The translations under genes were made by a program, and so were the position numbers. The notes under the pieces are model-generated. The model did no database searches and was not told where the DNA came from. It saw nothing but the letters and a program-made list of their open reading frames with translations. A DNA stretch of 64,000 nt from Gemmobacter caeni (GTDB lineage: Bacteria; Pseudomonadota; Alphaproteobacteria; Rhodobacterales; Rhodobacteraceae): positions 382,546 through 446,545 of the forward strand of contig NZ_QBKP01000002.1 of assembly GCF_003054195.1 (NCBI RefSeq), in the 5' to 3' direction. Positions within the stretch are counted from its first letter, which is position 1; every line of letters begins with the position of its first letter. Below, piece by piece: positions 1 to 64,000 of the stretch.

Positions 1-847
1 GCGGCTCCGCCAAGGCCCGCACCGCCTCGACGAGGTCGTTCCCGGCCAGCGGGGACGGCCCCGTCATGTCGAAGAGGAGCGCTGTCCGGTCCCCCGATTC
101 CAGAAGGCGTCGAACCGGGACCTCCTCGACGAGGGTCCGAACAACGAGTCGGCCGTCCGGACGGCGCCCCTCCGGGATCCGGTCCCAGGTCTCCTGCCCG
201 ATCAGCGCGTAACGCGCACGCCGCTGGTAGAGGGCCCCGAGCCGATCCGCCTCGGCGAAATCCGTCTCAAACGCGACCCCGCGGTCCCGCATCAGGCCGA
301 TCATCTCCGGTCCGGAGAGCCCCCGCATCTCGGAGGGGCGTGCGACGGAGCGGCAGGCGGCGCTGATCCCGTTCTTGCGCGCGTCCTGGACCCGCCAGAG
401 GATCGCGTTCGCCGCCTCCGTCCGGTCCGGGACGGACCAGGCGCGGGCGTCGAAGCTCGGCAGCCCGTCCAGGGCCCGGTCCGGACGGGTCCGGTGGAGC
501 GCGCGGATAAAAAGCGCGGTCGCAAGCGAGGCGCAGGTGGACGCGATCTTCTGGGACCGGCCCGAGAAGGGGAGCGCGTCCTCCTCGTGACGCCGCTCGA
601 GGATCAGGCTGATCTCGTCGGACTGGACGTAGCCGGCCCGGGCCCCGGTCTCCTCGACGAGGAGGCGGCAGGTCTCCCGCATCGCCCCGGACAGGTCCGG
701 GTCGAACGGTTTGCGGAAGCCCCGCGTGAACTTCGAGAACCGGCGCCCGTCGATCCGGACCAGGACCGGAAGGTCCGGCGGCAGCGTGCGCTGCGCCTCC
801 GCCGCCTCGTAGCCCTTCATCCGGTCGCCGAACGCGTCCCTCTCCAT
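1..847 (-). CDS. Thg1-like 3'-5' RNA polymerase (tRNAHis guanylyltransferase family), C-terminus beyond window
   Basis: Thg1-family enzymes add nucleotides in the 3'-5' direction to tRNA 5' ends: G-1 on tRNA-His in eukaryotes, and repair of 5'-truncated tRNAs for the bacterial and archaeal Thg1-like proteins. I translated the minus strand from ATG 847, which has AGAGGA upstream; 282 codons are open to the window edge. Visible family motifs are RIDGRRFSKF at residues 31-40 (metal-binding Asp33), GYVQSDEIS at 72-80 (second metal-site Asp77/Glu78), FDAR, and a WRVQDARKNGIS motif. The C-terminus lies outside the window. It precedes a 132-residue unknown gene and the prfH/pth2/tRNA array, which fits a tRNA 5'-end maintenance role. 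The family call is secure; the substrate is inferred. Confidence 0.88.
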   Translation of the reverse strand, partial: MERDAFGDRMKGYEAAEAQRTLPPDLPVLVRIDGRRFSKFTRGFRKPFDPDLSGAMRETCRLLVEETGARAGYVQSDEISLILERRHEEDALPFSGRSQKIASTCASLATALFIRALHRTRPDRALDGLPSFDARAWSVPDRTEAANAILWRVQDARKNGISAACRSVARPSEMRGLSGPEMIGLMRDRGVAFETDFAEADRLGALYQRRARYALIGQETWDRIPEGRRPDGRLVVRTLVEEVPVRRLLESGDRTALLFDMTGPSPLAGNDLVEAVRALAEP

Positions 848-872
848 ATGCAGATCCTCTTCTTTCCGTGTG

Positions 873-1271
873 TTATTCTTGGGCGGGGAGGGCCGGCTGC
901 GGCTGCCCGCGACGATCCCGCTCGGCCCGCATCCAGGCGATGTCCCCCTCGAGGTCCACGTCCGGGACCAGGTCGGTCAGGGCGAAGATCTCCGACATCC
1001 GACGCTGCACCTCCTCGGGCGGCAGCCCCTCGAACGGGGTCGTGGTGAGACGGCTCACCCGGCGGAGCACGTCGCTCAGCCGGTACACCTTCGCCTGCTC
1101 CCGCTCCAGCTCCGTGAAGCTCGCGTAGACCGCACCGGTCCGGCGCAGCCCCTCCAGAGCGGCGGCGAGCCCGTCCGGGGTCGCCTCCGGCCCGAGCGAG
1201 ACCCGGACCTGTGCGGCGCCGATCGCCTGGCGATGCGCCTCGATAACCTCGTCGAACGTCCTCTCCGGCAT
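873..1271 (-). CDS. Hypothetical protein, 132 aa
   Basis: The start ATG 1271 has AGGAGG eight bases upstream, although the frame stays open further upstream. The product is acidic and helical-looking, with many Glu/Arg pairs (for example ELEREQAKVYRLSDVLRR) and no cysteines or membrane segment. I recognise no family. It lies 25 bp upstream of the Thg1-like gene on the same strand, so the two are probably co-transcribed and it may share a tRNA-related job, but nothing in the sequence proves that. The codon pattern is typical of the left element. Confidence 0.7.
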   Translation of the reverse strand: MPERTFDEVIEAHRQAIGAAQVRVSLGPEATPDGLAAALEGLRRTGAVYASFTELEREQAKVYRLSDVLRRVSRLTTTPFEGLPPEEVQRRMSEIFALTDLVPDVDLEGDIAWMRAERDRRGQPQPALPAQE

Positions 1272-1295
1272 GATCAGCCCTCCTGTTGATGATAT

Positions 1296-1406
1296 GGCCG
1301 GGCCCGAAACGGCCCGGCCTCGTTCCGCTGGCGGGGACGGCGGCCCTCCTCCTCCCCCGCGGATCCGGGGAGGGGCGTTTTCGCGCCCGGGCTGAGACCC
1401 GGGCGC
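1296..1406 (-). other. Two GC-rich hairpins between prfH and the 132-aa gene
   Basis: Two perfect 9-bp inverted repeats lie here: GGCCGGGCC at 1296-1304 with its complement at 1311-1319, and GCGCCCGGG at 1383-1391 with its complement at 1398-1406. The second begins 15 bases after the prfH stop, but an A-run rather than a U-run follows it on the minus strand, so a classical intrinsic terminator is not supported. They could be transcript-end or processing stems. Confidence 0.4.
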
Positions 1407-1420
1407 CCGTCCGGTCCGGA

Positions 1421-2101
1421 TCAGGCCCAGAGCAGGTCGAACCGGCCCCGCATCACCGCGGAGCAGGCGGCGGACCTGCCCGTCAGGTGGTCCTGAACCC
1501 GGTCGTCCCGGAACCGGTAGGTGCGGCGTTTGTCCGCCCGCATGCCCGTTCCGACCTGGTCCGACCGGGCCCGGTTCTCCCGCCCTCGCGCCTCCCCCTC
1601 GGAGAGGTCCCGGAGCCGGTCCAGCAGCGCCTCGCGCGCTTGACGCAGGCTCTCCTCCCGCTTCCGGCACTGGGCCGTCACCACGAGGCCGGACGGCAGG
1701 TGCCGGAGCCGGACGGAGTTCTGGTGCTTGTTGCGGTGCTGACCGCCCGCCCCGGAGCCGGAATACCACTCGAGCTGGAGGTCACCCTCCTTGAGGGGGA
1801 TAGGTGCCCCCCGCCGCGTGTCGGGGAGGACGGAGACGGTGACGGTCGAGCTGTGCACGCGGCCGTTCCGCTCGCCGAGCGGGACCCGCTGCACCCGGTG
1901 CCCGCCCGCCTCGTTCCCCCAGGCGGACAGGTCCGCCCCCTCGAGGAGCAGGAGGTGGGTGCGGGCCTCCCCGGCCGGCGCGCGCCGGCGCAGTCAGCCC
2001 TTGCCGGCGGCGAATTTCACGTAGGCCTCCGCGAGCTCGGAGGCGAAGAGTTCGGCGTCCTGGCCGCCCTCGGCGGGCCGGATCTCGATGCGCAGTCGCA
2101 T
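1421..2101 (-). CDS. prfH: PrfH-type peptide chain release factor homologue with an in-frame UGA at codon 36
   Basis: Class I release factors hydrolyse peptidyl-tRNA with a GGQ loop; the PrfH group is short and is linked to rescue of damaged ribosomes. From ATG 2101 (AAGGAG upstream) the frame reads IEIRPAEGGQDAELFASELA, a domain-1 motif, then meets TGA at 1994-1996. The same frame continues with GGHRVQRVPLGERNGRVHSS and SGAGGQHRNKHQNSVR, which holds the catalytic GGQ, and stops at 1421, giving 226 codons. The UGA aligns with the Trp of RF1 (motif YAEARRWRVE). Either it is read through or recoded, as with prfB autoregulation (which uses a frameshift), or it is a nonsense mutation. Without readthrough only the first 35 residues are made. 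No rtcB is present nearby. Confidence 0.82.
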
Positions 2102-2178
2102 GGTCTTCTCCTTCTCTGCGATGCGGGACGCGAGGAAGAGCTGTCCCCCCGCGGCGTCCCGCGCGGGGGGGCGCGTCC

Positions 2179-2595
2179 TCACCGGAGCTTCAGGTGTCCG
2201 GTCAGGGCGTGGATCCGGTCCGGGTCCCCGGGCCCGATCGCGAGAGCGGTCCTCGTCGGGACCCCGTTGAACTCGGTCCGGCCCGCGTCCGTGATCAGGC
2301 AGCAGGGGATCCGCTCGCGGAGCGCGGCCGCGTGGAGGGCCGTAAGCTCCTCCTCCGTGTCGACCCCGACCGCCACCTTGGCGAAGGGGCCGTCGAGCCA
2401 CATCCGGACGAACGGGTCGCGCCGGTGCGCGAGATAGGCCCCCATGGAGGCGTGCGCCCCCTGGGCGATCTCCTTGCCGCGCCGCATCTTCAGATCCGTG
2501 CGCAGGATGATCATCTGTTTGAGCCGCCCCTCATGGCGGCGCATGAGGCGGCGGAGCGCCCACATGGGCAGGTATCGTCCGATGAGCCGGAACAT
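2179..2595 (-). CDS. pth2: Peptidyl-tRNA hydrolase 2 (Pth2 family), 138 aa
   Basis: Pth2 cleaves the ester bond of peptidyl-tRNAs that drop off ribosomes; it is the archaeal/eukaryotic type and uncommon in bacteria. The protein matches the family throughout: an N-terminal basic segment, then ILRTDLKMRRGKEIAQGAHA (residues ~30-49), FAKVAVGVDTEEEL, CCLITDAGRTEF, and LAIGPGDPDRIHALTGHLKL at the C-terminus. ATG 2595 has GGAG upstream. The gene lies between prfH and the first tRNA of the array, all on one strand, and would work with prfH to release tRNAs from stalled translation. A second, divergent pth2-like gene lies at 34.4 kb. Confidence 0.92.
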   Translation of the reverse strand: MFRLIGRYLPMWALRRLMRRHEGRLKQMIILRTDLKMRRGKEIAQGAHASMGAYLAHRRDPFVRMWLDGPFAKVAVGVDTEEELTALHAAALRERIPCCLITDAGRTEFNGVPTRTALAIGPGDPDRIHALTGHLKLR

Positions 2596-2613
2596 GGGAT
2601 CTCCGCGATAAGG

Positions 2614-2688
2614 TGGTGGGTCCTGAAGGGGTCGAACCTTCGGCCTCTCCCGTGTCGGGGGAGCGCTCTACCGCTGAGCTAAGGACCC
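2614..2688 (-). tRNA. tRNA-Val(GAC)
   Basis: The acceptor stem GGGTCCT/AGGACCC, D-arm, T-arm and encoded CCA are all intact. The anticodon stem CTCCC/GGGAG leaves the loop CCGACAC, so the anticodon is GAC. Position 33 is C instead of the nearly universal U. Confidence 0.9.
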
Positions 2689-2718
2689 GGAGCCGCGCCT
2701 GAGCGGCGCGAGAGGCGA

Positions 2719-2794
2719 TGGTGGGTCCTGCCAGGTTCGAACTGACGACCTCCTCGATGTGAACGAGGCGCTCTACCGGCTGAGCTAAGGACCC
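2719..2794 (-). tRNA. tRNA-Val(CAC)
   Basis: The cloverleaf is complete, with encoded CCA. The anticodon loop TTCACAT gives CAC (codon GUG). The acceptor stem is identical to that of the neighbouring tRNA-Val(GAC), suggesting a shared identity stem or a duplication. Confidence 0.95.
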
Positions 2795-2985
2795 GGGGAA
2801 GGTGCGCCCCGCCCCGCTGCCCCCTCCCCCGCCACCTTCCGGCGCAGGGTTCGGGGTCCGCTCATCACGCGGCGGCAGAGGTTAACGTGCCCTTACGGGG
2901 CGGGGCTGGGGCAGAGGCGTCCGGGGCACGTGCGGCCCCGATGGTGCGCGAACGGGGGAGCGACCCCCTTGCCCGTCTCGGATAT

Positions 2986-3417
2986 TCAGGCGGCCAGCAG
3001 GCCGCGCACGACGGCGGAGGCGAGCTTGCCGTCGTAGCGGCCCGGGAAGTCCGCCTTGAGGGCCGCCATCACCTGGCCGAGCCCGTCACCGGCCCGGACC
3101 CGGGCGGCCGCATAGGCCCGGAGCTCGTCCTCGCTCAGCTGGGCCGGCAGGTACGCCTCCAGGGTCCGGATGTCGGCCCGGAGCCGGTCCGCCTCCTCCG
3201 GCCGGCGCGCCTCGACCGCGGCGAGGGTCTCCTCGGCCCCCTTCAGGAACTTCCTGACCACCGCGACCAGCTCCTCCTCCGTGAGGGGGCGCTGCTCGGG
3301 CAGGGACTTCGTCCGGGTCTCGATCTCCCCGATCAGGGTGGTGAGCAGCCCCGCCTCCGGGCGTTTCGTCTTTCGGGCGGCGAGCGCGTCGGCCCGGAGC
3401 CGGTCCAGGGTGGTCAT
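2986..3417 (-). CDS. yqeY: YqeY/GatB-domain protein, 143 aa
   Basis: YqeY proteins carry the helical domain also found at the C-terminus of GatB, the tRNA-dependent amidotransferase subunit, and are thought to contact tRNA; the free-standing protein has no settled reaction. Matches include the N-terminal MTTLDRLRADALAARK, RPLTEEELVAVVRKFLKG, EAYLPAQLSEDELRAYA and the C-terminal GRYDGKLASAVVRGLL, covering the usual ~147 residues. ATG 3417 has GAGGA upstream and was chosen over an upstream in-frame ATG inside tRNA-Thr. The gene sits inside the tRNA array, between tRNA-Val(CAC) and tRNA-Thr(GGT). Confidence 0.88.
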   Translation of the reverse strand: MTTLDRLRADALAARKTKRPEAGLLTTLIGEIETRTKSLPEQRPLTEEELVAVVRKFLKGAEETLAAVEARRPEEADRLRADIRTLEAYLPAQLSEDELRAYAAARVRAGDGLGQVMAALKADFPGRYDGKLASAVVRGLLAA

Positions 3418-3444
3418 GATATGGTCCTCGTTCTGATGGAAGGA

Positions 3445-3519
3445 TGGTGCCGTCGGGGGGGCTCGAACCCCCGGCCTCCCCCTTACCAAGGGGGTTCTCT
3501 ACCACTGAGCTACGACGGC
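3445..3519 (-). tRNA. tRNA-Thr(GGT)
   Basis: Acceptor GCCGTCG/CGACGGC and encoded CCA are present; loop TTGGTAA gives anticodon GGT. It lies 27 bp upstream of the yqeY start. Confidence 0.95.
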
Positions 3520-3569
3520 GTTGGGGATATCGGCGGGGCCGATATCTCCGAGATATCGTCTACGGGCGA

Positions 3570-3863
3570 TCAGACGGGCGCCGGTTCCGGCCGGGCCCGT
3601 CTCGCCTCGATGTTCCGGATCCCGTCCGGGCTGATCAGGAGCTGGCCGCGCACGTAGGGTCGGCCGTCCCGGAGCGTCCCGGTCGTGGCGGCGAGCACCA
3701 CGACGTTCCCCTCCCCGATCAGGCCCATCAGCCCGTCCCAGTCCTCCGGAGAGAACCGGGTCGGCGGGTCGATATAGGCCCAGCCGTCCGCCCGGTGGGT
3801 CTTCCCGGGGACCGGCTCCCCGGGCGGGAGGAACGGGCTCTGAAAGCTGGGGTGTTCGGCCAT
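3570..3863 (-). CDS. Hypothetical protein, 97 aa
   Basis: The open frame extends upstream into tRNA-Tyr, but ATG 3863 has GGAG about 11 bases upstream and lies just outside that tRNA, so it is taken as the start. The product has a proline-rich N-terminus, then EDWDGLMGLIGEGNVVVLAATTG and RGQLLISPDGIRNIEARRAR, resembling a small alpha/beta protein. No catalytic motif or family is recognised. It is one of several short cargo genes between the tRNAs and would be transcribed with them. Confidence 0.62.
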   Translation of the reverse strand: MAEHPSFQSPFLPPGEPVPGKTHRADGWAYIDPPTRFSPEDWDGLMGLIGEGNVVVLAATTGTLRDGRPYVRGQLLISPDGIRNIEARRARPEPAPV

Positions 3864-3885
3864 CTCGGGCTTCTCCGGTTGAAAA

Positions 3886-3970
3886 TGGTGGGTGGTCCAG
3901 GGTTCGAACCTGGCGTGCTTTTCAGCGCCTGATTTACAGTCAGGGGCCCGTCCACTCGAGCATACCACCC
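3886..3970 (-). tRNA. tRNA-Tyr(GTA)
   Basis: Class II tRNA of 85 nt with a long variable arm; acceptor GGGTGGT/ACCACCC, loop CTGTAAA (GTA), A73 and encoded CCA, as expected for bacterial Tyr. Confidence 0.95.
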
Positions 3971-4275
3971 ATGAGACGAGACAGGGCTCGTCGGTGTAGA
4001 GGGTCTGGTGCGGGCCGCCGGACTCGAACCGGCACGTCTTGCGACAGGGGTGTTTGAGACCCCCGCGTCTGCCGTTCCGCCACACCCGCATGGCGCCTCG
4101 GGGCGCTCGGGGAAGGGGTGGCCCTTCCCGGAACGTCCCGGTCCATCCGCCGCAGCGCGACCGTCTCGGCCCGACGCTCCGCCTTCCGGCTCTTCTGATG
4201 CGCGCCCGCCTTGCGCAGGCGCATCAAAGCCACGTGCCCGTTCCGGGGGCGCGGCAGGGTCCTCTTCCGCTTCAT
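3940..4275 (-). CDS. Small basic phage-type ORF (DUF7230-like N-terminus) running into tRNA genes
   Basis: ATG 4275 has AAGGAG upstream. The first ~45 residues (MKRKRTLPRPRNGHVALMRL, then KAGAHQKSRKAERRAETVAL) resemble small Arg/Lys-rich proteins of alphaproteobacterial phages (DUF7230-like, from memory of the pattern). No stop occurs before tRNA-Leu, and the frame passes through tRNA-Leu and into tRNA-Tyr before ending at 3940. A real product would probably be about 60 residues, so the original 3' end seems to have been lost when the downstream sequence was rearranged. The start is well supported; the C-terminal half is likely not a natural protein sequence. Confidence 0.45.
   Translation of the reverse strand: MKRKRTLPRPRNGHVALMRLRKAGAHQKSRKAERRAETVALRRMDRDVPGRATPSPSAPRRHAGVAERQTRGSQTPLSQDVPVRVRRPAPDPLHRRALSRLMGGMLEWTGP
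4006..4089 (-). tRNA. tRNA-Leu(CAA)
   Basis: Class II tRNA with loop CTCAAAC (CAA) and encoded CCA. Acceptor GCGGGTG pairs with GGCCCGC except for a G7-G66 mismatch, a small oddity at the base of the stem. Confidence 0.9.
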
Positions 4276-4301
4276 CGCGGGTCTCCTTCTGATGATGGTG
4301 G

Positions 4302-4321
4302 TGGTAGCCCGTAGGGGAGTT
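4302..4321 (-). pseudogene. tRNA-Glu 3'-end fragment
   Basis: These 20 bases match the 3' end (CCA, acceptor and part of the T-arm) of tRNA-Glu at 4526-4545 in 19 of 20 positions, but the rest of the tRNA is missing. It looks like a relic of duplication or deletion in the array. Confidence 0.7.
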
Positions 4322-4346
4322 CATGCCGGTCCGGATCGTCAGATCC

Positions 4347-4504
4347 GGGGATCTCTCCGGTGGAGAGATCAAGGCAGGAACGGGCGGAGCCAAGAACCCC
4401 TTCGTCGAGAACGATGGCAGCCCGTGCGAGAGTTCGCGCCGGTCCAGGTCATGGGACCTGGGGATCTCTCCAGTGGAGAGATCAAGGCGAGAACGGGCGG
4501 AGCC
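4347..4504. repeat. Two direct repeats each containing a perfect 9-bp hairpin
   Basis: A ~45-bp unit at 4347-4391 recurs at 4460-4504 (113-bp spacing) with few changes. Each copy holds GATCTCTCC and its exact complement separated by three bases, followed by a conserved GGAACGGGCGGAGCC-like tail. The stretch 4276-4525 otherwise contains only the tRNA-Glu fragment; no gene is supported. Confidence 0.65.
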
Positions 4505-4525
4505 CGGAACTCGCCTTTTTGGGGG

Positions 4526-4600
4526 TGGTAGCCCGTAGGGGAATTGAACCCCTCTCTTCAGGTTGAAAACCTGATGTCCTGACCGATAGACGAACGGGCC
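4526..4600 (-). tRNA. tRNA-Glu(TTC)
   Basis: Loop TTTTCAA gives TTC; acceptor GGCCCGT/ACGGGCT with a G1-U72 wobble; encoded CCA. Confidence 0.94.
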
Positions 4601-4632
4601 GTAGAGCAGCCCCGTAGGGCTGATCAGGTGTC

Positions 4633-5382
4633 TCATGCGGCGTCGCGCATCAGATCTGAAACGATCTGATCAAGCTCCTCCGCCGCCTCCGCGGCGGGCC
4701 GCAGGAGGGCGCGGGTGAACCGGTCCGGCCGGATCATACCGGGCTGCCACCGGTCCGGGGGGACCGGGGAGAGCACGTTGAGGACGGTCCGGCAGGGGGC
4801 CTCCTCCGCGATCTGTCCGATCGGGATCACCGCCCCGTCCGTGCCGATCACGACCAGCACGTCCCGCGGGCGAAGGTCCGCGAGGACCCGCCACATCTGC
4901 GGATAGAGTGGCGCCCGCTCGTGAAAGAAGATTACGTCCGGCCGGACCGCCCGCCTCGAGGCGCATTTCGGACAGCGTCCGGTCTCCGGGTCCCAGGGGT
5001 TGGCCCCGATCTCCCAGGCGGACCCGCAGGCCTCGCACCGCATCCGGGTCAGCCGGCCGTGAACGTGCAGCACGTTCCACGCCCCGGCCCGCTCCAGAAG
5101 GTCATCGACGTTCTGGGTGATCAGGGTGCAGTGGTACCGGTCCTGCCAGGCGGCGAGGAGCCGGTGGGCCCGGTTAGGCTCGGCGCGCGCAGCTGCGGCG
5201 CGCCGGTCGTTGTAGAACCGGTGGACCGCGGCCGCGTTCCGCTTCCAGGTCAGCTGGTTGCAGACCTGATCGATATGGTGCCCCTCCCAGAGCCCGTCCC
5301 CGCCCCGGAAGGTCAGAAGACCGCTCTCGGCGGAGAGGCCGGCTCCGGTGAAGACCACCAGGTGCGGGTCATTTCCAGTCAT
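4633..5382 (-). CDS. SIR2-family NAD+-dependent protein deacylase, 249 aa
   Basis: Sirtuins remove acyl groups from lysines using NAD+, releasing nicotinamide and O-acyl-ADP-ribose; some SIR2 proteins instead hydrolyse NAD+. Residues 13-21 read GAGLSAESG (NAD-binding); TQNVDDLLERAG and HVHGRLTRMRC follow, with the catalytic His in the HGR motif, and two Cys pairs (CEAC, CPKC) form the structural zinc site. Length fits the bacterial CobB class. ATG 5382 was chosen; another ATG at 5391 sits too close to AGGG. It is flanked by tRNA-Glu and tRNA-Trp in the array. With KptA and NADAR it forms an NAD/ADP-ribose theme, but its target is unknown. Confidence 0.9.
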   Translation of the reverse strand: MTGNDPHLVVFTGAGLSAESGLLTFRGGDGLWEGHHIDQVCNQLTWKRNAAAVHRFYNDRRAAAARAEPNRAHRLLAAWQDRYHCTLITQNVDDLLERAGAWNVLHVHGRLTRMRCEACGSAWEIGANPWDPETGRCPKCASRRAVRPDVIFFHERAPLYPQMWRVLADLRPRDVLVVIGTDGAVIPIGQIAEEAPCRTVLNVLSPVPPDRWQPGMIRPDRFTRALLRPAAEAAEELDQIVSDLMRDAA

Positions 5383-5400
5383 GATGATCATCCCTAAAGG

Positions 5401-5485
5401 AAGCCGCCTGTCCGGCGGGAGATTGAAGACCGGGGTCGAAACGAAGCCACCCGGTTTTCCTCTAAGCCGCCTATCCGGCGGAAAT
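5401..5485. repeat. Short hairpin repeat pair
   Basis: A ~22-bp unit beginning AAGCCGCCT occurs at 5401 and again at 5464; each can form a CCGCC/GGCGG stem. It lies between tRNA-Trp and the SIR2 gene and could be a processing stem. Confidence 0.5.
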
Positions 5486-5487
5486 CT

Positions 5488-5563
5488 TGGCAGGGGCAGA
5501 GGGATTTGAACCCCCGACATCCGGTTTTGGAGACCGGCGCTCTACCAGCTGAGCTATACCCCT
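5488..5563 (-). tRNA. tRNA-Trp(CCA)
   Basis: Acceptor AGGGGTA/TGCCCCT, G73, loop CTCCAAA (anticodon CCA), encoded CCA. It reads UGG by normal pairing; nothing here suggests UGA reading. Confidence 0.95.
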
Positions 5564-5571
5564 GTATACCT

Positions 5572-5661
5572 TGGCGGAGAGGCAGGGATTTGAACCCTGG
5601 AGGCCCTTTCAGGCCCTCCGGTTTTCGAAACCGGTGCAATCGACCACTCTGCCACCTCTCC
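5572..5661 (-). tRNA. tRNA-Ser(CGA)
   Basis: Class II, 90 nt, long variable arm, G73; loop TTCGAAA gives CGA (UCG). It begins 8 bp from tRNA-Trp. Confidence 0.95.
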
Positions 5662-5673
5662 AAGTTTGACCGG

Positions 5674-5898
5674 TCAGGCCGCGGGGAACCGCTGCGCGTT
5701 CCGGTACTGCGCGATCGCGCTGTAGACCGCGTGCCGCAGGGCCGCTGCCCCGGTGACGAGGTCACAGCTCAGCTCATGCAGGAACCCTGCGATCGCGATC
5801 TTGACCTTATCCCCCTCGATGGTGCCGCGCACCGGGAGCATCCCGTCCAGCGTCCCCTTCAGGGAGGTCTCGTCCATATGTTCGATTTTCAGACCCAT
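5674..5898 (-). CDS. Hypothetical protein, 74 aa
   Basis: ATG 5898 follows AAGGAAAAACATC. The protein reads MGLKIEHMDETSLKGTLDGM and later FLHELSCDLVTGAAALRHAV; the beta-rich first half and helical second half suggest a compact domain. It has one Cys and no signal peptide. No family is recognised. It starts a minus-strand unit that continues into tRNA-Ser(CGA). Confidence 0.65.
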   Translation of the reverse strand: MGLKIEHMDETSLKGTLDGMLPVRGTIEGDKVKIAIAGFLHELSCDLVTGAAALRHAVYSAIAQYRNAQRFPAA

Positions 5899-6090
5899 GA
5901 TGTTTTTCCTTCTTCTTGGGTTCTTGTTGCGCCGCGCCGATCTTCGAGGCGGCGGTTCTGTCCGTTGACCGTCCCGGACCCCGGATGGGTCGGACGGCCC
6001 CGCCCAATTCAGGGCGGACTTATATCCCGCGACGTGATCTGGCGCGGCGGGGGCCTATCCCCCTCGTGGGGGGCCCTCTCGGGCCCGGTC

Positions 6091-6165
6091 TGGAGCGGCG
6101 AGAGGGATTCGAACCCTCGACCCTCACCTTGGCAAGGTGATGCTCTACCCCTGAGCTACCGCCGC
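6091..6165 (-). tRNA. tRNA-Gly(GCC)
   Basis: Acceptor GCGGCGG/TCGCCGC, U73, loop TTGCCAA (GCC), encoded CCA. The ~190 bp between it and the 74-aa gene hold no further gene. Confidence 0.95.
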
Positions 6166-6343
6166 GTGTGCCCCCAGATGGTGTCCGGAAGGCCCATGAT
6201 ATGGTCCATGAAATGAACCGGTGATGGAGTCCGGCCGGCGCTAAGCGCCTCACCCGCCCGGGGGCAGGTTATCCGGACCGCAACACAGGTCCTTGGGGCG
6301 GGCGCCCTTCGCGCCGGCCTATCCGTCAGAGACGGGCATGAGG

Positions 6344-6420
6344 TGGCGCCCACGGAAGGAGTCGAACCTCCGGCCTCCTGGTTCGTAGCCAGGCGCTCTA
6401 TCCAGCTGAGCTACGTGGGC
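6344..6420 (-). tRNA. tRNA-Arg(ACG)
   Basis: Acceptor GCCCACG/CGTGGGC, G73, loop CTACGAA. A34 would need TadA deamination to inosine to read CGU/CGC/CGA. Confidence 0.95.
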
Positions 6421-6612
6421 GCAATGGTTCCCGGTTCCCACCTGCCGGGGACGCTGTTTGGCCGCGTCGGGTTATCTGAGAAGGTCCGTGCCAATCCGGA
6501 ACTTCAGGGGTCCGGACCCCGTATCCAACATCCCCGGCCACAGCGGGACATTGGTGGCGATCAGGTTCTCATCTCCCGATCACGGTCGTCGTGCCCCCTT
6601 TGGGGGGTGTTC

Positions 6613-6687
6613 TGGTCGTCCCAGGAAGAATTGAACTTCCGACCCCAGAGTTATCAGCTCTGTGCTCTACCACTGAGCTACGGGACG
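6613..6687 (-). tRNA. tRNA-Ile(GAT)
   Basis: Loop CTGATAA gives GAT. The acceptor is CGTCCCG/TGGGACG, so position 1 is C, unusual for Ile, which normally starts with A or G. Encoded CCA. Confidence 0.9.
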
Positions 6688-6771
6688 AGGGGACCGGCGC
6701 GCCGTGGCGGGGCCGGTCCGGGTGGGCGCGCCGCGTGCCGGAGGCAGTGGCGGCGGGCTCGGAATTGGGTG

Positions 6772-6847
6772 TGGTGCCGGCAAGAGGACTCGAACCTCCG
6801 ACCCCCTGATTACGAATCAGATGCTCTACCGTCTGAGCTATGCCGGC
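6772..6847 (-). tRNA. tRNA-Thr(CGT)
   Basis: Acceptor GCCGGCA/TGCCGGC, loop TTCGTAA (CGT, codon ACG), encoded CCA. Confidence 0.95.
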
Positions 6848-6856
6848 CCGTGTTGG

Positions 6857-6933
6857 TGGTGAACCCTCTGAGATTTGAACTCAGGACAACCCGATTAAAA
6901 GTCGGGTGCTCTAACCAGCTGAGCTAAGGGTCC
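6857..6933 (-). tRNA. tRNA-Lys(TTT)
   Basis: Acceptor GGACCCT/AGGGTTC with a G2-U71 wobble, loop CTTTTAA (TTT), encoded CCA. It begins 9 bp from tRNA-Thr(CGT). Confidence 0.95.
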
Positions 6934-7087
6934 GGAAAGGAGGGCTGGTGGCTGGCTTGGTCCGTCACGGAGTTGCGCTCGCAACGTCGCCCTTTGCAAC
7001 TATCGGACCGCGATGTTCTCCGGGACCCCTTGCGACATCCCGGCTCCTGTCGCGCCTCCCCAGGCAGCAGCCCTCCTGGTCCTCTCA

Positions 7088-7195
7088 TCAGAGCCCGAAG
7101 AGGCGGGCCCAGAAACCGCGCCCCTGTCGCGCAACCCGGCGCCGGGGCGCTGAGATCGCGTTCAGATGGGCAAAGGCAATGGTGGGATGATCCAT
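7088..7195 (-). CDS. Small ORF, 35 aa, with strong ribosome binding site
   Basis: ATG 7195 is preceded by AGGAGAATAACC. The 35-residue product is basic and ends RQGRGFWARLFGL, so its tail could form an amphipathic helix. No family is recognised. Support rests on the ribosome binding site and the position between tRNA-Lys and the 95-aa gene on the same strand. Confidence 0.4.
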   Translation of the reverse strand: MDHPTIAFAHLNAISAPRRRVARQGRGFWARLFGL

Positions 7196-7234
7196 GGTTA
7201 TTCTCCTGTTGAACCGTTTTTCGCGTTGTGTCCG

Positions 7235-7522
7235 TCAGGCGTCCGGGGCGGGCCCGGCGAGGGCGGCCCGGTAGAGCTCGGCCCCCTTCTCGATGAAGGC
7301 GCGCGCCTCCGCCTCCTCCATCCAGCCCGCGTCGAACGGGCCGTCCCCGTAGGGCTCCTCGTGGTAGAATTCCGGGGCGCCGATCACGTCCGCGCCGCCC
7401 ACGGAAAGGGACCAGCGAGACCCTCGGGCCCGGAAGTAGAACGGGGCCCCGTCAATGAGCCCCTCCGCCTGGACCGGGCAGTTCCCGCCGATCTCGTCGA
7501 TCCGGATCTCTTTTTCGCTCAT
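7235..7522 (-). CDS. Hypothetical protein, 95 aa
   Basis: ATG 7522 has AAGGAG eight bases upstream. The acidic product begins MSEKEIRIDEIGGNCPVQAE and continues with FYFRARGSRWSLSVGGADVI, a beta-rich core, followed by an acidic stretch (EFYHEEPYGDGPFDAGW) and a C-terminal helix. It resembles small uncharacterised phage proteins; no function is assigned. Confidence 0.68.
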   Translation of the reverse strand: MSEKEIRIDEIGGNCPVQAEGLIDGAPFYFRARGSRWSLSVGGADVIGAPEFYHEEPYGDGPFDAGWMEEAEARAFIEKGAELYRAALAGPAPDA

Positions 7523-7836
7523 CGCGCGCTCCTTTTGTTTTTCGCCGGGACCGGCTGTCAACCGCCCCCTATGGAGGCGGGTCACCGGTCGCGCCCGGGG
7601 AACGCGTAGCTCCCGTGGGTCGCCGCTCCGGCCCGGCCGATGGCCGGATCCTGAATTCACTGGCGCGGGACGGGTCGCGTCCCGCGCCCCTCCGATTGCT
7701 CGGAGAAGGCACCACGCCCATAAGCCGCATTTCTACGGCTCTTCCTGTCCTTCCGGGTTCCGTGCGAGACGGGGAAGGCTTAGGCCCCGTGAGGGCGGGG
7801 GATGTTGTGGGCCGACGCAGGCGCTGACCCGGAAAA
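7523..7836. other. Non-coding spacer with a strong hairpin
   Basis: No gene is supported. GGCGCGGGAC at 7662-7671 and its exact complement at 7679-7688 form a 10-bp stem with a 7-base loop, which could end or shape the array transcript. Confidence 0.5.
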
Positions 7837-7913
7837 TGGTGGTGTGAGCGGGGATTGAACCTGCGACCTCCCGATTATGAGTCAGGCGCTCTGACCGGCT
7901 GAGCTACCACACC
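7837..7913 (-). tRNA. tRNA-Met(CAT), elongator type
   Basis: Acceptor GGTGTGG/TCACACC with a paired position 1, so not an initiator. Loop CTCATAA gives CAT. A CAT tRNA can also be tRNA-Ile2 after lysidine modification of C34; sequence alone does not settle this. The T-stem has one A-C mismatch. Confidence 0.85.
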
Positions 7914-7928
7914 GTGTGTCGTTATTTT

Positions 7929-8003
7929 TGGCTGGGGCGGGAGGGATCGAACCTCCGTATGTCGGTACCAAAAACCGATGCCTTACCGCTTGGCGACGCC
8001 CCA
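7929..8003 (-). tRNA. tRNA-Gln(TTG)
   Basis: Acceptor TGGGGCG/CGCCCCA with U1-A72, G73, loop TTTTGGT (TTG), encoded CCA; all typical of bacterial tRNA-Gln. Confidence 0.95.
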
Positions 8004-8210
8004 ACGATGCTTGATGAGTGGCGGTCCGGATCTCTTCCGGCCACCTGTGAACCTCATCATGTCTAAGCGGGCTGGTCCCCCGGCCCGGGCGCTCCCGCCC
8101 TTCGGTCGACCCCGAGGGGCCCGCCCAGACATGATCAGGCTCGTATTCCGGACCCGCGGATGAGCGCGGATCCCTTGTTATGCGCGCAGATTCGGGTCTT
8201 GCGCGTAGAG

Positions 8211-8294
8211 TGGAGGTGCCGCCGAGAGTTGAACTCGGTCTCTTGCGAGGCATCGGATTTGCAATCCGCCACGTTACCGTCCCGTCCCGGCACC
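8211..8294 (-). tRNA. tRNA-Cys(GCA) with a long, class II-type variable arm
   Basis: Acceptor GGTGCCG/CGGCACC, U73 and loop TTGCAAA (GCA) match CysRS identity. However, the D-stem has three pairs (ACG/CGT), and the variable region is 14 nt and forms CTC-GCAA-GAG, a small hairpin with a GNRA loop. Normal tRNA-Cys has a 4-5 nt variable loop. There is a G27-A43 mismatch. Encoded CCA. Confidence 0.88.
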
Positions 8295-8804
8295 CTGTTG
8301 TCCGCGGTTAGATGGTGGTGCCCGGGGTCGGAGTGCGGGCTTCAGGGCGGGTCCGCGGCCCTTCCCCTACTCCCCTCGACCGGCCCGGACGGGAGGGCGG
8401 CAGCTACCCCGCCCCGATCCGTCCAGCCCGGCTTACCGACATCTGCGCTCATCGGCGCCGCTCTGGTTAAGCTACCCGGAACCTGATGATGGGGGTCTGA
8501 TGGACGCCCCATTATCTCTTTTCGTTTTCTGGTGGCCACAATAGCATCTTAAAATGCGATACCCCTTACGAACCCTGCCGCATTAGCAGTGCGTTAACAT
8601 CTTCCACCGCCTGAGGAGGGGTGGATTTCCAGCGGGCCGATGGGGAGATTGACCCCCGCAGGTCCGCTAGGAGTTGACGGTTCATCGGGCGCTAACGCGT
8701 TCCCCTCCCCGTCCAGCAGCGGCGTGTTCCTCCGCTGTTTCGTGTCGTCCCCGCGTAGAAAACGGTTCAGGATCGCTTTCGCCGCAGGCAGCAAGTTATA
8801 TCTA
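8295..8804. other. 510-bp spacer without a supported gene
   Basis: On the minus strand near 8461-8480 a D-arm-like string GTAGCTTAACC appears, and a CCACCA with an acceptor-like GGGC lies near 8312-8320, but nothing between them folds as a tRNA. I see no coding signal and no repeat. It may be a decayed tRNA region. Confidence 0.4.
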
Positions 8805-8894
8805 TGGCGGACGGACCGGGATTTGAACCCGGGAGACCATTTCGGGCCTGGCCCCTTAGCAGGGGGCTGGTTTCAACCACTCACCCACCCGTCC
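8805..8894 (-). tRNA. tRNA-Ser(GCT)
   Basis: Class II, 90 nt; acceptor GGACGGG/TCCGTCC, G73, loop CTGCTAA (GCT, codons AGC/AGU), encoded CCA. Confidence 0.95.
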
Positions 8895-8981
8895 TTATCC
8901 GTTCGTCCGCACAACCGAAAATCCTCAGAGGTCTGTTTCGGGTGTCATGAACGCTTCAGTCGATCATTTTTCAAAGAGAGA

Positions 8982-9058
8982 TGGCGCACCCGAGAGGATT
9001 CGAACCTCTGACCTTCGCCTTCGGAGGGCGACACTCTATCCAGCTGAGCTACGGGTGC
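8982..9058 (-). tRNA. tRNA-Arg(CCG)
   Basis: Acceptor GCACCCG/CGGGTGC, G73, loop CTCCGAA (CCG, codon CGG, which is frequent in the genes of this element), encoded CCA. Confidence 0.95.
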
Positions 9059-9131
9059 GTGCTGTCCCGTTCATATCCGGGCTCTTTGAGACGTGCAATA
9101 TAGATTTTCGCAAATCATCAGATTTTCCAGA

Positions 9132-9206
9132 TGGTCCCGCCTCCAGGAGTCGAACCTGAGTCTCTGCGTCCACAGCGCAGCGCTCTGACCATTGAGCTAA
9201 GGCGGA
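9132..9206 (-). tRNA. tRNA-His(GTG) with A73, lacking the G-1:C73 pair
   Basis: Loop CTGTGGA gives GTG. The 3' end is A73-CCA and position 1 is U opposite G72. Most bacterial tRNA-His encode G-1 opposite C73; A73 is the known alphaproteobacterial exception. The base encoded at -1 is G. This is notable because the element also encodes a Thg1-like enzyme. Confidence 0.9.
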
Positions 9207-9213
9207 CCGGGGC

Positions 9214-9828
9214 TCACCCGTCTCCGGGCAGCACCTGTGCGGTGAGCGCGTCGATCATCTCACTCAGGAGGGTGACGTTCCGGCAGACCGCCTCCCCGTA
9301 CCGGTCGGCGGCCTCTCTGATCGAAGCCTCGCCGAGATCGGCGCCGAGGGCCGTCGCCGCGAACACGTGTGCCCGGGCGACCCGGATCGTCTCCTTCGCG
9401 AAATTCATCTGTCCGACCCGGAAGCTCCGGGCCCGGGACGGGTCATGCTCCAGCTCCGCCCGGAGCGCCTCGACCTGGTCGATCGGGATCGGGGGTCCGC
9501 TCCGGACCGGGACGACCCCGTGGCGCCTGAGCGTCTCGAGGACGGACCTGGCGTGATGGGCGAAGATCCCCGCATAGGCGGCGGGCGGCATCGCCTGAAT
9601 CGGGGCCTCCCCGAGCGCGGTGAGGTAGGGATGCGCCGCCCCGTCCCGCTCGAGCCCGGCCGTGCAGGCGTCGCAGAGCCGGTCCGCGTCCCCCAGCCGC
9701 CCCTCATCGGTGAGGATCAGCCGGGTCGTGTCATGGGAGGTCGAGCCGTAGCCCCCCTCCAGAACCGGTCCGGTCCGGTAGACCCAGGCGTCCGCGTTCC
9801 CGCAGAGCCCGCAGGGGCGCTTCTCCAT
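9214..9828 (-). CDS. Hypothetical protein with Cys4 zinc-binding motif, 204 aa
   Basis: ATG 9828 has GAGAGGG upstream. CGLCG near the N-terminus and CDAC about 45 residues later form a likely zinc knuckle. The rest is helical, with a central region rich in Ala/Arg/Glu, and ends in a likely helix (SEMIDALTAQVLPGDG). No catalytic motif is seen. Being inside the array next to tRNA-His, it may bind nucleic acid, but this is a guess from the zinc motif. Confidence 0.68.
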   Translation of the reverse strand: MEKRPCGLCGNADAWVYRTGPVLEGGYGSTSHDTTRLILTDEGRLGDADRLCDACTAGLERDGAAHPYLTALGEAPIQAMPPAAYAGIFAHHARSVLETLRRHGVVPVRSGPPIPIDQVEALRAELEHDPSRARSFRVGQMNFAKETIRVARAHVFAATALGADLGEASIREAADRYGEAVCRNVTLLSEMIDALTAQVLPGDG

Positions 9829-10275
9829 CGTATCCCTCTCATGTCTGATGGACCGTTATGGTCCGGAAATTCTTTCCAGGCCCCCCGGTGTGCTGTTACG
9901 CCGAAGATCTGTCTTCTCCCCCCGGGTCATCCAGCGCAGGAAAGGTTTCCTGCGCGTTCTGATTTCGAAACGCTCCACCGGAGCGTTTCGTGCTCTACGA
10001 GCACCAATCATCACCCCCTGCGGCGCGGACACGATCGACCCGGGAAGGGCGTCCACGCTTTTGTGCAGGTTCCGGACCGTGCTGAGCCCGACCGGACGCG
10101 GTCCGCATGCCCCCGCAGGTCCGGATATGACGATCCGGCTGCCACGAGGTGAAACGGCGACTTTCGCGATGATAGGGGATCACTCATTAGGGGGTGGCTG
10201 CCTCTAAGCCCACCCGCCGGAGTCCCGAAACCGCGCCCGGCCACACGGGCGCCTCATCGGCCTCGCGGCCGAAAC
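9829..10275. other. Spacer with three consecutive perfect hairpins
   Basis: No gene is supported. Between about 9933 and 10003 three inverted repeats follow each other: GCGCAGGAAA/TTTCCTGCGC, then the 10-bp palindrome arms GAAACGCTCC/GGAGCGTTTC (9967-9989), then GTGCTC/GAGCAC. The middle one recurs exactly inside the interrupted tRNA at 11470-11492. Confidence 0.6.
9967..9989. repeat. Palindromic element, copy 1
   Basis: Perfect 10-bp arms GAAACGCTCC/GGAGCGTTTC around ACC. An identical copy lies at 11470-11492 within the interrupted initiator tRNA; the few bases before it (GCGTTC, then TT) are also shared. Confidence 0.75.
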
Positions 10276-10351
10276 TGGTGGACCCTATCGGACTTGAACC
10301 GATCACCTCCTGCTTGCAAGGCAGGCGCTCTCCCAGATGAGCTAAGAGCCC
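10276..10351 (-). tRNA. tRNA-Ala(TGC)
   Basis: Acceptor GGGCTCT/AGGGTCC contains the G3-U70 pair that defines Ala identity; loop CTTGCAA (TGC); A73; encoded CCA. Confidence 0.95.
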
Positions 10352-10381
10352 GGACTCGGGACCCGGTCGGGTCCCGATGAG

Positions 10382-10457
10382 TGGTTGCGCAGGGCGGATT
10401 TGAACCGCCGATCTCCTGGGTATGAGCCAGGTGAGTTAACCACTTCTCCACCGCGCG
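10382..10457 (-). tRNA. Initiator tRNA-fMet(CAT)
   Basis: C1 faces A72 (unpaired) and the D-stem has A11-U24, both initiator hallmarks. The loop CTCATAC gives CAT. The anticodon stem ends TGG/CCA rather than the usual GGG/CCC, so P-site affinity may differ. Encoded CCA. Confidence 0.88.
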
Positions 10458-10506
10458 CCAGGGCGGCCCTCTCGGGGCCGTCCGGGGACGGGGTGATCGT
10501 GAGATA

Positions 10507-10582
10507 TGGCGAAGCGTACGGGGATCGAACCCGTGATTTTCAGCGTGACAGGCTGACGTCTTAACCACTCGACTAACGCTCC
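10507..10582 (-). tRNA. tRNA-Asp(GTC)
   Basis: Acceptor GGAGCGT/ACGCTTC, G73, loop CTGTCAC (GTC), encoded CCA. Confidence 0.95.
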
Positions 10583-10589
10583 GTTTTTT

Positions 10590-10665
10590 TGGTGCCTGAG
10601 GGCGGGTTCGAACCACCGACACCCGGATTTTCAGTCCGGTGCTCTACCAGCTGAGCTACCCAGGC
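10590..10665 (-). tRNA. tRNA-Phe(GAA)
   Basis: Acceptor GCCTGGG/CTCAGGC, A73, loop CTGAAAA (GAA), encoded CCA; 7 bp from tRNA-Asp. Confidence 0.95.
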
Positions 10666-10795
10666 GGGATATCTTTCCGTGGGGCCCGGATCCCGCCCTG
10701 ACCTGTCGGGGTCAGGGCTTCGCCGTCCGACAACGACCGGCCCTCCGCGGGCCGTCCGGGGCTCCCGGAAAGACATCCGTATTCGTTTTTCATAC

Positions 10796-10873
10796 TGGTC
10801 GGGCTGAGAGGATTTGAACCTCCGACCTCCGGTCCCCCAGACCGGCGCGCTAACCAGACTGCGCCACAGCCCG
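10796..10873 (-). tRNA. tRNA-Pro(GGG)
   Basis: Acceptor CGGGCTG/CAGCCCG with C1-G72, A73, loop CTGGGGG (GGG), encoded CCA. Confidence 0.95.
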
Positions 10874-10908
10874 AAATCTCTCCAGATGAACCTGTTCTTA
10901 CGAAGAAA

Positions 10909-10984
10909 TGGAGCGGGCGACCGGGTTCGAACCGGCGACATTCAGATTGGAAATCTGACGCTCTACCAGCTGAGCTACACCCGC
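10909..10984 (-). tRNA. tRNA-Gly(TCC)
   Basis: Acceptor GCGGGTG/CGCCCGC, U73, loop TTTCCAA (TCC), encoded CCA. Confidence 0.95.
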
Positions 10985-11040
10985 GAAGCGGTGCTGCTCA
11001 GGCCGACAATGCCTTCGATCAGAAGGTCACGAGAGGCGAC

Positions 11041-11058
11041 TGAGCTATACCCGCGAAA
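11041..11058 (-). pseudogene. tRNA-Gly 5' fragment
   Basis: These 18 bases match 10971-10988 (5' acceptor and D-arm start of tRNA-Gly(TCC)) at 16 positions, 70 bp away; no anticodon or T-arm follows. A second relic of array rearrangement. Confidence 0.65.
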
Positions 11059-11090
11059 CCGAGGCGCCAGAACGAGCGTCTCAGTCATGA

Positions 11091-11176
11091 TGGTGCCCGG
11101 GAAGGGATTCGAACCCCCACGGCCTTTCGGCCACCGGCACCTGAGGCCGGCGTGTCTACCGTTCCACCACCCGGGC
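11091..11176 (-). tRNA. tRNA-Leu(CAG)
   Basis: Class II, 86 nt; acceptor GCCCGGG/CCCGGGC, A73, loop CTCAGGT (CAG, codon CUG), encoded CCA. Confidence 0.95.
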
Positions 11177-11200
11177 ATGGGGATGAACAGGACAGAATTT

Positions 11201-11276
11201 TGGCTCCCCAGAACGGGCTCGAACCGCTGACACCTTGGTTAACAGCCAAGTGCTCTACCAACTGAGCTACTGGGGA
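11201..11276 (-). tRNA. tRNA-Asn(GTT)
   Basis: Acceptor TCCCCAG/CTGGGGA, G73, loop CTGTTAA (GTT), encoded CCA. Confidence 0.95.
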
Positions 11277-11409
11277 ACACACGGCGGGGCCACCGCCGTG
11301 AACTGGTCGCAACGCCGGATCGCCTGTCCGGTCACCCGGCCTCATGAGGGCCGGGCGGCGCTTGCACGTTGCGCGGGCCTGTTGACGGTCCGGACCGTCT
11401 CATCCCGGA

Positions 11410-11566
11410 TGGTTGCGCAGGTCAGATTTGAACCCTGCGGCCGAAAGCGTTCGGCCGCGTTCGGGCCTTGAAACGCTCCACCGGAGCGTTTCATCCGGCC
11501 ATGCCGGACCGGCCCTCACCCTCCTGGTTATGAGCCAAGCGAGCTACCGGACTGCTCCACCGCGCG
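11410..11566 (-). pseudogene. Interrupted initiator tRNA-fMet with ~80-nt insert in the variable loop
   Basis: The 5' half is a good initiator: C1 opposite A72, D-stem GAGC/GCTC with A11-U24, loop CTCATAA. The 3' end matches the intact initiator's acceptor and CCA. Between the anticodon arm and the T-arm lie ~80 extra bases with two hairpins, one being the palindrome at 11470-11492, the other GCGGCCGAA/TTCGGCCGC. The T-stem is damaged (only about two pairs remain), so a dead copy is likelier than an intron-bearing one. Confidence 0.75.
11470..11492. repeat. Palindromic element, copy 2, inside the interrupted tRNA
   Basis: Identical to 9967-9989. Its presence inside a tRNA gene suggests that a small mobile palindrome inserted or was copied there. 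Confidence 0.75.
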
Positions 11567-11614
11567 CCGGGGCGGCCCACGTGGGGCCGTCCGGGGACGA
11601 GGTGATCCTGATGA

Positions 11615-11691
11615 TGGTCGGGGCGGCGGGATTCGAACTCGCGACCTTCCGGACCCAAACCGGACGCGCTACCAAGCTGCGCCACGCCCCG
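11615..11691 (-). tRNA. tRNA-Pro(TGG)
   Basis: Acceptor CGGGGCG/CGCCCCG, A73, loop TTTGGGT (TGG), encoded CCA. Confidence 0.95.
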
Positions 11692-11705
11692 ATATGGGTA
11701 GAAAA

Positions 11706-11781
11706 TGGTGGAGCTGAGGGGGCTCGAACCCCTGACCCCTTGCATGCCATGCAAGTGCTCTCCCAGCTGAGCTACAGCCCC
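11706..11781 (-). tRNA. tRNA-Ala(GGC)
   Basis: Acceptor GGGGCTG/CAGCTCC with the Ala identity pair G3-U70; loop ATGGCAT (GGC); encoded CCA. Confidence 0.95.
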
Positions 11782-11836
11782 ATCATATACCAGCGGCAGC
11801 TGGCAGGGACCCGAAGATCGCCTCACGTTTTCCTTA

Positions 11837-11913
11837 TGGTCGGGGTGACAGGACTTGAACCTACGACCTCCGCGTCCCGAACGCGGCGCTCTACCAGACT
11901 GAGCTACACCCCG
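11837..11913 (-). tRNA. tRNA-Pro(CGG), first gene of the array
   Basis: Acceptor CGGGGTG/CACCCCG, A73, loop TTCGGGA (CGG), encoded CCA. It is the most upstream tRNA; a TTTTCGCA motif on the minus strand (11945-11952) lies about 30 bp before it and may mark the array promoter. Confidence 0.95.
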
Positions 11914-12318
11914 CTGAGGCGGATCTCGCCCCCGCAACCCATGATGCGAAAACGAATCGCGGATCGAAATTAGGAGGGGGATCACGGTTCCCCCCGGACC
12001 GCCCGACGTTACCGCCAGGAACGGTTCAGCCGCACGGATACCGCGCAAGGCCTCCCCTGCCCGTCCGAAGACGGGTCTGAGCCGCGGTCCCGGTTCCCCG
12101 GTCTCACGTCTCACGCCCCCCGTTTGGTCTCGCGCATCATCGGGTGTTGACCCTAGCGCCCGTGGGGCGAACGTCCTGCGATGTCAAAGAGCGGCGACGG
12201 GGCCTTGCGGTCCTGTCCCGGCGATGCATCACGGATCTGTTTGATCTTTGATATTCCGCCGGTATCTGGGTGGGTGGGGCGTTTCCGTCCTACCCGGTCC
12301 CGGCGGTCTGGCGGATGA
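11914..12318. other. Leader region of the tRNA array
   Basis: About 400 bp upstream of the first tRNA hold no supported gene. The only signal seen is the minus-strand TTTTCGCA at 11945-11952. Confidence 0.4.
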
Positions 12319-12471
12319 TCAGCTGATCATCTTGCCTCCGCCGGTGTGCGCCTCTGGGGATGTCCCGCACCGATTGCCCTGATGGGCCGATCCGGTAATC
12401 ATCGTAAAGGGGCGCCACATATCCAAGGAGAGCTTGCGCACATAAGCTGCGTTCGCGACGATGCTCTGCAT
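12319..12471 (-). CDS. Small ORF, 50 aa, strong ribosome binding site
   Basis: ATG 12471 follows AGGGAGGGCATC. The product begins MQSIVANAAYVRKLSLDMWR and has no membrane segment or recognised family. It would be transcribed toward the tRNA array. Support is the ribosome binding site and length only. Confidence 0.4.
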   Translation of the reverse strand: MQSIVANAAYVRKLSLDMWRPFTMITGSAHQGNRCGTSPEAHTGGGKMIS

Positions 12472-12741
12472 GATGCCCTCCCTTGGATTCGGCGTTGCGT
12501 TTCCCGACCATGATGTCAGGTGGGATGATTCTTAACCGAGGATCGAGAAGATGGGAAGCCCCTTTTTTCGCAATGCGTGAAAAAATTGGCAAGATAAGAG
12601 GACATTCAGGTTAAGACTTTGAAAAATATGGACATCATGATGTGGCGCGGAATTTTTTTCGCAAATCTGTATCGAAAATGATTGACACAAGATATACGGC
12701 TTACCACGTTGAGAAACACAAGCGGTCAGAGGGACCCTGAG

Positions 12742-13395
12742 ATGAACGACGATAAGAGGATGGAGGGCGATATGTCCGATGCGACGAACCGGGTGGGCTC
12801 GAAGGTCCACTACACCGCAGAGGAGGCGGAACTGCTCCTCCGAAACGTGAAAGGATACGGCAAGCGCCCCTCACTGTTCTATCGTCTGGGTGTCAAGGCG
12901 GAGCGGGTTGCCCAGAACAACCGGGCGGTCGGCTGGACGCTAGGTGCGATCCTGGGTCTGATCCGGTTCACGATCTGGAACAGCCGGGCCGGGCTCTTCT
13001 TCGGGACGCTGGGTTACTGGACCTTCGGCCTGCTGACCGCGGCCTGGTTCGGAAACTACGGCGGTAGTTACATGTCGGCAACTGGCATTCGCCCTGTTGA
13101 CATGTTCCTCCTGAACCCGCTGGTCATGTTCGCCCTAAGCGTGATGCTTCTCGTTATCGGGATGAACAATCTCGACGACAGGCCCTGGGTCCTAATGGGG
13201 CTCGACAAGTTGGTATTTATGCTAAGCTTCATCGTTGCCTATCTGGGCGCTATCATCATGGGGATCCTGTTCGCGATCTCGCTCCTCTTCGGGGCGGATA
13301 AGATGGGGAGTTCAGGTACCATCATGATGATGTTGTTCCTCTTCCTAATCCCGGCAGGCTTCCTAGCCATCGTGAAGCTGAAGGACGAAATGTAG
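12742..13395 (+). CDS. Integral membrane protein, 217 aa
   Basis: Two start sites are plausible: ATG 12742 with GAGGG upstream and ATG 12772 with GGAGGG five bases upstream. A hydrophilic N-terminus (~70 residues) is followed by about four hydrophobic segments (near AGLFFGTLGYWTFGLLTAAW, LNPLVMFALSVMLLVIG, LVFMLSFIVAYLGAIIMGIL and IMMMLFLFLIPAGFLAIV). It ends on TAG. It converges with the dotA/traY gene and may belong to the same transfer apparatus; no family is recognised. A TTTTCGCA motif lies at 12656-12663, with AT-rich sequence around it. Confidence 0.72.
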   Translation: MNDDKRMEGDMSDATNRVGSKVHYTAEEAELLLRNVKGYGKRPSLFYRLGVKAERVAQNNRAVGWTLGAILGLIRFTIWNSRAGLFFGTLGYWTFGLLTAAWFGNYGGSYMSATGIRPVDMFLLNPLVMFALSVMLLVIGMNNLDDRPWVLMGLDKLVFMLSFIVAYLGAIIMGILFAISLLFGADKMGSSGTIMMMLFLFLIPAGFLAIVKLKDEM

Positions 13396-13424
13396 ATCGG
13401 AAAGAGAACTCGGCTCAATGAGTA

Positions 13425-13453
13425 GGGGCGGCGTGATATACGCCGCCCCTTTC
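13425..13453. terminator. Bidirectional terminator
   Basis: Perfect 10-bp arms GGGGCGGCGT/ACGCCGCCCC with a GATAT loop, followed on the plus strand by TTTCC. It sits exactly between two convergent genes. Confidence 0.75.
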
Positions 13454-13466
13454 CGTGTAACCTCGA

Positions 13467-15989
13467 TCAAGGTGAGCTTCGAGGAGGAGTTGGCGGCGGA
13501 GCCCCTGAGGAGCCGACCTGTTTTGCGCTGTACGCCGATCCAGTCCTCGACTGGAACCAGCGTGCGGCCGAACGGACCCCTTTCTGCGCTGAGGAGGGGG
13601 CAGTAGTTCCGTCCGAAAGCTGACGCATCTGAAACGGCTTCTCCATCTGGTTGCCCAGAGAGTTGGTCGCAACCGCCGCAGCCCCGGCCGCCGCCCGGAT
13701 CCGGTCCTCGCCGCCGCCGATGTTGATGTTCTCGCCCATCCACTGCATCACCCGGCTCGGAAACTCGGAGATCAGCGAGAAGCTCCGCTCGAGCAGGAAG
13801 ATGTAGGCGGTCACGATCATGATCGAGAAGGCGATGACTCCGATCATCGCGATGAGCGGGTTCGCACCGCCGCTGATCCCGGAGACCGCGTAGAACATCC
13901 CCGACGAGATCAGGGTCGAGGTGATCCGGAAGATCGCCATCCCGATCAGGAAGCCGAACACCATCAGGACCGGGGTCATCAGGAGGGCGAGAAGCATGAG
14001 CCACCCCTTCTGTCCGGCCATGCCGGATATCCCGTCCCCGTCCATCCGCATATGGGCGAGCGCCCAGAGGTTCACGGCGACGATCGCCTCGACAATCAGC
14101 AGGAAGTATCCGGTCACCCCGAGGACCCAGTAAAAGAACGGCATCAGCGGCAGAACGAAGGAGAGGGTCGCGCCGGCCGCGAGGATGACCGAGAAGAAAG
14201 GGACTGCGATCACAGCAACGCTCGTACTGAAGGCCGAGATTCCGAGGAGAGTGATCCCGAACATGATCAGCATACCCCCAGTGGAGATCAGGCCCACCAT
14301 AGGATCCTTGCCGACAGAGTTCGCCGGATCAAAGAAGCTCAGCATCCCCGCCTGCGCTGTCTGGATCCCGCCCGAGATCCAGCGTCCGATTTGGCTTATG
14401 AACCCCTCAGTAGAGGCGCCCGCGTCCGCGTTCGCGTCGATGATGTCGCTCGTGCTCATGTTGAAGCCGAGCGCCGCCAGAGGGTAGGAGGACCTGGAGT
14501 AGAGCTCCGTGTAGCGGGTCAGGATCCGCTGCGCCTCCTCCTCTGACGGGAGCAGCTCCCCGCGCGAGTTGCGCCCCCAGAGGATCCCGCCCCCACCGGC
14601 GGAATCGACGAAGGTGTCCTGGTTCATGCCGTACATGGTCATGTAGGTCGGCCCGGTTGCGACCGACTGCGCCGTGGTCAGGGAGTTGATCTCCGCATTC
14701 ACCCGGGCGAGCGTCGTGTAATAGGCGCCAGCCCCGATCCACCCCTCCCCGTAGCACTCACCAGGCCGCGCGTTAGCGTTGTCACCGCCTCCCGCAAGCG
14801 TCGTACACCCGCCGGAGATCCGGTCGAGAAGGTTCTGGCGCAGGCTCCCATGACCCGCCCCGCCCGCGGCGATGCCGCGAAGCTCCTCGGCGAGAACGTT
14901 CATGCGCCGGTTCGCCTCCTGGCTGATCCGCCGCAGATCCTCTGTGAAGATCGCCGGCTCCAGGATTGCGGAGTCGAAGACGTCCTGACGGACCGGGGCA
15001 CCAGATCCGGACCCGGTCACGAGGCCGTTCACCTCGGTCTGGACGTAGAGCATGATGTCACGGTGGCCGGCCGCGAACCGATCCATGATGCTGGTCGCGG
15101 CAGCGCTGTCCGGTCCGTTCTCGTCCAGGACCCGCAGGATATAGGCCGGAAGATCAGGCGTGTACCAGCTCCCGCAGATTCCGGGGCTCTCAGGACGCGA
15201 TCCGCCGGTGACATAGGTCGTCGATTGATAGCGGGGGAAAGTGGGGACAGCGTCCGGATCACTCCAGGCCGCCATCCGAACGCCCTGACCGTTGATCGGA
15301 GAGGCGACAGGCGTCTCCACCTCCGAGTAAGCAACACGTTTACTGCTCCCGATCGTCGCATACTGATAGTTCAGGAGTGCCATGCAAGAGGCGTTGTCAT
15401 AGAGGGTCCGGATCATGTCCGGACTGTAGCGGGTCTCCGAGGTCGCGATCGGGATGTCGCCGGAGAGGATCAGCGTGACGGATCCCCGCCAGATCTCCGA
15501 GGCGATGTTCGTCGACCCCTTCACGACATAGGCGACCCCGAGCTGCGCGATATTATATCCCCCGTAGTTCGGGACCGGGACCAGAAGCCCTACCGCAAAA
15601 AGGACCCGGATCGGGGCCCAGAGGGAGGACCAGCGTTGTCCGAGCACCTGCCCCTCATGGGCGGACTGGAGCACGCCGACCGTGACGTTGTAGAAGAACA
15701 TCAGACCGCCGATCACCAGGATGATCACGTTGAAATAGCCGATGATCGAGGAGAAGACGGTTCGGTTCCCGGTCGCCCCCTCCGCCAAGGCAGCTGAGGG
15801 GAAGAGAGGTCCGAAGAGCTCATTCAGCAGGACAGAGCTGTAGGCGTCCCCTGTCCTGGTCCCGAACAGGTCCCCATAGTCGGACGGGGTCGGCAAGGAG
15901 CCGCCGGGCGTCGCCTGTGCGACCGCCTGGCTGACCATCATCAGGGTCACCCCGAAAATGAGGATCAGAAGCTTTTTCAGGTCGGGCAT
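13467..15989 (-). CDS. DotA/TraY-family protein of an I-type secretion/conjugation system, 840 aa
   Basis: DotA/TraY proteins are large inner-membrane components of Dot/Icm-like (I-type) type IV systems. The protein starts with a signal peptide (hydrophobic residues ~7-20, cleavage near AVAQA), has a membrane segment at ~80-100, then the family-like string LLVPVPNYGGYNIAQLGVAY near residues 130-155. A long periplasmic region follows and then a cluster of hydrophobic segments in residues ~560-740. ATG 15989 has GAGGAG; TTTTCGCA lies at 16010-16017. No other I-type gene (DotB, IcmE and so on) is visible here; the partners may lie elsewhere or be lost. Confidence 0.82.
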   Translation of the reverse strand: MPDLKKLLILIFGVTLMMVSQAVAQATPGGSLPTPSDYGDLFGTRTGDAYSSVLLNELFGPLFPSAALAEGATGNRTVFSSIIGYFNVIILVIGGLMFFYNVTVGVLQSAHEGQVLGQRWSSLWAPIRVLFAVGLLVPVPNYGGYNIAQLGVAYVVKGSTNIASEIWRGSVTLILSGDIPIATSETRYSPDMIRTLYDNASCMALLNYQYATIGSSKRVAYSEVETPVASPINGQGVRMAAWSDPDAVPTFPRYQSTTYVTGGSRPESPGICGSWYTPDLPAYILRVLDENGPDSAAATSIMDRFAAGHRDIMLYVQTEVNGLVTGSGSGAPVRQDVFDSAILEPAIFTEDLRRISQEANRRMNVLAEELRGIAAGGAGHGSLRQNLLDRISGGCTTLAGGGDNANARPGECYGEGWIGAGAYYTTLARVNAEINSLTTAQSVATGPTYMTMYGMNQDTFVDSAGGGGILWGRNSRGELLPSEEEAQRILTRYTELYSRSSYPLAALGFNMSTSDIIDANADAGASTEGFISQIGRWISGGIQTAQAGMLSFFDPANSVGKDPMVGLISTGGMLIMFGITLLGISAFSTSVAVIAVPFFSVILAAGATLSFVLPLMPFFYWVLGVTGYFLLIVEAIVAVNLWALAHMRMDGDGISGMAGQKGWLMLLALLMTPVLMVFGFLIGMAIFRITSTLISSGMFYAVSGISGGANPLIAMIGVIAFSIMIVTAYIFLLERSFSLISEFPSRVMQWMGENINIGGGEDRIRAAAGAAAVATNSLGNQMEKPFQMRQLSDGTTAPSSAQKGVRSAARWFQSRTGSAYSAKQVGSSGAPPPTPPRSSP

Positions 15990-16143
15990 GAAGGGCTCCT
16001 CGACGACGATGCGAAAAAAGAGAGATCACCCCCAATGTCGCATGTAGGCGAGGAAAAATACAGGACAGATTATCACAAGCGTTGCTGCGGCCGCCTGCTT
16101 GTCCACAAGTTTATCGAGATCTGCGTGCCAAGGCGTCCTGTTT

Positions 16144-16782
16144 TCAGACGGGCTCCGGGTCCGACGCGGAGGTCTCCTGGTAGGCTGTGAGGAGATCGGA
16201 GAGGCGCGTTGTTCCGCAGAGGATCTGATCCCGGAAGATGTCGGTCGGCAGGTCCCGCGCGTCATGGAAGGCAAAGATGCCCTCCGAATGTGTCCGCCTG
16301 CCAACCAGAATCCTTCGTTCCCGCGGATCATCGCGTCTGAACAGCCGGAGGAGCTCGAACCCCTCGAAGGGTTCCGTGAACGGATGGTCCTCCTTTCGGC
16401 CGCGGTCAAGGCGAGGGCCCGTAAAAAGGGGAACGGCCCGCGTCAGCGTCTCAAACAGAGGCTCCTCAACCGCCTTGGCGAACAGCTCGATGTCGGGGCG
16501 GGTTCGAGGAAGATGGCGAGAGAGGCTGACCGTTCCCTGAGCGCAGATCAGAAGGGTGATGTCGCGGCCATCCCGGATCAGACCGATCTTGAGCCCACCA
16601 CGCTTAAGATCGACGACCGAACCGATCGTCAGATCCGGGCGCCTCCCGAAAATCTCTATGGCGGCCTGCAATGCCTTTTTGCGCAGAGGGAGACCCCCCT
16701 TCTCGTCCCAGCTCACAGGCAACATGTTCAGTCGGGCCAGATTTTCACAAAAGGAGCGGTGGTGCTCCAGATAAACGTCCAT
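16144..16782 (-). CDS. Hypothetical protein, 212 aa
   Basis: ATG 16782 is preceded by AGAGGG. The sequence alternates charged helices and short strands, with RRDDPRERRILVGRR and FHDARDLPTDIFRDQIL near the C-terminus. There is no signal peptide or membrane segment, and I recognise no family. Its position between dotA/traY and the Clp-like gene, same strand, suggests one unit. Downstream of its stop a short hydrophobic open stretch (to 16026) lacks a convincing start. Confidence 0.65.
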   Translation of the reverse strand: MDVYLEHHRSFCENLARLNMLPVSWDEKGGLPLRKKALQAAIEIFGRRPDLTIGSVVDLKRGGLKIGLIRDGRDITLLICAQGTVSLSRHLPRTRPDIELFAKAVEEPLFETLTRAVPLFTGPRLDRGRKEDHPFTEPFEGFELLRLFRRDDPRERRILVGRRTHSEGIFAFHDARDLPTDIFRDQILCGTTRLSDLLTAYQETSASDPEPV

Positions 16783-16883
16783 GACCCTCTGATCCCTTTA
16801 TGTTAGCGCTGCAAGCATCTGAACTTAGAGCCATTCAAGATGCAACCATAAATAAAACCTAAAATCACCGCGCGCTTCCACGT

Positions 16884-19049
16884 TCAGGATTCATCCATGG
16901 CATCAATGCAGACCTTCGACAAGTCAGACCAAAGACAGGACTCTCCGCTTAGCCTTTGAAATATGTCGTTTTCTGAGGGAATCGGCCGGGATCTTCCCGA
17001 ATCCGACCATATCTTAGAGAGTCTGGCTATTTCAAAACGGATGGCTTCCTTTAGCCTTTGACCCGAAAAGGATGGCATGGGGATAGTTTGGATATCCGAA
17101 TTACCTTTTTGATCGCGATTTTTAACTGTAGCGAAGCCGTATGTATCTTTTGATACGTTCTTCTTAATAATAGCGATCGACCTTTTAAGGCTGATCCTCT
17201 TTCCAATAGATGTGAAAATACTATCTTCCGATAGTATCATATCAACTGTTTCGCTTACGCTGTGATCAAAAGGCGTATCGATATTGAGGATGATCAACCG
17301 CGGTGACTCACGCTCCAACGCGGTCGTCAGTGCGACCCGTGCCGCGTCAATGCCGGAGGTGGTGGTCAGCTCGACGGGGGACAGATCAAGCTCGGAGGCG
17401 AGGGCGAGCGCGAGGGTCCGCCGGCCTACGCCCTCAGGGCCGTCCAGGTGCACGGTGAGAAGATCATCCTTTCGCCTTCCGACAACCACAGAAGCGAGGT
17501 CCTGAACCGCCTGACGGTGACCGGACACCCGAAGCTCAAGTCTGGAGACCAGGTTTCGGATGGACTCTTGCTGATCAGAATCCGCGAGGGGCTCGAGGTG
17601 CGGGAGAGTTCCGCCGAGGCGCCGTACCGCCTCGCGAACGTCTCCGACTTGAACGGATCTTCTCCCCGCAAGACGCGCACGCACGCAGGCGGTGTCCAAG
17701 ACATCGAAGGCCTTGTCCGGGAAACGCCGATCCGGCAAGTAGGCCTCCGCAAAATCGATCACCCGGTCCAGCATGCGCTCGTCCGCGGTCAGACGGTGGT
17801 GGGAAAGGTAAGGGGTTGCGGCTCCTTTCAGGATGTCCCTCATCAGGTCGACGCGCGGCTCCCGCACCCTGATCAGCTCAAATCGCCGCATCAGGGCGGC
17901 GTCAGCTCGGATCAGCTCCATCTCGTCATGTGTCGTGGCCCCGACCAGTGAGAGCCCGTCCCGCGCGAGCGCCGGCTTCAGGAGGTTCGCCCCGTCCATC
18001 CCGCGCTCGGCCGTCGCTCCGGCCCCGATCAGCATCTGCATCTCGTCGAAGAACAGGACCGCCTTGCGCTCCGCCGCGAGCTCGATCAGGAGCTCCATGC
18101 GGATCTCGAAGTCTCCCCGATACCTGGCGCCGGCGACGAGGGCGCCGAGCGATGCCTGTAGGACCGGACGGCTCGACAGGGTCGGATCCGCCGCCCGCGC
18201 GATACGGGCGGCCACCCCCTCCATCAGGGCCGTCTTGCCGACACCCGGGTCACCGACCAGGAGCACGTTCGACTTCCGGCGCCGCATGAGGACCTCGCAG
18301 ATCTGATCGATCTCGCGATCACGCCCTACGACCGGGTCGAGACCCCCCTGACGATGCTGCTCCGTCAGATCCCGCAGAGAGCGCTCGACGGCCCGCAACG
18401 CCTCGGTCCGCTCCTTCTCTGACAGGCTGGATTTCGGGGGCTGGGAGCGTTCACGGGATTCAGACACCTCCTCGGGTGAGACCCGCGTCCGGTCCTCCTC
18501 GCTCCGGCGCGCCCCGTCCATGAGGCCGGTCGTCTCTGACCTTTTCGATTTCGCTTTCGGACCGTCAAAAACCTCCTCACAGATCCGGTCGAAACCGGAG
18601 AACATCTCCTCCTGCTCGAGGCCGTCGAGAAGCTCATCGAGATCCGGAAGCGGCTCCCGGAGGAGGATGTCCGTAGAACTGCGCGAGGCTCGGGCCTTCG
18701 ACGCCCTTCTTGGTGCGGCGACGGTGGACTCTTCCGGATGAGACACCTTCAAAAGGTCAAGGACCGGGGCGACCCGCACCGTCCGACCGCTCGTTGAGTT
18801 CTCCAGCGTCTGCATGACCTGATCGGACACGATGAGCCGGCGCGGTTCGATCGAGGATCTGCGCTTGTGGTAACGAAATCCGGCGAGCAGGTTGGACAAG
18901 ATCTCGTCATGGTCGAGCCCCAAGGCCCTGATTTGTTCCCGCCCGGATTCCCCGTTCAGAAGAACGAACAGCAGATGTTCCGCCTCGACCCGGTCATACC
19001 GGTAGTCTTCGGCTATCCTGCTGGCGTCGGCCAGGAGCTGATCGATCAT
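16884..19049 (-). CDS. Clp-like AAA+ ATPase with degenerate second ATPase domain, 721 aa
   Basis: Class I Clp ATPases unfold proteins with two AAA+ rings. Residues ~1-70 resemble a Clp N-domain, ~110-220 form a charged linker, and the first ATPase domain is intact: GDPGVGKT at 266-273, FFDEM at ~333, GATTHDE sensor and arginine-rich RRFE. The second domain has GPEGVGRRT at 537-545, with Arg replacing the Walker A Lys, and LIILNID in place of Walker B, so it probably does not hydrolyse ATP. No tripeptide for ClpP docking is seen. The last ~200 residues are more AT-rich than the rest. It may act with the type IV genes rather than with a protease. Confidence 0.8.
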   Translation of the reverse strand: MIDQLLADASRIAEDYRYDRVEAEHLLFVLLNGESGREQIRALGLDHDEILSNLLAGFRYHKRRSSIEPRRLIVSDQVMQTLENSTSGRTVRVAPVLDLLKVSHPEESTVAAPRRASKARASRSSTDILLREPLPDLDELLDGLEQEEMFSGFDRICEEVFDGPKAKSKRSETTGLMDGARRSEEDRTRVSPEEVSESRERSQPPKSSLSEKERTEALRAVERSLRDLTEQHRQGGLDPVVGRDREIDQICEVLMRRRKSNVLLVGDPGVGKTALMEGVAARIARAADPTLSSRPVLQASLGALVAGARYRGDFEIRMELLIELAAERKAVLFFDEMQMLIGAGATAERGMDGANLLKPALARDGLSLVGATTHDEMELIRADAALMRRFELIRVREPRVDLMRDILKGAATPYLSHHRLTADERMLDRVIDFAEAYLPDRRFPDKAFDVLDTACVRARLAGRRSVQVGDVREAVRRLGGTLPHLEPLADSDQQESIRNLVSRLELRVSGHRQAVQDLASVVVGRRKDDLLTVHLDGPEGVGRRTLALALASELDLSPVELTTTSGIDAARVALTTALERESPRLIILNIDTPFDHSVSETVDMILSEDSIFTSIGKRISLKRSIAIIKKNVSKDTYGFATVKNRDQKGNSDIQTIPMPSFSGQRLKEAIRFEIARLSKIWSDSGRSRPIPSENDIFQRLSGESCLWSDLSKVCIDAMDES

Positions 19050-19153
19050 GAGTCGTCCCCGGAGAAATCGTGACCGTCTCAATATAGTATGAGAAAATCA
19101 TTATCCAGCACATTTTGATTTTCAAAAAAGAATGCTTTGAACGCCCCACGTGA

Positions 19154-20383
19154 TCAAAAGAGATCGGGGTCCTCGGGAGTCAGTGATGCCCGCTCTGTGC
19201 CGCGGCACCTGAGGGTTGAGGTCTCGCCGGAACTGTTCACGCTCAGGATATCGTGCGCCTCCTCCGCCGTCGGCGGCTCCCTCTTGAGGGCGAGGTGCGT
19301 GATGACCTGGTCAGGCACCGCGTTCTCCCCTCTCCCCCGGTTCCTCTCCATGGCAATCCGGGTTGGCACGTCCAGGCTGACAATCTGGACAGAAGCGTCA
19401 TAATCCCTTGCGAGACCTACGATCTTCTGCCTTGTGAGCCGTGTGAGGCAGGTCGCATTCCATGCGAAGTCCTGACCGGACCGCAGGTGAACGCGGGCCG
19501 CCTCGAAGCCAGACTGTAGGACGGCGCCTTGGTTCTCTGTCGGTCCGACCCCGAGACCTTCCCGGATCCGGTCGAGAGAGACGACCGGAAGCTCTGGCCG
19601 GTTTGCGCGGAGCCAGCTGTCCTTGCCGGACCCCGGCAGACCCGACAGGATGGTCACGCAGGGTCCAGTCGGATCTGGCGGGGTGAACCATGGGGAGGCG
19701 TTCACGTCCCCCCGTAGGAACCGGAGCCGGGACGTGTCGCTCTTGAAGGGCCAAGGGCCCTCCAAGAGATCCACCTGATGTGTCTCACGCACCTCCTGTA
19801 ACGCGATCCGAAGGAGCTGGAGTGGAAACAGTTTATCCCCGTCCGACAGGGAGATGCGCCCGTTCTGGTCCGCCTCGCACAGAGCGAGCAGCTCGGCCCA
19901 GCCCCCCTCCCCCGCTTCGATCGAGAACCGGATCGCCTTGTTCAGGGTCTGGTCGAACCCCTGGTCGATGAGGTGCGAGGGACGCATGTGCCAGGCGACG
20001 AGCGCGTGAACGTCCCGGGCGAAACGGACCGGCGCCCCCTCGTCGATCAGGTGCTGCCAGATCATTCGCGCGCCGAGGGCGGCGTGACCCGGCTGGCGAA
20101 CCCGGACGCGGCCCCCCTCCTCCTCGATCACGGTCGTGGCGGGCTTTCCGATGTCATGCGACCAGGCGGCGACCCGGAGCACCTCCTGGCGTTCGGGACG
20201 CATCGCCCGGAAGGTCGGGTCCGCCTCGAGCGCCTCGACCACACGCGCGGTGTGCTCCCAGGGGGAGCCCTCGGCGTGGTGGACCGGGTCGTGGGCGCAG
20301 GCGTCCATCGCCTGAAACCAGGGGAAGACCCCCGCCATCTCCGTGCGCCCGGCGCCCCGCCGGGCCATGTCGATCCAGCCCAT
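19154..20383 (-). CDS. HD-Pnk: HD phosphohydrolase fused to polynucleotide 5'-kinase, 409 aa
   Basis: HD-Pnk enzymes heal broken RNA: the HD domain removes 2',3'-cyclic or 3' phosphates and the P-loop kinase phosphorylates 5'-OH ends, making substrates for a ligase. The HD motif (SHDIGKP) is at residues ~75-81 with further His residues at ~100 and ~126-132. The kinase P-loop GLPGSGKD is at 248-255, followed by VSLDRIREGLG (the S-D-R-I-R element of T4 Pnk-type kinases). ATG 20383 has AAGGAT and lies 11 bp after the RNA ligase stop, so the two are co-translated. Together they form a complete heal-and-seal pair. Confidence 0.9.
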   Translation of the reverse strand: MGWIDMARRGAGRTEMAGVFPWFQAMDACAHDPVHHAEGSPWEHTARVVEALEADPTFRAMRPERQEVLRVAAWSHDIGKPATTVIEEEGGRVRVRQPGHAALGARMIWQHLIDEGAPVRFARDVHALVAWHMRPSHLIDQGFDQTLNKAIRFSIEAGEGGWAELLALCEADQNGRISLSDGDKLFPLQLLRIALQEVRETHQVDLLEGPWPFKSDTSRLRFLRGDVNASPWFTPPDPTGPCVTILSGLPGSGKDSWLRANRPELPVVSLDRIREGLGVGPTENQGAVLQSGFEAARVHLRSGQDFAWNATCLTRLTRQKIVGLARDYDASVQIVSLDVPTRIAMERNRGRGENAVPDQVITHLALKREPPTAEEAHDILSVNSSGETSTLRCRGTERASLTPEDPDLF

Positions 20384-20394
20384 CGCTGATCCTT

Positions 20395-21216
20395 TCAGAA
20401 GTCCGGCTCGGCCCGGTCCGGCCCCGCCAGGATGTCGACGCCCGGCGCGAGACCGTTGCGGATGATCGGCCGGTCCTGCCAGTGCGTACCGCTCTCCAGG
20501 ATCGTCTGGACGAACCCGTCCCGCACGATCTTGTAGCGGGCGATCGTCTCCCCGCCCCGCTCCACCTTCAGGTAAAGCCCCTCTGAGAGGTCAGACGTTC
20601 CGGTCTCCCGTAGCGCCCGATCCGGGTCCACCCCGGCCCGCTCGGCCGCCTCCGCAAGTGCGTCGCGCCACCCCTCGCTACGGTAGAGGGAGGGCCGGAT
20701 CAGCGCACGCAGCGCCCGGTCAGAGGCCGGCCAGGCATCTGACAGGACCGGGACGGACAGGATCCGTGACCCGGACAGCAGGTCCCGGCGCGCCGGGGTG
20801 GACAGGAACCGGTCCTCGCGCCGGTCGTAAATGTCGAACTCGAAGAAGAGGTGCGGGAGCCGGTCATAGAACAGGGTGTGCCGGGCGAACAGCCACTCCC
20901 CATACATCACGTAGCGGTCCTCTAGGACCTCCAGCAGCTCCGCCTCGAGGGACGCGGCCCAGGCCTTGAGCGGGCCGAACTGCGCCTCGCGCGCCCCGCC
21001 CGTCAGGTAGTGACCGCGGGACTGGACCAGGAGGTCGAGGTCATCACTGAAGGAGAGGCCGCAGTTCGCCCCGTCCAGCTTCTCCTCCGTGATCAGGTCC
21101 GCGTCCGGGTGCAGCGCACGCAGCTCCGCGATCGAGGCCCGGTCCGCCCCGTCATCCCCCGGCTGGAGCGCGGATCCGGCGAGATGCGGGGTCCGCGGGT
21201 ATTTCCGGATCAGCAC
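20395..21216 (-). CDS. ATP-dependent RNA ligase (T4 Rnl2-like), 273 aa
   Basis: RNA ligases join 3'-OH and 5'-phosphate ends through a lysyl-AMP intermediate. All nucleotidyltransferase motifs are visible: motif I EEKLDGAN with adenylated Lys46, motif III YGEWLFARH at ~105-113, motif IIIa FFEFDIYDRR at ~124, motif IV EGLYLKVE and motif V RYKIVRDGF. Length fits a compact Rnl2-type ligase. It overlaps the preceding gene by 7 bp and precedes HD-Pnk. Likely substrates are tRNAs cut in the anticodon loop, such as those encoded in the array, though that is inference. Confidence 0.92.
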   Translation of the reverse strand: MLIRKYPRTPHLAGSALQPGDDGADRASIAELRALHPDADLITEEKLDGANCGLSFSDDLDLLVQSRGHYLTGGAREAQFGPLKAWAASLEAELLEVLEDRYVMYGEWLFARHTLFYDRLPHLFFEFDIYDRREDRFLSTPARRDLLSGSRILSVPVLSDAWPASDRALRALIRPSLYRSEGWRDALAEAAERAGVDPDRALRETGTSDLSEGLYLKVERGGETIARYKIVRDGFVQTILESGTHWQDRPIIRNGLAPGVDILAGPDRAEPDF

Positions 21217-21629
21217 GGCTCCGGTTCCGGGTCCGCCTCAGGTCGCGCCTCCAGGGACGGGGCCCGAGCGGCCGCCATCGCGGCGCGCCGCGCGTCGAGG
21301 AAGTCCTGGGACCAGGCGTTTCTCGCCTCCCGGGCCGCGATCACGCGTCTGCGGGCCTCGTGGGCCGCCGCGACCCCCTTCTCGGTCAGGTACCAGACGT
21401 CGGTCGGAGCACCACCCAGGAGGGAGACACGCGCGCCGGACCTGATCAGCCCCGCTTTTCGCAGCTCCCGATGCGGCGCCGAGAGCCACCGGTCCCCGGG
21501 CGTCATCCGCCCGCAGGGGGTCCCGTCCTCCTTGAGATGGCCGGCGAGCAGCTGATCCCGGTAGGGGGCCTCCTTCGGGAGCGGACGCCCGACCAGGGAT
21601 TCCGACGGGGTGAAGGGGCGCTTCGCCAT
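21210..21629 (-). CDS. Hypothetical protein of the RNA-repair operon, 139 aa (possible winged helix)
   Basis: The central part, ELRKAGLIRSGARVSLLGG followed by TDVWYLTEKGVAAAHEARRR, has the helix-strand-strand-helix spacing of a winged-helix nucleic-acid-binding domain. The tail is Ala/Arg-rich and acidic at the end. Its ATG overlaps the stop of the upstream gene, and its own stop overlaps the RNA ligase start, so translation is coupled. It could be a regulator or RNA-binding partner of the ligase/HD-Pnk pair. Confidence 0.68.
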   Translation of the reverse strand: MAKRPFTPSESLVGRPLPKEAPYRDQLLAGHLKEDGTPCGRMTPGDRWLSAPHRELRKAGLIRSGARVSLLGGAPTDVWYLTEKGVAAAHEARRRVIAAREARNAWSQDFLDARRAAMAAARAPSLEARPEADPEPEPC

Positions 21630-22090
21630 CAGACCGGCCGGAGCGCGAGGAAGCCGGGGCGCGGGACCACGGCGAGCCAGGTCTCCTCCGCCCCCCTCCC
21701 CGTACGGACCCGGTCAGAGGTCTCGGCCGGCGGGAGCGGGTCCCCCGCCCGGTCCACCCCGATCAGATCGATCACCGCGAAGCTTGAGGTGGACAGCGCG
21801 GACAGGGCCGGCATCAGCAAGTCGAGCGCCTCGCGCGTCGGCTCCCCGGGCAAAAGCTCCCCCAGCCGGACCATGCGCGCGCCCCGGCTGAACCGGCGGT
21901 GAAGCTCGGACAGGAGACGCTCCGCCTCCCCGATGAACGGGGTGCGACCAAACACCTCCCGCAGGCGGTCCCGAACGTCCGAGAGGTTCTCGAGCGGGAC
22001 GTCGTGAATCGGATGATGCCGACGATTTCCGCAGACCGTGCAGTCCCCCGCCATCTGCGGGTCCAGCTCAGGGGTATAGCGGTGACGCAT
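21629..22090 (-). CDS. Hypothetical protein, first gene of the RNA-repair operon, 153 aa
   Basis: The N-terminus contains CTVCGNRRHHPIH, a likely zinc-binding Cys/His cluster. The remainder has LSDVRDRLREVFGR and ALSTSSFAVIDLIGVDRA, consistent with an alpha/beta fold. ATG 22090 is the first start after the promoter-like TTTTCGCA at 22105-22112. No family is recognised. Its position at the head of the ligase/HD-Pnk operon makes it a candidate accessory factor. Confidence 0.68.
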   Translation of the reverse strand: MRHRYTPELDPQMAGDCTVCGNRRHHPIHDVPLENLSDVRDRLREVFGRTPFIGEAERLLSELHRRFSRGARMVRLGELLPGEPTREALDLLMPALSALSTSSFAVIDLIGVDRAGDPLPPAETSDRVRTGRGAEETWLAVVPRPGFLALRPV

Positions 22091-22104
22091 CGGATCGCCT
22101 CATT

Positions 22105-22112
22105 TGCGAAAA
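22105..22112 (-). promoter_or_regulatory. TTTTCGCA motif upstream of the RNA-repair operon
   Basis: The motif lies 15 bp before ATG 22090, with AT-rich sequence upstream. The same octamer precedes dotA/traY (16010), the tRNA array (11945), the antiporter (31157), the vWA gene (35918) and others. Confidence 0.45.
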
Positions 22113-22141
22113 ACAATCAAGATACCGTATTCGAAATCAGT

Positions 22142-22849
22142 TCAGGGGGCAAGCTGCTCCTCCTCCGGCCCCTCCGGTTCCCACCCCTCCCGGACCTCGA
22201 GAAGGGGAAAGCGGGACGGGAGCACACCGCCCCGCGCGCAGCTGAGCGAGAGCGGGTCGTCCAGCTCGTCCCACCAGACCCCGACCAGGTCCGGAAGCGC
22301 CGGCGCGAGCACCCGGTCCGCGAAGAGGATCACGAGGCCGCCCAACGCGTGATGCGGGTCCGCCCACCGCTCGAGCGCCGCCATCCCGGCCGGGGTCAGC
22401 CGGACCCCGTCGAACGGCTCAACGGCCGGACCCTCGTCCGGCCCGCCCTCCTCCCAGTCCTCCTCAGCTTCCGCGATTGCCGAGGCTTCGTCAGGCAGGA
22501 TCATGTAACCCCAGTCGTCCGCCTCGTCGTCATAGCGCCAGGCCCGCCAGAGGGTCATCCGCTCGGCCAACCCCTCGGAGACGGCCCAGTTGATGATCTC
22601 CGCCTCCTGCCCGTCCGAGAGGGAACAGGCGTCAAACCAGAGGGCGCCGGGACGGGACAGGGTCCAGTCGGGCGCGCGCCCGCAGCGCGCGATCCCGCGC
22701 CAGGCGTCCGGGTCCACCGAGACGGAGAGGCAGAACGCCTCGAGAGAGAACCGGTTGGCGACCGCGCGCCGGCCCGGGTCGAGCGTGCCCACATGGGCGA
22801 CCGCGTCGATCCGGACGAGCGGGAAGGAGAACGGGTCCGGCGCGCTCAC
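22142..22849 (-). CDS. Hypothetical protein, 235 aa
   Basis: A tryptophan-rich, acidic protein (WAVSEGLAERMTLWRAWRYD, an EEDWEEGGPDEG stretch, LPDLVGVWWDELDDPLSLSC). It starts with ATG overlapping the stop of the small Phd-like gene by 4 bp, so the two are translationally coupled. No membrane segment, catalytic motif or family is evident. If the neighbour is an antitoxin, this could be its partner, but it does not look like a known toxin. Confidence 0.62.
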   Translation of the reverse strand: MSAPDPFSFPLVRIDAVAHVGTLDPGRRAVANRFSLEAFCLSVSVDPDAWRGIARCGRAPDWTLSRPGALWFDACSLSDGQEAEIINWAVSEGLAERMTLWRAWRYDDEADDWGYMILPDEASAIAEAEEDWEEGGPDEGPAVEPFDGVRLTPAGMAALERWADPHHALGGLVILFADRVLAPALPDLVGVWWDELDDPLSLSCARGGVLPSRFPLLEVREGWEPEGPEEEQLAP

Positions 22850-23058
22850 GAGGGGCGACCCGGGTCTGGGGGGTGCCCCCCGGGTCGGGTGGCATCAAGC
22901 AGCCGCTCGAGAGCGGAGACCGGCAGGAGGACCAGGTCGGGGCCGTTGCGCCGGGTGATCCGGAACGGGCCCTCCCCGCGCTCAAGGCGACGCAGGACCG
23001 TCCTGAGGTCGCGCCGTAGCCGGCTGGCCGGGATCGGCTCAAAGAGGTTCGGGTTCAC
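22846..23058 (-). CDS. Phd/YefM-like antitoxin domain protein, 70 aa
   Basis: GTG 23058 has GGAGGAGG upstream. The core ASRLRRDLRTVLRRLERGEG, followed by PFRITRRNGPDLVLLPVSAL, matches the Phd/YefM pattern (short N-terminal helices, then the strand motif VxITRxGxPxxVLVP). Such proteins bind their own promoter and neutralise a toxin such as Doc or RelE. No typical toxin is adjacent; the downstream 235-aa protein is the only candidate. It overlaps both neighbours by 4 bp. Confidence 0.65.
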   Translation of the reverse strand: MNPNLFEPIPASRLRRDLRTVLRRLERGEGPFRITRRNGPDLVLLPVSALERLLDATRPGGHPPDPGRPS

Positions 23059-24059
23059 GGGGCGGGCCCCTCCTCCGGCGCGTAGATCTCCGAGAGGTGG
23101 TCCGACGCGTCCGCCTCGATCGGGGCGCCGGTCCGGACCCGCAGGGTCGCGGGCGCGTCGCTCACGTCGTTGTAGCCGTGCGCCTTCAGCTGATCCCCCT
23201 CGAGCTCGATCATCAGCTCCCGCCCGTCGGCGGTAGCGATCAGGAGCTGGTCCGCGCGCAGGGTGATCCGCAGGTCGAGCCGGCACGGCTCCTCCGCCCC
23301 GACCTCCTCATCCGGGCGCCAGTCATGCAGCGTGACGAGAAGCTCCTGCTCCTGGGCGGTCGTGTCCAGAACCATGACCTTCGGACCCGGCGTGGGGGCC
23401 GGGTCCGGGTGGACCGTTCCGGTCTCATGAAAGGCACGGGCCTGATCAAGGAGGTCCCGAAGGACGGCGTCCTCGGCCGGGCTGGAGACCCCCTCCTTCG
23501 GGTTGGACCCGAACCCGGACCACCAGGGGATCCAGGCGACCCGGGCCGGGATCTCGTTGGTGAGCTGGAACTCCCCCATCGCGGGGAGGCTGTCCAGGAT
23601 CCGCCCGAACCCGGCCTCGACGGTCGGGTGCGTGTGCGCGGAGACCTGCTCGAGCGGCCAGTCCGCCGCGATCTCCCTGTCCGCCTCCGACTTTCGGGCC
23701 GCCCAGACCGTTCCCGACTCGTCCCGGAAGAGGGCCCCGAACACGTGACGGGTCCCGACATGCTGGGTGCAGGAGCGGTGGTCATGCAGGCCGCCCCGAT
23801 CATCGCGCAGGAGCAGGTAGGTCCCCTCCGGGATCGGCTCCGGCCCGAGGTGCCAGATCGGGGCCGCGAGCGGGCTCGCGACGACCCCGTCCGGCAGCCG
23901 GCCGGTCACGACCAGCTCCACCGCCTGGCGCCGCTCCGGGTCTGACCCGGCCCGGAACCCCCCGTCCAGGTCGAACCAGGCGGAGCCGTAGGCGAGGTCG
24001 GAGAGCGCGTTGCGCGTCTCCTCGGAGAGGGGGGCGTCTGATCTGATCCGGATCCGCAT
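23055..24059 (-). CDS. Hypothetical protein, 334 aa
   Basis: ATG 24059 is preceded by GGAGGT. The protein has VTGRLPDGVVASPLAAPIWH and YLLLRDDRGGLHDHRSCTQH, with several His residues close together, and a beta-rich C-terminal half (LRITLRADQLLIATADGREL). HTHPTVEAGFG is reminiscent of a metal site, but no family is recognised. It is part of a minus-strand block of unknown genes (27.6-22.1 kb) that ends with the Phd-like and 235-aa genes. Confidence 0.65.
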   Translation of the reverse strand: MRIRIRSDAPLSEETRNALSDLAYGSAWFDLDGGFRAGSDPERRQAVELVVTGRLPDGVVASPLAAPIWHLGPEPIPEGTYLLLRDDRGGLHDHRSCTQHVGTRHVFGALFRDESGTVWAARKSEADREIAADWPLEQVSAHTHPTVEAGFGRILDSLPAMGEFQLTNEIPARVAWIPWWSGFGSNPKEGVSSPAEDAVLRDLLDQARAFHETGTVHPDPAPTPGPKVMVLDTTAQEQELLVTLHDWRPDEEVGAEEPCRLDLRITLRADQLLIATADGRELMIELEGDQLKAHGYNDVSDAPATLRVRTGAPIEADASDHLSEIYAPEEGPAP

Positions 24060-24098
24060 GGGGGACCTCCTGTTGGGAATGGTGCGAAGGGTCTACGG

Positions 24099-24926
24099 CT
24101 AGGGGCCGCAGGGGCCGTCCTCGTTCGGGGCCGTTTCGGCGACCGGCGGGGTCCATGTGCTGGTCACCGCCGACTCCACCTCGACCCCGATCGTCCCGTC
24201 CGAGGAGAGCCGGATCCCGATCCGGTCCACGACACGTCCCGGCTCGTCGAGAATGAATTCCGCGAGGGATTCGAAGACGATCTCGGCGTGCTCGTTGAAG
24301 GAGCCCTGTCCCTCGTTCGGGGCCAGGGTCAGCTTGCCGAACTCCGAGCGGAAGACGAGCGGCGGCAGCTGGCCGGCCTCAAAGTCCGTCTCCACCTCGG
24401 CCCCGTCCGCAGCATAGGCCCGTAGATCCTGCAAGCCGGCGATCCCGTCCTCAAGAAGGTATTCCGTCTCCACGCGCTCCGCTCCGGCCTTCCGGAGCTG
24501 CCCCGCAAGCGCCTCCAGCTGCGACCGGATGACGGCCCAGGCCTCCGCCCTCTGATCTGGCAGGACCTCCGGGCAGCTCATCCCGAACGCCCCGTAGACG
24601 TCCGCGGGCGCGTACTCCGCCATCACGTATTGTCCGTCCGGGTCCATCACGGTGAGGACCCCCGTTTCCGAGACGGTCACCGGGAACACCTCATCGGGCT
24701 CCTCCGACCAGTCCTCGAGGTCACCCGCCTCAACGGCGTCGCGCGCCGCCTGAAGGTCCTCGAGCGCCTCCCGTTCCAGCTCGGTCCGATCCGGGTTCAC
24801 GTGATAGAGGCGGGCCCATACGATCGCTCCGAACGCCTCCGGCGCCGCGTCCGGCGCGTAGGCCGGGTGCGGGTCCAGCCCGACAATCGGGGTGTCCGCG
24901 GCGAAGAGCATATATCCATTGACCAT
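24099..24926 (-). CDS. Hypothetical protein, 275 aa
   Basis: A very acidic protein (ELEREALEDLQAARDAVEAG, WSEEPDEVFPV), mostly alternating helices and strands, with no signal peptide, membrane span or catalytic motif recognised. ATG 24926 lies 3 bp downstream of the preceding stop, so the two genes are tightly coupled. Low pI and high Glu/Asp could suit a DNA-mimic or binding protein; this is speculation. Confidence 0.62.
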   Translation of the reverse strand: MVNGYMLFAADTPIVGLDPHPAYAPDAAPEAFGAIVWARLYHVNPDRTELEREALEDLQAARDAVEAGDLEDWSEEPDEVFPVTVSETGVLTVMDPDGQYVMAEYAPADVYGAFGMSCPEVLPDQRAEAWAVIRSQLEALAGQLRKAGAERVETEYLLEDGIAGLQDLRAYAADGAEVETDFEAGQLPPLVFRSEFGKLTLAPNEGQGSFNEHAEIVFESLAEFILDEPGRVVDRIGIRLSSDGTIGVEVESAVTSTWTPPVAETAPNEDGPCGP

Positions 24927-24929
24927 CGA

Positions 24930-25694
24930 TCAGATCTCCATCCCGCAGGCGCTAAATGGGGGTACCCCCTGGAACGGATCTTCCGTCTCGGACCGGGCCT
25001 CAAGCTCGTGTCGCGGGAGCGAAGGCACGTATGCGGCCTCATGCATCTCGTCCAAGATCAGCCGGACCGAGGTCGACACCTCCACAAAGGCGGCGCCACG
25101 GTGCGGCCCCTCCTCGACGCTTCCGGACCAGATCGGCTCGTAGGGGTCCTGCGCGACCGTCAGGGCGATGGTCCCGGTGACGAGGGCGCGCCCCTCCTCT
25201 AGGCCAAGATGTTCAGACCAGCGCAGGGTCGCCTGATCCGAAAGCTCGAGGATCCCCCGCTCCGTACGGAAGATCGACTCCGTGTAATTTTCGAGCCGAT
25301 TGAGGTCCCATCCCCCCTCAAGCGCGTCCAGATACCCGGCGGAATAGGCCATATCCACCCGATAGGCGGTCGCCTCCGTCCGGCCCTCCTCGACGATCTC
25401 GCGGATCTCCTCGAGACGCGCATTGATCGGATCGGTGAAGGGGATCCCGGTCTCTCGGATCGCGTCCCCGATCCCCTGCGCCCTGGCAAAGTGCAGAAGG
25501 GTCGCCTCCTGTACGATCATCGGGACGGTGACGACGGCCGCGACCCGTTCCGGGGCCGGGACAGGTTCGGAGCCGCCGGACTGTGAGGTGAAGCCGGAGA
25601 TCGCCGCGGCGACCAAGCCGAGGGCCGGGAGGGACCGGCGGATCCGCCCGTTCCCGCGCGGCTCCGGCGCGTTCTTTGGGATGATATGGGTCAT
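24930..25694 (-). CDS. Hypothetical exported or membrane-anchored protein, 254 aa
   Basis: ATG 25694 has GAGGAG upstream; an in-frame upstream frame exists but without a better site. Residues ~19-40 contain a hydrophobic stretch (LPALGLVAAAISGFTSQS) after basic residues, resembling a signal anchor. The rest is soluble, with RTEATAYRVDMAYSAGYLDA and a C-terminal region with many charged helices. No family is recognised. Four bp separate it from the 275-aa gene. Confidence 0.62.
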   Translation of the reverse strand: MTHIIPKNAPEPRGNGRIRRSLPALGLVAAAISGFTSQSGGSEPVPAPERVAAVVTVPMIVQEATLLHFARAQGIGDAIRETGIPFTDPINARLEEIREIVEEGRTEATAYRVDMAYSAGYLDALEGGWDLNRLENYTESIFRTERGILELSDQATLRWSEHLGLEEGRALVTGTIALTVAQDPYEPIWSGSVEEGPHRGAAFVEVSTSVRLILDEMHEAAYVPSLPRHELEARSETEDPFQGVPPFSACGMEI

Positions 25695-25704
25695 CTTGCT
25701 CTCC

Positions 25705-26382
25705 TCAGGGGCCGTCAGGCCCCTCTTCAATGTCCAGATGAGAAATGATTTCCGCCCGATTCTCACTCAGCCATCGCAACGCGTCTCCGCCCTCCGCCCG
25801 CAGGCCGAACCCGACCTGCTCGTTCCCGATCCCGCGCGGGTTCAGGCCGAGATACCAGAAGAGCCGGTTCGCGGCCGGGTCCCCGGCCGCCTCCAGCGCG
25901 TAGGCGACCCGGTCCGCGGATTCCGCATAGGCCCAGTCCTCCGCGATCAGCTCGTTGATCTCGTCGGCGGTCGCCGTCTCGAGGAAGGGTCGGATGTCGA
26001 CCTGAAGATCAATAAACCGGTCGTCTGAGTGCAGATCCGCGATCACCGCCTCCCCGGAGATCAGGTCACGCCGGCACCAGATCTGCCCCTCTTTGAGGGC
26101 GATCATCTGTCCCGCATCGGCGCCGTGAAGGGCCGTATCGGGGACCGTTTCAGGGGTGCAGGCGAACCAGGTCCCCTGATCGGTCAGGATCAGGCCCGGA
26201 CCGGTCTCGGACCGGATCACCCAGTCGCGTCCCGGCTCCGCCTGCCTGATCTGCGCCAAAAGCTCGGACGGGTCCTTGGCGGCAGCGTCCAAGGCCCCCT
26301 CCAGAACGGCATAGAGATGCTCCGGACCCGGGGTGGCACCGTCCGGGACCTCGACGTCGAGCGTGATCTGAAATTTCGCCAT
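25705..26382 (-). CDS. Hypothetical protein, 225 aa
   Basis: The protein starts MAKFQITLDVEVPDGATPGP, a beta strand followed by a helix, and has TGPGLILTDQGTWFACTPET and GLNPRGIGNEQVGFGLRAEG. The C-terminal LRWLSENRAEI is similar to the C-terminal WLEARRPEI of the next gene upstream (26390-26959), hinting at a shared domain. No function is assigned. Confidence 0.62.
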   Translation of the reverse strand: MAKFQITLDVEVPDGATPGPEHLYAVLEGALDAAAKDPSELLAQIRQAEPGRDWVIRSETGPGLILTDQGTWFACTPETVPDTALHGADAGQMIALKEGQIWCRRDLISGEAVIADLHSDDRFIDLQVDIRPFLETATADEINELIAEDWAYAESADRVAYALEAAGDPAANRLFWYLGLNPRGIGNEQVGFGLRAEGGDALRWLSENRAEIISHLDIEEGPDGP

Positions 26383-26389
26383 GATGTCC

Positions 26390-26959
26390 TCAGTCGGTGA
26401 TGGACGGGCCCGGAGGGCTCATCCGGTAGTTGAGCTCTTCGTAGATCTCCGGGCGCCGGGCCTCGAGCCAGCCCATCAGATCGTCCTTGCTGATCTGGAG
26501 CCGCGCCTCGGGGCGCTTTCCGTTCTCGTCCGGGGAAGACCAGAGGGACGTGTAAAGGACCAGCCTCTGGGCACGTGGGTCCCCCTGCTGATCCAGGATC
26601 CCGAGAATCCGCGATGAGACCGGTCCGGGGCCGAACTCCTCCTCAAGGAGGTCCACGAAGTCCTGCATCTCCAGCAAACTGAGCGCGGGGGTCGCGTCGA
26701 CCGGGGAGGCGCTCATGTGGTTTGAGGCGAAGGAGCGTCCCGTGACAACGAGATTCGGGTCCTGATCCGCGCGTATCACCAGATGTCCGGGTTCGGTCAG
26801 CAGGACCCGCATAGCGTCATAGTGCGGGATGGGCCCCCTCAGAAGGCGGCCCTCATCCAGCATGTCCCGGACCACCCAGGGGGCGTCCGCCCCGTGGCGC
26901 GGGGTGGCGGCGAACGGGTCAACAACGAAGTCTGGATTGATCTGACGCGCGAGATCCAT
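26390..26959 (-). CDS. Hypothetical protein, 189 aa
   Basis: The protein contains HYDAMRVLLTEPGHLVIRAD, MQDFVDLLEEEFGPGPVSSR and RAQRLVLYTSLWSS. The arrangement of a 'DQDPNLVVTG'-type strand region and a C-terminal WLEARRPEIYEEL parallels the 225-aa neighbour, so the two may be paralogues. No family is recognised. Confidence 0.62.
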   Translation of the reverse strand: MDLARQINPDFVVDPFAATPRHGADAPWVVRDMLDEGRLLRGPIPHYDAMRVLLTEPGHLVIRADQDPNLVVTGRSFASNHMSASPVDATPALSLLEMQDFVDLLEEEFGPGPVSSRILGILDQQGDPRAQRLVLYTSLWSSPDENGKRPEARLQISKDDLMGWLEARRPEIYEELNYRMSPPGPSITD

Positions 26960-27028
26960 GGTGAACCCTCTCCCTTACTCGCAAGGATGACAACGGTATG
27001 TGAAAAAAGGAAAGGCTTTCTTCGGCGG

Positions 27029-27637
27029 CTACAGAAGAAACGGGCCGGTGTCGGGCTCCGCAGCGATGTCCCCGACCCGCTCGGGTCCGAGCTCGGACCC
27101 GAGCAGGGACGCCCGCGCGAACCGGGGCGCCACCAGGAGCGGCGCTCCGATCGGATGCGCGGCGAGTTCGAGCCGCAGCTCCATCAGAAGGCGGCCCAGG
27201 ACGTTGCGGCCGTGGAGACGGCCCCCCTCCGGCCTCGCACCCCAGAAGTCGTCCCGGTGGGAGATCTCGACGATCGGGCGCTCACCGGTCTCGGCCAGAA
27301 CCGGAAGAAGCCTCGACTGGTGGGCTCCGAACTTCGCCCGGAGCACGAAACGCATCACGTTCACCTTCACGGCCTCCCAGTCGGACCTGCTCTCCCTGAT
27401 CCGGGTATAGGCGTGGCGCTTCGCGAGGATCGGACTGGTCGCGCTTAGGATCTCCCCCTGGAACCCGGGCAGGTCCGGAAAGCGCAGCGCCTGGTAGAGC
27501 GCCTCGCTCGAGGGGGCCTCCACCCCGCCGAACCGGACCGGGTAGCCAGCGGCCATGTTCGAGAAGGCCCCAAACCGGTCACGCACCCGGTGAAAGGCGG
27601 CCGCCTCGCTCGCCGCATAACTGCGAAACTGAACCAT
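27029..27637 (-). CDS. NADAR-family protein (YbiA-like N-ADP-ribosyl hydrolase), 202 aa
   Basis: NADAR domains cleave N-glycosidic ADP-ribose bonds and reverse guanine ADP-ribosylation in DarT/DarG-type systems; YbiA-like members act on related N-glycosides. Family features are visible in order: FGAFSNMAAGYPV, SSEALYQALRFPD, a YTRIRESRSDWEAVKVNVM helix, VLRAKFGAHQSRLL, ISHRDDFWGA and GRNVLGRLLMELR. ATG 27637 has GGGAGGAC upstream. It heads the block of unknown genes and faces the iteron-like region. With SIR2 and KptA it makes three ADP-ribose-linked enzymes on one element. It could counter ADP-ribosylating toxins or defence. Confidence 0.88.
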   Translation of the reverse strand: MVQFRSYAASEAAAFHRVRDRFGAFSNMAAGYPVRFGGVEAPSSEALYQALRFPDLPGFQGEILSATSPILAKRHAYTRIRESRSDWEAVKVNVMRFVLRAKFGAHQSRLLPVLAETGERPIVEISHRDDFWGARPEGGRLHGRNVLGRLLMELRLELAAHPIGAPLLVAPRFARASLLGSELGPERVGDIAAEPDTGPFLL

Positions 27638-28570
27638 GATCGTCCTCCCATACTGCCCCAAGCATGGAGGTGAGGGGCGAAAACGCGAAATCTCCGTCAC
27701 AGAGCTTGCTCTGCAAAGGGTGTTGTGACGGAAAAACCCTTTGTTTTCAGTCCGTCACAGCGTCACGCGAGAATCCGGAAATATGTCTGTCGTATGCGCA
27801 GGCCTGCGTGCGCGCCTGTATGGGCGCGTAGGCGCGTATGCGTGAACATATATCTTTCTTTTTGTGACACGTCTCATAAATATAAATAAATATAATGCTT
27901 TTCAAAAGGTTAGGGGTGTCACAGCGGGGTGTCACACAGGCTGTGACGACCGTGACGCCGTGACGCTTCCGGGCGGGTCTCGTGTCCGGCCCTCCGGACC
28001 CCGCACGGGCTATGGCGCCTCGTTCAATAACCGAGGAAGACCTAAACTTTCTCTATGAACGATCATCGCACCCGCCTCCTCACGAGCGCCCCGCCCGTTC
28101 TGGGACGGCCAAGACCCTCTCAGGCGTCCGCAACGCCTCGGATCATCCGGAGCGGGATGTCCAGAGCTCCCGGCGGACAGCTCACCGATCGCCCGGACCG
28201 AGAACAGGGCGGACAGGAGGGATGGTGATCGGGACCCCGGATCCGGTTCAGCCCCCACGCGGGTCCGGGGTCCTGATCCCGAGACGGATGATCATTCGCT
28301 GGGACGTGCCAACCAGTCATCGACACGCCCATCAGGACCGGACGCTGGCGGTCCGGATCGGGCGCAGCTCCAGACTGCGGCGCCCGACCTGATGGACCGG
28401 AACGCCCATGTTTGTTCAGGGGCCTCGAGACGGCGAAGGGGCGTTTCGGGGCGCAGACACGCCCGGACCGAGCGGTCCGATCTCCGGGATGCCTCACCGG
28501 CGCAGCGGACCGGGGGAGCTCATGTCCGCTCGTTCTGGCCAGGTCCGCTCATCCCGATTTCTAATCATCA
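27638..28570. other. ~930-bp non-coding region, includes iteron-like segment
   Basis: No convincing gene; open frames here lack ribosome binding sites, apart from an 18-codon ORF (28066-28010, minus) with GAGGAGG. The first ~330 bp carry TGTGAC repeats and an AT-rich core; the rest (28.05-28.57 kb) shows no clear structure. Confidence 0.5.
27694..27966. repeat. TGTGAC iteron-like repeats around an AT-rich core
   Basis: About ten copies of TGTGAC or GTCACA (often CCGTCACA/TGTGACGG) lie at 27694, 27724, 27752, 27761, 27863 and a cluster at 27917-27966. Between the outer groups is an AT-rich tract (27845-27915) unlike the GC-rich surroundings. This is the layout of an iteron origin or partition site; it could also be a multi-site operator for NADAR. 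No rep gene is visible. Confidence 0.5.
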
Positions 28571-31135
28571 TCATCCCGATCTGGCTGCACCATCATCCTT
28601 TTCGGAATTCATCAGGCGCGTCAGGTCTGCACGGGCCCCCGCTCGCACCCGCCAAAAGAGACCCCTGCCCTCCCGGTGCGGGGAAAGGCTCTCCGGATCC
28701 ACCCCGAGCTTTCGGGCTCGTTCGAGGACGTGCTCCCGCAGGATCGGACAGTGCCTCATCAGGGCGCGAAGCCGGTCCTCGTCCAGGCGGAACAGGGTCC
28801 CGTGGGTGAGGGCCCGGACCTCGATCCGGCGCGGGGACCGGGTCAGGACGGAGATGTGCCCGAACATCTCCCCCGGCCCGAGCTTGTAGGCGCCGGTTCG
28901 TGCGCTGACCGAGACGGCCCCGGACCCGATCAGGTGCACCCGGCCCGGCGGGTCGTCCCGGCGATGGAGCAGGTCCCCGGGGCTCATCCGGCGCAGGTGG
29001 AGGCGCCGGGCGAGTCTCCGGATCTCCGGGTCCGGCAGGCCGGACAGGGCCGGCATCCCGCGCAGGAGGGCCGCCTTTCTGGCCATCAGGTCGAGCCGGG
29101 GCGGCCGGTCCAGCTCCCCCCGCCGCCGTTCGAGCTCGCCCAGAAGCCGGTCATGCAGCTCCTGGTCCAGAAGCCGGTCCTCATGCAGGGCGCGGTACTC
29201 CCGCTCCTCTACCTCGAGCGCGGTGCGGCGCACCCATCGCGCCTCCGTCTCCTCCGCGTAGCCCGGGAGCTGGACCCGGAGCGCGTCCAGCGCCTCCCGG
29301 GTCTCCTGCACGCGCCGGTCGACCAGCGCGTGCAGGAGTGCGGTCACCCGCCTCCCGTGGATCCGGCGGATCCGCCCGTCGATGAACGGGTGAAGCTCCT
29401 CGAGGAGCCCCGCCTGCGCGATCAGGAGCTCGAACCGGGACTCGAGAACCCGCTCGAGGGGCCCGCTGATCCGAAGCCGCTCATGCAGGAGCCAGGAGGC
29501 CCGCAGGGCCCAGGGGCCCCGGAGACCGGACCGGTAGGCGCGCCGGTACCCGGCGCGGCCGGCGGACCGGGTGAGCTCGAGGAGCCGGTCGCACTCCCCC
29601 AGGAGTCGCTGGTGAAGGCCGGGCGGGACCCGGCCGAGACGGCGAGCCGCGATTACCAGGTCCCGCTCCCGGCCCGCCAGCGCGATCAGCCCCAGCGTGA
29701 CCCGGTCCCGCTCGCTCACCCCCTCCGACCGGTCCGCCTCCGCGACCGCGGCCCGCTCCCGCTCCCCGAGGAGCCGGGCCTCCCGGCGCAGCACCTCCGG
29801 GTCCACCCCGCGTGCCCGCCCCTCGTCGGACACCTCCTCCCGGGCCGTCTGGAGCGCGACCGCGACCGCCTCGCGGGCGAGAGCCTGGTCGATCGGGCTC
29901 AGCCGGTCGATCCGGAGACGGCGGACGAGCCACCGCAGGGTCCCCCCCTGAAGGACCAGGGTCAGCAGCACGTAGCCGGTGGCCAGCGCCCCGATCCGGC
30001 CCGCAAGCTCGTCCGGGACGCGCGGGGACTCGAGGACGGCGAGCGCCAGCGCCAGCGTCATTGCGCCCCGCAGCCCGCCCCACAGGAGGGCGGACCGGAA
30101 CCGGTTCGGGATCGGGACCCCGGCCCCGACCAGGGCGAGCGCCGGCAGCGCCCCCCAGAGGATGACCGCGCGGGCGAGGAGCGCGGCCGCCGCGATGAGG
30201 AGCGTCACCCCCGCCTCCGCCCAGCCGAACCCGGTCAGCAGGGTCGGGATCATCAGGGCGGCCAGGAGGAAGATGGCGGCGCCCACCCAGTGCGCGATCA
30301 CCCCCCAGACCCGACAGATCAGCTCCCACCCGTCCGGCCCGACCCGGGCCGGTCCGGCCAGGTTGAGGACCGCCCCGGCCGCGAAGGCGGAGACCACCCC
30401 GGAGACCCCGAGCGGCTCCGCGGGCAGGCTCGCGACGAAGGGGGCCGCGAGGGTCAGGGTGACCTGCGCGCTCGGCAGCTCCCGCGTCAGGCGCAGCGCG
30501 GCCAGGAGCGCGATCGCGGCGACCACCCCGAGGAGGGTGCCGCCGATCAGCGGGATCGGCAGGGAGAGGGCCGCGCTGAGCAGGTCCGGGGCGTCCGCAC
30601 CGGACCCGAGGGCGAGCAGGAACACCCCGAAGAGGGCGATGGCGGTCGCGTCGTTCAGGAGGGACTCCCCCTCCACCAGCCGGACGAGCCGGGCCGGCGC
30701 GTTGATCGACCGGAAGATCCCGATCACCGCGGACGGGTCCGTCGTGGAGACGAGCGCGGCCAGCAGGAGGCAGGCCAGGAGCGGCATCCCGGCCACCGGC
30801 GCGATCGCGAGGCCGATGAGGGCGGTCGCCACCACCACGGCGAGGACCGCCAGGATCAGGATCGGGACCCCGTCCTCCAGCATCCGCCTGACCTCGGTCG
30901 AGAGGGCCGCCTGGAAGATCAGGGCCGGCAGGAACAGCTCCAGGAAGAGCCCGGACGGGGGCGGGCGGATCAGCGGCGCCCCCTGCCCCGCCCCGGACAG
31001 GACCAGGCCCATCAGGGCGCCGACCCCGGTCAGGACCAGCGCGAACGGGGTCCGGGTCCGCACCGCGACCGGCTCGGAGACGGCGATGACGAGCAGAAGG
31101 ATCGCCGCGAAGGCGATGAGCGGGGTCACGTCCAT
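28571..31135 (-). CDS. CPA1-type cation/proton antiporter with cyclic-nucleotide-binding-like C-terminus, 854 aa
   Basis: CPA1 antiporters (NhaP/SOS1-like) exchange Na+ or K+ for protons across the inner membrane. About 12 hydrophobic segments fill residues ~1-410; STTDPSAVIGIFRSINAPAR and LVEGESLLNDATAIALFG carry the conserved Asp residues of the ion site. A long helical cytosolic region follows (~420-720), and the end (MSPGDLLHRRDDPPGRVHLI, then KLGPGEMFGHISVL) is a cNMP-binding-like beta-roll. ATG 31135 has AGGAG; TTTTCGCA lies at 31157-31164. An unusual cargo for a plasmid, possibly for pH or salt tolerance. Confidence 0.88.
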   Translation of the reverse strand: MDVTPLIAFAAILLLVIAVSEPVAVRTRTPFALVLTGVGALMGLVLSGAGQGAPLIRPPPSGLFLELFLPALIFQAALSTEVRRMLEDGVPILILAVLAVVVATALIGLAIAPVAGMPLLACLLLAALVSTTDPSAVIGIFRSINAPARLVRLVEGESLLNDATAIALFGVFLLALGSGADAPDLLSAALSLPIPLIGGTLLGVVAAIALLAALRLTRELPSAQVTLTLAAPFVASLPAEPLGVSGVVSAFAAGAVLNLAGPARVGPDGWELICRVWGVIAHWVGAAIFLLAALMIPTLLTGFGWAEAGVTLLIAAAALLARAVILWGALPALALVGAGVPIPNRFRSALLWGGLRGAMTLALALAVLESPRVPDELAGRIGALATGYVLLTLVLQGGTLRWLVRRLRIDRLSPIDQALAREAVAVALQTAREEVSDEGRARGVDPEVLRREARLLGERERAAVAEADRSEGVSERDRVTLGLIALAGRERDLVIAARRLGRVPPGLHQRLLGECDRLLELTRSAGRAGYRRAYRSGLRGPWALRASWLLHERLRISGPLERVLESRFELLIAQAGLLEELHPFIDGRIRRIHGRRVTALLHALVDRRVQETREALDALRVQLPGYAEETEARWVRRTALEVEEREYRALHEDRLLDQELHDRLLGELERRRGELDRPPRLDLMARKAALLRGMPALSGLPDPEIRRLARRLHLRRMSPGDLLHRRDDPPGRVHLIGSGAVSVSARTGAYKLGPGEMFGHISVLTRSPRRIEVRALTHGTLFRLDEDRLRALMRHCPILREHVLERARKLGVDPESLSPHREGRGLFWRVRAGARADLTRLMNSEKDDGAARSG

Positions 31136-31244
31136 GCGGGGGCTCCTGTCCGCCCCTGCGAAAAAGGGGGCTTCCCCTCTGTAGCGCGCATGACACGCCC
31201 GATCAACGAAAGGGGTCGCGCCGTCCCCAGGAGATTGATGTTCG

Positions 31245-31859
31245 ATGATGATTCGGATATTCGCAGGCGCGATGAACAGGATGATCTGCCGGCGGGACGG
31301 GCCCGCCTTTGAGCCGGAGCCGCCGATCGGCTTCGATACGTTCCACCAGCGGACCCGGGCGCAATTCCGCCCCGCCGCCCCGCCGGACCGGGAGCCGGAC
31401 TTCGTCTCCCCCGGCCGCTCCGTCTACTGGGACCTCGGGGACCGGGTCCTGCGCGCCTCCGACCACTGGACCGGACAGAACGGCTGCGCCGAGATCGGCG
31501 GCTGCCACTGGACCTATGAGGGGGCCTGCCGCCCCGGGTCCTGGGAGGCGGGCGAGTGCCTCTACGCTGAGTTCAAGCGCCGGGTCCGCATCATTCCGAC
31601 CCGGCACGCCACCGCGGCGGACCTCGCGCTCGCCCGGATCCTGCTGGAGGGGGGCGGCGGGGCGGACCCGAAACGGCTTGCGGGGGCGCCGGTGCCGGAC
31701 TGGGCCCGGGTCGCGCCGCGGGGGACCCTGGCGGCCCTGCCCGCGCAGGAGCTGCTGCGCGCGCGGCCGGAGCTCGCGCGGGTCCTGACCGCGGATGAGC
31801 GGGTCGTGCGCCGGATCCTCGAGGCGGGGGAGGTCCCCCTGCCCGCCCGGATCTCCTGA
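31245..31859 (+). CDS. Hypothetical protein, 204 aa
   Basis: ATG 31245 has AGGAG about 11 bases upstream. The N-terminal half contains YWDLGDRVLRASDHWTGQNG and a Cys-rich stretch (CAEIGGCHWTYEGACRPG), a possible metal site. The C-terminal half is helical (LARVLTADERVVRRILEAGE). It is convergent with the next gene, with only one base between their stops. No family is recognised; it resembles short phage-type proteins. Confidence 0.62.
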   Translation: MMIRIFAGAMNRMICRRDGPAFEPEPPIGFDTFHQRTRAQFRPAAPPDREPDFVSPGRSVYWDLGDRVLRASDHWTGQNGCAEIGGCHWTYEGACRPGSWEAGECLYAEFKRRVRIIPTRHATAADLALARILLEGGGGADPKRLAGAPVPDWARVAPRGTLAALPAQELLRARPELARVLTADERVVRRILEAGEVPLPARIS

Positions 31860-31860
31860 G

Positions 31861-32223
31861 TCAGGTCCCGACCATAACGCAGCGTCCGTCGAACCCCTCG
31901 AAGAAGTAGGTCCGGGGCAAGAGGTGGCGACGCTTGCAGGTCAGCATGTAGGCGTTGTGGAGCCGGTCGACCACGTCGAGGAGCTCCTCCCCCGCGCGCG
32001 CCTCGACGCGCAGGATGAACATCTCCTCCTCGTCCTCCTCAAGCGTGAACGGGTCCGACTCGTCGAGCGGACCGTAGTCTGGCTCCGCCGACCCCAGCTC
32101 GAGCGGCCAGCCGATCAGCCCCCAGGTTTCGTAAACCCCCCGGGCCGGGAGCCCGACGACCTCGGCCGCCTCGTCCTCGTCCCCGCGCGCGACCCAGCCG
32201 CACCGTCCCGCCGTATCGCTCAT
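31861..32223 (-). CDS. Hypothetical protein, 120 aa
   Basis: ATG 32223 has AGGAG upstream. Acidic N-terminal half (FTLEEDEEEMFILRVEARAG) and a basic C-terminal part (YMLTCKRRHLLPRTYFFEGF). No signal peptide or motif is recognised. It is divergent from kptA; the ~100-bp spacer is AT-rich and carries TTTTCGCA at 32291-32298 on the minus strand. Confidence 0.62.
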   Translation of the reverse strand: MSDTAGRCGWVARGDEDEAAEVVGLPARGVYETWGLIGWPLELGSAEPDYGPLDESDPFTLEEDEEEMFILRVEARAGEELLDVVDRLHNAYMLTCKRRHLLPRTYFFEGFDGRCVMVGT

Positions 32224-32320
32224 GTCCGACTCCTGAGAAAATCCATGACAGAAATACTATTACTATTCTGAAATGCAAGCTGCTATGCTATGCGAAAAGG
32301 GGAATCCGAAAGGCACCCGC

Positions 32321-32854
32321 ATGTCCCGCACCCCCCGCATGATCGCCCGCGCGCTCCGGCATGAGCCGGCGCTTCTGGGACTGACCCTGGCGCCCGGGGG
32401 CTGGGCCCCGGTGGACGACCTGCTGAGGGGGCTCGCTGCGGTCGGACGACGGACGACCCGCGAGGAGCTCCTCGCGATCGTGGCGGCGGACGAGAAGGGG
32501 CGGTTCACCCTCAGCCCGGACGGGCGGCGGATCCGGGCCGCCCAGGGGCACTCGGTCGCAGTGGACCTTCAGCTCGACCCCGTGGCCCCTCCTGCGCTGC
32601 TCCTGCACGGGACCGCCAGCCGGAACCTCTCCGGGATCTTCCGGGACGGGCTGCTTCCGGGGCGACGCCAGCACGTGCACCTGTCGGAGACGGAGGAGGT
32701 GGCCCGACGGGTCGGGGCGCGCCACGGCAGCCCGGTCCTGCTCGAGGTGGGGGCGGGGGCGCTTCACGCCCTGGGGCGACCGTTTTTCCGGGCGGACAAC
32801 GGGGTCTGGCTGACCGGCCCGGTCCCGGTCACCCATCTGCGCCTGATCGGCTGA
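32321..32854 (+). CDS. kptA: RNA 2'-phosphotransferase (KptA/Tpt1 family), 177 aa
   Basis: Tpt1/KptA moves a 2'-phosphate from a spliced or repaired RNA junction to NAD+, giving ADP-ribose 1'',2''-cyclic phosphate. The protein matches end to end: ALRHEPALLGLTLAPGGW, DDLLRGL, EKGRFTLSPDGRRIRAAQGH, VDLQLDPVAPPALLLHGTA, QHVHLS, ARRVGARHG and a final NGVWLTGPVP. Catalytic Arg/His residues (RHEP and the GHS motif) are present. ATG 32321 was chosen for its AAAGG; a longer frame starts at 32273. It completes the repair kit, since ligases that seal cyclic-phosphate ends leave a 2'-phosphate. Confidence 0.95.
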   Translation: MSRTPRMIARALRHEPALLGLTLAPGGWAPVDDLLRGLAAVGRRTTREELLAIVAADEKGRFTLSPDGRRIRAAQGHSVAVDLQLDPVAPPALLLHGTASRNLSGIFRDGLLPGRRQHVHLSETEEVARRVGARHGSPVLLEVGAGALHALGRPFFRADNGVWLTGPVPVTHLRLIG

Positions 32855-33235
32855 TCAGTCGCAGGGGGCCGGCTCGACCCCGGTGAGCCAGGTGCCGATC
32901 CGGAACTCGTCCCCGGAGAAGATGGCGGTGGCGCGGATGCAGGCGCCGACGGGTGGCGCCTCCCCGTCCAGCTGGAAGGTTTGGGTCTCCCCGATGCAGG
33001 AGGGGCTGAACCCGTCCGCCAGCTGGGAGATCTCGACCGGCCGGATCGTCACGTCCGTGTAGATGACCGTTTCCGACACGCCGAAGCTGCGGGCCCAGTC
33101 CGGGTCGCGGGCGACGTCCCGGGCGGAGACGTCCAGCACCTCACCCCGGATCAGGCAGGTCTGTCCGGTCGGGGCTGGGGCGGCGAGGAGCGGCGCGGGG
33201 AGGCTCAAGAGAAGCGTGATCAGCAGGCGTCGCAA
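32855..33235 (-). CDS. Predicted periplasmic protein, 126 aa
   Basis: The start is TTG 33235 with AAGGAG six bases upstream. A signal peptide is clear: basic N-terminus, then LLITLLLSLPAPLLA and cleavage near AAPA. The mature part has four Cys residues (CLIRGE, CIGETQ, CIRATA and the terminal PCD), likely two disulfides, and is beta-rich. It converges with kptA with no gap. No family is recognised. Confidence 0.7.
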   Translation of the reverse strand: MRRLLITLLLSLPAPLLAAPAPTGQTCLIRGEVLDVSARDVARDPDWARSFGVSETVIYTDVTIRPVEISQLADGFSPSCIGETQTFQLDGEAPPVGACIRATAIFSGDEFRIGTWLTGVEPAPCD

Positions 33236-33328
33236 GGTCGTCTCCTTCTGCGGACCGACGCGTAAGGATAATGGAAATTCGCAAATTTCTCAACTACAAT
33301 GAATGAGCTCCGATAGAGGATGACCCGA

Positions 33329-34273
33329 ATGATCCGCGCCCTCCTTCTCGCCTGCCTCCTCCTGTCGCCCGTGGCCGCCCTCGCCCAGACGCAGGCGCGG
33401 ATTGAGCCGGGCGAGCGCGAGACGATCACGGCGCACGGGGTCTGCCGTCAGGTGACGAACGGGAACGGCGCCTCCGTGATGATCCCGCTTTCCACGCCCC
33501 AGGAGTGGAGCCAGGGGGGCGCCGCCTTCCTGGCCGCCCCACGTCCCGGGATGACGGTTGAGAGCTGCACCCGGGACATCTGGGCCTGGGAGTACATGGA
33601 CGGGGTCATGATCGTCTGGCAGGGACCCAGCATGACGGATTATGAGGCGGGCGGTCTGGAGATACAGACCAGATTCCCCCAGTATACCGGGAACCCGAGC
33701 AGTTACGCCAACATGATCCCCCCCTGCGGCCCCGGGAAGGGGGGCGAGCGGGTCACGATCATCCAGGGGACGCCCGGCCAGCGGGGCGTCTACATGCAGC
33801 ACGTCTGCAATAACGCGACCCCGGTCGACCCGTTCAGCTTCCCGAACGGGACCGTGGCGGCGAGCGGGTACTGGACCTCGCCGCAGATCACCCTCTCGGG
33901 GATCCCGCATACCCGGACGGAGGCGCTGGTGGTCGGGGTGGTCGGCCTCGGCTGGTCGGACCCGAACGGGGGCTGCTGCTCCTTCAATTATGACAGCCGG
34001 GTCCTGATCAACGGATCCGCCAATGCTGGCGGATATAATGTTCCGATCGGGCGGATCGACCCGGCATCGCCGTACTTCGCCGACTTCGTCGACGCCTACG
34101 GGCCGGCCGTGAACGGGAGCGGGGTGCAGACCGGTCCCTCCTTCGCGGTCGCGGTCCGCAACGGGGACCGGATCCAGCTCCGCCTCCGCGCCACCCGGGA
34201 CCCGGGCGTGACGCTCACCTATTTCGTGAAGATCGGTCAGCACATCACCTATTTCACGCTCACCACCACATGA
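33329..34273 (+). CDS. Predicted secreted protein, 314 aa
   Basis: ATG 33329 has GAGGA upstream (ATG 33320 is an alternative). Signal peptide: RALLLACLLLSPVAALAQ. The mature region is rich in Gly, Pro and aromatic residues, with paired Cys (GGCCSF) and a beta-rich C-terminus ending YFVKIGQHITYFTLTTT. It resembles an exported adhesin-like or surface protein; no family is recognised. A variant TTCGCA motif lies ~45 bp upstream. Confidence 0.7.
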   Translation: MIRALLLACLLLSPVAALAQTQARIEPGERETITAHGVCRQVTNGNGASVMIPLSTPQEWSQGGAAFLAAPRPGMTVESCTRDIWAWEYMDGVMIVWQGPSMTDYEAGGLEIQTRFPQYTGNPSSYANMIPPCGPGKGGERVTIIQGTPGQRGVYMQHVCNNATPVDPFSFPNGTVAASGYWTSPQITLSGIPHTRTEALVVGVVGLGWSDPNGGCCSFNYDSRVLINGSANAGGYNVPIGRIDPASPYFADFVDAYGPAVNGSGVQTGPSFAVAVRNGDRIQLRLRATRDPGVTLTYFVKIGQHITYFTLTTT

Positions 34274-34292
34274 GGGGCGATTCGGTATTGAA

Positions 34293-34299
34293 TTTCGCA
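34293..34299 (+). promoter_or_regulatory. TTTCGCA motif before the suppressor tRNA
   Basis: AATTTCGCAAG begins about 35 bp before the tRNA; nine bases later TAGCTT could act as a -10-like element. The same spacing pattern (TTTCGCAAG, 8-9 nt, TAG) precedes the vWA gene at 35.92 kb. Confidence 0.4.
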
Positions 34300-34325
34300 A
34301 GACGGTCCCTTAGCTTGACGGGCAT

Positions 34326-34401
34326 GGGGCCGGAGCTCGGATGGCAGAGCAACGATCTCTAAAATCGGATGCGCGGGTTCGAACCCCGTCGGCCGCCACC
34401 A
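34326..34401 (+). tRNA. Putative amber suppressor tRNA, anticodon CTA
   Basis: The fold is: acceptor GGGGCCG/CGGCCGC (six of seven pairs; 2-71 mismatched), D-stem GCTC/GAGC, anticodon stem with loop CTCTAAA, T-stem GCGGG/CCCGT with loop TTCGAAC. The anticodon CTA reads UAG. There is an A27-G43 mismatch and one extra base before a CCACCA end. It is on the opposite strand to the array and 39 bp before a pth2-like gene with UAG at codon 3. The charged amino acid is unknown. Confidence 0.72.
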
Positions 34402-34440
34402 GAATCAGGGTCCGGACCCCCGGACAGAAAGAGAAGCGAG

Positions 34441-34992
34441 ATGTTGTAGGTTCCTGGAACGCCTGAAGCGGACGCGGCCGAGCTCCGGCTCTACGCGATC
34501 CTGCGCAGCGACATCCGGATGTCCGACGGAAAGGCGCACGCCCAGTCCGGACACGCCTACACAGACACGCTCCTCCACGCTCTTCAGCATGATGACCCGC
34601 GGGCCAGCGCCTATGCACGGCTGCGTCCCGGGACGAAGGTCTGCCTGAACGGCGGATCCCACGCGGAGATGCTGCGTCTCCTCGACCGGCTCTCCGCGAC
34701 CCCCCTGCCCCATATCGCGATCATCGACAGCGGCCATGTGGAGCCGCCCGATTTCGACGGGTCCCCGGTCCTGACCGCGATCGGGGTGGGCCCGATCCGG
34801 CGCTCTGAGGCGCCCCCCTTTCTCAAACGGCTCCCGCTCTGGGCCCGGCCCGCCGGTCCGGAGGGCGTGCCTGATCGCCCCGCCACGTCCGGATCGCCCC
34901 GCCCGCCTTTGTGGGTGCCCGCGATCACCGGCTGCCGCTCCTCACCTCACCCCCGTCAACCTGTCAGCCCCAGAAAGGGACCCCATGAGTGA
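34441..34992 (+). CDS. Pth2-like peptidyl-tRNA hydrolase with in-frame TAG at codon 3
   Basis: The frame ATG(34441)-TTG-TAG-GTT-CCT continues open to 34992. The family's first strand, LRLYAILRSDIRMSDGKAHA, and its HAYTDTLL helix lie after the TAG and before the next ATG (34519), so an internal start at 34519 would lose the first strand. Later motifs: GTKVCLNGGSHAEML, PHIAIIDSGH and LTAIGVGP. GAGAAG upstream is a weak ribosome binding site. Full product needs readthrough of UAG, which the adjacent CTA tRNA could supply. The C-terminal ~50 residues are a Pro-rich tail. Alternatives are a nonsense mutation or a non-standard start. Confidence 0.72.
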
Positions 34993-35449
34993 TTTCAGAG
35001 ACTGCCCCGCCTGTTCAGATCTCCTCGAGGAGACCGGATGCGCCGATCCCGCCTGCGCGTCCTGCATGGGGACCGGGGCGCGCCCGCTCGATCAGGCGTC
35101 GATCGAGCTGGCCCTGTCCGCGAGGGACTGGGTCGACGAGCGGGTCTCCGACCTCTTCTCGGACTGGTGCCGCCTGATGGGGGTCCACGCCGCCTACGGG
35201 GTCCACCGCTGGGAGACCTGGGGGGACAAGCTCCGGGTCATCCAGGACACCTCCTGCCGCGGCTGCTTCGACACGGAGACCCGGGAGCTCGAGCTCTGCT
35301 GGCTCTGGATGGGGCCGCCGGAGCGGGAGGCGGCCATCACCGCCCTGCGCAGGACGCGGGAGGCGGCGGAGGCCGCCAAGGCGGCCGCGGCCCGTGAGGG
35401 CCGGATCGGGCAGCTCCGCGCGGAGCTCGCCCGTCTCGAGCGGGGCTGA
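34985..35449 (+). CDS. Hypothetical zinc-binding protein, 154 aa
   Basis: ATG 34985 follows AAGGGACCCC and overlaps the end of the pth2-like gene. CPAC and CASC in the first 30 residues form a likely zinc ribbon, with a third pair CRGC in the middle. The C-terminal third is a long Ala/Glu/Arg helix, probably a coiled coil. No family is recognised; the operon position links it to the suppressor-tRNA/pth2 unit. Confidence 0.68.
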   Translation: MSDFRDCPACSDLLEETGCADPACASCMGTGARPLDQASIELALSARDWVDERVSDLFSDWCRLMGVHAAYGVHRWETWGDKLRVIQDTSCRGCFDTETRELELCWLWMGPPEREAAITALRRTREAAEAAKAAAAREGRIGQLRAELARLERG

Positions 35450-35493
35450 CCCGCGAAACTCGTAACGTCCATCACATGAAAGGAACGGACATC

Positions 35494-35880
35494 ATGACCA
35501 AGACCAAGACCCTCTTCACCCCGGTGACCCCGGAGCTGACCCCCTCTCAGATCCTGAGCCTCTTCTACGGCTATCAGGCGACGCTCCTGCGCGCCTGGGA
35601 CGGGGGCTCGGCGCCTGACGCGTTCTTCGCGGAGGCGCTCGGGCTTCAGTCCCGCGCGGACTACCTCTCTTTCCGGGAGGCGCTGCGCGACACGCTTCGC
35701 CGCCTCGCCGAGGTCCAGACCGGGCTCGCGCGCCGGACCCGGGCCCCGGGCGGGGACCCGGAGGCGCAGTCCCGCCGGGCGCAGATCCGCCCGCTGATCA
35801 CCGAGCTGATCGGGATGCGCCGGGCCGGGAAGGCCTGGTCCGCATCGCGCGCGAAGGCGCGCGCTGCGGAGGCGGCCTGA
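35494..35880 (+). CDS. Hypothetical protein, 128 aa
   Basis: ATG 35494 has AAGGAAC upstream; ATG 35476 is weaker. The protein is helical and basic at the end (SASRAKARAAEAA), with LTPSQILSLFYGYQATLLRA at the start. No motif is recognised. It is followed by a clear terminator, so the tRNA-pth2-zinc protein-128 aa genes may form one transcript. Confidence 0.65.
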   Translation: MTKTKTLFTPVTPELTPSQILSLFYGYQATLLRAWDGGSAPDAFFAEALGLQSRADYLSFREALRDTLRRLAEVQTGLARRTRAPGGDPEAQSRRAQIRPLITELIGMRRAGKAWSASRAKARAAEAA

Positions 35881-35889
35881 GGGTTTTTC

Positions 35890-35919
35890 GGGGGCGGGAG
35901 ACCGCCCCCGTGTTCCCTT
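35890..35919 (+). terminator. Rho-independent terminator
   Basis: GGGGGCGG/CCGCCCCC stem with a GAGA loop, then GTGTTCCCTTTT. Confidence 0.75.
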
Positions 35920-35971
35920 TTCGCAAGCTCCGGTGTAGGGTGATCCGGATGATGAAAACGGGGGGGGTCGC

Positions 35972-37111
35972 ATGCCGAAAAGCCGGACGAACACGCTTCT
36001 GATCGGGGACACCCTTTATGAGCTGACGGAGGCGTACCGGAACGGGGCCCGCGCCTGCCGGGCGGAGACCCCGTTCTGGGCGAACCCGCACCGGGACGGG
36101 TCGCAGCGCCACGCGGACTGGGCGGCCGGGCACGACAACGAGGCGGCCGGGCATCATCGGGTCACCGTGACCCTTGACGCGATCGAGGCGGCCCCGGCCG
36201 GTCTGGAGCTCGTCGCGCCGGAGGAGGAGGGGCTCACCGCGGAGCCCGCCCCGCCCGCCTATCAGGTCTTTACGAGGGCGCATGACGAGGTCGTCTGGGC
36301 GGTGGATCTTCTCGCCTCAGATCCGGCAAGGCACATGGCTATGCGGGGTGCGCGCGACAGCCTGTCTCTGGACAGCGACGCCTACTGGGATGAAGCGAGC
36401 AGAGTGGAGGCCCGCGCGTCTCTCGATGTCCTCAGGGCCGCCTTGCCGGACAGTCCGATGTCACGGCCGCTCATCCTGCTCCTGGACAACTCCGGCTCGA
36501 TGCGGGGCCAAAGCGTCGCCGCGCTGATCGGCTTGATCGGAGAGATGGGGGACGCGCTCGACCAGGCGGGCATCCCGTTCGAGGTTCTGGGCTTCACCAC
36601 CCGAAGCTGGAAGGGGGGCCGGGCGCGGGAGGACTGGATCCTGGGAGGGCGTCCGCAGGGGCCCGGAAGGCTCTGTGAGCTGCGCCACGTCATCTACAAG
36701 GATGCTGCGGAACCCTGGAACCCCGCACTGCTCGACCTCATGTTGATGGAGGGCTTCCTGAAAGAGAACGTGGATGGCGAGGCTCTGCTCTGGGCGGCCG
36801 AGCGCGGGCGCCAGCTTGGCGGCGCCACGATCCTGCACGTCACGGACGGAAAACCGATGGACGATTCCACGCTCGCGGCAAACCCTGCCGATTATCTGGA
36901 TCGCCACCTCGAAGCGGTTTCGCGCCAGATCGGCGCCGATCCAGACCTCACGCTGATCCGGGCTGACATCTCCGACCCGAAGCCCCTGGACCGCAAGGCG
37001 CGACCGGAAAACAGGCTGACCCACCTGGCGAAGGTGCTGGTTGAAGCCTCCCTTCAGGCGATCGCAGGTCCTCGACAGGAGCGCGACAGCTCCCAGCCCG
37101 ACGGGCCTTAG
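35972..37111 (+). CDS. vWA-domain protein (CobT-like) with Rmf/CrpP-like N-terminus, 379 aa
   Basis: The von Willebrand A MIDAS motif DNSGSMRG lies at residues ~170-177, in a context like the C-terminal domain of CobT/cobaltochelatase-like proteins (LILLLDNSGSM, EVLGFTTRSW, HVTDGKPMDDST). Residues ~18-60 (ELTEAYRNGARACRA, then NPHRDGSQRHADWAAGHDNE) resemble the Rmf/CrpP pattern of small RNA- or ribosome-linked proteins. ATG 35972 has a GGGGGG run upstream and TTTTCGCA at 35918-35925. vWA proteins usually work with a MoxR-type AAA+ ATPase; none is visible in this window. The stop is TAG. Confidence 0.75.
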   Translation: MPKSRTNTLLIGDTLYELTEAYRNGARACRAETPFWANPHRDGSQRHADWAAGHDNEAAGHHRVTVTLDAIEAAPAGLELVAPEEEGLTAEPAPPAYQVFTRAHDEVVWAVDLLASDPARHMAMRGARDSLSLDSDAYWDEASRVEARASLDVLRAALPDSPMSRPLILLLDNSGSMRGQSVAALIGLIGEMGDALDQAGIPFEVLGFTTRSWKGGRAREDWILGGRPQGPGRLCELRHVIYKDAAEPWNPALLDLMLMEGFLKENVDGEALLWAAERGRQLGGATILHVTDGKPMDDSTLAANPADYLDRHLEAVSRQIGADPDLTLIRADISDPKPLDRKARPENRLTHLAKVLVEASLQAIAGPRQERDSSQPDGP

Positions 37112-37175
37112 GGCTCGTCCGTGCGACGGGTGCGGGCTCGTCCCGGCACGCGGTATCGCGCGCCGGGGAGGCTGA

Positions 37176-37493
37176 TCAGAACTCGTGCAGGAGGAAGAAG
37201 GTGACCTTGACGTTCTCCTCGCTGATCTGATCGATCTTGAAGTACACCTCGACCTCGCGGAACCGGATCATCCCCATGTCATGGTCCCCCCGGTCCACCC
37301 TCGGGTCCCATTCGTCGAACATCCAGAACATCAGGAGGAGGAGCGGGAGAACCTCGTCGTCCGGCCTGTCCCCGAGTGCCTCCAGCACCCCTTGGGTGGC
37401 ATAGGCGGGGTTTTCCATTCCGATGCCGATCCTGGAGGTCGTGCGAATCTTATCAAAATACTGGGCACGGGGCGAGAGGGCGGTCTGGGTCAT
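37176..37493 (-). CDS. DUF3768-family protein, 105 aa
   Basis: The C-terminal part (EWDPRVDRGDHDMGMIRFRE, followed by VEVYFKIDQ, and the final VTFFLLHEF) follows the DUF3768 pattern NDPHGEHDFG...VFWKIDYYD seen in alphaproteobacterial plasmid genes. The function is unknown. ATG 37493 lies only about 10 bp from the right end of the IS200/IS605 element, so its own promoter was probably displaced. Confidence 0.75.
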   Translation of the reverse strand: MTQTALSPRAQYFDKIRTTSRIGIGMENPAYATQGVLEALGDRPDDEVLPLLLLMFWMFDEWDPRVDRGDHDMGMIRFREVEVYFKIDQISEENVKVTFFLLHEF

Positions 37494-37513
37494 GCTATCT
37501 TCCGTGAATCTCT

Positions 37514-37539
37514 CCCCGCACTGAAGTACGGGGCTTCAG
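37514..37539 (-). ncRNA. Right-end hairpin, likely omega-RNA scaffold end
   Basis: TnpB nucleases use an RNA made from the 3' end of tnpB and the element's right end; the guide follows directly. The nested stems described for the element fit this, so the guide would derive from sequence just below 37500. Confidence 0.55.
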
Positions 37540-37553
37540 GCTCATCTCGCGTC

Positions 37554-38873
37554 TCACGCCCGCACCGTTTCCGGCGCGATCGCTCCCCGCGGCTGAGTCC
37601 CTGACTTTTCCTTTTCCCGCGTCTCGCATGGCGCCGTGCTTCGTGCAGAGGGCTCAACGGGCAGCCCCGGCTGTTCCGGCCGGGGACGGAGTCCGAGGGC
37701 GATGAGCCCCCGTCTCCGGATTTCGATCGCGGCGTTCACGTCGGCGTCCGCCTCGTGACCGCAGCTGGTACACTTGAACCGGTCCCGGCTGACGCGGGAC
37801 CCCGCGTCAACGGTGAGGCACCGGGCGCAGGTGCGGGACGTGTACGCGGCCGGGACCTTGAGCAGGACCCCGCCGCGCCACGCCAGCTTGTAGGTGAGCT
37901 GGCGTTCGATCTCTCCCCAGCCCACGTCGAGGATCGCCCGGTTCAGGCCCGACTTCTGGGTCACGTTCCGGCCCGGCTCCGCCTCGGTCCCCTTCGCGGA
38001 TGCGGTCATGGCCTGAACCTTCAGGTCCTCGAGGATGACGACGCGGTGGTTTTTCGCGAGCGTCGATGTGATCTGATGCGTCATGTCCCGACGCCGGCGC
38101 GTCAGCTTCGCCGTCTTCGCCCGGAGCCGCTTAAGCGCTTTCAGGCGGCGTTTCGACCCGCGCTGCGTCCGGGCCAGCTGCTTCTGGAGCCGCCTGAGCT
38201 TGCGCCGGTCCCGCTCCGTCGCCACCGGGGCGCCGAGGAGGGCCCCGTCGGAGGTGGCGACCGGCACGACCGCGCCCCGGTCCGCGCCGATGACGTCCGC
38301 ATCCGTGAGCGCCTCCGGCTTCGGCGCGCGCCGCACCCGGACCGCGACCTGGACGCTGGCGTACCAGTGCGTCCCGTCCCGTCCGATCGTCACCCGACGG
38401 ACCCGCCCCTCCAGCTGACGGTGGAACACGGCCCGGATCGGGCCGTTATCGCGGGCGGTCCGGCCGAACTTCGGCAGGATCAGGACCCCGCGCCCCACCT
38501 CCACCCGGATCTGCTCCGGGTCCGGGAAGGTGAAGCTGTCGTTGCGGAGCCGCCGGCGCGGACGCGGGTACCCGCCGGTCCCGGCGAAGAAGCGATGGAA
38601 CGCGCTGTCCAGGTCGAAGAGCGCCATCTGGAGGCAGTGGGCGGGGACCTCCTTGAGGAAATCCGCCTCCGCCTTCAGGTCCTTGATCTCCCGGCGCTGG
38701 CCGGCGCAGGAGATGTGCCGCCCCTGCGTGGCCCGGTACTGGCGCCAGAAGGTCCGGCGCTGTTCCAGGCCCAGGTTATAGACCAGGCGGCAGCAGCCGG
38801 CGATGCGCCGGAACATCTCCTCCTGCTCCGCCGTCGGGTAGATCCGAAACCTGTACGACTTGAGTTTTCGCAT
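37554..38873 (-). CDS. tnpB: TnpB, RNA-guided RuvC-like nuclease, 439 aa
   Basis: TnpB is the ancestor-type nuclease of Cas12; it cuts DNA at the donor site left by the transposon. RuvC residues are all present: Asp in GADRGAVVPVA, Glu in ILEDLKV and Asp in ADADVNAA. The zinc finger CARC/CTSC and a helix-turn-helix N-terminus (KSYRFRIYPTAEQEEMF) complete the fold. ATG 38873 is taken as the start; GTG 38897 is an alternative. The C-terminus carries ~50 residues past the last Asp. Catalytic activity is expected. Confidence 0.9.
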   Translation of the reverse strand: MRKLKSYRFRIYPTAEQEEMFRRIAGCCRLVYNLGLEQRRTFWRQYRATQGRHISCAGQRREIKDLKAEADFLKEVPAHCLQMALFDLDSAFHRFFAGTGGYPRPRRRLRNDSFTFPDPEQIRVEVGRGVLILPKFGRTARDNGPIRAVFHRQLEGRVRRVTIGRDGTHWYASVQVAVRVRRAPKPEALTDADVIGADRGAVVPVATSDGALLGAPVATERDRRKLRRLQKQLARTQRGSKRRLKALKRLRAKTAKLTRRRRDMTHQITSTLAKNHRVVILEDLKVQAMTASAKGTEAEPGRNVTQKSGLNRAILDVGWGEIERQLTYKLAWRGGVLLKVPAAYTSRTCARCLTVDAGSRVSRDRFKCTSCGHEADADVNAAIEIRRRGLIALGLRPRPEQPGLPVEPSARSTAPCETREKEKSGTQPRGAIAPETVRA

Positions 38874-38915
38874 GAGGCGAATATACTCACCCTCCACGGA
38901 AATGGAAGGGTGAAG

Positions 38916-39395
38916 ATGTCAGATTTCAGGACCGGTCGACACGTCGTTCATCGCCTGAACGCGCACTTGGTCCTTACGACCAAGTACCGGCGGGACGCGA
39001 TCCGGACGGACCGGGTCCGGGACCTCCTGAAGACGGTCATGACCTCGGTCGCCGCCGACATGGGGGCGACGGTGGAGGCGGCGGAGGCGGACGGGGATCA
39101 CATCCATCTCCTGATCTCGTACCCGCCCCAGCTCGCGCTCTCGAAACTGGTCGGCAGCCTGAAGGGGGTCTCCGCCCGGCGCCTGCGCCAGCAGGGCTGG
39201 CCGGAGGTCAGGCGCGTCCTCTGGGGGGACAGCTTCTGGTCCCCCAGCTACTGCGTCGTCTCCTGCGGCGGCGCCCCCCTTGAGGTCGTCCGGACCTATG
39301 TCGAGACGCAGGCGGATCCGGACCGGGCCCGGATCGGTCAGAAGATGCGCGCCGTCAGGAAAAGGCGGCGTCAGGGGAAAAGGAAGACGCCTTGA
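38916..39395 (+). CDS. tnpA: TnpA, HUH/Y1 transposase of IS200/IS605, 159 aa
   Basis: Y1 transposases move single-stranded DNA with one Tyr. The HUH motif is in DGDHIHLLISYPP and the catalytic Tyr in RTYVETQADP. The start GRHVVHRLNAHLVLTTKYRR is typical of the family. ATG 38916 has GGAAGGG. The basic C-terminal tail (KMRAVRKRRRQGKRKTP) is a little longer than usual. The gene is intact, so the element may be active. Confidence 0.92.
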   Translation: MSDFRTGRHVVHRLNAHLVLTTKYRRDAIRTDRVRDLLKTVMTSVAADMGATVEAAEADGDHIHLLISYPPQLALSKLVGSLKGVSARRLRQQGWPEVRRVLWGDSFWSPSYCVVSCGGAPLEVVRTYVETQADPDRARIGQKMRAVRKRRRQGKRKTP

Positions 39396-39453
39396 CCCCT
39401 CCCTAAACGAAGGGGATTGCGGCGAGTTTTGTTCAAGCCTTGGGTGGGGGGTG

Positions 39454-39492
39454 TCGCGGATCGGGGCGACGCGGACGACCGCCCCGATCCGC
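39454..39492. repeat. 14-bp perfect inverted repeat
   Basis: CGCGGATCGGGGCG at 39454-39467 and its exact complement at 39479-39492, 11-base loop. It lies between the insertion sequence and the AT-hook gene; no U-run follows on the plus strand. It could be a terminator for the minus-strand gene or a protein-binding palindrome. Confidence 0.55.
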
Positions 39493-39617
39493 GGGACCGC
39501 CGACCCCTGTTATCCTTGTCCGGAGGCGTGGGGGCAAGATAAGTTTTCGCAAACTCGCGCGCAGTCGACACGGGATGGAGCTAACCGTGCGCCTGGCGAT
39601 CCCCCCGCGCCGACCCG

Positions 39618-40640
39618 TCAGGACCCGGTCTGAATCCGACGTAATGTCCGGGCAAGCCGGTCCACGTCCTGCGGCTGCGACAGGCGCCTCCGACCCATCG
39701 GCACGATGTCCCCGGCCAGGATGGAACGTACGTGGTCCCGGATCCGGGTCAGCGACTCCCCCAGGGGGCGGCTGCGCAGGGCGATATGCTGAAGCGCCAG
39801 ATAGGGACTCTGATCACCGATGATCGGTTTCGGTTTCGGCGGACGGCCCCGTTTGCGACGTTCACCGGGCTGAAGGAGCGGTACGGTCACCGCGGACGCG
39901 TCCGGACCGAGAAGCTCGAGGACGCGCATGACCGTCTCATCCGTCAGCTTGACCCGCAGAACCGCGGCGGGGGTGCCGCCGGTCCCACGCAGCTCGGCGG
40001 AGGCCTCCCAGAGAGCGACGGCGGCGGCGAGCCGATCCATGAGGCGGAGCTCCTCCGACCCGCTCCTGATCAGGGTACAGATACGTTCGCACATCCCGTC
40101 CCGGATCAGGTCAAGCCTGCCCGCCAGCTCATAGGGGTTGCGTAGCCCGTCGGCCAGGTCCGGACGGTCCTCCTCCGCGACCGCCTCCCCGATCCCTCCG
40201 GTCAGACCGGCGAGAAGGCGTCCGCTCTCGTCCTCGCGCAGGACCCGCAGCATCTCGGCCGCCCCGTCTGGCCCCCCGCCCTCATCGAGAAGGGCGCGGG
40301 AGGCGTCCGTGATCGCGCTCGCCACCAGGCGTGACCGGCCACAGACCAGGGGCAGGAAGGTGCGCACGGGGCGTGTGTCCGGCACGTCCCAGTAGATCCG
40401 GTCGAGCAGACGGACCATCAGTCGGCGTGCCGCGGCCGCCTGCCGGGGCCCCTGATCGGACCCGACCGGGTCCGCCAGTTCCGACAGCGCAACCGCGGCC
40501 GCGAAGAGGCGTCCCCAAGCGGCGGGCGGGGTCGGCCAGAGGGCGTGAGTGGCAAGCAGACCGGTGACCGCGCGAAAAGCCTCCGCGTCGGGGCTGTCCG
40601 GCGCGGCAGGTGTGAAGGCGGGGTTGGCGGGTTCTGTCAT
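39618..40640 (-). CDS. Hypothetical protein with AT-hook-like motif, 340 aa
   Basis: The only recognisable motif is RRKRGRPPKPKP at residues ~265-276, an AT-hook-like DNA minor-groove binder. The rest is Ala/Leu/Arg-rich helices (LLDRIYWDVPDTRPVRTFLP and similar) suggesting a multi-helical scaffold. ATG 40640 is chosen over TTG 40655; neither has a strong ribosome binding site. It follows smpB by ~70 bp and may belong to the dut-smpB operon. Confidence 0.65.
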   Translation of the reverse strand: MTEPANPAFTPAAPDSPDAEAFRAVTGLLATHALWPTPPAAWGRLFAAAVALSELADPVGSDQGPRQAAAARRLMVRLLDRIYWDVPDTRPVRTFLPLVCGRSRLVASAITDASRALLDEGGGPDGAAEMLRVLREDESGRLLAGLTGGIGEAVAEEDRPDLADGLRNPYELAGRLDLIRDGMCERICTLIRSGSEELRLMDRLAAAVALWEASAELRGTGGTPAAVLRVKLTDETVMRVLELLGPDASAVTVPLLQPGERRKRGRPPKPKPIIGDQSPYLALQHIALRSRPLGESLTRIRDHVRSILAGDIVPMGRRRLSQPQDVDRLARTLRRIQTGS

Positions 40641-40712
40641 CAGGTCGTCTCGCAAGGAATCGGCCTCACATATCAGCGACTGCGCCGGGTTGAAATCCGG
40701 GAAGGTCCCGTA

Positions 40713-41186
40713 TCAGGCCCTTTTCAGCAGTCGGGCCCGCTCCCGGTCCCAGTCCCGTCGTGCCTCCGTCTCCCGCTTGTCGGAGAGCTTTTTTCCGCGG
40801 GCGGTGGCGATCAGCAACTTCACCCGGCCCTTCTCGTTGAAATAGAGCCGCAAGGGGACGATCGTCATCCCCTCCCGGCCGGTCGCGGTCCAGAGACGGG
40901 AGAGTTCCCGGCGCGAGACCAGGAGCTTGCGCCTGCGCCGCTCCTCATGGCCGAAGACCCCCGCCTCCTTCAGCGCGGAGATATGCGCGTTGATCAGCCA
41001 GAGCTCTCCCCCCTCCACCGAGGCGTAGGCCTCCGTGATGTTGCACTGCCCGGTCCGGAGCGCCTTCACCTCGGACCCGGTCAGCATGACCCCGGCCTCG
41101 AGATCCTGCTCGACCGCGTAATGGTAGCGGGCCTGCCGGTTCTCGGCGATCAGCCGGCTGTTCGGGTCAGACCGTTTCCGCATCAT
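40713..41186 (-). CDS. smpB: SmpB, tmRNA-binding protein, 157 aa
   Basis: SmpB brings tmRNA to ribosomes stalled on broken mRNA. The family core is clear: [59 protein letters not shown], then [20 protein letters not shown] and the basic tail. It overlaps the upstream 100-aa gene by 4 bp. Accessory elements rarely carry smpB; no tmRNA is visible here, so it would use the host's. It adds to prfH, pth2 and yqeY as a translation-rescue function. Confidence 0.95.
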
Positions 41187-41485
41187 GTTTCCTCCCCGGA
41201 CTGATTCGTTTTTCGCTTCCAGATGACGGCCCCGTCCGGACGGACCGTCCAGGTGTAGCCGAGCTGGTCCAGCACGGTGCGGGCGGCGAAGAGGTCCGCC
41301 ACCACGGAGGCGATCGACCCGGCCACGTGCTCCGGCTCCTCCCGGAGCATCGGGTAGTCGCGTCCCTCCGCCAGCGTCTCAGCGATCAGCTGCGCGTGCC
41401 GGCTCGCCGGGCAGGTGTTCTGCGCGAAGCGGCGCGCACGCCGCATGCGCCGTATCGTCCGGGCGAGCTGGGGGTCCTTCGCCAT
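41183..41485 (-). CDS. Hypothetical protein, 100 aa
   Basis: Basic N-terminus ([20 protein letters not shown]), then a Cys and helical middle ([18 protein letters not shown]) and a hydrophobic end with [14 protein letters not shown]. It overlaps its neighbours by 1-4 bp on each side, so it is coupled to smpB and the CopG-like gene. No family is recognised. Confidence 0.68.
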
Positions 41486-41694
41486 CAGAGCACGTTCAAC
41501 AGTTCGAGGTCGAGCCGGGCCGGGTCGGTGGTGAAGCCGATATGGGGCAGGCCCCGGGCCCTCGCGATCCGGGCCGCCTTCAGGACCGCGAGGCCGCGAC
41601 GGAGCACGTCGTGCCGGCAGATCCCGGCGCCCTCGGCGATCGCGGTGAGCTCCTGGTCCAGGTCGGCGGAGATCAGCAGGTCAAGGCGCCGCAT
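41485..41694 (-). CDS. Ribbon-helix-helix-like small protein, 69 aa
   Basis: MRRLDLLISADLDQELTAIA, then CRHDVLRRGLAVLKAARIAR, resembles an Arc/CopG strand-helix-helix DNA-binding fold. The start overlaps the dUTPase end by 14 bp. It may regulate the dut-smpB operon. Confidence 0.62.
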   Translation of the reverse strand: MRRLDLLISADLDQELTAIAEGAGICRHDVLRRGLAVLKAARIARARGLPHIGFTTDPARLDLELLNVL

Positions 41695-42160
41695 CGGCCG
41701 CCCCCGTGGTGATCCCGGTGGAGCCGAAGCCCCCCTCGCCGCGCGCCGTCTCCTCGAGCGTCTCGACCATGACGCCCCGGAACGGGGCGACCGCGGCCAG
41801 GACCGCTTGCGCGATCCGGTCCCCGGTCCGGACCGAGAAGTTCTCCTCCCCGTGGTTGATCAGCACCACCTTCAGGGGGCCCCGGTAGTCGCTGTCGATC
41901 GTGCCGGGCGTGTTCAGGACCGTCACCCCGTGCTTGAGGGCGAGGCCGGAGCGGGGCCGGATCTGCATCTCGTAGCCTTCGGGGACCGCGACCTTCAGCC
42001 CGGTGTCCAGGAGGAGCCGCGCGCCCGGCCTCATGATCTGGGCGGAGACCCCGTCCGGCATCACCGCGCAGAGGTCGGCCCCGGCGGAGCCGGGCGTGGC
42101 CGGTTCGGGCAGGCGCGCGTCCGGGTGCGACTTGATGAAACGGATGACCGGGTCCGTCAT
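41681..42160 (-). CDS. dut: dUTP diphosphatase (dUTPase), 159 aa
   Basis: dUTPase hydrolyses dUTP to dUMP and PPi, keeping uracil out of DNA. All five trimer motifs are seen: TPGSAGADL (I), RPRSGLA (II), GTIDSDYRGPLKVVLIN (III), GDRIAQAVL (IV) and RGEGGFGSTG (V, P-loop-like). ATG 42160 has AGGGAGGA upstream. It leads an operon with the ribbon-helix-helix, 100-aa and smpB genes. Typical of phages and large plasmids. Confidence 0.95.
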   Translation of the reverse strand: MTDPVIRFIKSHPDARLPEPATPGSAGADLCAVMPDGVSAQIMRPGARLLLDTGLKVAVPEGYEMQIRPRSGLALKHGVTVLNTPGTIDSDYRGPLKVVLINHGEENFSVRTGDRIAQAVLAAVAPFRGVMVETLEETARGEGGFGSTGITTGAADAAP

Positions 42161-42207
42161 GTGATCCTCCCTAAAGAATTTCCCAGATATGCTCACAGGA
42201 TTAGGAA

Positions 42208-42214
42208 TTTCGCA
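42208..42214 (+). promoter_or_regulatory. TTTCGCA motif upstream of DUF4139 gene
   Basis: AATTTCGCAAG lies between the divergent dut operon and the DUF4139 gene, about 85 bp before ATG 42300. Confidence 0.35.
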
Positions 42215-42299
42215 AGCGGTTCCTGTCGTGCTAAACGGGACAGTATGCCCCTCGGTTGAGCGGTGGGTTCTGCTGAGCATCTGCGAAAAGGAAAACACG

Positions 42300-44207
42300 A
42301 TGAGACGGTTCGGACTTCTTGCGGCCCTCCTGCTGACCGCCGCCCCGGCCCTCGGGGAGGCCCCGATCCGGTCGGTCACCCTGTTCGAGGCGGGGCTGGC
42401 GGAGATCGTCCGGGAGGGGGCGCCGGGGGGCGCTGGCGCCCCGCTTGAGCTGACCGTCCCGGAGCCGCAGCTGAACGACCTCCTGAAGAGCCTCGTGATT
42501 CGTGGGGACGCGACCGGGGCCCGGGTCCGGCTGGACGGGTCGGCCCGCGTGGAGGACGCGTTCGGGCGGCTCCCGCTCGGGCCGGACCGGATCGGGGACC
42601 AGGCGGCACTCCTCGACGCGCTGAAGGGGACGCTCGTGACCGTGTCGGACGGGCCCCGGACCGGGCCCGTCTCGGGCCGGGTGATGGGGGTGACCCGTCC
42701 GGATTGCGGAGAGGGCGCCGGCTGCCACCCGCTCCTCCTGCTTCAGGCGGAGACGGGGCTCCTCACGGTCCCGCTCGCGCCGGGACGCCAGGTCCGGATC
42801 GAGGATGAGCGGCTTCGGGACCGGATCGGGCGCGCGCTCGACGCGCTGGCGCTCGCCGGGTCCGGGTCGGACCGGACCGTGCGGATCGAGGCGGACGGGG
42901 CGGGCCCGCTCGCCCTCTCCTACGTGGTGCCGGCCCCGGTCTGGCGGACCGCCTACCGGGCGATCGGGGGCTCGGACGGGGGGATGCGGCTTCAGGCCTG
43001 GGCGGTGCTCGAGAACGTGACCGGGGCGGACTGGGACGAGGTGCGCCTCACCCTGAGCTCCGGCGCCCCCAAGACCCTCGAGACGGATCTGACCTCGCGG
43101 GGCTGGGCGGTCCGGGAGACGTTCGAGCCGCCCGCGCCGCAGGCGCGCGCGGGGCTGTTGGATCTCGACTCGTTTGCGCCGCGGGCCGAGATGGTGATGT
43201 CGCTCCAAGCGGCGCCGGCCGCCGAGCTGGAGGCCGGCGCTGAGCTGACGGACCGGGGGCTCGACTCCCGGTTCACCTTCCCGGACCCGGTCGACCTGGG
43301 GTCCGGCGAGATGATCAGCCTGCCCTTCCTGACCGAGGAGGTCCCGGTCGAGCGGACCCTCCTGTGGCGGGGCCGCCTCACGGACCGGACCGGGAGCCCG
43401 GATCTGGTCCTGCGGGTGACTAACCCGCTGCCGATCCGGCTCCCGGCCGGGATCATGACCGTCTCGGACGCGGACGGCTATCTCGGGGACGCCGCCTTCC
43501 CGGTCCTGGTCCCGGGGGCGCAGGCGGAGGTCCCGTTCGGGGCGGATCAGCGGGTGGAGGTTCGTGAGCGGGTCACCGCGCGCAGCGCGGAGCGGCGGGT
43601 GACCCTCTCCGGCGGTCTGCTCCGGATCACGGAGCGCCGGGTCCGGACCGTCGAGTACCGGGTCAGCGCCCCGGCCGGAGAGACCCCGGCCCTCACGATC
43701 CGGCACCCGTCTGAGCCGGGCTGGGAGCTGGTGCGGACCGGGCCCGGCCCCGCGCCGGTCCCGGACGAGGCGGACCCGTCCTCCCTCCGCTTCGACCTGC
43801 CGGCCGGGACGGGCCTGCTCCGGGTGGAGGAGACGCGACCGGTTCTGGAGGCGGTCGCGATCGGGGATCTGCCCCGGGACCGGCTGATCGGGCTCCTGAC
43901 GGACCGGATCGGCCCGGAGGATCGGGAGCGGCTTGAGCGGATCCTGGAGGCGCGGGACCGGCTCGACCGGCTCACGGCGGAGCGGGACGCGCTCTTGTCG
44001 GCGCGGGCCCGGACGGTCGAGGATCAGGAGCGGTCACGCCGGATGATGGATGCGGCCCCGGCCGGGTCCGACATGCAGGGCCGGTTCCTGAGCGCGATCC
44101 TCGAGCTCGAGGACCTGATCGGGGAGACGGACCGGAAGGGGGAGGCGCTTCAGGCCGAGATCGCGGCGGCCGAGACGGATCTGGACCGGCTCCTGCGCGC
44201 GGAGTGA
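42300..44207 (+). CDS. DUF4139-family periplasmic protein, 635 aa
   Basis: Signal peptide RFGLLAALLLTAAPALG; mature protein with the family-like LFEAGLAEIVREG near the N-terminus, many beta segments, SYVVPAPVWRTAYRAIGG (a conserved region of DUF4139/mucoidy-inhibitor-like proteins) and a C-terminal coiled coil (ERLERILEARDRLDRLTAER). ATG 42300 has AAAAGG upstream. The function of this family is not settled. It is the last gene of the left element; low-GC sequence starts ~70 bp after its stop. Confidence 0.75.
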   Translation: MRRFGLLAALLLTAAPALGEAPIRSVTLFEAGLAEIVREGAPGGAGAPLELTVPEPQLNDLLKSLVIRGDATGARVRLDGSARVEDAFGRLPLGPDRIGDQAALLDALKGTLVTVSDGPRTGPVSGRVMGVTRPDCGEGAGCHPLLLLQAETGLLTVPLAPGRQVRIEDERLRDRIGRALDALALAGSGSDRTVRIEADGAGPLALSYVVPAPVWRTAYRAIGGSDGGMRLQAWAVLENVTGADWDEVRLTLSSGAPKTLETDLTSRGWAVRETFEPPAPQARAGLLDLDSFAPRAEMVMSLQAAPAAELEAGAELTDRGLDSRFTFPDPVDLGSGEMISLPFLTEEVPVERTLLWRGRLTDRTGSPDLVLRVTNPLPIRLPAGIMTVSDADGYLGDAAFPVLVPGAQAEVPFGADQRVEVRERVTARSAERRVTLSGGLLRITERRVRTVEYRVSAPAGETPALTIRHPSEPGWELVRTGPGPAPVPDEADPSSLRFDLPAGTGLLRVEETRPVLEAVAIGDLPRDRLIGLLTDRIGPEDRERLERILEARDRLDRLTAERDALLSARARTVEDQERSRRMMDAAPAGSDMQGRFLSAILELEDLIGETDRKGEALQAEIAAAETDLDRLLRAE

Positions 44208-44303
44208 GCCGGGGCGGCGGGGGCCGAGACCGGGACCTCGCCTCAGATCTAGCATGGTCAAGTACGGAAATCTGCGAAGCCAAAGTGGTGCATCAACAAA
44301 TCA
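44208..44303. other. Junction between the two elements
   Basis: Base composition drops from very GC-rich to AT-rich within ~100 bp. No repeat or attachment site is visible here; the trbG C-terminus and trbI are missing at this point. Confidence 0.55.
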
Positions 44304-45536
44304 TCAAGATATCTTCGAACGCCTTTTGTTTTTCGACTGGTTCATATCGATCATTGTCTCCCTCATATCATTGAGGACTGCAAGAGGATTATAATCTGAA
44401 GAAAACCATGGAAAAGGGTCATCCTCTCTTGTTTCTTTCAGGTATTCCCAACACTCAAGTGCGAGTTGAGCATGTTCATTTTTAACGCGAAGATATGGAA
44501 GGATTTCCTGTATTGCAACAGCAGCTACAGCACCCTGCCGTGACCACTGGTATTGCGGCCTGTGATTGGGATTCTTTGGGAAATACAAGCTCACTGTGCC
44601 ACCCCAAATAGAAGCCGCCAAATCATGAGGTTGGCGCCTCGTTCCAGATATACCAATTTGAGGTCCGAAATAATAAGATCCGTTTCTTTCACTTCTTGTT
44701 ATTGAGATGTAACCGTCTCTATCGATTATTCCTGCAAGATAAGCGAGCGGCATCTCGCCCTGGACGATCCCGCGCGGGAATTCGACATAGACGCGGCGGC
44801 CGTCGTCATAGACGGCGACGGGCTTCCATGGCGGATTGCTGCTGCCGGTCAGGCCGTAGCGGTAGTTGCGCGCCGCGACGGCCGGAATGACCGGCGTTGC
44901 TGGAATGGCCTGACGCCCCCCGCCTACGGGCTGCGGATAAGACCAGGAGACGGCGGGCATATAGGGTTTCTCGCCCGAACGCAGCTCGACCATGTAGGTG
45001 CGCCGGTCGGTGGTGATGACGAGATTGGTGGCGATGTCGGCGCGTGTGGGCTTCACCAGCACATGCACGCGGCGGGCGACGCCGGAGCCGGATTCGGTGT
45101 CGCCGATGATCCAGCGGGCAGTGTCGCCGGCCGCGATCGGTCCCGCGCCGGTCAGGTTTTCGCCCGGCTCAAGCGCGATATTGGTGATCTGCCCCGGTGC
45201 CGCATAGACCTGATAGAGCGCGCCTTCCGACCACGGATAGACCTGAATGGCATTGAAGTAGCCTTCGCGGCGCGGCTGGACGCGGGCCGCCGCATTGGCG
45301 TTCTCGACACGGCCGGTCGCGGTGCTGGCGGCCTGGCCGCCACGCGCCACGGTCCAGGCCGGAGGAACATGCAGCGGCTTCAGCCGCTCGTCCGTCACGG
45401 CTGCGGAAATGGCCGGCAGCGGCGGGACGCTATTGTCATAGCTGATCTGCGGCGGCTTGGTCGAAGCGCAGCCGGCGAGCATGGTCGCGGAGAGCAATAC
45501 GGCGCCGATTGCGGATTTGCGGGGCGCAAGCTTCAT
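44304..45536 (-). CDS. trbG: TrbG (VirB9-like) truncated and fused in frame to a LAGLIDADG domain
   Basis: TrbG is an outer-membrane-complex lipoprotein of P-type systems. ATG 45536 overlaps the trbF stop; the lipobox LAGC is at residues ~20-23 and normal TrbG continues to EFPRGIVQGEMP (~262). There the normal TrbG sequence stops and LAYLAGIIDRDGYISITRSE begins, a LAGLIDADG homing endonuclease motif, with ~147 AT-rich residues to the stop. The TrbG C-terminal domain is missing. Options: a group I intron ORF in frame with the upstream exon, or a recombination junction. An intein is unlikely because no N-splicing block precedes the motif. Confidence 0.85.
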   Translation of the reverse strand: MKLAPRKSAIGAVLLSATMLAGCASTKPPQISYDNSVPPLPAISAAVTDERLKPLHVPPAWTVARGGQAASTATGRVENANAAARVQPRREGYFNAIQVYPWSEGALYQVYAAPGQITNIALEPGENLTGAGPIAAGDTARWIIGDTESGSGVARRVHVLVKPTRADIATNLVITTDRRTYMVELRSGEKPYMPAVSWSYPQPVGGGRQAIPATPVIPAVAARNYRYGLTGSSNPPWKPVAVYDDGRRVYVEFPRGIVQGEMPLAYLAGIIDRDGYISITRSERNGSYYFGPQIGISGTRRQPHDLAASIWGGTVSLYFPKNPNHRPQYQWSRQGAVAAVAIQEILPYLRVKNEHAQLALECWEYLKETREDDPFPWFSSDYNPLAVLNDMRETMIDMNQSKNKRRSKIS

Positions 45537-46222
45537 TGGCCCATCTCCCGCGACCAGTTGATGGCGTTGACGTAGATTCCGAGCGGATTGGCTTTCAGCC
45601 GTTCGGCATCGCGCGGCGGCTGCACGGCGATGGTCAGGATCGCGGTCCATCGCTGCGTGCCGGAGAGCTGCCCGTTCTCAAAATGCCGTTCCGTCCACGC
45701 GACACGGAAGCTGTCGGGGGAAGCCCGGATGACGCTCGAAACGTCCACGGCGATCTGCTGCTTGCCGACCTTGGTGAACGGGTCGTTGGTGCGGGCATAG
45801 TCGTTGAGCGCGCCCGCGCCGCGATCGGTCGTCCATTCATAGGCGCGAAGCCAGTTCTGCCGGACAATGATCGGATCGGCGGGGATGCTACGCACCTGCT
45901 CGATGAAGCGGCCGAGATGCCAGGCGATCTGCGGATCGGTCGGGCGGAAGTCGGCCGTCGCAGGCGCGACGGTTTGCGCCTGACCGAGATTATCGACCTG
46001 CACCACCCACGGAACAACGGTCCCCTGGACCGACTGCCAGACGAGCGCTGCGGCAAAGCCTGCCGAAAGAACCAGCGAGCCGAAGGCCATATAGCGCCAG
46101 TTCTTCGCCTGCACGCGAGCCGAGCCGATACGCTCGTCCCAGACCTGTGCGGCCTTCTGATAGGGGGTCTCGGGTTGGGGTGTTCTGCCGTAGTGCGCGG
46201 CGGGACGCTTGAAGAGGTTCAT
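45533..46222 (-). CDS. trbF: TrbF (VirB8-like) conjugal transfer protein, 229 aa
   Basis: Inner-membrane channel component. The N-terminal cytosolic part (MNLFKRPAAHYGRTP, then YQKAAQVWDERIGSARVQAK) is followed by one membrane segment (MAFGSLVLSAGFAAALVW, ~45-62) and a periplasmic domain starting VPWVVQVDNLG. The C-terminal NPLGIYVNAINWSREM is a family signature. Overlaps trbL and trbG by 4 bp. Confidence 0.95.
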   Translation of the reverse strand: MNLFKRPAAHYGRTPQPETPYQKAAQVWDERIGSARVQAKNWRYMAFGSLVLSAGFAAALVWQSVQGTVVPWVVQVDNLGQAQTVAPATADFRPTDPQIAWHLGRFIEQVRSIPADPIIVRQNWLRAYEWTTDRGAGALNDYARTNDPFTKVGKQQIAVDVSSVIRASPDSFRVAWTERHFENGQLSGTQRWTAILTIAVQPPRDAERLKANPLGIYVNAINWSREMGQ

Positions 46223-47556
46223 GAGCGATCACTTTCAGAGAGGTTGACGGAAGAACCGGAGCCGTGGCTGTCGCCGGAGCGGACGGCATGGGCGGTTGTC
46301 TGGATGGTGTGGCCGGACTGGCGCATCCGCTGTGCCCAGCCCGGCGTCGCACTGGCGGGCCGAGCCGATGCAGGAGGGGCTTCCGCCGCGCCGCCGACCG
46401 TTCCCATGGTCGAGGTGCCACCGGTCGCGCCGAAGCCGGATTTGACGCCATCGGAGAAGCTGGATTTGACGCTGGCGCTCGCACGGCGAAGCGGCGACAT
46501 GGCCGCGCTGCCCGCCGCCCGTCCGACGCCGCCCATGCCAGATGCGACGCCCGCCGCGCCGGACTGGCCGAGCGATCCGAGGCTAAAGGCGGCGGAAGCT
46601 GCGCCCGCTGCGGTCGCGCCGCCACGCACGGCGGCAGCACCTGTGGAAAGTGCGGCTGCGCCGCCTTTCGCGGCGAGGCCAGCCGCGCCAGCGCCGGCCA
46701 GGACCATGCCGCCAGCAGCAAGGCCGGTTCCAACAGCAGCGCCAGCGCCGAGCTGCGGGCCACCGCTAACGAGGCCGGAAGCGATGCCGGGACCGAAAAT
46801 GCCGAGGCCGAGCAGCGACAAAGCGGCGAGGACGACGGCCATGGCGTCGTCGATGCTCGGGGTCGCGCCGCCGAAACCGGCCGTAAACTGACTGAACAGC
46901 GTCGAGCCGATGCCGATGATGACGGCCAGCACCAGCACCTTGATGCCGCTGGAAATCACGTTGCCAAGCACGCGCTCGGCCATGAAGGCGGTTTTGCCAA
47001 ACAACCCGAACGGAATCAGGACGAAACCCGCCAGCGTCGACAGCTTGAACTCGATCAGCGTGACGAAGAGCTGGATGGCGAGGATGAAGAAAGCGAGGAT
47101 CACCAGCGCCCAGGCGAAGAGCAGGCACGCGATCTGGATGAAGTTCTCGAAGAATGCGATCCAGCCCATCAGGTCGGAAATGGATTCGAGCAGCGGCCGG
47201 GCGGCATCGAGGCCGGTCTGTGCGACCTTTCCGGGGCGCATCAGGTCAGCGGTCGAAAAGCTGGTGCCGCTCGCCTTGAGCCCAAGGCCCGCGAAGCTGT
47301 CGAACACGATCTTCGCGAGGTTGTTCCAGTTGCCGATGAGATAAGCGAAAACGCCGACGAACAGCGTCTTCTTCACCAGCCGCGCCATGATGTCGTCGTC
47401 CGCGCCCCACGACCAGAACAGCGCGGCCAGCGTCACGTCGATGACGATGAGCGTGGTCGCCACGAACGCGACCTCGCCGGACAGAAGCCCGAAGCCGGAG
47501 TCGATATAGCGGGTGAAGACCCCAAGAAAGTTGTCGATGACGCCAGCGCCGCCCAT
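46219..47556 (-). CDS. trbL: TrbL (VirB6-like) polytopic membrane protein, 445 aa
   Basis: Channel-forming inner-membrane protein: about six hydrophobic segments within residues ~25-240 (for example FVATTLIVIDVTLAALFW and VLVLAVIIGIGSTLF), then a long low-complexity Ala/Gly/Ser C-terminus, as usual for TrbL. It starts MGGAGVIDNFLGVFTRYIDS, a typical beginning. Order trbJ-trbK-trbL-trbF fits the standard cluster. Confidence 0.94.
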   Translation of the reverse strand: MGGAGVIDNFLGVFTRYIDSGFGLLSGEVAFVATTLIVIDVTLAALFWSWGADDDIMARLVKKTLFVGVFAYLIGNWNNLAKIVFDSFAGLGLKASGTSFSTADLMRPGKVAQTGLDAARPLLESISDLMGWIAFFENFIQIACLLFAWALVILAFFILAIQLFVTLIEFKLSTLAGFVLIPFGLFGKTAFMAERVLGNVISSGIKVLVLAVIIGIGSTLFSQFTAGFGGATPSIDDAMAVVLAALSLLGLGIFGPGIASGLVSGGPQLGAGAAVGTGLAAGGMVLAGAGAAGLAAKGGAAALSTGAAAVRGGATAAGAASAAFSLGSLGQSGAAGVASGMGGVGRAAGSAAMSPLRRASASVKSSFSDGVKSGFGATGGTSTMGTVGGAAEAPPASARPASATPGWAQRMRQSGHTIQTTAHAVRSGDSHGSGSSVNLSESDRS

Positions 47557-47559
47557 GGA

Positions 47560-47847
47560 TCAGCGCCCTTCGATCTGATTGGGCGACGACGGTGCGGGCG
47601 TGCGGCCGAGAAAGCGGTCGCGCGTCTCCGCCCAGACGCGCAGGCATTCACTATCCTCGGCCGCCTTCTGGCCAAGCTGCTGGCACCGGCGTTGGCCCTC
47701 GCGCAGCGGATCGCGCGTGGGCTGTTGAAGGCTGACCGGCGAGGATGCCGGAGCCTCTTCCTTGCGGGTCATCTCGATCGCCGTGGCCGTGATGGCGACC
47801 GCGACGAATATGATTGCGCCCAGCCGGGCCAGCATCTTGCCGTCCAT
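47560..47847 (-). CDS. trbK: TrbK-type putative entry exclusion protein, 95 aa
   Basis: Small protein between trbJ and trbL with one N-terminal membrane segment (LARLGAIIFVAVAITATAI) and a soluble end with two Cys (CQQLGQKAAEDSECLRVW), the TrbK-alt pattern of alphaproteobacterial plasmids. It would block entry of the same plasmid; assignment is by position and pattern. Confidence 0.8.
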   Translation of the reverse strand: MDGKMLARLGAIIFVAVAITATAIEMTRKEEAPASSPVSLQQPTRDPLREGQRRCQQLGQKAAEDSECLRVWAETRDRFLGRTPAPSSPNQIEGR

Positions 47848-47869
47848 GACGGTGCTCCCCTTCTGGCTC

Positions 47870-48637
47870 TCAGTTGCCGTTGTTGAACATCTGCGCGTTG
47901 CCCGGCTGATAACCGGAGCCGGGCGTCAGGAAGCGGCGGCGCTGTTCGCGCCCCTGTTCGGCGGCGGTGGCGCGCTCGGCCTCGGTGAGCGAACCGGCGC
48001 GGCCGTTGGCGGCGAGAAGAGCGATCAGGTCGGAAAGCTGCTGCGACTGGAGGGCGAGAAGCTGGTTCCCAGCCTGTGTTGCCTGCAACGCGCCGGTCGC
48101 GCCCTGGCTCTGGCCAACAAGCGCCGACATTTGCGTGCGGTTAGCGTCGATGTTGCCAACGACACCGGCCTGAACACGCATCGCGTCCTGCAAGCCGCCA
48201 ACCGTGTTCTTCCAGCGGTCACGCGCCCCCGCCACCAGTTGCGCGTCGGTGGCCGACAGCGAGACATTTCCGTATTGGCTCTGGAACGCCTGATCGACCT
48301 GACCGACGTTGAACGCGATATTCTGCGCCTGCCCAAGAAGCTGCTGGGTGCGCTGCACATTCTGCTGCAACGTCTGAAGCGCCGAGTATGGCAGGCTCGC
48401 CAGGTTCTTCGCCTGATTGATGAGCATGGTCGCCTCGTTCTGAAGCGAGGTGATCTGGTGGTTGATCTGCTCCAGCGTGCGCGCGGCGGTAAGAAGGTTC
48501 TGCGCGTAGTTCGTCGGGTCATAGACGATCCGGCCGAAGCCGAATTGCGTATGGGCCTGCGTCGCCAGCATCGGCGAGACGGCAAGCATGGTTGCGGCAA
48601 GCACGATGGCGCGCGAGCGGAAACGACGGGTATTCAT
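47870..48637 (-). CDS. trbJ: TrbJ (VirB5-like) pilus-associated protein, 255 aa
   Basis: Signal peptide (residues ~9-28, cleavage after THA-like AQA), then long Gln-rich coiled-coil helices (YDPTNYAQNLLTAARTLEQI, QTLQQNVQRTQQLLGQAQNI) and a Gln/Arg-rich end, all typical of TrbJ. ATG 48637 has AGGAG and lies two bases after trbE. It is exported and contributes to pilus tip or assembly. Confidence 0.93.
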   Translation of the reverse strand: MNTRRFRSRAIVLAATMLAVSPMLATQAHTQFGFGRIVYDPTNYAQNLLTAARTLEQINHQITSLQNEATMLINQAKNLASLPYSALQTLQQNVQRTQQLLGQAQNIAFNVGQVDQAFQSQYGNVSLSATDAQLVAGARDRWKNTVGGLQDAMRVQAGVVGNIDANRTQMSALVGQSQGATGALQATQAGNQLLALQSQQLSDLIALLAANGRAGSLTEAERATAAEQGREQRRRFLTPGSGYQPGNAQMFNNGN

Positions 48638-48639
48638 GG

Positions 48640-51078
48640 TCAGGACTCCTTTTCGGCTTGGGGGAGGTTCGGAATGAGATCGGCGGCCCATCCGGCATCG
48701 CGGGCGCGAAGCCACGCGGCGAGAAAGCCGTCGCGGCCGTGCTCGACGACGAGGTCGGCGATCAGGGTCTGGTCGGGTTTCGAGGATGCGGCGCAGAGCG
48801 CGAGCCCGACTTCGGACAGGCCCAGCTCGAACAGGCGGTTGCCCCTACGGCTTTGGCAGTAGTAATCCCGCTTGGGCGTCGCGCGGGCGATCAGCTCGAT
48901 CTGGCGGTCATTGAGGCCGAAGCGGCGATAGATCGCGGTAATCTGCGGCTCGATCGCGCGTTCGTTCGGCAGGAGCAACCGCGTCGGGCAGCTCTCGATA
49001 ATGGCCGGTGCGATGTTGCTGCCGTCGATGTCGGAGAGCGACTGCGTAGCGAAGATGACGCTGGCGTTCTTCTTGCGCAGCGTTTTGAGCCATTCACGGA
49101 GCTGGCCAGCGAATCCCTCGTCGTCCAGCGCAAGCCAGCCTTCGTCGATGATGAGCAGCGTCGGCCGTCCGTCGAGCCGGTCGCCGATGCGATGGAACAG
49201 GTAGGACAGGACGGCCGGAGCCGCACCGGTTCCGACAAGCCCCTCGATCTCGAACGCCTGCACGGCGGCCGAACCGAGGTGTTCGGCCTCGGCGTCGAGC
49301 AGCCGGCCGTAGGGACCGCCGACGCAATATGGGCGAAGGGCTTGTTTAAGATCGTTGCTTTGCAGCAGCACCGCGAGGCCGGTGAAGGTGCGTTCCTCGG
49401 TGGGCGCGGAGGCCAGCGAGGTCAGCGCCGTCCAGATGTGTTCCTTCACCTCCGGCGTGATCACGATGCCTTCGCGCATCAGGATCGCCACGATCCAGTC
49501 GGCGGCCCAGGCGCGTTCGTAAGTGTCGTGGATGCGCGCGAGCGGCTGGAGCGATACGGAAGCGTCCGAACCTTCGGTCAGCCCGCCGCCAAGGTCGTGC
49601 CAGTCGCCGCCCATGGCGAGCGCGGCAGCGCGGATGCTGCCGCCGAAATCGAACGCAAAGACTTGGGCACGGTCGTAGCGGCGGAACTGCAAGGCCATGA
49701 GCGCAAGCAGGACGGACTTGCCTGCGCCAGTCGGTCCGACGACGAGCGTATGGCCGACATCGCCGACATGAAGGGATAACCGGAACGGGGTCGAGCCTTC
49801 GGTCTTGCCGTAAAGCAAGGGGGGCGCACCGAAATGCTCGTCCCGTTCCGGCCCCGCCCACACCGCGGAAAGCGGGATGATGTGGGCGAGATTGAGTGTC
49901 GAGATCGGCGGTTGCCGGACATTGGCGTAGGCATGGCCGGGCAAGCTGCCGAGCCATGCGTCCGCGGCGTTGACGGTCTCGACCATGGCCGTGAAGTCAC
50001 GGCCCTGAATGACCTTCTCGACCAGGCGCAATTTCTCGTCGGCAAGGCGCGGGTCGGCGTCCCAGACCGCGATTGTGGCGGTCACATAGGCCATGCCCGC
50101 AACGTCGGCCCCAAGCTCCTGCAAGGCCATATCGGCGTCGAGCGCCTTGTTCGCGGCGTCGGTATCGACAAGCGCGGACGCCTCGTTGGTCATCACTTCC
50201 TTGAGGATGGCCGCGATAGACTTGCGCTTGGCAAACCATTGCCGCCTGATTTTGGTCAGCAGCTTGGTCGCATCCACCTTGTCGAGCAGGATCGCGCGGG
50301 TGCTCCACCTGTATGGAAAGGCCAAGCGGTTAAGGTCGTCGAGCAGGCCGGGCGTCGTCGCGGTCGGAAAGCCGGTGACGGTGAGAATGCGCAGATGCTC
50401 GTTGCCAAGGCGCGGCTCCAACCCGCCGGTGAGCGGTTGGTCGGCCAGAAGCGCGTCGAGATAGATGGGGGCTTCCGGTACGCGCACGCGATGGCGCTTC
50501 GTGGAAACGCAGGAATGCAGATAGGTCAGCGTCTCGCTGTCATCGAGCCAGTTGCATTCGGGCATGAAGCCGTCGAGCAACGCCAACACGCGGTCGGTGC
50601 GATCGGTGAAGGTGCGTAGGATCTCATGCGGATCGACGCCGCTGCGCTCGCGGCCCTCGTACAGCCAGATTTCGGCGCGGGCCGCTTCCTCGGCCAGCGG
50701 CAGATAGAGGAAGGTCAGGAAGTAGCCGGACACGAAATGCGCGCCGGCTTCCTCGAAATCCGCTTTCCGCTCGGCGTCGACCAGGCCGGAGGCCGGATCA
50801 GGAAATTGGCTGTTGGGATAGGTCGCAGCCTCGGAGCGCTGCGCCTCCACGAAGATCGACCAGCCGGAGCCGAGGCGGCGGAAGGCGTTGTTGATGCGTC
50901 CGGCGACGGCGACCAGCTCGGCCGCGACGGCGGAATCCAGATCGGGACCGCGAAAGCGCGCCGTGCGTTGGAACGAGCCGTCCTTGTTCAGCACGACGCC
51001 TTCGGCGACGAGCGCGACCCAGGGCAGATAGTCCGCAAGACGGCTGGCGGAGCGGCGATATTCGGCGAGGTTCATCAT
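48640..51078 (-). CDS. trbE: TrbE (VirB4-like) ATPase, 812 aa
   Basis: Energises pilus assembly. N-terminal MMNLAEYRRSASRLADYLPW, Walker A VVGPTGAGKSVLLALM near residue 455, Walker B LLIIDEGWLALDD, and FATQSLSDIDGS sensor region. Length matches TrbE of Ti-like plasmids. ATG 51078 has GGGAGG upstream; two adjacent ATGs are possible. Confidence 0.95.
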   Translation of the reverse strand: MMNLAEYRRSASRLADYLPWVALVAEGVVLNKDGSFQRTARFRGPDLDSAVAAELVAVAGRINNAFRRLGSGWSIFVEAQRSEAATYPNSQFPDPASGLVDAERKADFEEAGAHFVSGYFLTFLYLPLAEEAARAEIWLYEGRERSGVDPHEILRTFTDRTDRVLALLDGFMPECNWLDDSETLTYLHSCVSTKRHRVRVPEAPIYLDALLADQPLTGGLEPRLGNEHLRILTVTGFPTATTPGLLDDLNRLAFPYRWSTRAILLDKVDATKLLTKIRRQWFAKRKSIAAILKEVMTNEASALVDTDAANKALDADMALQELGADVAGMAYVTATIAVWDADPRLADEKLRLVEKVIQGRDFTAMVETVNAADAWLGSLPGHAYANVRQPPISTLNLAHIIPLSAVWAGPERDEHFGAPPLLYGKTEGSTPFRLSLHVGDVGHTLVVGPTGAGKSVLLALMALQFRRYDRAQVFAFDFGGSIRAAALAMGGDWHDLGGGLTEGSDASVSLQPLARIHDTYERAWAADWIVAILMREGIVITPEVKEHIWTALTSLASAPTEERTFTGLAVLLQSNDLKQALRPYCVGGPYGRLLDAEAEHLGSAAVQAFEIEGLVGTGAAPAVLSYLFHRIGDRLDGRPTLLIIDEGWLALDDEGFAGQLREWLKTLRKKNASVIFATQSLSDIDGSNIAPAIIESCPTRLLLPNERAIEPQITAIYRRFGLNDRQIELIARATPKRDYYCQSRRGNRLFELGLSEVGLALCAASSKPDQTLIADLVVEHGRDGFLAAWLRARDAGWAADLIPNLPQAEKES

Positions 51079-51091
51079 GGCGGCGCCTCCC

Positions 51092-51373
51092 TCAGACCGA
51101 CAGATGGCTGGGGATACGCAGGTGCCTGCGCCCGACCTCGACGAAGAGCGGATCGCGCTTCGCGGCCCAGACCGCCGCAAAATGGCCGACGGCCCAGATC
51201 AGAAGCCCGACCAACCAGAGGCGCAGGCCGAGGCCCACGGCCCCGGCCAGCGTCCCGTTGAGGATCGCGATGCTTCTCGGTGCGCCGCCGAGCAGGATGT
51301 GCTCGGTCAGCGCGCGGTAGACCGGCACGGTGAAGCCCGGCACGGCGTCCAGTTGCTCGAAACCTGCCGCCAT
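51092..51373 (-). CDS. trbD: TrbD (VirB3-like) inner-membrane protein, 93 aa
   Basis: Small protein with PGFTVPVYRALTEHILLGGA at the N-terminus (VirB3 hallmark) and two hydrophobic segments (ILNGTLAGAVGLGLRLWL and VGLLIWAVGHFAAVWA). Its ATG overlaps the trbC stop. Confidence 0.92.
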   Translation of the reverse strand: MAAGFEQLDAVPGFTVPVYRALTEHILLGGAPRSIAILNGTLAGAVGLGLRLWLVGLLIWAVGHFAAVWAAKRDPLFVEVGRRHLRIPSHLSV

Positions 51374-51705
51374 CAGACGAGCGCCCCGCCGCCGAACGAG
51401 AAGAACGACAGGAAGAACGAGCTGGCCGCGAAGGCAATCGACAGGCCGAAGACGATCTGGATCAGCTTGCGAAAGCCGCCCGACGTGTCGCCGAAGGCGA
51501 GCGCGAGGCCGGTGGCGATGATGATGATGACGGCGACGATCTTGGCGACGGGGCCTTCGATCGACTGGAGGATTTTCTGGAGCGGCGCTTCCCACGGCAT
51601 GGAAGAGCCGGAGGCGTGCGCGGCCGGTACGAGGATGAGATTGACGTAGGCGATGGCGGCGGCGGACGCGATCGTGCGGCGCACGCGAATAGCGGTGCGG
51701 ATCAT
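51373..51705 (-). CDS. trbC: TrbC (VirB2-like) pilin, 110 aa
   Basis: Prepilin with a long leader ending VPAAHASG, then MPWEAPLQKILQSIEGPVAK and two hydrophobic helices, the VirB2 arrangement. ATG 51705 has AGGAG and overlaps trbB by 4 bp. Mature pilin may be cyclised as in RP4; no TraF protease is visible. Confidence 0.93.
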   Translation of the reverse strand: MIRTAIRVRRTIASAAAIAYVNLILVPAAHASGSSMPWEAPLQKILQSIEGPVAKIVAVIIIIATGLALAFGDTSGGFRKLIQIVFGLSIAFAASSFFLSFFSFGGGALV

Positions 51706-52685
51706 GCTGGTTCTCCTGTGCTGGTGGGGATGGCTTGGGTGATACGGTAGTCGCCGTCGGCCTTGAGCCCTTCGACGCGGGCGAGTTCGGCGAGCCGGCG
51801 CGCGGAGCCGCGGCCGGAAAGGACGGCAACGAGGTCGATGGTCTCGGCGATCAGGGCGCGCGGGACCGTGACGACGGCTTCCTGTATGAGTTGTTCGAGG
51901 CGGCGCAGCGCACCGATGCCCGTTCCGGCATGGATCGTTCCGATGCCGCCGGGGTGGCCTGTGCCCCAGGCTTTCAGGAGGTCGAGCGCCTCGGAACCGC
52001 GCACCTCGCCGATGGGGATGCGGTCGGGCCGCAGGCGCAGCGAGGACCGCACCAAATCGGAAAGCGTCGCTACGCCATCCTTTGTCCGCATGGCGACAAG
52101 GTTCGGCGCGGCGCATTGCAGCTCGCGCGTGTCCTCGATGATGACAACGCGATCGGCTGTCTTCGCCACTTCGGCGAGGAGCGCATTGGTCAGCGTGGTT
52201 TTGCCGGTCGAGGTGCCGCCGGCGACAAGAATGTTGGCGCGCGCCGCGACGGCTTCGCGTAGGGTCACGGCCTGCTCGGCGGTCATGATCCCGGCCGCCA
52301 CGTAATCCGCGAGCGTGAAGACCGCGACGGCGGGCTTGCGGATGGCGAAGGCCGGCGCCGCGACGACGGGTGGCAACAGACCCTCGAACCGTTCCCCTGT
52401 TTCCGGCAGTTCGGCGGAGACGCGCGGCGACCGGGCGTGGACCTCTGCGCCGACATGGTGCGCGACCAGGCGCACGATGCGTTCGCCATCGGCGGCCGAC
52501 AGCATCTCGCCCGTATCGGCCAGACCTTCGGACAGCCGATCCACCCAGATACGACCATCCGGGTTGAGCATCACTTCGACGACGGAGGGTTCTTCCAGAA
52601 ATCGCGAAATCGCCGGCCCCAGCGCCGTGCGCAGCATCCGCGCGCCGCGTGCGATGGCTTCCGGTTTTTGATGGTTGGCAGTCAT
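51702..52685 (-). CDS. trbB: TrbB (VirB11-like) secretion ATPase, 327 aa
   Basis: Hexameric motor ATPase. Walker [17 protein letters not shown], Asp box [14 protein letters not shown], Walker B/His box [12 protein letters not shown] and the C-terminal [13 protein letters not shown] are all present. N-terminus ([20 protein letters not shown]) matches the family. It is the first gene of the trb cluster. Confidence 0.95.
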
Positions 52686-52938
52686 ATCGGCCCCGTTTCT
52701 TCACGAGGCGCGACAGACGGTCCCCGGATCGGGGTCGATTAAAAGAGCCTGAAATCAGGCCGGTTCAACAAGTATCTAAGCTCAAGCGGTGATCGGCGGC
52801 CATCGGCGGCGAATAGGACGGAGTGGCTTCGGATGATCGACCTCGGAAACCGACGTTGAAGCAAATCCAAGCATCGCCCTGCGGTATTGAGTCGACTAAG
52901 CAGAAGAGACGATCGTTGTGTGAAATGGATTTGCCTCG
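52686..52938. other. Sp. region upstream of trbB
   Basis: About 250 bp with no gene; it separates trbB from the divergent lipoprotein gene and probably holds both promoters. I see no strong repeat or operator. Confidence 0.4.
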
Positions 52939-53430
52939 ATGAAGAACATTGGACTTTCGGTCATGGCCTTCTCGCTTCTGGCACTGCCCGGCTGCACTGA
53001 GGATACGGTCGCTGCCGGGAACGGAAGAACCGTATCGGAGGCGCTGCCGGTTTTCGTGCGGAATAGCGTCAGAAACGACCTTGAGCTTGAGGCGCTGCTA
53101 CAGGGAAGATTGGTGGTGGATGGAAATGGCTGCCTGCGCGTCGGCGAGGCAGGGCCTTTCGTGATCTGGCACCATGATAGCCGGATCGAGCGCACCGATG
53201 ATGGCCGCATCAAGATCACGGACGGCTACAGTGACAACACCGCTTATGTCGGAGATGAGGTTGCGATGGGCGGAGGGCAAGGAAACAGGGTTCCGCCCGC
53301 AACGGGTGGACAGGCCGGAGCCCCGCCGAATGTGACGGAGCCGATTCCGGCGGCTTGCGCCTCTGGGGAAATCTGGACGGCAGGCCGTCTTATGACCGAG
53401 GCGGAACGTCAACGGCTGCCGAAGCATTAG
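52939..53430 (+). CDS. Putative lipoprotein, 163 aa
   Basis: Lipobox LALPGC at residues ~14-19 after a short signal peptide. The mature protein has FVIWHHDSRIERTDDGRIKI and a Gly/Pro-rich end. No family is recognised. It is the only plus-strand gene in the tra/trb cluster and overlaps the 3' end of the CopG-like gene by 41 bp. It could serve surface exclusion. Confidence 0.65.
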   Translation: MKNIGLSVMAFSLLALPGCTEDTVAAGNGRTVSEALPVFVRNSVRNDLELEALLQGRLVVDGNGCLRVGEAGPFVIWHHDSRIERTDDGRIKITDGYSDNTAYVGDEVAMGGGQGNRVPPATGGQAGAPPNVTEPIPAACASGEIWTAGRLMTEAERQRLPKH

Positions 53431-53872
53431 GCGGCGTTTCTGGCGCAGGATCTGGCGTCGCCTGCGGCGGCATATCCCGCGACAGTTCTTTCAGGAGCCG
53501 ATCTCCCGTCGCCAGCCGCTTGCCGAGCGTCTGCATGAAGCCCTCGAACCGCTCCAGCCCCTTGGCGCGACCAGAGGCTTGCGTGGCGTCGGGCAAGACA
53601 GGCGTGAACGTCAGCCAGTAGCGGACGAAGAGCGAGAGGGCCTCGCCGAGCACGGCGAGGTCTTCGTCGAGTGTGTCGATCTGGCGGCCGAGCTTGTCGA
53701 GACGGCGCGACATGGCCGCCTCCAGCTTCTCGGTTGTGTCACCGGACAGGAAGGATGCCAGGGCCGCCTCGATGATGGCGGATTTCGAGATGTTCCGGCG
53801 CAGCGCCAGCGCCTCGACCTGTTTGAGCAAGGCCGGATCGAAATAGACATTCATGCGGGTTCGGGTCGTCAT
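53390..53872 (-). CDS. CopG/ribbon-helix-helix family protein, 160 aa
   Basis: N-terminal MNVYFDPALLKQVEALALRR and ISKSAIIEAALASFL fit a ribbon-helix-helix DNA-binding domain; a coiled coil (RLDKLGRQIDTLDEDLAVLG) and a Pro-rich tail follow. This gene commonly sits between traG and trbB in alphaproteobacterial elements. ATG 53872 has GAGGA upstream. It may regulate transfer genes. Confidence 0.85.
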   Translation of the reverse strand: MTTRTRMNVYFDPALLKQVEALALRRNISKSAIIEAALASFLSGDTTEKLEAAMSRRLDKLGRQIDTLDEDLAVLGEALSLFVRYWLTFTPVLPDATQASGRAKGLERFEGFMQTLGKRLATGDRLLKELSRDMPPQATPDPAPETPPNASAAVDVPPRS

Positions 53873-53882
53873 GGCGCTGTCC

Positions 53883-55862
53883 TCAAAGCTCGATGCCGTC
53901 GCCGGGGTCCAAGGATGCCTGCCGGGCGACCATGCGCATCCGGGCGCGCATGGCGTTTGCCTTGGCCGCGTCCACATCGGGTTCGTCGTCCAGAAGCTCG
54001 AACTCCTGTGCCGGCGACGGCGGTGGCGCGACGATTTCCTCATGCTCGGGTAATTCCGGCTCGCGGCGGATGCCGGCATTGGCCGGATCGCCATCGCGGA
54101 TACCAGCGGCACTTATGGGCGATCCCGCCGCCGTGACGATGCGACCGGACCAATCATCAGACGATGCGGGAGCCGCGACGGCCGCCAAGGCCGGCGGCGT
54201 GATGATGCGCTCCTGCAAGCGCCTGTCCTCGAAATAGCGGGCCTTGGTGGCGCGGATCGGCAGCGTGCCCGCGACCATGACGATTTCCTCGGTGGGCGGG
54301 AGCTGCATGATCTCGCCGGGCGTGAGCAACGGCCGCGCCGTCTCCTGCCGCGATACCATGAGATGCCCGAGCCAGGGCGCGAGCCGATGGCCTGCATAGT
54401 TGGTGGAATCGCGCAACTCCGTCGCCGTGCCGAGTGCATCCGAAACGCGCTTTGCGGTGCGTTCGTCGTTGGTGGCGAAGCTCACGCGCACATGGCAGTT
54501 GTCGAGAATGGCGTTGTTCGGCCCATAGGCGCGCTCGATTTGGTTGAGGCTCTGCGCGATCAGAAAGCTCTTGAGGCCATAGCCCGCCATAAAGGCCAAA
54601 GCGGACTCGAAGAAGTCGAGACGGCCAAGGGCGGGAAACTCGTCCAGCATCAGCAACAGCCGATGGCGTTTGCCGGACGTGTGCAGTTCCTCGGTCAACC
54701 GCCTGCCGATCTGATTAAGGATCAGGCGTATGAGCGGTTTGGTGCGGTTGATGTCTGACGGCGGCACGACAAGGTAGAGACTGACAGGCTGGCAGCTTCC
54801 GACAAGATCGGCAATCCGCCAGTCGCAGCGCGCGGTGACGCGCGCCACGACCGGATCGCGATAGAGGCCGAGAAACGACATGGCGGTGGAAAGCACGCCG
54901 GATCGTTCGTTGTCGGATTTGTTCAGCAATTCCCGCGCCGATGACGCGATAACGGGATGCACGCCAGCTTCGCCCAGATGCGGTGTGTCCATCATCGCGC
55001 GCAAGGTGGCCTCCACCGGGCGGCGCGGATCGGACAGGAAGCTCGCGACACCGGCCAGCGTCTTGTCTTTCTCCGCGTAGAGAACGTGCAGGATCGCGCC
55101 GACAAGCAGGCTGTGGCTGGTCTTTTCCCAATGGTTGCGCTTGTCGAGGCTGCCTTCGGGATCGACAAGAATATCCGCGATGTTTTGCACGTCGCGGACT
55201 TCCCATTCGCCCTGCCGCACCTCCAGCAAGGGATTATAGGCTGACGAGTTTGCGTTGGTCGGATCGAACAACAGGACGCGGCCGTGCTTCGCCCGGAAGC
55301 CGGCCGTCAACGTCCAGCTTTCACCTTTAATGTCGTGGACGATGCAGCTTCCCGGCCAGGTCAATAAGGTGGGAACGACAAGCCCGACGCCCTTGCCGCT
55401 GCGGGTTGGGGCGAAACACAAGACATGCTCCGGCCCATCGTGGCGAAGATAGTCCCGGTCGTATCGGCCGAGCACCACGCCATCGGGGCCAAGCAATCGG
55501 GCCGCGCGGATTTCCTTGTCCTCAGCCCATCGCGCCGAACCGTAGGTCGCGACGTTGCGCGCCTCGCGCGCGCGGACGATTGACATGAGGATAGCGGCGG
55601 CGATGGCCATAAGGCCGCCGGACACCGCGATAATCCCGCCCTCGGTGAAGATCGCCGGCGCGTAGGCGTCGAAGGAGAACCACCACCAGAAGAAAGCCGG
55701 CGGGTAATAGATCGGCCATCCTGCCAGTTCGAACCACGGTTCGCCAAGTTGTGCCTGAAAGCCGAGCCGCCATGCGGCCCATTGCGTTGCCGCCCAGGTC
55801 ATCACGAAAACGATAGTCAGGACGACGGCAATCTGACCCCAGAGTATTCGGCCTCCACGCAT
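53883..55862 (-). CDS. traG: TraG (VirD4-like) coupling protein, 659 aa
   Basis: Links the DNA-processing relaxosome to the mating channel. N-terminal membrane segments (GQIAVVLTIVFVMTW and GGIIAVSGGLMAIAAAILM), Walker A APTRSGKGVGLVVP, Walker B LLMLDEFPALG and an acidic C-terminal tail. ATG 55862 is preferred over TTG 55880. No relaxase gene is visible in the window. Confidence 0.94.
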   Translation of the reverse strand: MRGGRILWGQIAVVLTIVFVMTWAATQWAAWRLGFQAQLGEPWFELAGWPIYYPPAFFWWWFSFDAYAPAIFTEGGIIAVSGGLMAIAAAILMSIVRAREARNVATYGSARWAEDKEIRAARLLGPDGVVLGRYDRDYLRHDGPEHVLCFAPTRSGKGVGLVVPTLLTWPGSCIVHDIKGESWTLTAGFRAKHGRVLLFDPTNANSSAYNPLLEVRQGEWEVRDVQNIADILVDPEGSLDKRNHWEKTSHSLLVGAILHVLYAEKDKTLAGVASFLSDPRRPVEATLRAMMDTPHLGEAGVHPVIASSARELLNKSDNERSGVLSTAMSFLGLYRDPVVARVTARCDWRIADLVGSCQPVSLYLVVPPSDINRTKPLIRLILNQIGRRLTEELHTSGKRHRLLLMLDEFPALGRLDFFESALAFMAGYGLKSFLIAQSLNQIERAYGPNNAILDNCHVRVSFATNDERTAKRVSDALGTATELRDSTNYAGHRLAPWLGHLMVSRQETARPLLTPGEIMQLPPTEEIVMVAGTLPIRATKARYFEDRRLQERIITPPALAAVAAPASSDDWSGRIVTAAGSPISAAGIRDGDPANAGIRREPELPEHEEIVAPPPSPAQEFELLDDEPDVDAAKANAMRARMRMVARQASLDPGDGIEL

Positions 55863-56004
55863 ATAGGCTCCAATCGGCAAGAATGTTGGAGCCGATCAGA
55901 GAATGGGCGTTCTCGGGAGGTGCAACAGCTAAGACGATGCCGGAGGGCTGCTGGATACTGTCGGCGGCAAATAGGATGGTCGTCGCGTGTCGATAAGCTT
56001 GGGC

Positions 56005-56967
56005 TTATGAGTGACCGCAGAACAGCTCGTCCATTTTATCTGCGATGCTGAGCAGATTTCGGAGCGCTGCGCTGCGGTTGGATGGCGACCAGACCGCAGA
56101 GAAAGAAATCGGCTCAGGCTCGTCAAGGATGGCGATAAAAACTACGCCAGATATTGGCAGTAATGCTGTGCCAGCCCCGACGATTGTAACTCCAAACCTC
56201 TGTCCTACCATTGATAGCAATGTGCCGCGTCCCACGTCGAAGCGAAGGATGGACGGTGCGGGCCAGCGAGCGGCGAGGCGCAGCGCGATATGGTCATAAA
56301 CCTGTGGTCCCGTTCCGCATTGGCGAACAAGGAAAGTTTCCTCTGCCAGATCGGACCATGAAATACCGGAGCATCCCGCCAGCGGATGCCCGTCCGGCAA
56401 GGCAACGAGCAGCGGTTCCGTCCACACGGGACGGGAATGACAATCTGGCAGTTCTGGCTTGCCGACAACGAATGCCACATCGAGCTTGTCCGCCCGAAGC
56501 TGCGCGATTGTCTCCCGCGCCGTTCCTTCCGTGATCTCAACTTCAATGCAGGCATGATTTTCGCGATATCGCCGAAGCAATTCCGAAAGAAAGCCCCCAG
56601 GAATGATTCCGTGGACGCCAATGCGCAAGCGGCCACACTCTCCCGAGGCCGCCATACGGGCCATTCTCACAGCATGTTCCAGTTGGTCGATGCCGGTTGT
56701 CACTCGCTCGACGAAGAGGCGGCCGGCTTCTGTCAGTCGGACGCCGCGCGTGTTGCGCGCAAAGAGCGTGATGCCCAGTTCCTGCTCCAGTCCTCTGATG
56801 CGTGTGCTGACACTCGATTGGCTTGTACCGACCGCCTTGGCCGCGTGATGGAAGTTCAAATGTTCCGCGACAGCGAGCATCTGGAGTAGCGAAGCCATTG
56901 AGATTCGCCCAACACGGAGATGGGGCGGCTGTGTTTGCCCGTCCTTCAAAACTCGCCGCCGCATCAT
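56005..56967 (-). CDS. LysR-type transcriptional regulator, 320 aa
   Basis: N-terminal helix-turn-helix in LQMLAVAEHLNFHHAAKAVG, then SQSSVSTRIRGLEQELGITL, followed by the effector-binding domain (LRIGVHGIIPGGFLSELLRR). ATG 56967 has GGAGGG upstream. It does not lie divergent to an obvious target; the acetoacetyl-CoA synthetase gene downstream is on the same strand and ends before it. Effector unknown. Confidence 0.9.
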   Translation of the reverse strand: MMRRRVLKDGQTQPPHLRVGRISMASLLQMLAVAEHLNFHHAAKAVGTSQSSVSTRIRGLEQELGITLFARNTRGVRLTEAGRLFVERVTTGIDQLEHAVRMARMAASGECGRLRIGVHGIIPGGFLSELLRRYRENHACIEVEITEGTARETIAQLRADKLDVAFVVGKPELPDCHSRPVWTEPLLVALPDGHPLAGCSGISWSDLAEETFLVRQCGTGPQVYDHIALRLAARWPAPSILRFDVGRGTLLSMVGQRFGVTIVGAGTALLPISGVVFIAILDEPEPISFSAVWSPSNRSAALRNLLSIADKMDELFCGHS

Positions 56968-57126
56968 ATTTCGCTTCCCTCCAATGCGGTCGGGACACCG
57001 CCGCAAGTAAGCTATCTCCTCAAGACGAAAGCTTAATAGGTGTCATCGACACTCTCGTTCCAATCCCAGGACCTTATCGTTCGAGATTGGCCATCTCCCG
57101 TTCTGTACGCCCATGAATACATGGAA

Positions 57127-59085
57127 TCATTCAAGCAGATTTTTTAGATTTCTATAAAGTTCAAGCACCTCAGGATTAGAAAGAGCTTCCTGATTTTTTA
57201 CTGCCCTGCCGTGAACAACATCTCGAACAGCGATCTCAGCGAGTTTCCCTGACTTCGTCCGGGGAACACTGGAAACGGAAATGATCTTGGCTGGGACGTG
57301 GCGCGGGCTCGCTCCCGTTCGGATTATCCTTCTGATCGTTTTTTCCAAAAGTTCATCCAGAACGATACCGGGCTTCAACACGACAAAGAGGATAACGCGA
57401 ACGTCACCGTCCCATTCCTGTCCGATGCAGATGGAGTCGAGTATCTCATCGAGCCGTTCGATTTGGTTGTAAATCTCTGCCGTGCCGATCCGCACGCCAC
57501 CGGGGTTAAGTGTGGTGTCAGAGCGGCCATGAATCATGATGCCACCATGATCCGTCCATTGGGCGAAGTCGCCTTGACACCAGATATTTCTATATCGTTC
57601 GAAGTAGGCGGCTCGATACTTGGTCCCATCAGGATCATTCCAGAACATCAACGGCATCGAAGGAAACGGCCTTTTACAGACTAACTCCCCTTTTCCGCTA
57701 TTGAGCGATCGTCCATCGTCATCGAAAACACCAATATCCATACCCAGACCAGGACCTTGGATTTGGCCTCCGTAAACCGGTTTTGTCGGGATACCGAGTA
57801 CGAAACAGGAGACGATGTCTGTGCCACCGGAAATCGAGGCCAAATGCACGTCCCGTTTGATCGCGTCATAGACGAAGCGGAAATTTTCGGGTGCCAGCGG
57901 TGAACCTGTCGAAGAAATCACACGTACCGTCGACAAATCGTGTGTTTCTATGGGGCGTAGCCCTCCCTTTCGCACGGAGTCGATGAACTTCGCTGAGGTG
58001 CCGAAGTAAGACATCTTCTCATCCTGTGCGAAACTGAAGATAACATCGCCGTCCGGGTAAAAGGGCGAACCATCGTAGAGAAGCAATACTGCGCCTGAGG
58101 CGAGGCCCGTAACGAGCCAGTTCCACATCATCCAGCCGCAGGTCGTAAAATAGAAAAATCGGTCTCCTTCTCGAAGGCCAGCATGAAGTCGGTGTTCTTT
58201 CAGGTGTTGAATGAGCGTGCCGCCGGCTGAATGGACAATGCACTTGGGGACACCAGTCGTACCCGATGAATAGAGAATGTAGAGTGGATGATCGAAGGGC
58301 AGCTGCTCGAAGAAAATGTCCGTAGCTTCAAACGACGCTAATGCGACTGAAAGCGTCTCAGCCTTGTCGCTGTGAGCCGCCACCCTTTCCGCCTCACCCA
58401 GGTAGTCGATGATGAAGGCAGCGCGGATCGAGGGAATCCTCGCCACGACAGCCGCGATCTTATCAGCAACGTCGATACGCTTGCCAGCATACCAATAGCC
58501 ATCGGGAGCGATGAAAAGTGACGGTTCAATCTGACCGAAGCGGTCGAGAACACCCTGCTCGCCGAAATCAGGCGAGCAGGACGACCAGACCGCTCCAAGC
58601 GACGTAACGGCCAACATTGCTGCCACCGTTTCCGGCATATTGGGCATCATCGCTGCGACGCGGTCGCCAGCCTTGATACCGCGGGCGCGGAAGAGCTGCT
58701 GCATACGCGAGACGAGGTCGCGCAGCTCGTCCCACGACAGCCGCCGCGCCACCTTGTCCTCACCGCGGAAGACGAGCGCGTCGCCATCACCCGATTGTTT
58801 TAGGAGGTTTTCGGCGAAATTCAGTCGTGCATCAGGAAAGAAACGTGCACCGGGCATCCGGTCGCCATCTATCAGTGTGCGCGGACCACGATCGCCGACG
58901 ATTCCGCACCAGTCCCATATCAATGCCCAAAAAGCGGGAAGGTCTTCGACCGACCATGCGTGCAATGCGTCATAGTCGGGAATTGCTCGACCCGACACCG
59001 CTGATGCCGCCGCCATGAACGCACCCAATGGCGCATCCTTGAGTGCTTCGCTTGATGGCGTCCATAGAGGTTCGTCGTCAGTCAT
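57127..59085 (-). CDS. Acetoacetyl-CoA synthetase, 652 aa
   Basis: Activates acetoacetate to acetoacetyl-CoA with ATP, through an adenylate. ACS N-terminal domain (LDRFGQIEPSLFIAPDGY region), A3 motif ILYSSGTTGVPKCIVHSAGG, VISSTGSPLAPENF, and the C-terminal GRSDTTLNPGGVRIGTAEIY and PRTKSGKLAEIAV, whose Lys is the acetylation/catalytic residue. Length is normal. ATG 59085 overlaps the TfuA-like gene by 8 bp. Confidence 0.92.
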   Translation of the reverse strand: MTDDEPLWTPSSEALKDAPLGAFMAAASAVSGRAIPDYDALHAWSVEDLPAFWALIWDWCGIVGDRGPRTLIDGDRMPGARFFPDARLNFAENLLKQSGDGDALVFRGEDKVARRLSWDELRDLVSRMQQLFRARGIKAGDRVAAMMPNMPETVAAMLAVTSLGAVWSSCSPDFGEQGVLDRFGQIEPSLFIAPDGYWYAGKRIDVADKIAAVVARIPSIRAAFIIDYLGEAERVAAHSDKAETLSVALASFEATDIFFEQLPFDHPLYILYSSGTTGVPKCIVHSAGGTLIQHLKEHRLHAGLREGDRFFYFTTCGWMMWNWLVTGLASGAVLLLYDGSPFYPDGDVIFSFAQDEKMSYFGTSAKFIDSVRKGGLRPIETHDLSTVRVISSTGSPLAPENFRFVYDAIKRDVHLASISGGTDIVSCFVLGIPTKPVYGGQIQGPGLGMDIGVFDDDGRSLNSGKGELVCKRPFPSMPLMFWNDPDGTKYRAAYFERYRNIWCQGDFAQWTDHGGIMIHGRSDTTLNPGGVRIGTAEIYNQIERLDEILDSICIGQEWDGDVRVILFVVLKPGIVLDELLEKTIRRIIRTGASPRHVPAKIISVSSVPRTKSGKLAEIAVRDVVHGRAVKNQEALSNPEVLELYRNLKNLLE

Positions 59086-59830
59086 TGGCCCGCCCATGGA
59101 TACTGTTATTCGGCTCTATGTTTTGGATCAGCCAAGGTTTGCGCTGACAAAAAGACCACAAATCCTGGCGCTTAATTCTCCATTCCTTTGGCGTATCATA
59201 AACATAATCAAGATACTTCCACAGGTATTTAGGAATGCACTCCCGCACTACTTCATAGGTGCGATCATGAAGCGGTTTTTCTTGCAATGCTTCCAGAACT
59301 GACCTTACGTCGATGTCTGTCAATGAACTCTTCGTCTTGCGTGCGACCCGCAAGAGCATATAGATTTCGAGAAGCGCGAGCGTCTCAGGCTCATACGGCG
59401 GGAAAGGGTAGTGGAGGACTGCAACATCGTCGGCTGACACAGCGCGAAGACGACGAAGCATACGATATACAAGACCGAATCCCTGCATACCTTCAGCTGC
59501 AAGCTCAACCGCTTTCAGGGCACCAACAGAGCCGATGCCCCATACTGGCCAGCCTGCGGACAATGCTCGTTTGATTTCATCGTTCTGTATTGCGAAGCCG
59601 GGCTCAAGATAACCATCCGCAATACAAATTATTCTAGGCGCTTTGGGCTGCTTCAAGCGCCGATCCAAATCTCCGACCCCTATTGGTTCGGAAATCCGAT
59701 CGAAGCATTCAAGCAAAGACGCCGGCAAGCCGAGCATTGAGGGGCCAGCAAAAAGTTCACAGCAAGCCCCAGTCATACGATTTTCGTTTACCGGCGAGCT
59801 TGCTGTGCCGGTTTCGATCAGCCGCTCCAT
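59078..59830 (-). CDS. TfuA-like protein, 250 aa
   Basis: TfuA-like domains partner YcaO proteins in thioamide/peptide modification. Family features: APRIICIADGYLEPGFAIQN, DEIKRALSAGWPVWGIGSVG, ALKAVELAAEGMQGFGLVYR. ATG 59830 is taken; GTG 59839 is possible. No YcaO gene lies nearby, and it is squeezed between acetoacetyl-CoA synthetase and the HD gene with overlaps, suggesting one operon of unknown purpose. Confidence 0.78.
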   Translation of the reverse strand: MERLIETGTASSPVNENRMTGACCELFAGPSMLGLPASLLECFDRISEPIGVGDLDRRLKQPKAPRIICIADGYLEPGFAIQNDEIKRALSAGWPVWGIGSVGALKAVELAAEGMQGFGLVYRMLRRLRAVSADDVAVLHYPFPPYEPETLALLEIYMLLRVARKTKSSLTDIDVRSVLEALQEKPLHDRTYEVVRECIPKYLWKYLDYVYDTPKEWRIKRQDLWSFCQRKPWLIQNIEPNNSIHGRAND

Positions 59831-60456
59831 CCGGAGCACCGAATGACGTTGCAGAAATTGCCGCGATGAAAATGCGGTTCCTTGTCCGCAATGACGTCGG
59901 CTTTGACATTGCCAAATGTCGTTTCTGGCTTGTGCTTTATGCCGTCATAGAATGACTGGATAATATCTTCCTTGAAATGGGGCGTGCGAGGATGTGCGCT
60001 GACCACATCCTCGCGTTCTTCATCGCTATATTCGGCATAGGTCAGGCCCAGCACGTCCATCTCGACTCCGGCGGTGACCAGTGCCACGACTGGATGCATG
60101 TGCTGAGGGATTCCTGGCGTCGTGTGCAGCGCGATCGAGGTCCATACAAGGTCGACGTCAGATTGGGAGATACCGTGCTGGCGCAGGAAATCTCGCGCGG
60201 CGTTCGCACCGTCCACTTCGAACCGTTCATTCTTGCTGCTGTGCTGCGGCACCAACCCCAAGTCGTGGAACATTGCACCTGCATAAAGCAGTTCTTCATC
60301 AAAACTGAGGCCCCGGCGGCGCCCGGCAAGGGCCCCGAAATAGTAGACCCTGCTGGAGTGATGAAAGAGCAGCGGCGACGCCGTATCCTGCACCAATTCC
60401 CTGATTGCGCGGGCTAATGCGCTATCCGGAACAGAAATACCTGCGATTGCTTTCAT
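59818..60456 (-). CDS. HD-domain hydrolase (cyanamide hydratase-like), 212 aa
   Basis: Metal residues are in LLFHHSSRVYYFGALAGRRR (His pair), LLYAGAMFHDLGLV (HD) and the later ALHTTPGI. FEVDGANAARDFLRQHG is a signature of cyanamide-hydratase-like HD proteins. ATG 60456; it heads the HD-TfuA-acetoacetyl-CoA synthetase operon, divergent from a GlxA-type regulator. Substrate unknown. Confidence 0.85.
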   Translation of the reverse strand: MKAIAGISVPDSALARAIRELVQDTASPLLFHHSSRVYYFGALAGRRRGLSFDEELLYAGAMFHDLGLVPQHSSKNERFEVDGANAARDFLRQHGISQSDVDLVWTSIALHTTPGIPQHMHPVVALVTAGVEMDVLGLTYAEYSDEEREDVVSAHPRTPHFKEDIIQSFYDGIKHKPETTFGNVKADVIADKEPHFHRGNFCNVIRCSGWSG

Positions 60457-60510
60457 GATGGCTCACTCCTTCATCCTGCCGAAGAGAGGATAGCCGTGAT
60501 CGCCCACTGG

Positions 60511-60549
60511 CGTAATATGGCTGGATACGTCATATTGAGCCATATTACG
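60511..60549. promoter_or_regulatory. 12-bp perfect inverted repeat, likely operator
   Basis: CGTAATATGGCT at 60511-60522 and AGCCATATTACG at 60538-60549, 15 bp apart, in the spacer between the divergent HD operon and the AraC-type regulator. CATATT half-site copies lie between the arms. It is well placed for autoregulation. Confidence 0.7.
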
Positions 60550-60578
60550 TTCGGTGTGGACATGAGAGGAGTAGGTAC

Positions 60579-61583
60579 GTGTCCAAAGCGCACAGGGTCG
60601 CGATTGTTGCCATGCCGCGTGTCCAGCTCTTGGACATTGCAGGCCCGCTGGACGTCTTCGCGGAGGCGAATCACCAAGTGGGCCATGTCGCCTATGAATT
60701 GACCATCGTAGCTACAGAAGCAGGCCCGATTTGCTGCTCATCAGGCGCGAGGTTGCTTCCTGACCTCGCGATCAGCGACGAACTCGCGGCAGATTTCGAC
60801 ACGCTCCTCGTTGCCGGCTCACCTTATGCGCCTGAAACGGATTGGCATCCTGACACAGTCGCTTGGGTAAGGCGTGCTGCCCTGACCTCCCGGCGCTATG
60901 GCTCGGTTTGCAGCGGGGCGTTTCTCCTTGCCGCCACCAGGCTTCTAGATGGCAAATGCGCGACAACGCATTGGGCGATGGCGGACCAGCTCGCGCGTGC
61001 ATATCCTGACGTACAGGTGCAATTGGACGCGATTCATGTGCGAGATGGGAAGCTTCGGACAGCTGCGGGGGTCACGGCCGGTCTGGATCTTGCCTTGGCT
61101 CTGGTCGAAGAAGATCTCGGCCGCGAAGTGGCGATGCGAGTGGCCAGCCAACTGGTGATGTTGTTTCGCCGCGTTGGTGGGCAAGCCCAGTTCAGCCGAA
61201 GTAACAAGATCGCGCCTGTGGGGCGCTCGGTGCTTCAGGAGATACAACGGTGGGCCGCCGCCAACCCCGAGGCCGATCTAAGTGTGCCAGTCCTTGCTGA
61301 CCGGGCAGGATTGAGTGCTCGTCACTTTACACGTCTGTTCCAGGGTGAGATCGGGATGACGCCAGCAGCTTGGATCGAACGGCTGCGGGTCGACCTAGCA
61401 CGCCAACATCTCGAAACCGGGCTAGAAACGCCAAAACAGGTTGCGGCTCTCTGTGGGTTCGCCAACCCCGATACGTTGCGCCGTTCTTTTGTCCGGCACG
61501 TTGGCATCACCCCGGCTGAATATCGGAGGCGATTTGCGACTCTGGAAGAGGGTCCGATAGCGATAGACCCAACCGAAGCCTAG
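60579..61583 (+). CDS. GlxA-family AraC-type regulator, 334 aa
   Basis: N-terminal DJ-1/PfpI-like domain (VAIVAMPRVQLLDIAGPLDV; Cys in SVCSGAFLLAATRLLDG) fused to a C-terminal AraC helix-turn-helix pair (ARHFTRLFQGEIGMTPAAWI and QVAALCGFANPDTLRRSF). Such proteins usually activate a neighbouring catabolic operon. It is divergent from the HD-TfuA-acetoacetyl-CoA synthetase genes, with the inverted repeat at 60511-60549 between them. Confidence 0.92.
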   Translation: MSKAHRVAIVAMPRVQLLDIAGPLDVFAEANHQVGHVAYELTIVATEAGPICCSSGARLLPDLAISDELAADFDTLLVAGSPYAPETDWHPDTVAWVRRAALTSRRYGSVCSGAFLLAATRLLDGKCATTHWAMADQLARAYPDVQVQLDAIHVRDGKLRTAAGVTAGLDLALALVEEDLGREVAMRVASQLVMLFRRVGGQAQFSRSNKIAPVGRSVLQEIQRWAAANPEADLSVPVLADRAGLSARHFTRLFQGEIGMTPAAWIERLRVDLARQHLETGLETPKQVAALCGFANPDTLRRSFVRHVGITPAEYRRRFATLEEGPIAIDPTEA

Positions 61584-61593
61584 GTGTCTTCCT

Positions 61594-62172
61594 TTATGTG
61601 CAAGCTCGTAGATCCGCCGTGATACGACCAGCGGCCAACAGTTCGGCTTCATGGTTTGACTCGCGCACGGTCTCTGCCAAGCTTGCCGAATACCACTCCT
61701 GCATCGCCGGCAATCTGCGCAACCTGTCGACATAGACATCACTGACGGAACTCAGGGAAAGGCCGTAGGTCTGGAGACGAAAAGCTATCGGCGCGAAAAA
61801 AGCGTCAATTCCGGTGAACCCGTCACCAGCAAGGAAAGGGCCTCCGAAACGACCGATCCCTTCGCGCCAGATTTTGTCTAAGCGATCGAGATCCACTCGT
61901 AGCTCTGTGGGGTACGTGGTGAGTTCTATGCGAACGCCGCAACTCATGGGACAGAAATTGCGCAAAGCGGAAAAACCTGAGTGCATTTCCGCCGCGGCGG
62001 ATCGGGCGAAGGCACGCGCTACTCGGTCGCTTGGCCAGACATTCGGGTATATCTCAGCTAGATATTCCAGAATTGCGAGAGAATCCCATACGACGGTTTC
62101 ACCATCCAGAAGGCACGGTACGCGGCCTGTTGGTGAGAAACATTGAAGCCGCAAACACCGTGTGGTGGTCAT
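61594..62172 (-). pseudogene. Glutathione S-transferase, N-terminally truncated, 192 aa
   Basis: The protein starts in mid-thioredoxin fold: RVPCLLDGETVVWDSLAILE is the cis-Pro/SNAIL-like region, and the all-helical C-terminal GST domain follows (FLAGDGFTGIDAFFAPIAFR). The first ~35 residues, including the catalytic Ser/Tyr/Cys of the N-terminus, are replaced by unrelated sequence. No ribosome binding site supports the ORF start. It ends just after the GlxA gene (convergent). Likely a decayed gene. Confidence 0.75.
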
Positions 62173-62474
62173 CGATGCGATGGAAGCTGCGGTGCGTCTT
62201 GCGGTGGCTGCAATTGGCGTCAGTACCCCGCAAAAGCGGCGGCAAATGGGGTCACATCAAACAATCCCGCAATAGGCAGAACAGGCAGCAGTTGCACCGA
62301 CGGCCATGTTCAATGCCCGGATGTCAGCGGCAGGGCTTTGCCACCCCTGTCGCAATGACCTGCATGGGATTCTGCTGACAGGGGTCTTGATCCGGCAGGG
62401 CAGGCTTTGACTGTGCCCACATATCTTGTCCCGCGTTTGGCAAAGGGCTTTACGCACGCCATGGCGTTTTGCGC
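62173..62474. other. Spacer without a supported gene
   Basis: About 300 bp between the truncated GST and the MFS gene. No open frame with a ribosome binding site is convincing; it may contain the recombination point that removed the GST 5' end. Confidence 0.4.
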
Positions 62475-63695
62475 CTAACGGGCGCCTTGGGCAAGATTTC
62501 TGGCTTCAGGGCGGGCACGCAGAGTCAGCATTGCCCATGCTCCAACCAGCGGCCCCGGCAGCAAAAAGAGAAAGGCCCATTGCCAACCGCCGATCAGCTC
62601 TGCAAAGAGAGGAAGGCCCCAGATGGCCAGCACGGTCAGCGCAAATCCGATCCCCATCTGCAATGTCAGGGCGGTGCCAACAAATGCGCTGTCGGCCAGT
62701 TCTGTCACCGCTGCTGAAAACTGGGCGCTGTCACCGACCACCGAAATTCCCCAGACAACAGCCAAAAGCCCGAGGATGAACGTGGGGCCATCAAAGAACA
62801 GCCCGATCAGGGCTGCACAACCCGCCGACACCAGCATCATCCCTGCGCAGGTCAGGCAGCGCCCTATGCGATCGGACAGCCAGCCACCCAACAAGCACCC
62901 CAGGACACCTGATGCGATGACAATAAAGCTGAACATGGACGCTGATCCAAAAGGAAAGGTATTCAGACCCGCCTCGGCCGCAGTGGCAAAGGTCACAATC
63001 CACGCCCACATGGCATAGAGTTCCCACATATGCCCGAAATAACCGATATTGGCCAGAAGCAGCGGCCTGTTGGAAAAGACTGCCAACGCTTTGCGTGGGT
63101 CGAAGCTGGCCTTGCCAAAAGGATGAGGGCCTTCATGTAACAGGGTCGCGAACATCAGGGCTGCGACCAGAGCCGAGATCGATGTTGCCCAGACCACCGC
63201 ACGCCAGTCCAGCCCACTGGTCATTGCGCGCACCAGATGCGGCATGGATGACCCCAGCGTCAGCGCGCCAATCAGGAAGCCCAGTGCAAGTCCACGCCCC
63301 TGTACGAACCATGTTGCCATCAACTTGAGGGCGGGCGGGTAAACCCCCGCCAGAGCCATGCCGGTCAGAAAGCGTAGGGCAATCGCACCCTCTGGCCCCA
63401 AAAAGGGCAGTGCTGCATTGGCCAGTGCAGCCAGCACCGCTGATGCAGTCATCAGCCGGTGCATGGAGATAATGTCGGGCAGGTTGACAAGCGATGCGCC
63501 GATTGCCCCCACGACGAAACCGACCTGCACAGCATTGGTCATCCATGCCGCCTGTGACGCTGACAGATTCCATTCTACGATCAATGCGGGCATGATCGCG
63601 GTTGCCGAAAACCATGTTGCAAGCACGCCGACAACACCGGTGCAGATGATTGCCAGTATCCGCCAACGCAAGACGGCCTGTGGCGCGGTGGTCAT
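62475..63695 (-). CDS. MFS transporter, 406 aa
   Basis: Twelve hydrophobic segments with the loop motif GGWLSDRIGRCLTC between TM6-7-like segments and LRFLTGMALAGVYPPALKLM in the first half, typical of the major facilitator superfamily (cyanate/nitrate/sugar-acid-type). Substrate not predictable. ATG 63695; the base composition is a little different from the trb block. Confidence 0.9.
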   Translation of the reverse strand: MTTAPQAVLRWRILAIICTGVVGVLATWFSATAIMPALIVEWNLSASQAAWMTNAVQVGFVVGAIGASLVNLPDIISMHRLMTASAVLAALANAALPFLGPEGAIALRFLTGMALAGVYPPALKLMATWFVQGRGLALGFLIGALTLGSSMPHLVRAMTSGLDWRAVVWATSISALVAALMFATLLHEGPHPFGKASFDPRKALAVFSNRPLLLANIGYFGHMWELYAMWAWIVTFATAAEAGLNTFPFGSASMFSFIVIASGVLGCLLGGWLSDRIGRCLTCAGMMLVSAGCAALIGLFFDGPTFILGLLAVVWGISVVGDSAQFSAAVTELADSAFVGTALTLQMGIGFALTVLAIWGLPLFAELIGGWQWAFLFLLPGPLVGAWAMLTLRARPEARNLAQGAR

Positions 63696-64000
63696 GTCAA
63701 AGCCCTTTCAGCTGCATCCGGTAAATCTCGCCCCTCTTTCACCGACATTCCCCAAGTGGCCTGCCGCTTGACTTCAAGATCGCCTGATTTTGCTCGCTGG
63801 GCAAGCGTTCTTCGCCCCGAGCGGTGTCTGTCGTCGCGCAAACGGCCGAAGTCGGGTGGATCAAGCCTCGAACCCGCAGCATTCTGGCCCGGCAGAGCCG
63901 CTTTCCCGCGCGGCAGACGGACCTGTCCTGCCGCTTTCGTTCAGCTTGGGCATGGATCGTGGTCATGCGCATGACGGAGGCGTTCGAAGACGGCGGATGG
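63696..64000. other. Right end of the window, no supported gene
   Basis: Open frames exist on both strands (around 63739-63974) but none has a ribosome binding site or a recognisable product. Confidence 0.4.

What the first reader, a model, noticed from the sequence alone, without database searches (positions are those of the whole stretch)
34326..34992. Amber suppressor tRNA directly upstream of a Pth2-like gene with UAG at codon 3
A plus-strand tRNA with anticodon CTA ends 39 bp before ATG 34441. That frame reads ATG-TTG-TAG and then continues as a full Pth2-like protein whose first beta strand lies between the TAG and the next ATG. A suppressor tRNA and a suppressible gene on one transcript suggest a self-contained switch: Pth2 is made only when the CUA tRNA is charged. 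Since Pth2 frees tRNAs from peptidyl-tRNA, the loop could sense tRNA or translation state. The tRNA and the in-frame TAG are seen; the regulatory link is inference.
Basis: partly seen in the sequence, partly recalled or inferred. Interest (0 to 1): 0.95.

Follow-up and report, generated by a model that had tools for sequence, protein, structure and literature searches.

The report
tRNA-keyed lock on a hydrolase gene
A gene for a tRNA-recycling enzyme on a bacterial megaplasmid carries a stop codon near its start and a matching stop-reading tRNA gene just upstream; many relatives on giant phages and megaplasmids keep such a pair, some with another stop codon or a frame-shifting four-base site and a matching tRNA, so the enzyme is likely made only when its own dedicated tRNA is present.

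Summary
Confirmed, and wider than the finding. Window 34326-34401 is a CUA tRNA; 39 bases on, a Pth2 gene reads ATG-TTG-TAG and stays open, its first beta strand lying between the TAG and the next ATG. The contig looks like a conjugative megaplasmid with 39 tRNA genes and a second, ordinary Pth2. Of 182 unique Pth2 ORFs surveyed, 55 have an in-frame 5' stop and no usable start after it: TAG in 49, against 11 of 40 uninterrupted mobile-element and 18 of 78 uninterrupted genome-contig ORFs. Of 50 curated TAG loci, 35 have a CUA tRNA in the fetched locus, 35 of 35 on the same strand, 16 within 500 nt upstream. TGA-locked elements (3) carry UCA tRNAs; the TAA-locked one carries a UUA tRNA. In 12 loci Pth2 lies in the +1 frame after a four-base site; 10 have a tRNA just upstream, with exact four-base complement (TAGC, TGAC or CATT) in 7 of 9 compared. 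Stop and tRNA covary, so pth2 is most likely tRNA-locked. Readthrough itself, the inserted residue, what the lock senses, and quadruplet rather than slipped triplet reading are untested.

The parts
34326..34401 (+). tRNA gene, anticodon CUA (7-base loop CTCTAAA), with encoded CCA: the key
   Evidence: ARAGORN, Rfam 43.3 bits, fold
34402..34440 (+). 39-base spacer/leader between tRNA and pth2, weak ribosome-binding site
   Evidence: sequence; SD scan; no promoter or terminator pattern in 33900-35100
34441..34449 (+). ATG-TTG-TAG: start and in-frame amber codon at codon 3: the lock
   Evidence: sequence
34441..34992 (+). locked pth2 frame (183 codons with TAG read as a residue)
   Evidence: (PF01981)
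34483..34506 (+). codons 15-22, first beta strand of Pth2, upstream of the next ATG
   Evidence: predicted structure; alignment to PDB 2zv3
34519..34521 (+). internal ATG (Met27), where the table-11 ORF 34519-34992 begins; too late for a whole Pth2
2179..2514 (-). second, ordinary Pth2 on the same contig, no early stop (internal control; longer starts are possible)

Best explanation
The megaplasmid's second peptidyl-tRNA hydrolase gene opens ATG-TTG-TAG, and Pth2 is likely made only when the dedicated CUA tRNA, encoded 39 bases upstream, reads that UAG instead of the release factor. It is a lock and key: without the tRNA a ribosome would stop after Met-Leu; with the tRNA transcribed, processed and charged, it would read through and make Pth2. 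Shown by sequence: the early stop, the tRNA, the first strand that would be lost if translation began at the next ATG, and the covariation of stop and anticodon across phages and megaplasmids. Inferred: that readthrough happens, that it is efficient only with this tRNA, and that the purpose is a licence (a coherent feed-forward AND gate) which holds back this extra Pth2 until the element's own tRNA set is running, for tRNA recycling or ribosome rescue at that stage. In the +1 variants the same lock would be opened by a tRNA that reads the +1-frame codon overlapping the stop, probably pairing with four bases.
For: (1) Stop identity: of 55 Pth2 ORFs with an in-frame 5' stop and no usable start after it, 49 have TAG, 5 TGA, 1 TAA; uninterrupted ORFs have TAG in 11 of 40 (mobile, one more had no stop in reach) and 18 of 78 (genome contigs) (Fisher 8.7e-10 against the first, 3.2e-16 against both pooled; rows are related, so p is too small). 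(2) CUA tRNA in the fetched locus: 32 of 46 automatic TAG loci (phage, viral, own); 35 of 49 after moving L079, L080, L088, 36 with L092 (Rfam); uninterrupted: 0 of 34 besides those three and the window's own paralogue (Fisher 6.7e-13). (3) Of 50 curated TAG loci 35 have it, 35 of 35 same strand, 16 within 500 nt upstream of the stop. (4) Covariation: TGA with UCA in Atu_ph07, L084, L087; TAA with UUA about 110 nt before the TAA in L373; four-base sites with complementary tRNAs. (5) Eight close relatives keep TAG in 8 of 8 while lead and post-stop codons vary mostly at third positions. (6) L082 and L189 carry a second in-frame TAG in the body at a like place. (7) Specificity: SD-ATG-short lead-stop-ORF patterns are not enriched for TAG in 400 of 469 kb of Phosso or on the window contig; TAG ends 31 of 406 and 59 of 394 ORFs there. 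(8) 65 of 69 rows on one side of the tree are locked, 2 of 45 on the other (weak branch, 58/83). (9) A C-A or A-C mismatch closes the anticodon loop in 7 of 8 ARAGORN-called +1 tRNAs and 15 of 56 stop-reading tRNAs, but in 8 of the other 377.
Against: No protein, RNA or charging data. The window's ATG has no good Shine-Dalgarno, and its tRNA has a bulged acceptor and the third-lowest Rfam score of 30. In 11 of 50 TAG loci no CUA tRNA was confirmed; two of these (L109, L110, nearest relatives of the window gene) have a CTA loop directly upstream that neither ARAGORN nor Rfam calls a tRNA. At least 3 of 15 whole records with an uninterrupted Pth2 also carry CUA tRNAs (XacN1, RAS14, LR756511), so such tRNAs have other uses or none. 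Four rows inside the locked side of the tree show no lock (L085, L302, L311, L093b). Of 44 database homologues 10 start upstream of strand 1 or at its beginning, so some may be unlocked; their DNA was not seen. TAG-ended ORFs do not have a nearer backup stop than others (Phosso medians 17 codons for TAG, 13 TGA, 10 TAA), so general suppression leaves no trace. Of the 12 +1 loci, L083 has no matching tRNA found and L298 only an array tRNA-Ser(GCU) 0.8 Mb away.
Confidence: 0.82

Rival explanations
1. Short leader ORF with re-initiation: ribosomes end at the early stop and restart at a downstream ATG, giving an N-terminally shortened Pth2.
For: An ATG (Met27) follows 23 codons after the TAG, and 32 of 44 database homologues are annotated from that Met. 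Some loci (L079, L080, L088) have an ATG right before or in strand 1.
Against: The first beta strand would be lost in the window protein. Lead and post-stop codons evolve as coding sequence. Re-initiation explains neither the cognate tRNAs nor why the stop is TAG in 49 of 55, nor the +1 variants.
Confidence: 0.08
2. General reassignment of TAG in these elements, as in code-15 phages; pth2 is only one of many recoded genes.
For: Many jumbo phages do recode TAG, with CUA tRNAs (PMC13037316, passages).
Against: TAG ends 31 of 406 ORFs in 400 kb of Phosso and 59 of 394 on the window contig; SD-ATG-short lead-stop-ORF patterns without early start number TGA 6, TAA 4, TAG 3 in Phosso and TGA 29, TAG 11, TAA 7 on the contig (the window pth2 itself escapes that scan for lack of an SD). 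Different elements lock the same gene with TAG, TGA, TAA or four-base sites.
Confidence: 0.05
3. In the +1 variants the tRNA reads an ordinary +1-frame triplet after a slip at the stop, as in prfB (RF2), and four-base pairing is incidental; or the nearby tRNAs play no part.
For: A stop at the shift site is prfB-like (recalled). By ARAGORN the tRNAs have 7-base loops with triplet anticodons GCU, GUC, AUU or AAU that read the +1-frame codon; the fourth match is the base after the anticodon, which is often A anyway. In L303 and L098 the loop is closed by G-C. Rfam's cut-off is reached by 5 of the 9 compared (L299, L111, L113 and L098 are below it).
Against: 10 of 12 +1 loci have a tRNA just upstream; the anticodon match changes with the site (TAGC, TGAC, CATT), and in both CATT loci the base after the anticodon is G, pairing with C. 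The loop-closing mismatch seen in 7 of 8 is rare in other tRNAs.
Confidence: 0.3
4. The stop codes a special residue placed by a dedicated synthetase, as for selenocysteine or pyrrolysine.
For: Phosso has a 250-aa class II synthetase-like gene and a CysRS gene near its CUA tRNA; a serS gene lies near pth2 on Bosea pANAM02.
Against: The stop-reading tRNA bodies are ordinary and differ between elements; the position lies in a variable N-terminal tail. The window was not searched exhaustively for synthetases.
Confidence: 0.06

Closest known systems
Suppressor tRNAs and TAG recoding in phages (code 15; crAss-like and jumbo phages)
   Same: Phage-encoded CUA tRNA reads UAG as sense (PMC13037316, passages; PMC9523058, abstract in a search listing).
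   Different: There TAG is recoded across many genes; here one gene is locked, TAG remains an ordinary stop, and TGA, TAA and four-base versions exist.
Orphan suppressor tRNAs of Atu_ph07 (UCA) and XacN1 (CUA)
   Same: Atu_ph07 is one of the locked cases: in-frame TGA in pth2 and a UCA tRNA.
   Different: The authors spoke of several potential targets without naming one (PMC6102473, passages) or could identify none (PMC5852040, passages). XacN1's own Pth2 has no early stop.
Synthetic suppressor-tRNA feed-forward 'leak dampener' (PMC7969014, outline and abstract)
   Same: Same circuit: output gene with nonsense codons plus a co-controlled suppressor tRNA as AND gate.
   Different: Engineered in E. 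coli; here natural and kept on one gene.
Quadruplet tRNAs (PMC9094753, passages; PMC4764823, abstract in listings)
   Same: tRNAs that read four bases, UAGN among them.
   Different: Those are engineered or arise as frameshift suppressors, typically with an extra loop base (partly recalled); [quoted passage not shown] Here the loops count 7 bases with a mismatched closing pair, and decoding is untested.
Mitochondrial cases in which quadruplet-reading tRNAs have been considered (PMC5009743, passages)
   Same: The review mentions a cox1 of dinoflagellate-like protists (ten frameshifts or else tRNAs reading AGGU and CCCU) and unusual anticodon loops in a glass sponge and in a phage.
   Different: Many sites or no known function there; here one site in one gene with a dedicated tRNA beside it.
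prfB (RF2) autoregulatory frameshift (recalled)
   Same: An early stop gates a translation-factor gene; +1 variants have the same geometry.
   Different: No dedicated tRNA in prfB; most members here are in-frame readthrough.
PTH2 peptidyl-tRNA hydrolase of jumbo phages (PMC7824862, passages)
   Same: Same enzyme family, proposed there for ribosome rescue.
   Different: The words 'suppressor' and 'stop codon' do not occur in that paper's main text.

Membership tests
PTH2 peptidyl-tRNA hydrolase (PF01981) | sequence match over the gathering score | tested here: met
   51.2 bits against cut-off 23
PTH2 peptidyl-tRNA hydrolase (PF01981) | Pth2 fold | tested here: met
   model mean pLDDT 85; Foldseek 2zv3_B E 2.4e-7, TM 0.86 by target
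PTH2 peptidyl-tRNA hydrolase (PF01981) | catalytic activity | not testable with these tools
   G30, K31, Q35, H38, D96, T112 and others are invariant in ten aligned Pth2; their catalytic roles are recalled
Amber suppressor tRNA | tRNA structure with CUA anticodon | tested here: met
Amber suppressor tRNA | charging and decoding of UAG | not testable with these tools
   indirect only: covariation
Code-15 (TAG-recoded) genome | TAG no longer used as a stop | tested here: not met
   TAG ends 59 of 394 ORFs on the window contig, 31 of 406 in 400 kb of Phosso
Quadruplet-decoding tRNA (+1 relatives, not the window) | four-base complement between loop and +1 site | tested here: met
   exact in 7 of 9 compared; L111 would need an inosine-type pair, L098 has GCTA one loop position off
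Quadruplet-decoding tRNA (+1 relatives, not the window) | extra base in the anticodon loop | tested here: inconclusive
   ARAGORN reads 7-base loops; an A-C or C-A closing mismatch opens them to nine in 7 of the 8 called; Rfam shows nine in L300, L301, L304
Quadruplet-decoding tRNA (+1 relatives, not the window) | shown to shift the frame | not testable with these tools
   needs a reporter assay
prfB-type frameshift | +1 shift at an early stop | tested here: not met
   the window gene is in frame 0; the geometry is met only in the 12 +1 relatives

The most novel reading that the evidence does not exclude
Giant phages and megaplasmids carry an encrypted gene: pth2 is written with a three- or four-base stop near its start, and a dedicated tRNA is the key. 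Lock and key have been rewritten together more than once (UAG/CUA, UGA/UCA, UAA/UUA, UAGC/GCUA, UGAC/GUCA, CAUU/AAUG), and the four-base versions would be natural quadruplet decoding dedicated to a single gene, of which I found no earlier case.
Probability: 0.57. Interest if true: 0.97.

Novelty: categorically new. Interest (0 to 1): 0.95.

Why it matters
It gives orphan suppressor tRNAs of some large phages and megaplasmids a concrete candidate target, for example the UCA tRNA of Atu_ph07, which its authors left without a named target (PMC6102473). It suggests that nature uses the suppressor-tRNA AND gate that synthetic biologists built (PMC7969014). It puts natural quadruplet decoding, said to be absent as a code (PMC9094753), within reach of a simple reporter test, since the genomes themselves name the codon and anticodon partners. 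It also points to an annotation error: 32 of 44 database homologues found are annotated from an internal Met and lack their first beta strand.

Tried and rejected
Global TAG recoding: rejected. Pseudogene: rejected by conservation in 63 interrupted ORFs of 182 and by the codon pattern. A second pth2 hit flagged '1 TGA': the TGA is its normal end. CUA tRNAs as a general mark of Pth2-bearing phages: not seen at locus level (0 of 34), but at least 3 of 15 whole control records have them. Close plasmid DNA matches to the window: none. 195 related genomes searched for this Pth2: a match in 1, the window's own. An earlier reading that the +1 tRNAs have plain 9-base loops was mended: ARAGORN reads 7-base loops with a mismatched closing pair. 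For that reason the odds of the novel case went from 0.65 to 0.57 and of the slip rival from 0.2 to 0.3.

Known faults of the automatic table: L079, L080, L088, L299, L301 and L111 were filed 'uninterrupted' because a start codon falls before or inside strand 1, though they have the lock; L387 was filed 'other' (TGA) but is +1; L401 (TGA) is probably ordinary; L082 and L189 were missed because of a second TAG in the body; L340b and L104b are weak second copies, dropped but kept. The Fisher tables (36/13/0/34, 49/6/11/29, 49/6/29/89) were typed by hand from the counts. In one search the arms were chosen by eye after seeing the mRNA sites. In some searches not every pattern match was fetched (for example 6 of 68 in G010), so 'not found' is weak. 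Tree: 114 of 182 ORFs used; most genome-contig rows and short ones were dropped, some labels set by hand.

Full report
WHAT IS THERE. The tRNA at window 34326-34401 is called by ARAGORN and Rfam (43.3 bits against a cut-off of 29), with anticodon CUA in a normal 7-base loop. It folds with a 7-bp acceptor and one bulged base and is closest to tRNA-Trp(CCA) among 37 other tRNAs of the same contig. 39 bases later ATG-TTG-TAG opens a frame that runs to 34992 and encodes a PTH2-family peptidyl-tRNA hydrolase (PF01981, E 1.7e-13). The predicted fold matches solved Pth2, and strand 1 (residues 15-22) lies between the TAG and the next ATG (Met27). Solved Pth2 chains align from their residues 2-9 on at that strand, so a start at Met27 would give an incomplete protein.

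WHERE IT IS. The window is the right end of a 446,545-bp contig with conjugation genes (CagX, TrbL/VirB6, TraG-like coupling protein), 39 ARAGORN tRNA genes (30 in the window, 8 in L003, 1 in L279) and a tmRNA. I read it as a conjugative megaplasmid. It has a second Pth2 at 2179-2514 (minus strand) without an early stop, which groups with uninterrupted phage Pth2.

THE PATTERN IN NAMED PHAGES. The only phage record sharing DNA with 34250-35000 was Sinorhizobium phage Phosso, and the shared stretch is its CUA tRNA. Phosso's pth2 has an unannotated upstream start: AGGAG, ATG-AAG-TAT-TAG, then open into Pth2. Agrobacterium phage Atu_ph07 has ATG-ATT-GGC-GAA-CAC-TTT-TGA, then open into Pth2, and a UCA tRNA that its authors reported without naming a target (PMC6102473, passages). 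Ten other phage Pth2s looked at have a start codon after the last stop and no such lock.

SURVEY. Pth2 loci came from viral contigs, genome contigs, phages and plasmids (several lists capped, see Tried and rejected). After removing duplicates there are 182 ORFs. A rule blind to stop type and tRNA filed 48 as in-frame stop with a short ATG lead, 7 as interrupted without such a lead, 8 as +1 and 119 as uninterrupted. The in-frame 5' stop of the 55 interrupted ones is TAG in 49, TGA in 5, TAA in 1; in uninterrupted ones TAG bounds 11 of 40 (mobile) and 18 of 78 (genome contigs). Among phage, viral and own loci a CUA tRNA lies in the fetched locus in 32 of 46 TAG cases and 4 of 38 uninterrupted; three of these four are misfiled locked genes and the fourth is the window's paralogue. 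In the curated TAG set 35 of 50 have it, 35 of 35 on the pth2 strand, 16 within 500 nt upstream of the stop. One more is seen by Rfam (L092, 36.6 bits) and three more on the wider contig, in six such contigs searched (L357, L372, L383): 39 of 50.

COVARIATION. Of the five TGA rows, L084 and L087 carry UCA tRNAs about 4.4 kb downstream and Atu_ph07 has one elsewhere; L387 turned out to be +1 and L401 is probably ordinary. TAA-locked L373 (no ATG lead, GTG possible) has a UUA tRNA about 110 nt before the TAA. In 12 loci the ATG frame stops early and Pth2 continues in the +1 frame. Six of them encode S-C-x-R right after the four-base site, in TAGC and TGAC versions alike (L299, L301, L304, L303, L298, L098). 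Ten have a tRNA just upstream (arms 71-228 nt before the ATG in the nine measured). In these nine the four bases at the loop centre are the exact complement in seven: TAGC with GCTA (L299, L301, L304, L113), CATT with AATG (L297, L300), TGAC with GTCA (L303). L111 (TAAC with ATTA) would need an inosine-type pair, and L098 holds GCTA one loop position off. L387 (TAGA) has a stretch ATTCTAAA containing TCTA, read by eye, in a tRNA of 38.3 bits. ARAGORN reads eight of these tRNAs as Ser(GCU), Asp(GUC), Asn(AUU) or Ile(AAU) with 7-base loops, so the triplet anticodon alone reads the +1-frame codon, and the fourth pair is made by the next base. Because A is common there, the fourth pair is strongest in the CATT cases, where it is G. 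In seven of the eight the loop-closing pair is an A-C or C-A mismatch, which opens the loop to nine bases; the same mismatch occurs in 15 of 56 stop-reading tRNAs but in 8 of the other 377 distinct tRNAs in hand (rows not independent). Rfam reaches its cut-off for L297, L300, L301, L303 and L304 (44 to 51 bits), not for L299, L111, L113 and L098. Carriers include pMPPla107 of Pseudomonas amygdali and megaplasmids of Pseudomonas, Bosea, Rhizobium and Vibrio. The four Variovorax plasmids match; the one inspected (L302) has no lock.

TRANSLATION THROUGH THE STOP. In eight close relatives the lead peptide (M-L/I-x-N-S-F-L) is kept with mostly third-position changes (2, 1, 4 variable columns at positions 1, 2, 3; 64 synonymous against 25 other pairwise codon differences), TAG is fixed in 8 of 8, the post-stop stretch shows 6, 5, 16 (122 against 114), and 26 of 30 columns before the ATG vary. 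In L082 and L189 a second TAG interrupts the Pth2 body after an Asp-Pro.

SPECIFICITY. In 400 kb of Phosso the pattern SD-ATG-short lead-stop-long ORF without early start occurs with TGA 6, TAA 4 and TAG 3 times, pth2 among the latter; on the window contig TGA 29, TAG 11, TAA 7, where the window pth2 is not picked up for lack of an SD. TAG is an ordinary terminator (31 of 406 and 59 of 394 ORFs). So the lock looks gene-specific. TAG-ended ORFs of Phosso have no nearer backup stops than others.

HISTORY. In the tree of 114 rows, 65 of the 69 rows on one side are locked (TAG 49, +1 12, TGA 3, TAA 1) and 43 of the 45 on the other are not; the dividing branch is weak (58/83). The +1 label needs 6 changes and TGA 2, which suggests that lock and key were rewritten together more than once.

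HOW IT LIKELY WORKS. Inference: the tRNA is a licence. Pth2 is held off until the element's own tRNA is transcribed, processed and charged and can beat the release factor. That is a coherent feed-forward gate, like the engineered leak dampener (PMC7969014, abstract). Several elements that carry it also have tRNA arrays, tmRNA or RNA-repair genes; jumbo-phage Pth2 has been proposed for ribosome rescue after tRNA cleavage (PMC7824862, passages). Because the stop comes after a few codons, a failed attempt costs little, and the short peptidyl-tRNA made on readthrough may itself be a Pth2 substrate, which could add feedback; this is speculation.

LITERATURE. Nine searches of the open-access library gave no paper on a suppressor-tRNA-locked pth2 or on a quadruplet tRNA dedicated to one natural gene in the listings and passages I read; subscription papers and preprints were not searched. 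One review (PMC5009743, passages) mentions phage tRNAs with unusual anticodon loops not known to cause frameshifting, and mitochondrial genes for which quadruplet-reading tRNAs have been considered.

Noticed in passing
L109:5698-5821 and L110:5713-5841: SAM-I/IV riboswitch matches (47.3 and 45.7 bits, over gathering) upstream of the locked pth2 in Roseivivax and Defluviimonas, next to a CTA-bearing tRNA-like arm.
   Followed up: no
window 34985-35449: The next ORF starts inside the end of pth2 (ATGAGTGA overlap); Phosso and Atu_ph07 also have an ATGA overlap with the next gene, so readthrough could gate a second protein by translational coupling.
   Followed up: no
L089:6352-6429, L078:1944-2020, L311:8143-8219: ARAGORN reports tRNAs with four-base anticodons (GTAA, GGAA, TTTG) in phage contigs; targets unknown.
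   Followed up: no
L002:8400-9152: A 250-aa class II aminoacyl-tRNA synthetase core gene one gene after Phosso's CUA tRNA, with a CysRS gene shortly before it; either might charge that tRNA.
   Followed up: no
L082 and L189: A second in-frame TAG in the Pth2 body after an Asp-Pro, in two phage contigs.
   Followed up: partly
L085:5908-6045: Relative without a stop: tRNA-Lys(UUU) lies directly upstream and pth2 starts ATG-AAA-ATG; perhaps a lock that has reverted.
   Followed up: no
L092:1-213: Partial match to the GOLLD RNA family (46.2 bits, below the cut-off of 150) in a phage contig with a locked pth2 and a tRNA array.
   Followed up: no
window 19154-20383 (-): Polynucleotide-kinase-like protein with HD and AAA_33 domains near the tRNA array, possibly tRNA repair.
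   Followed up: no
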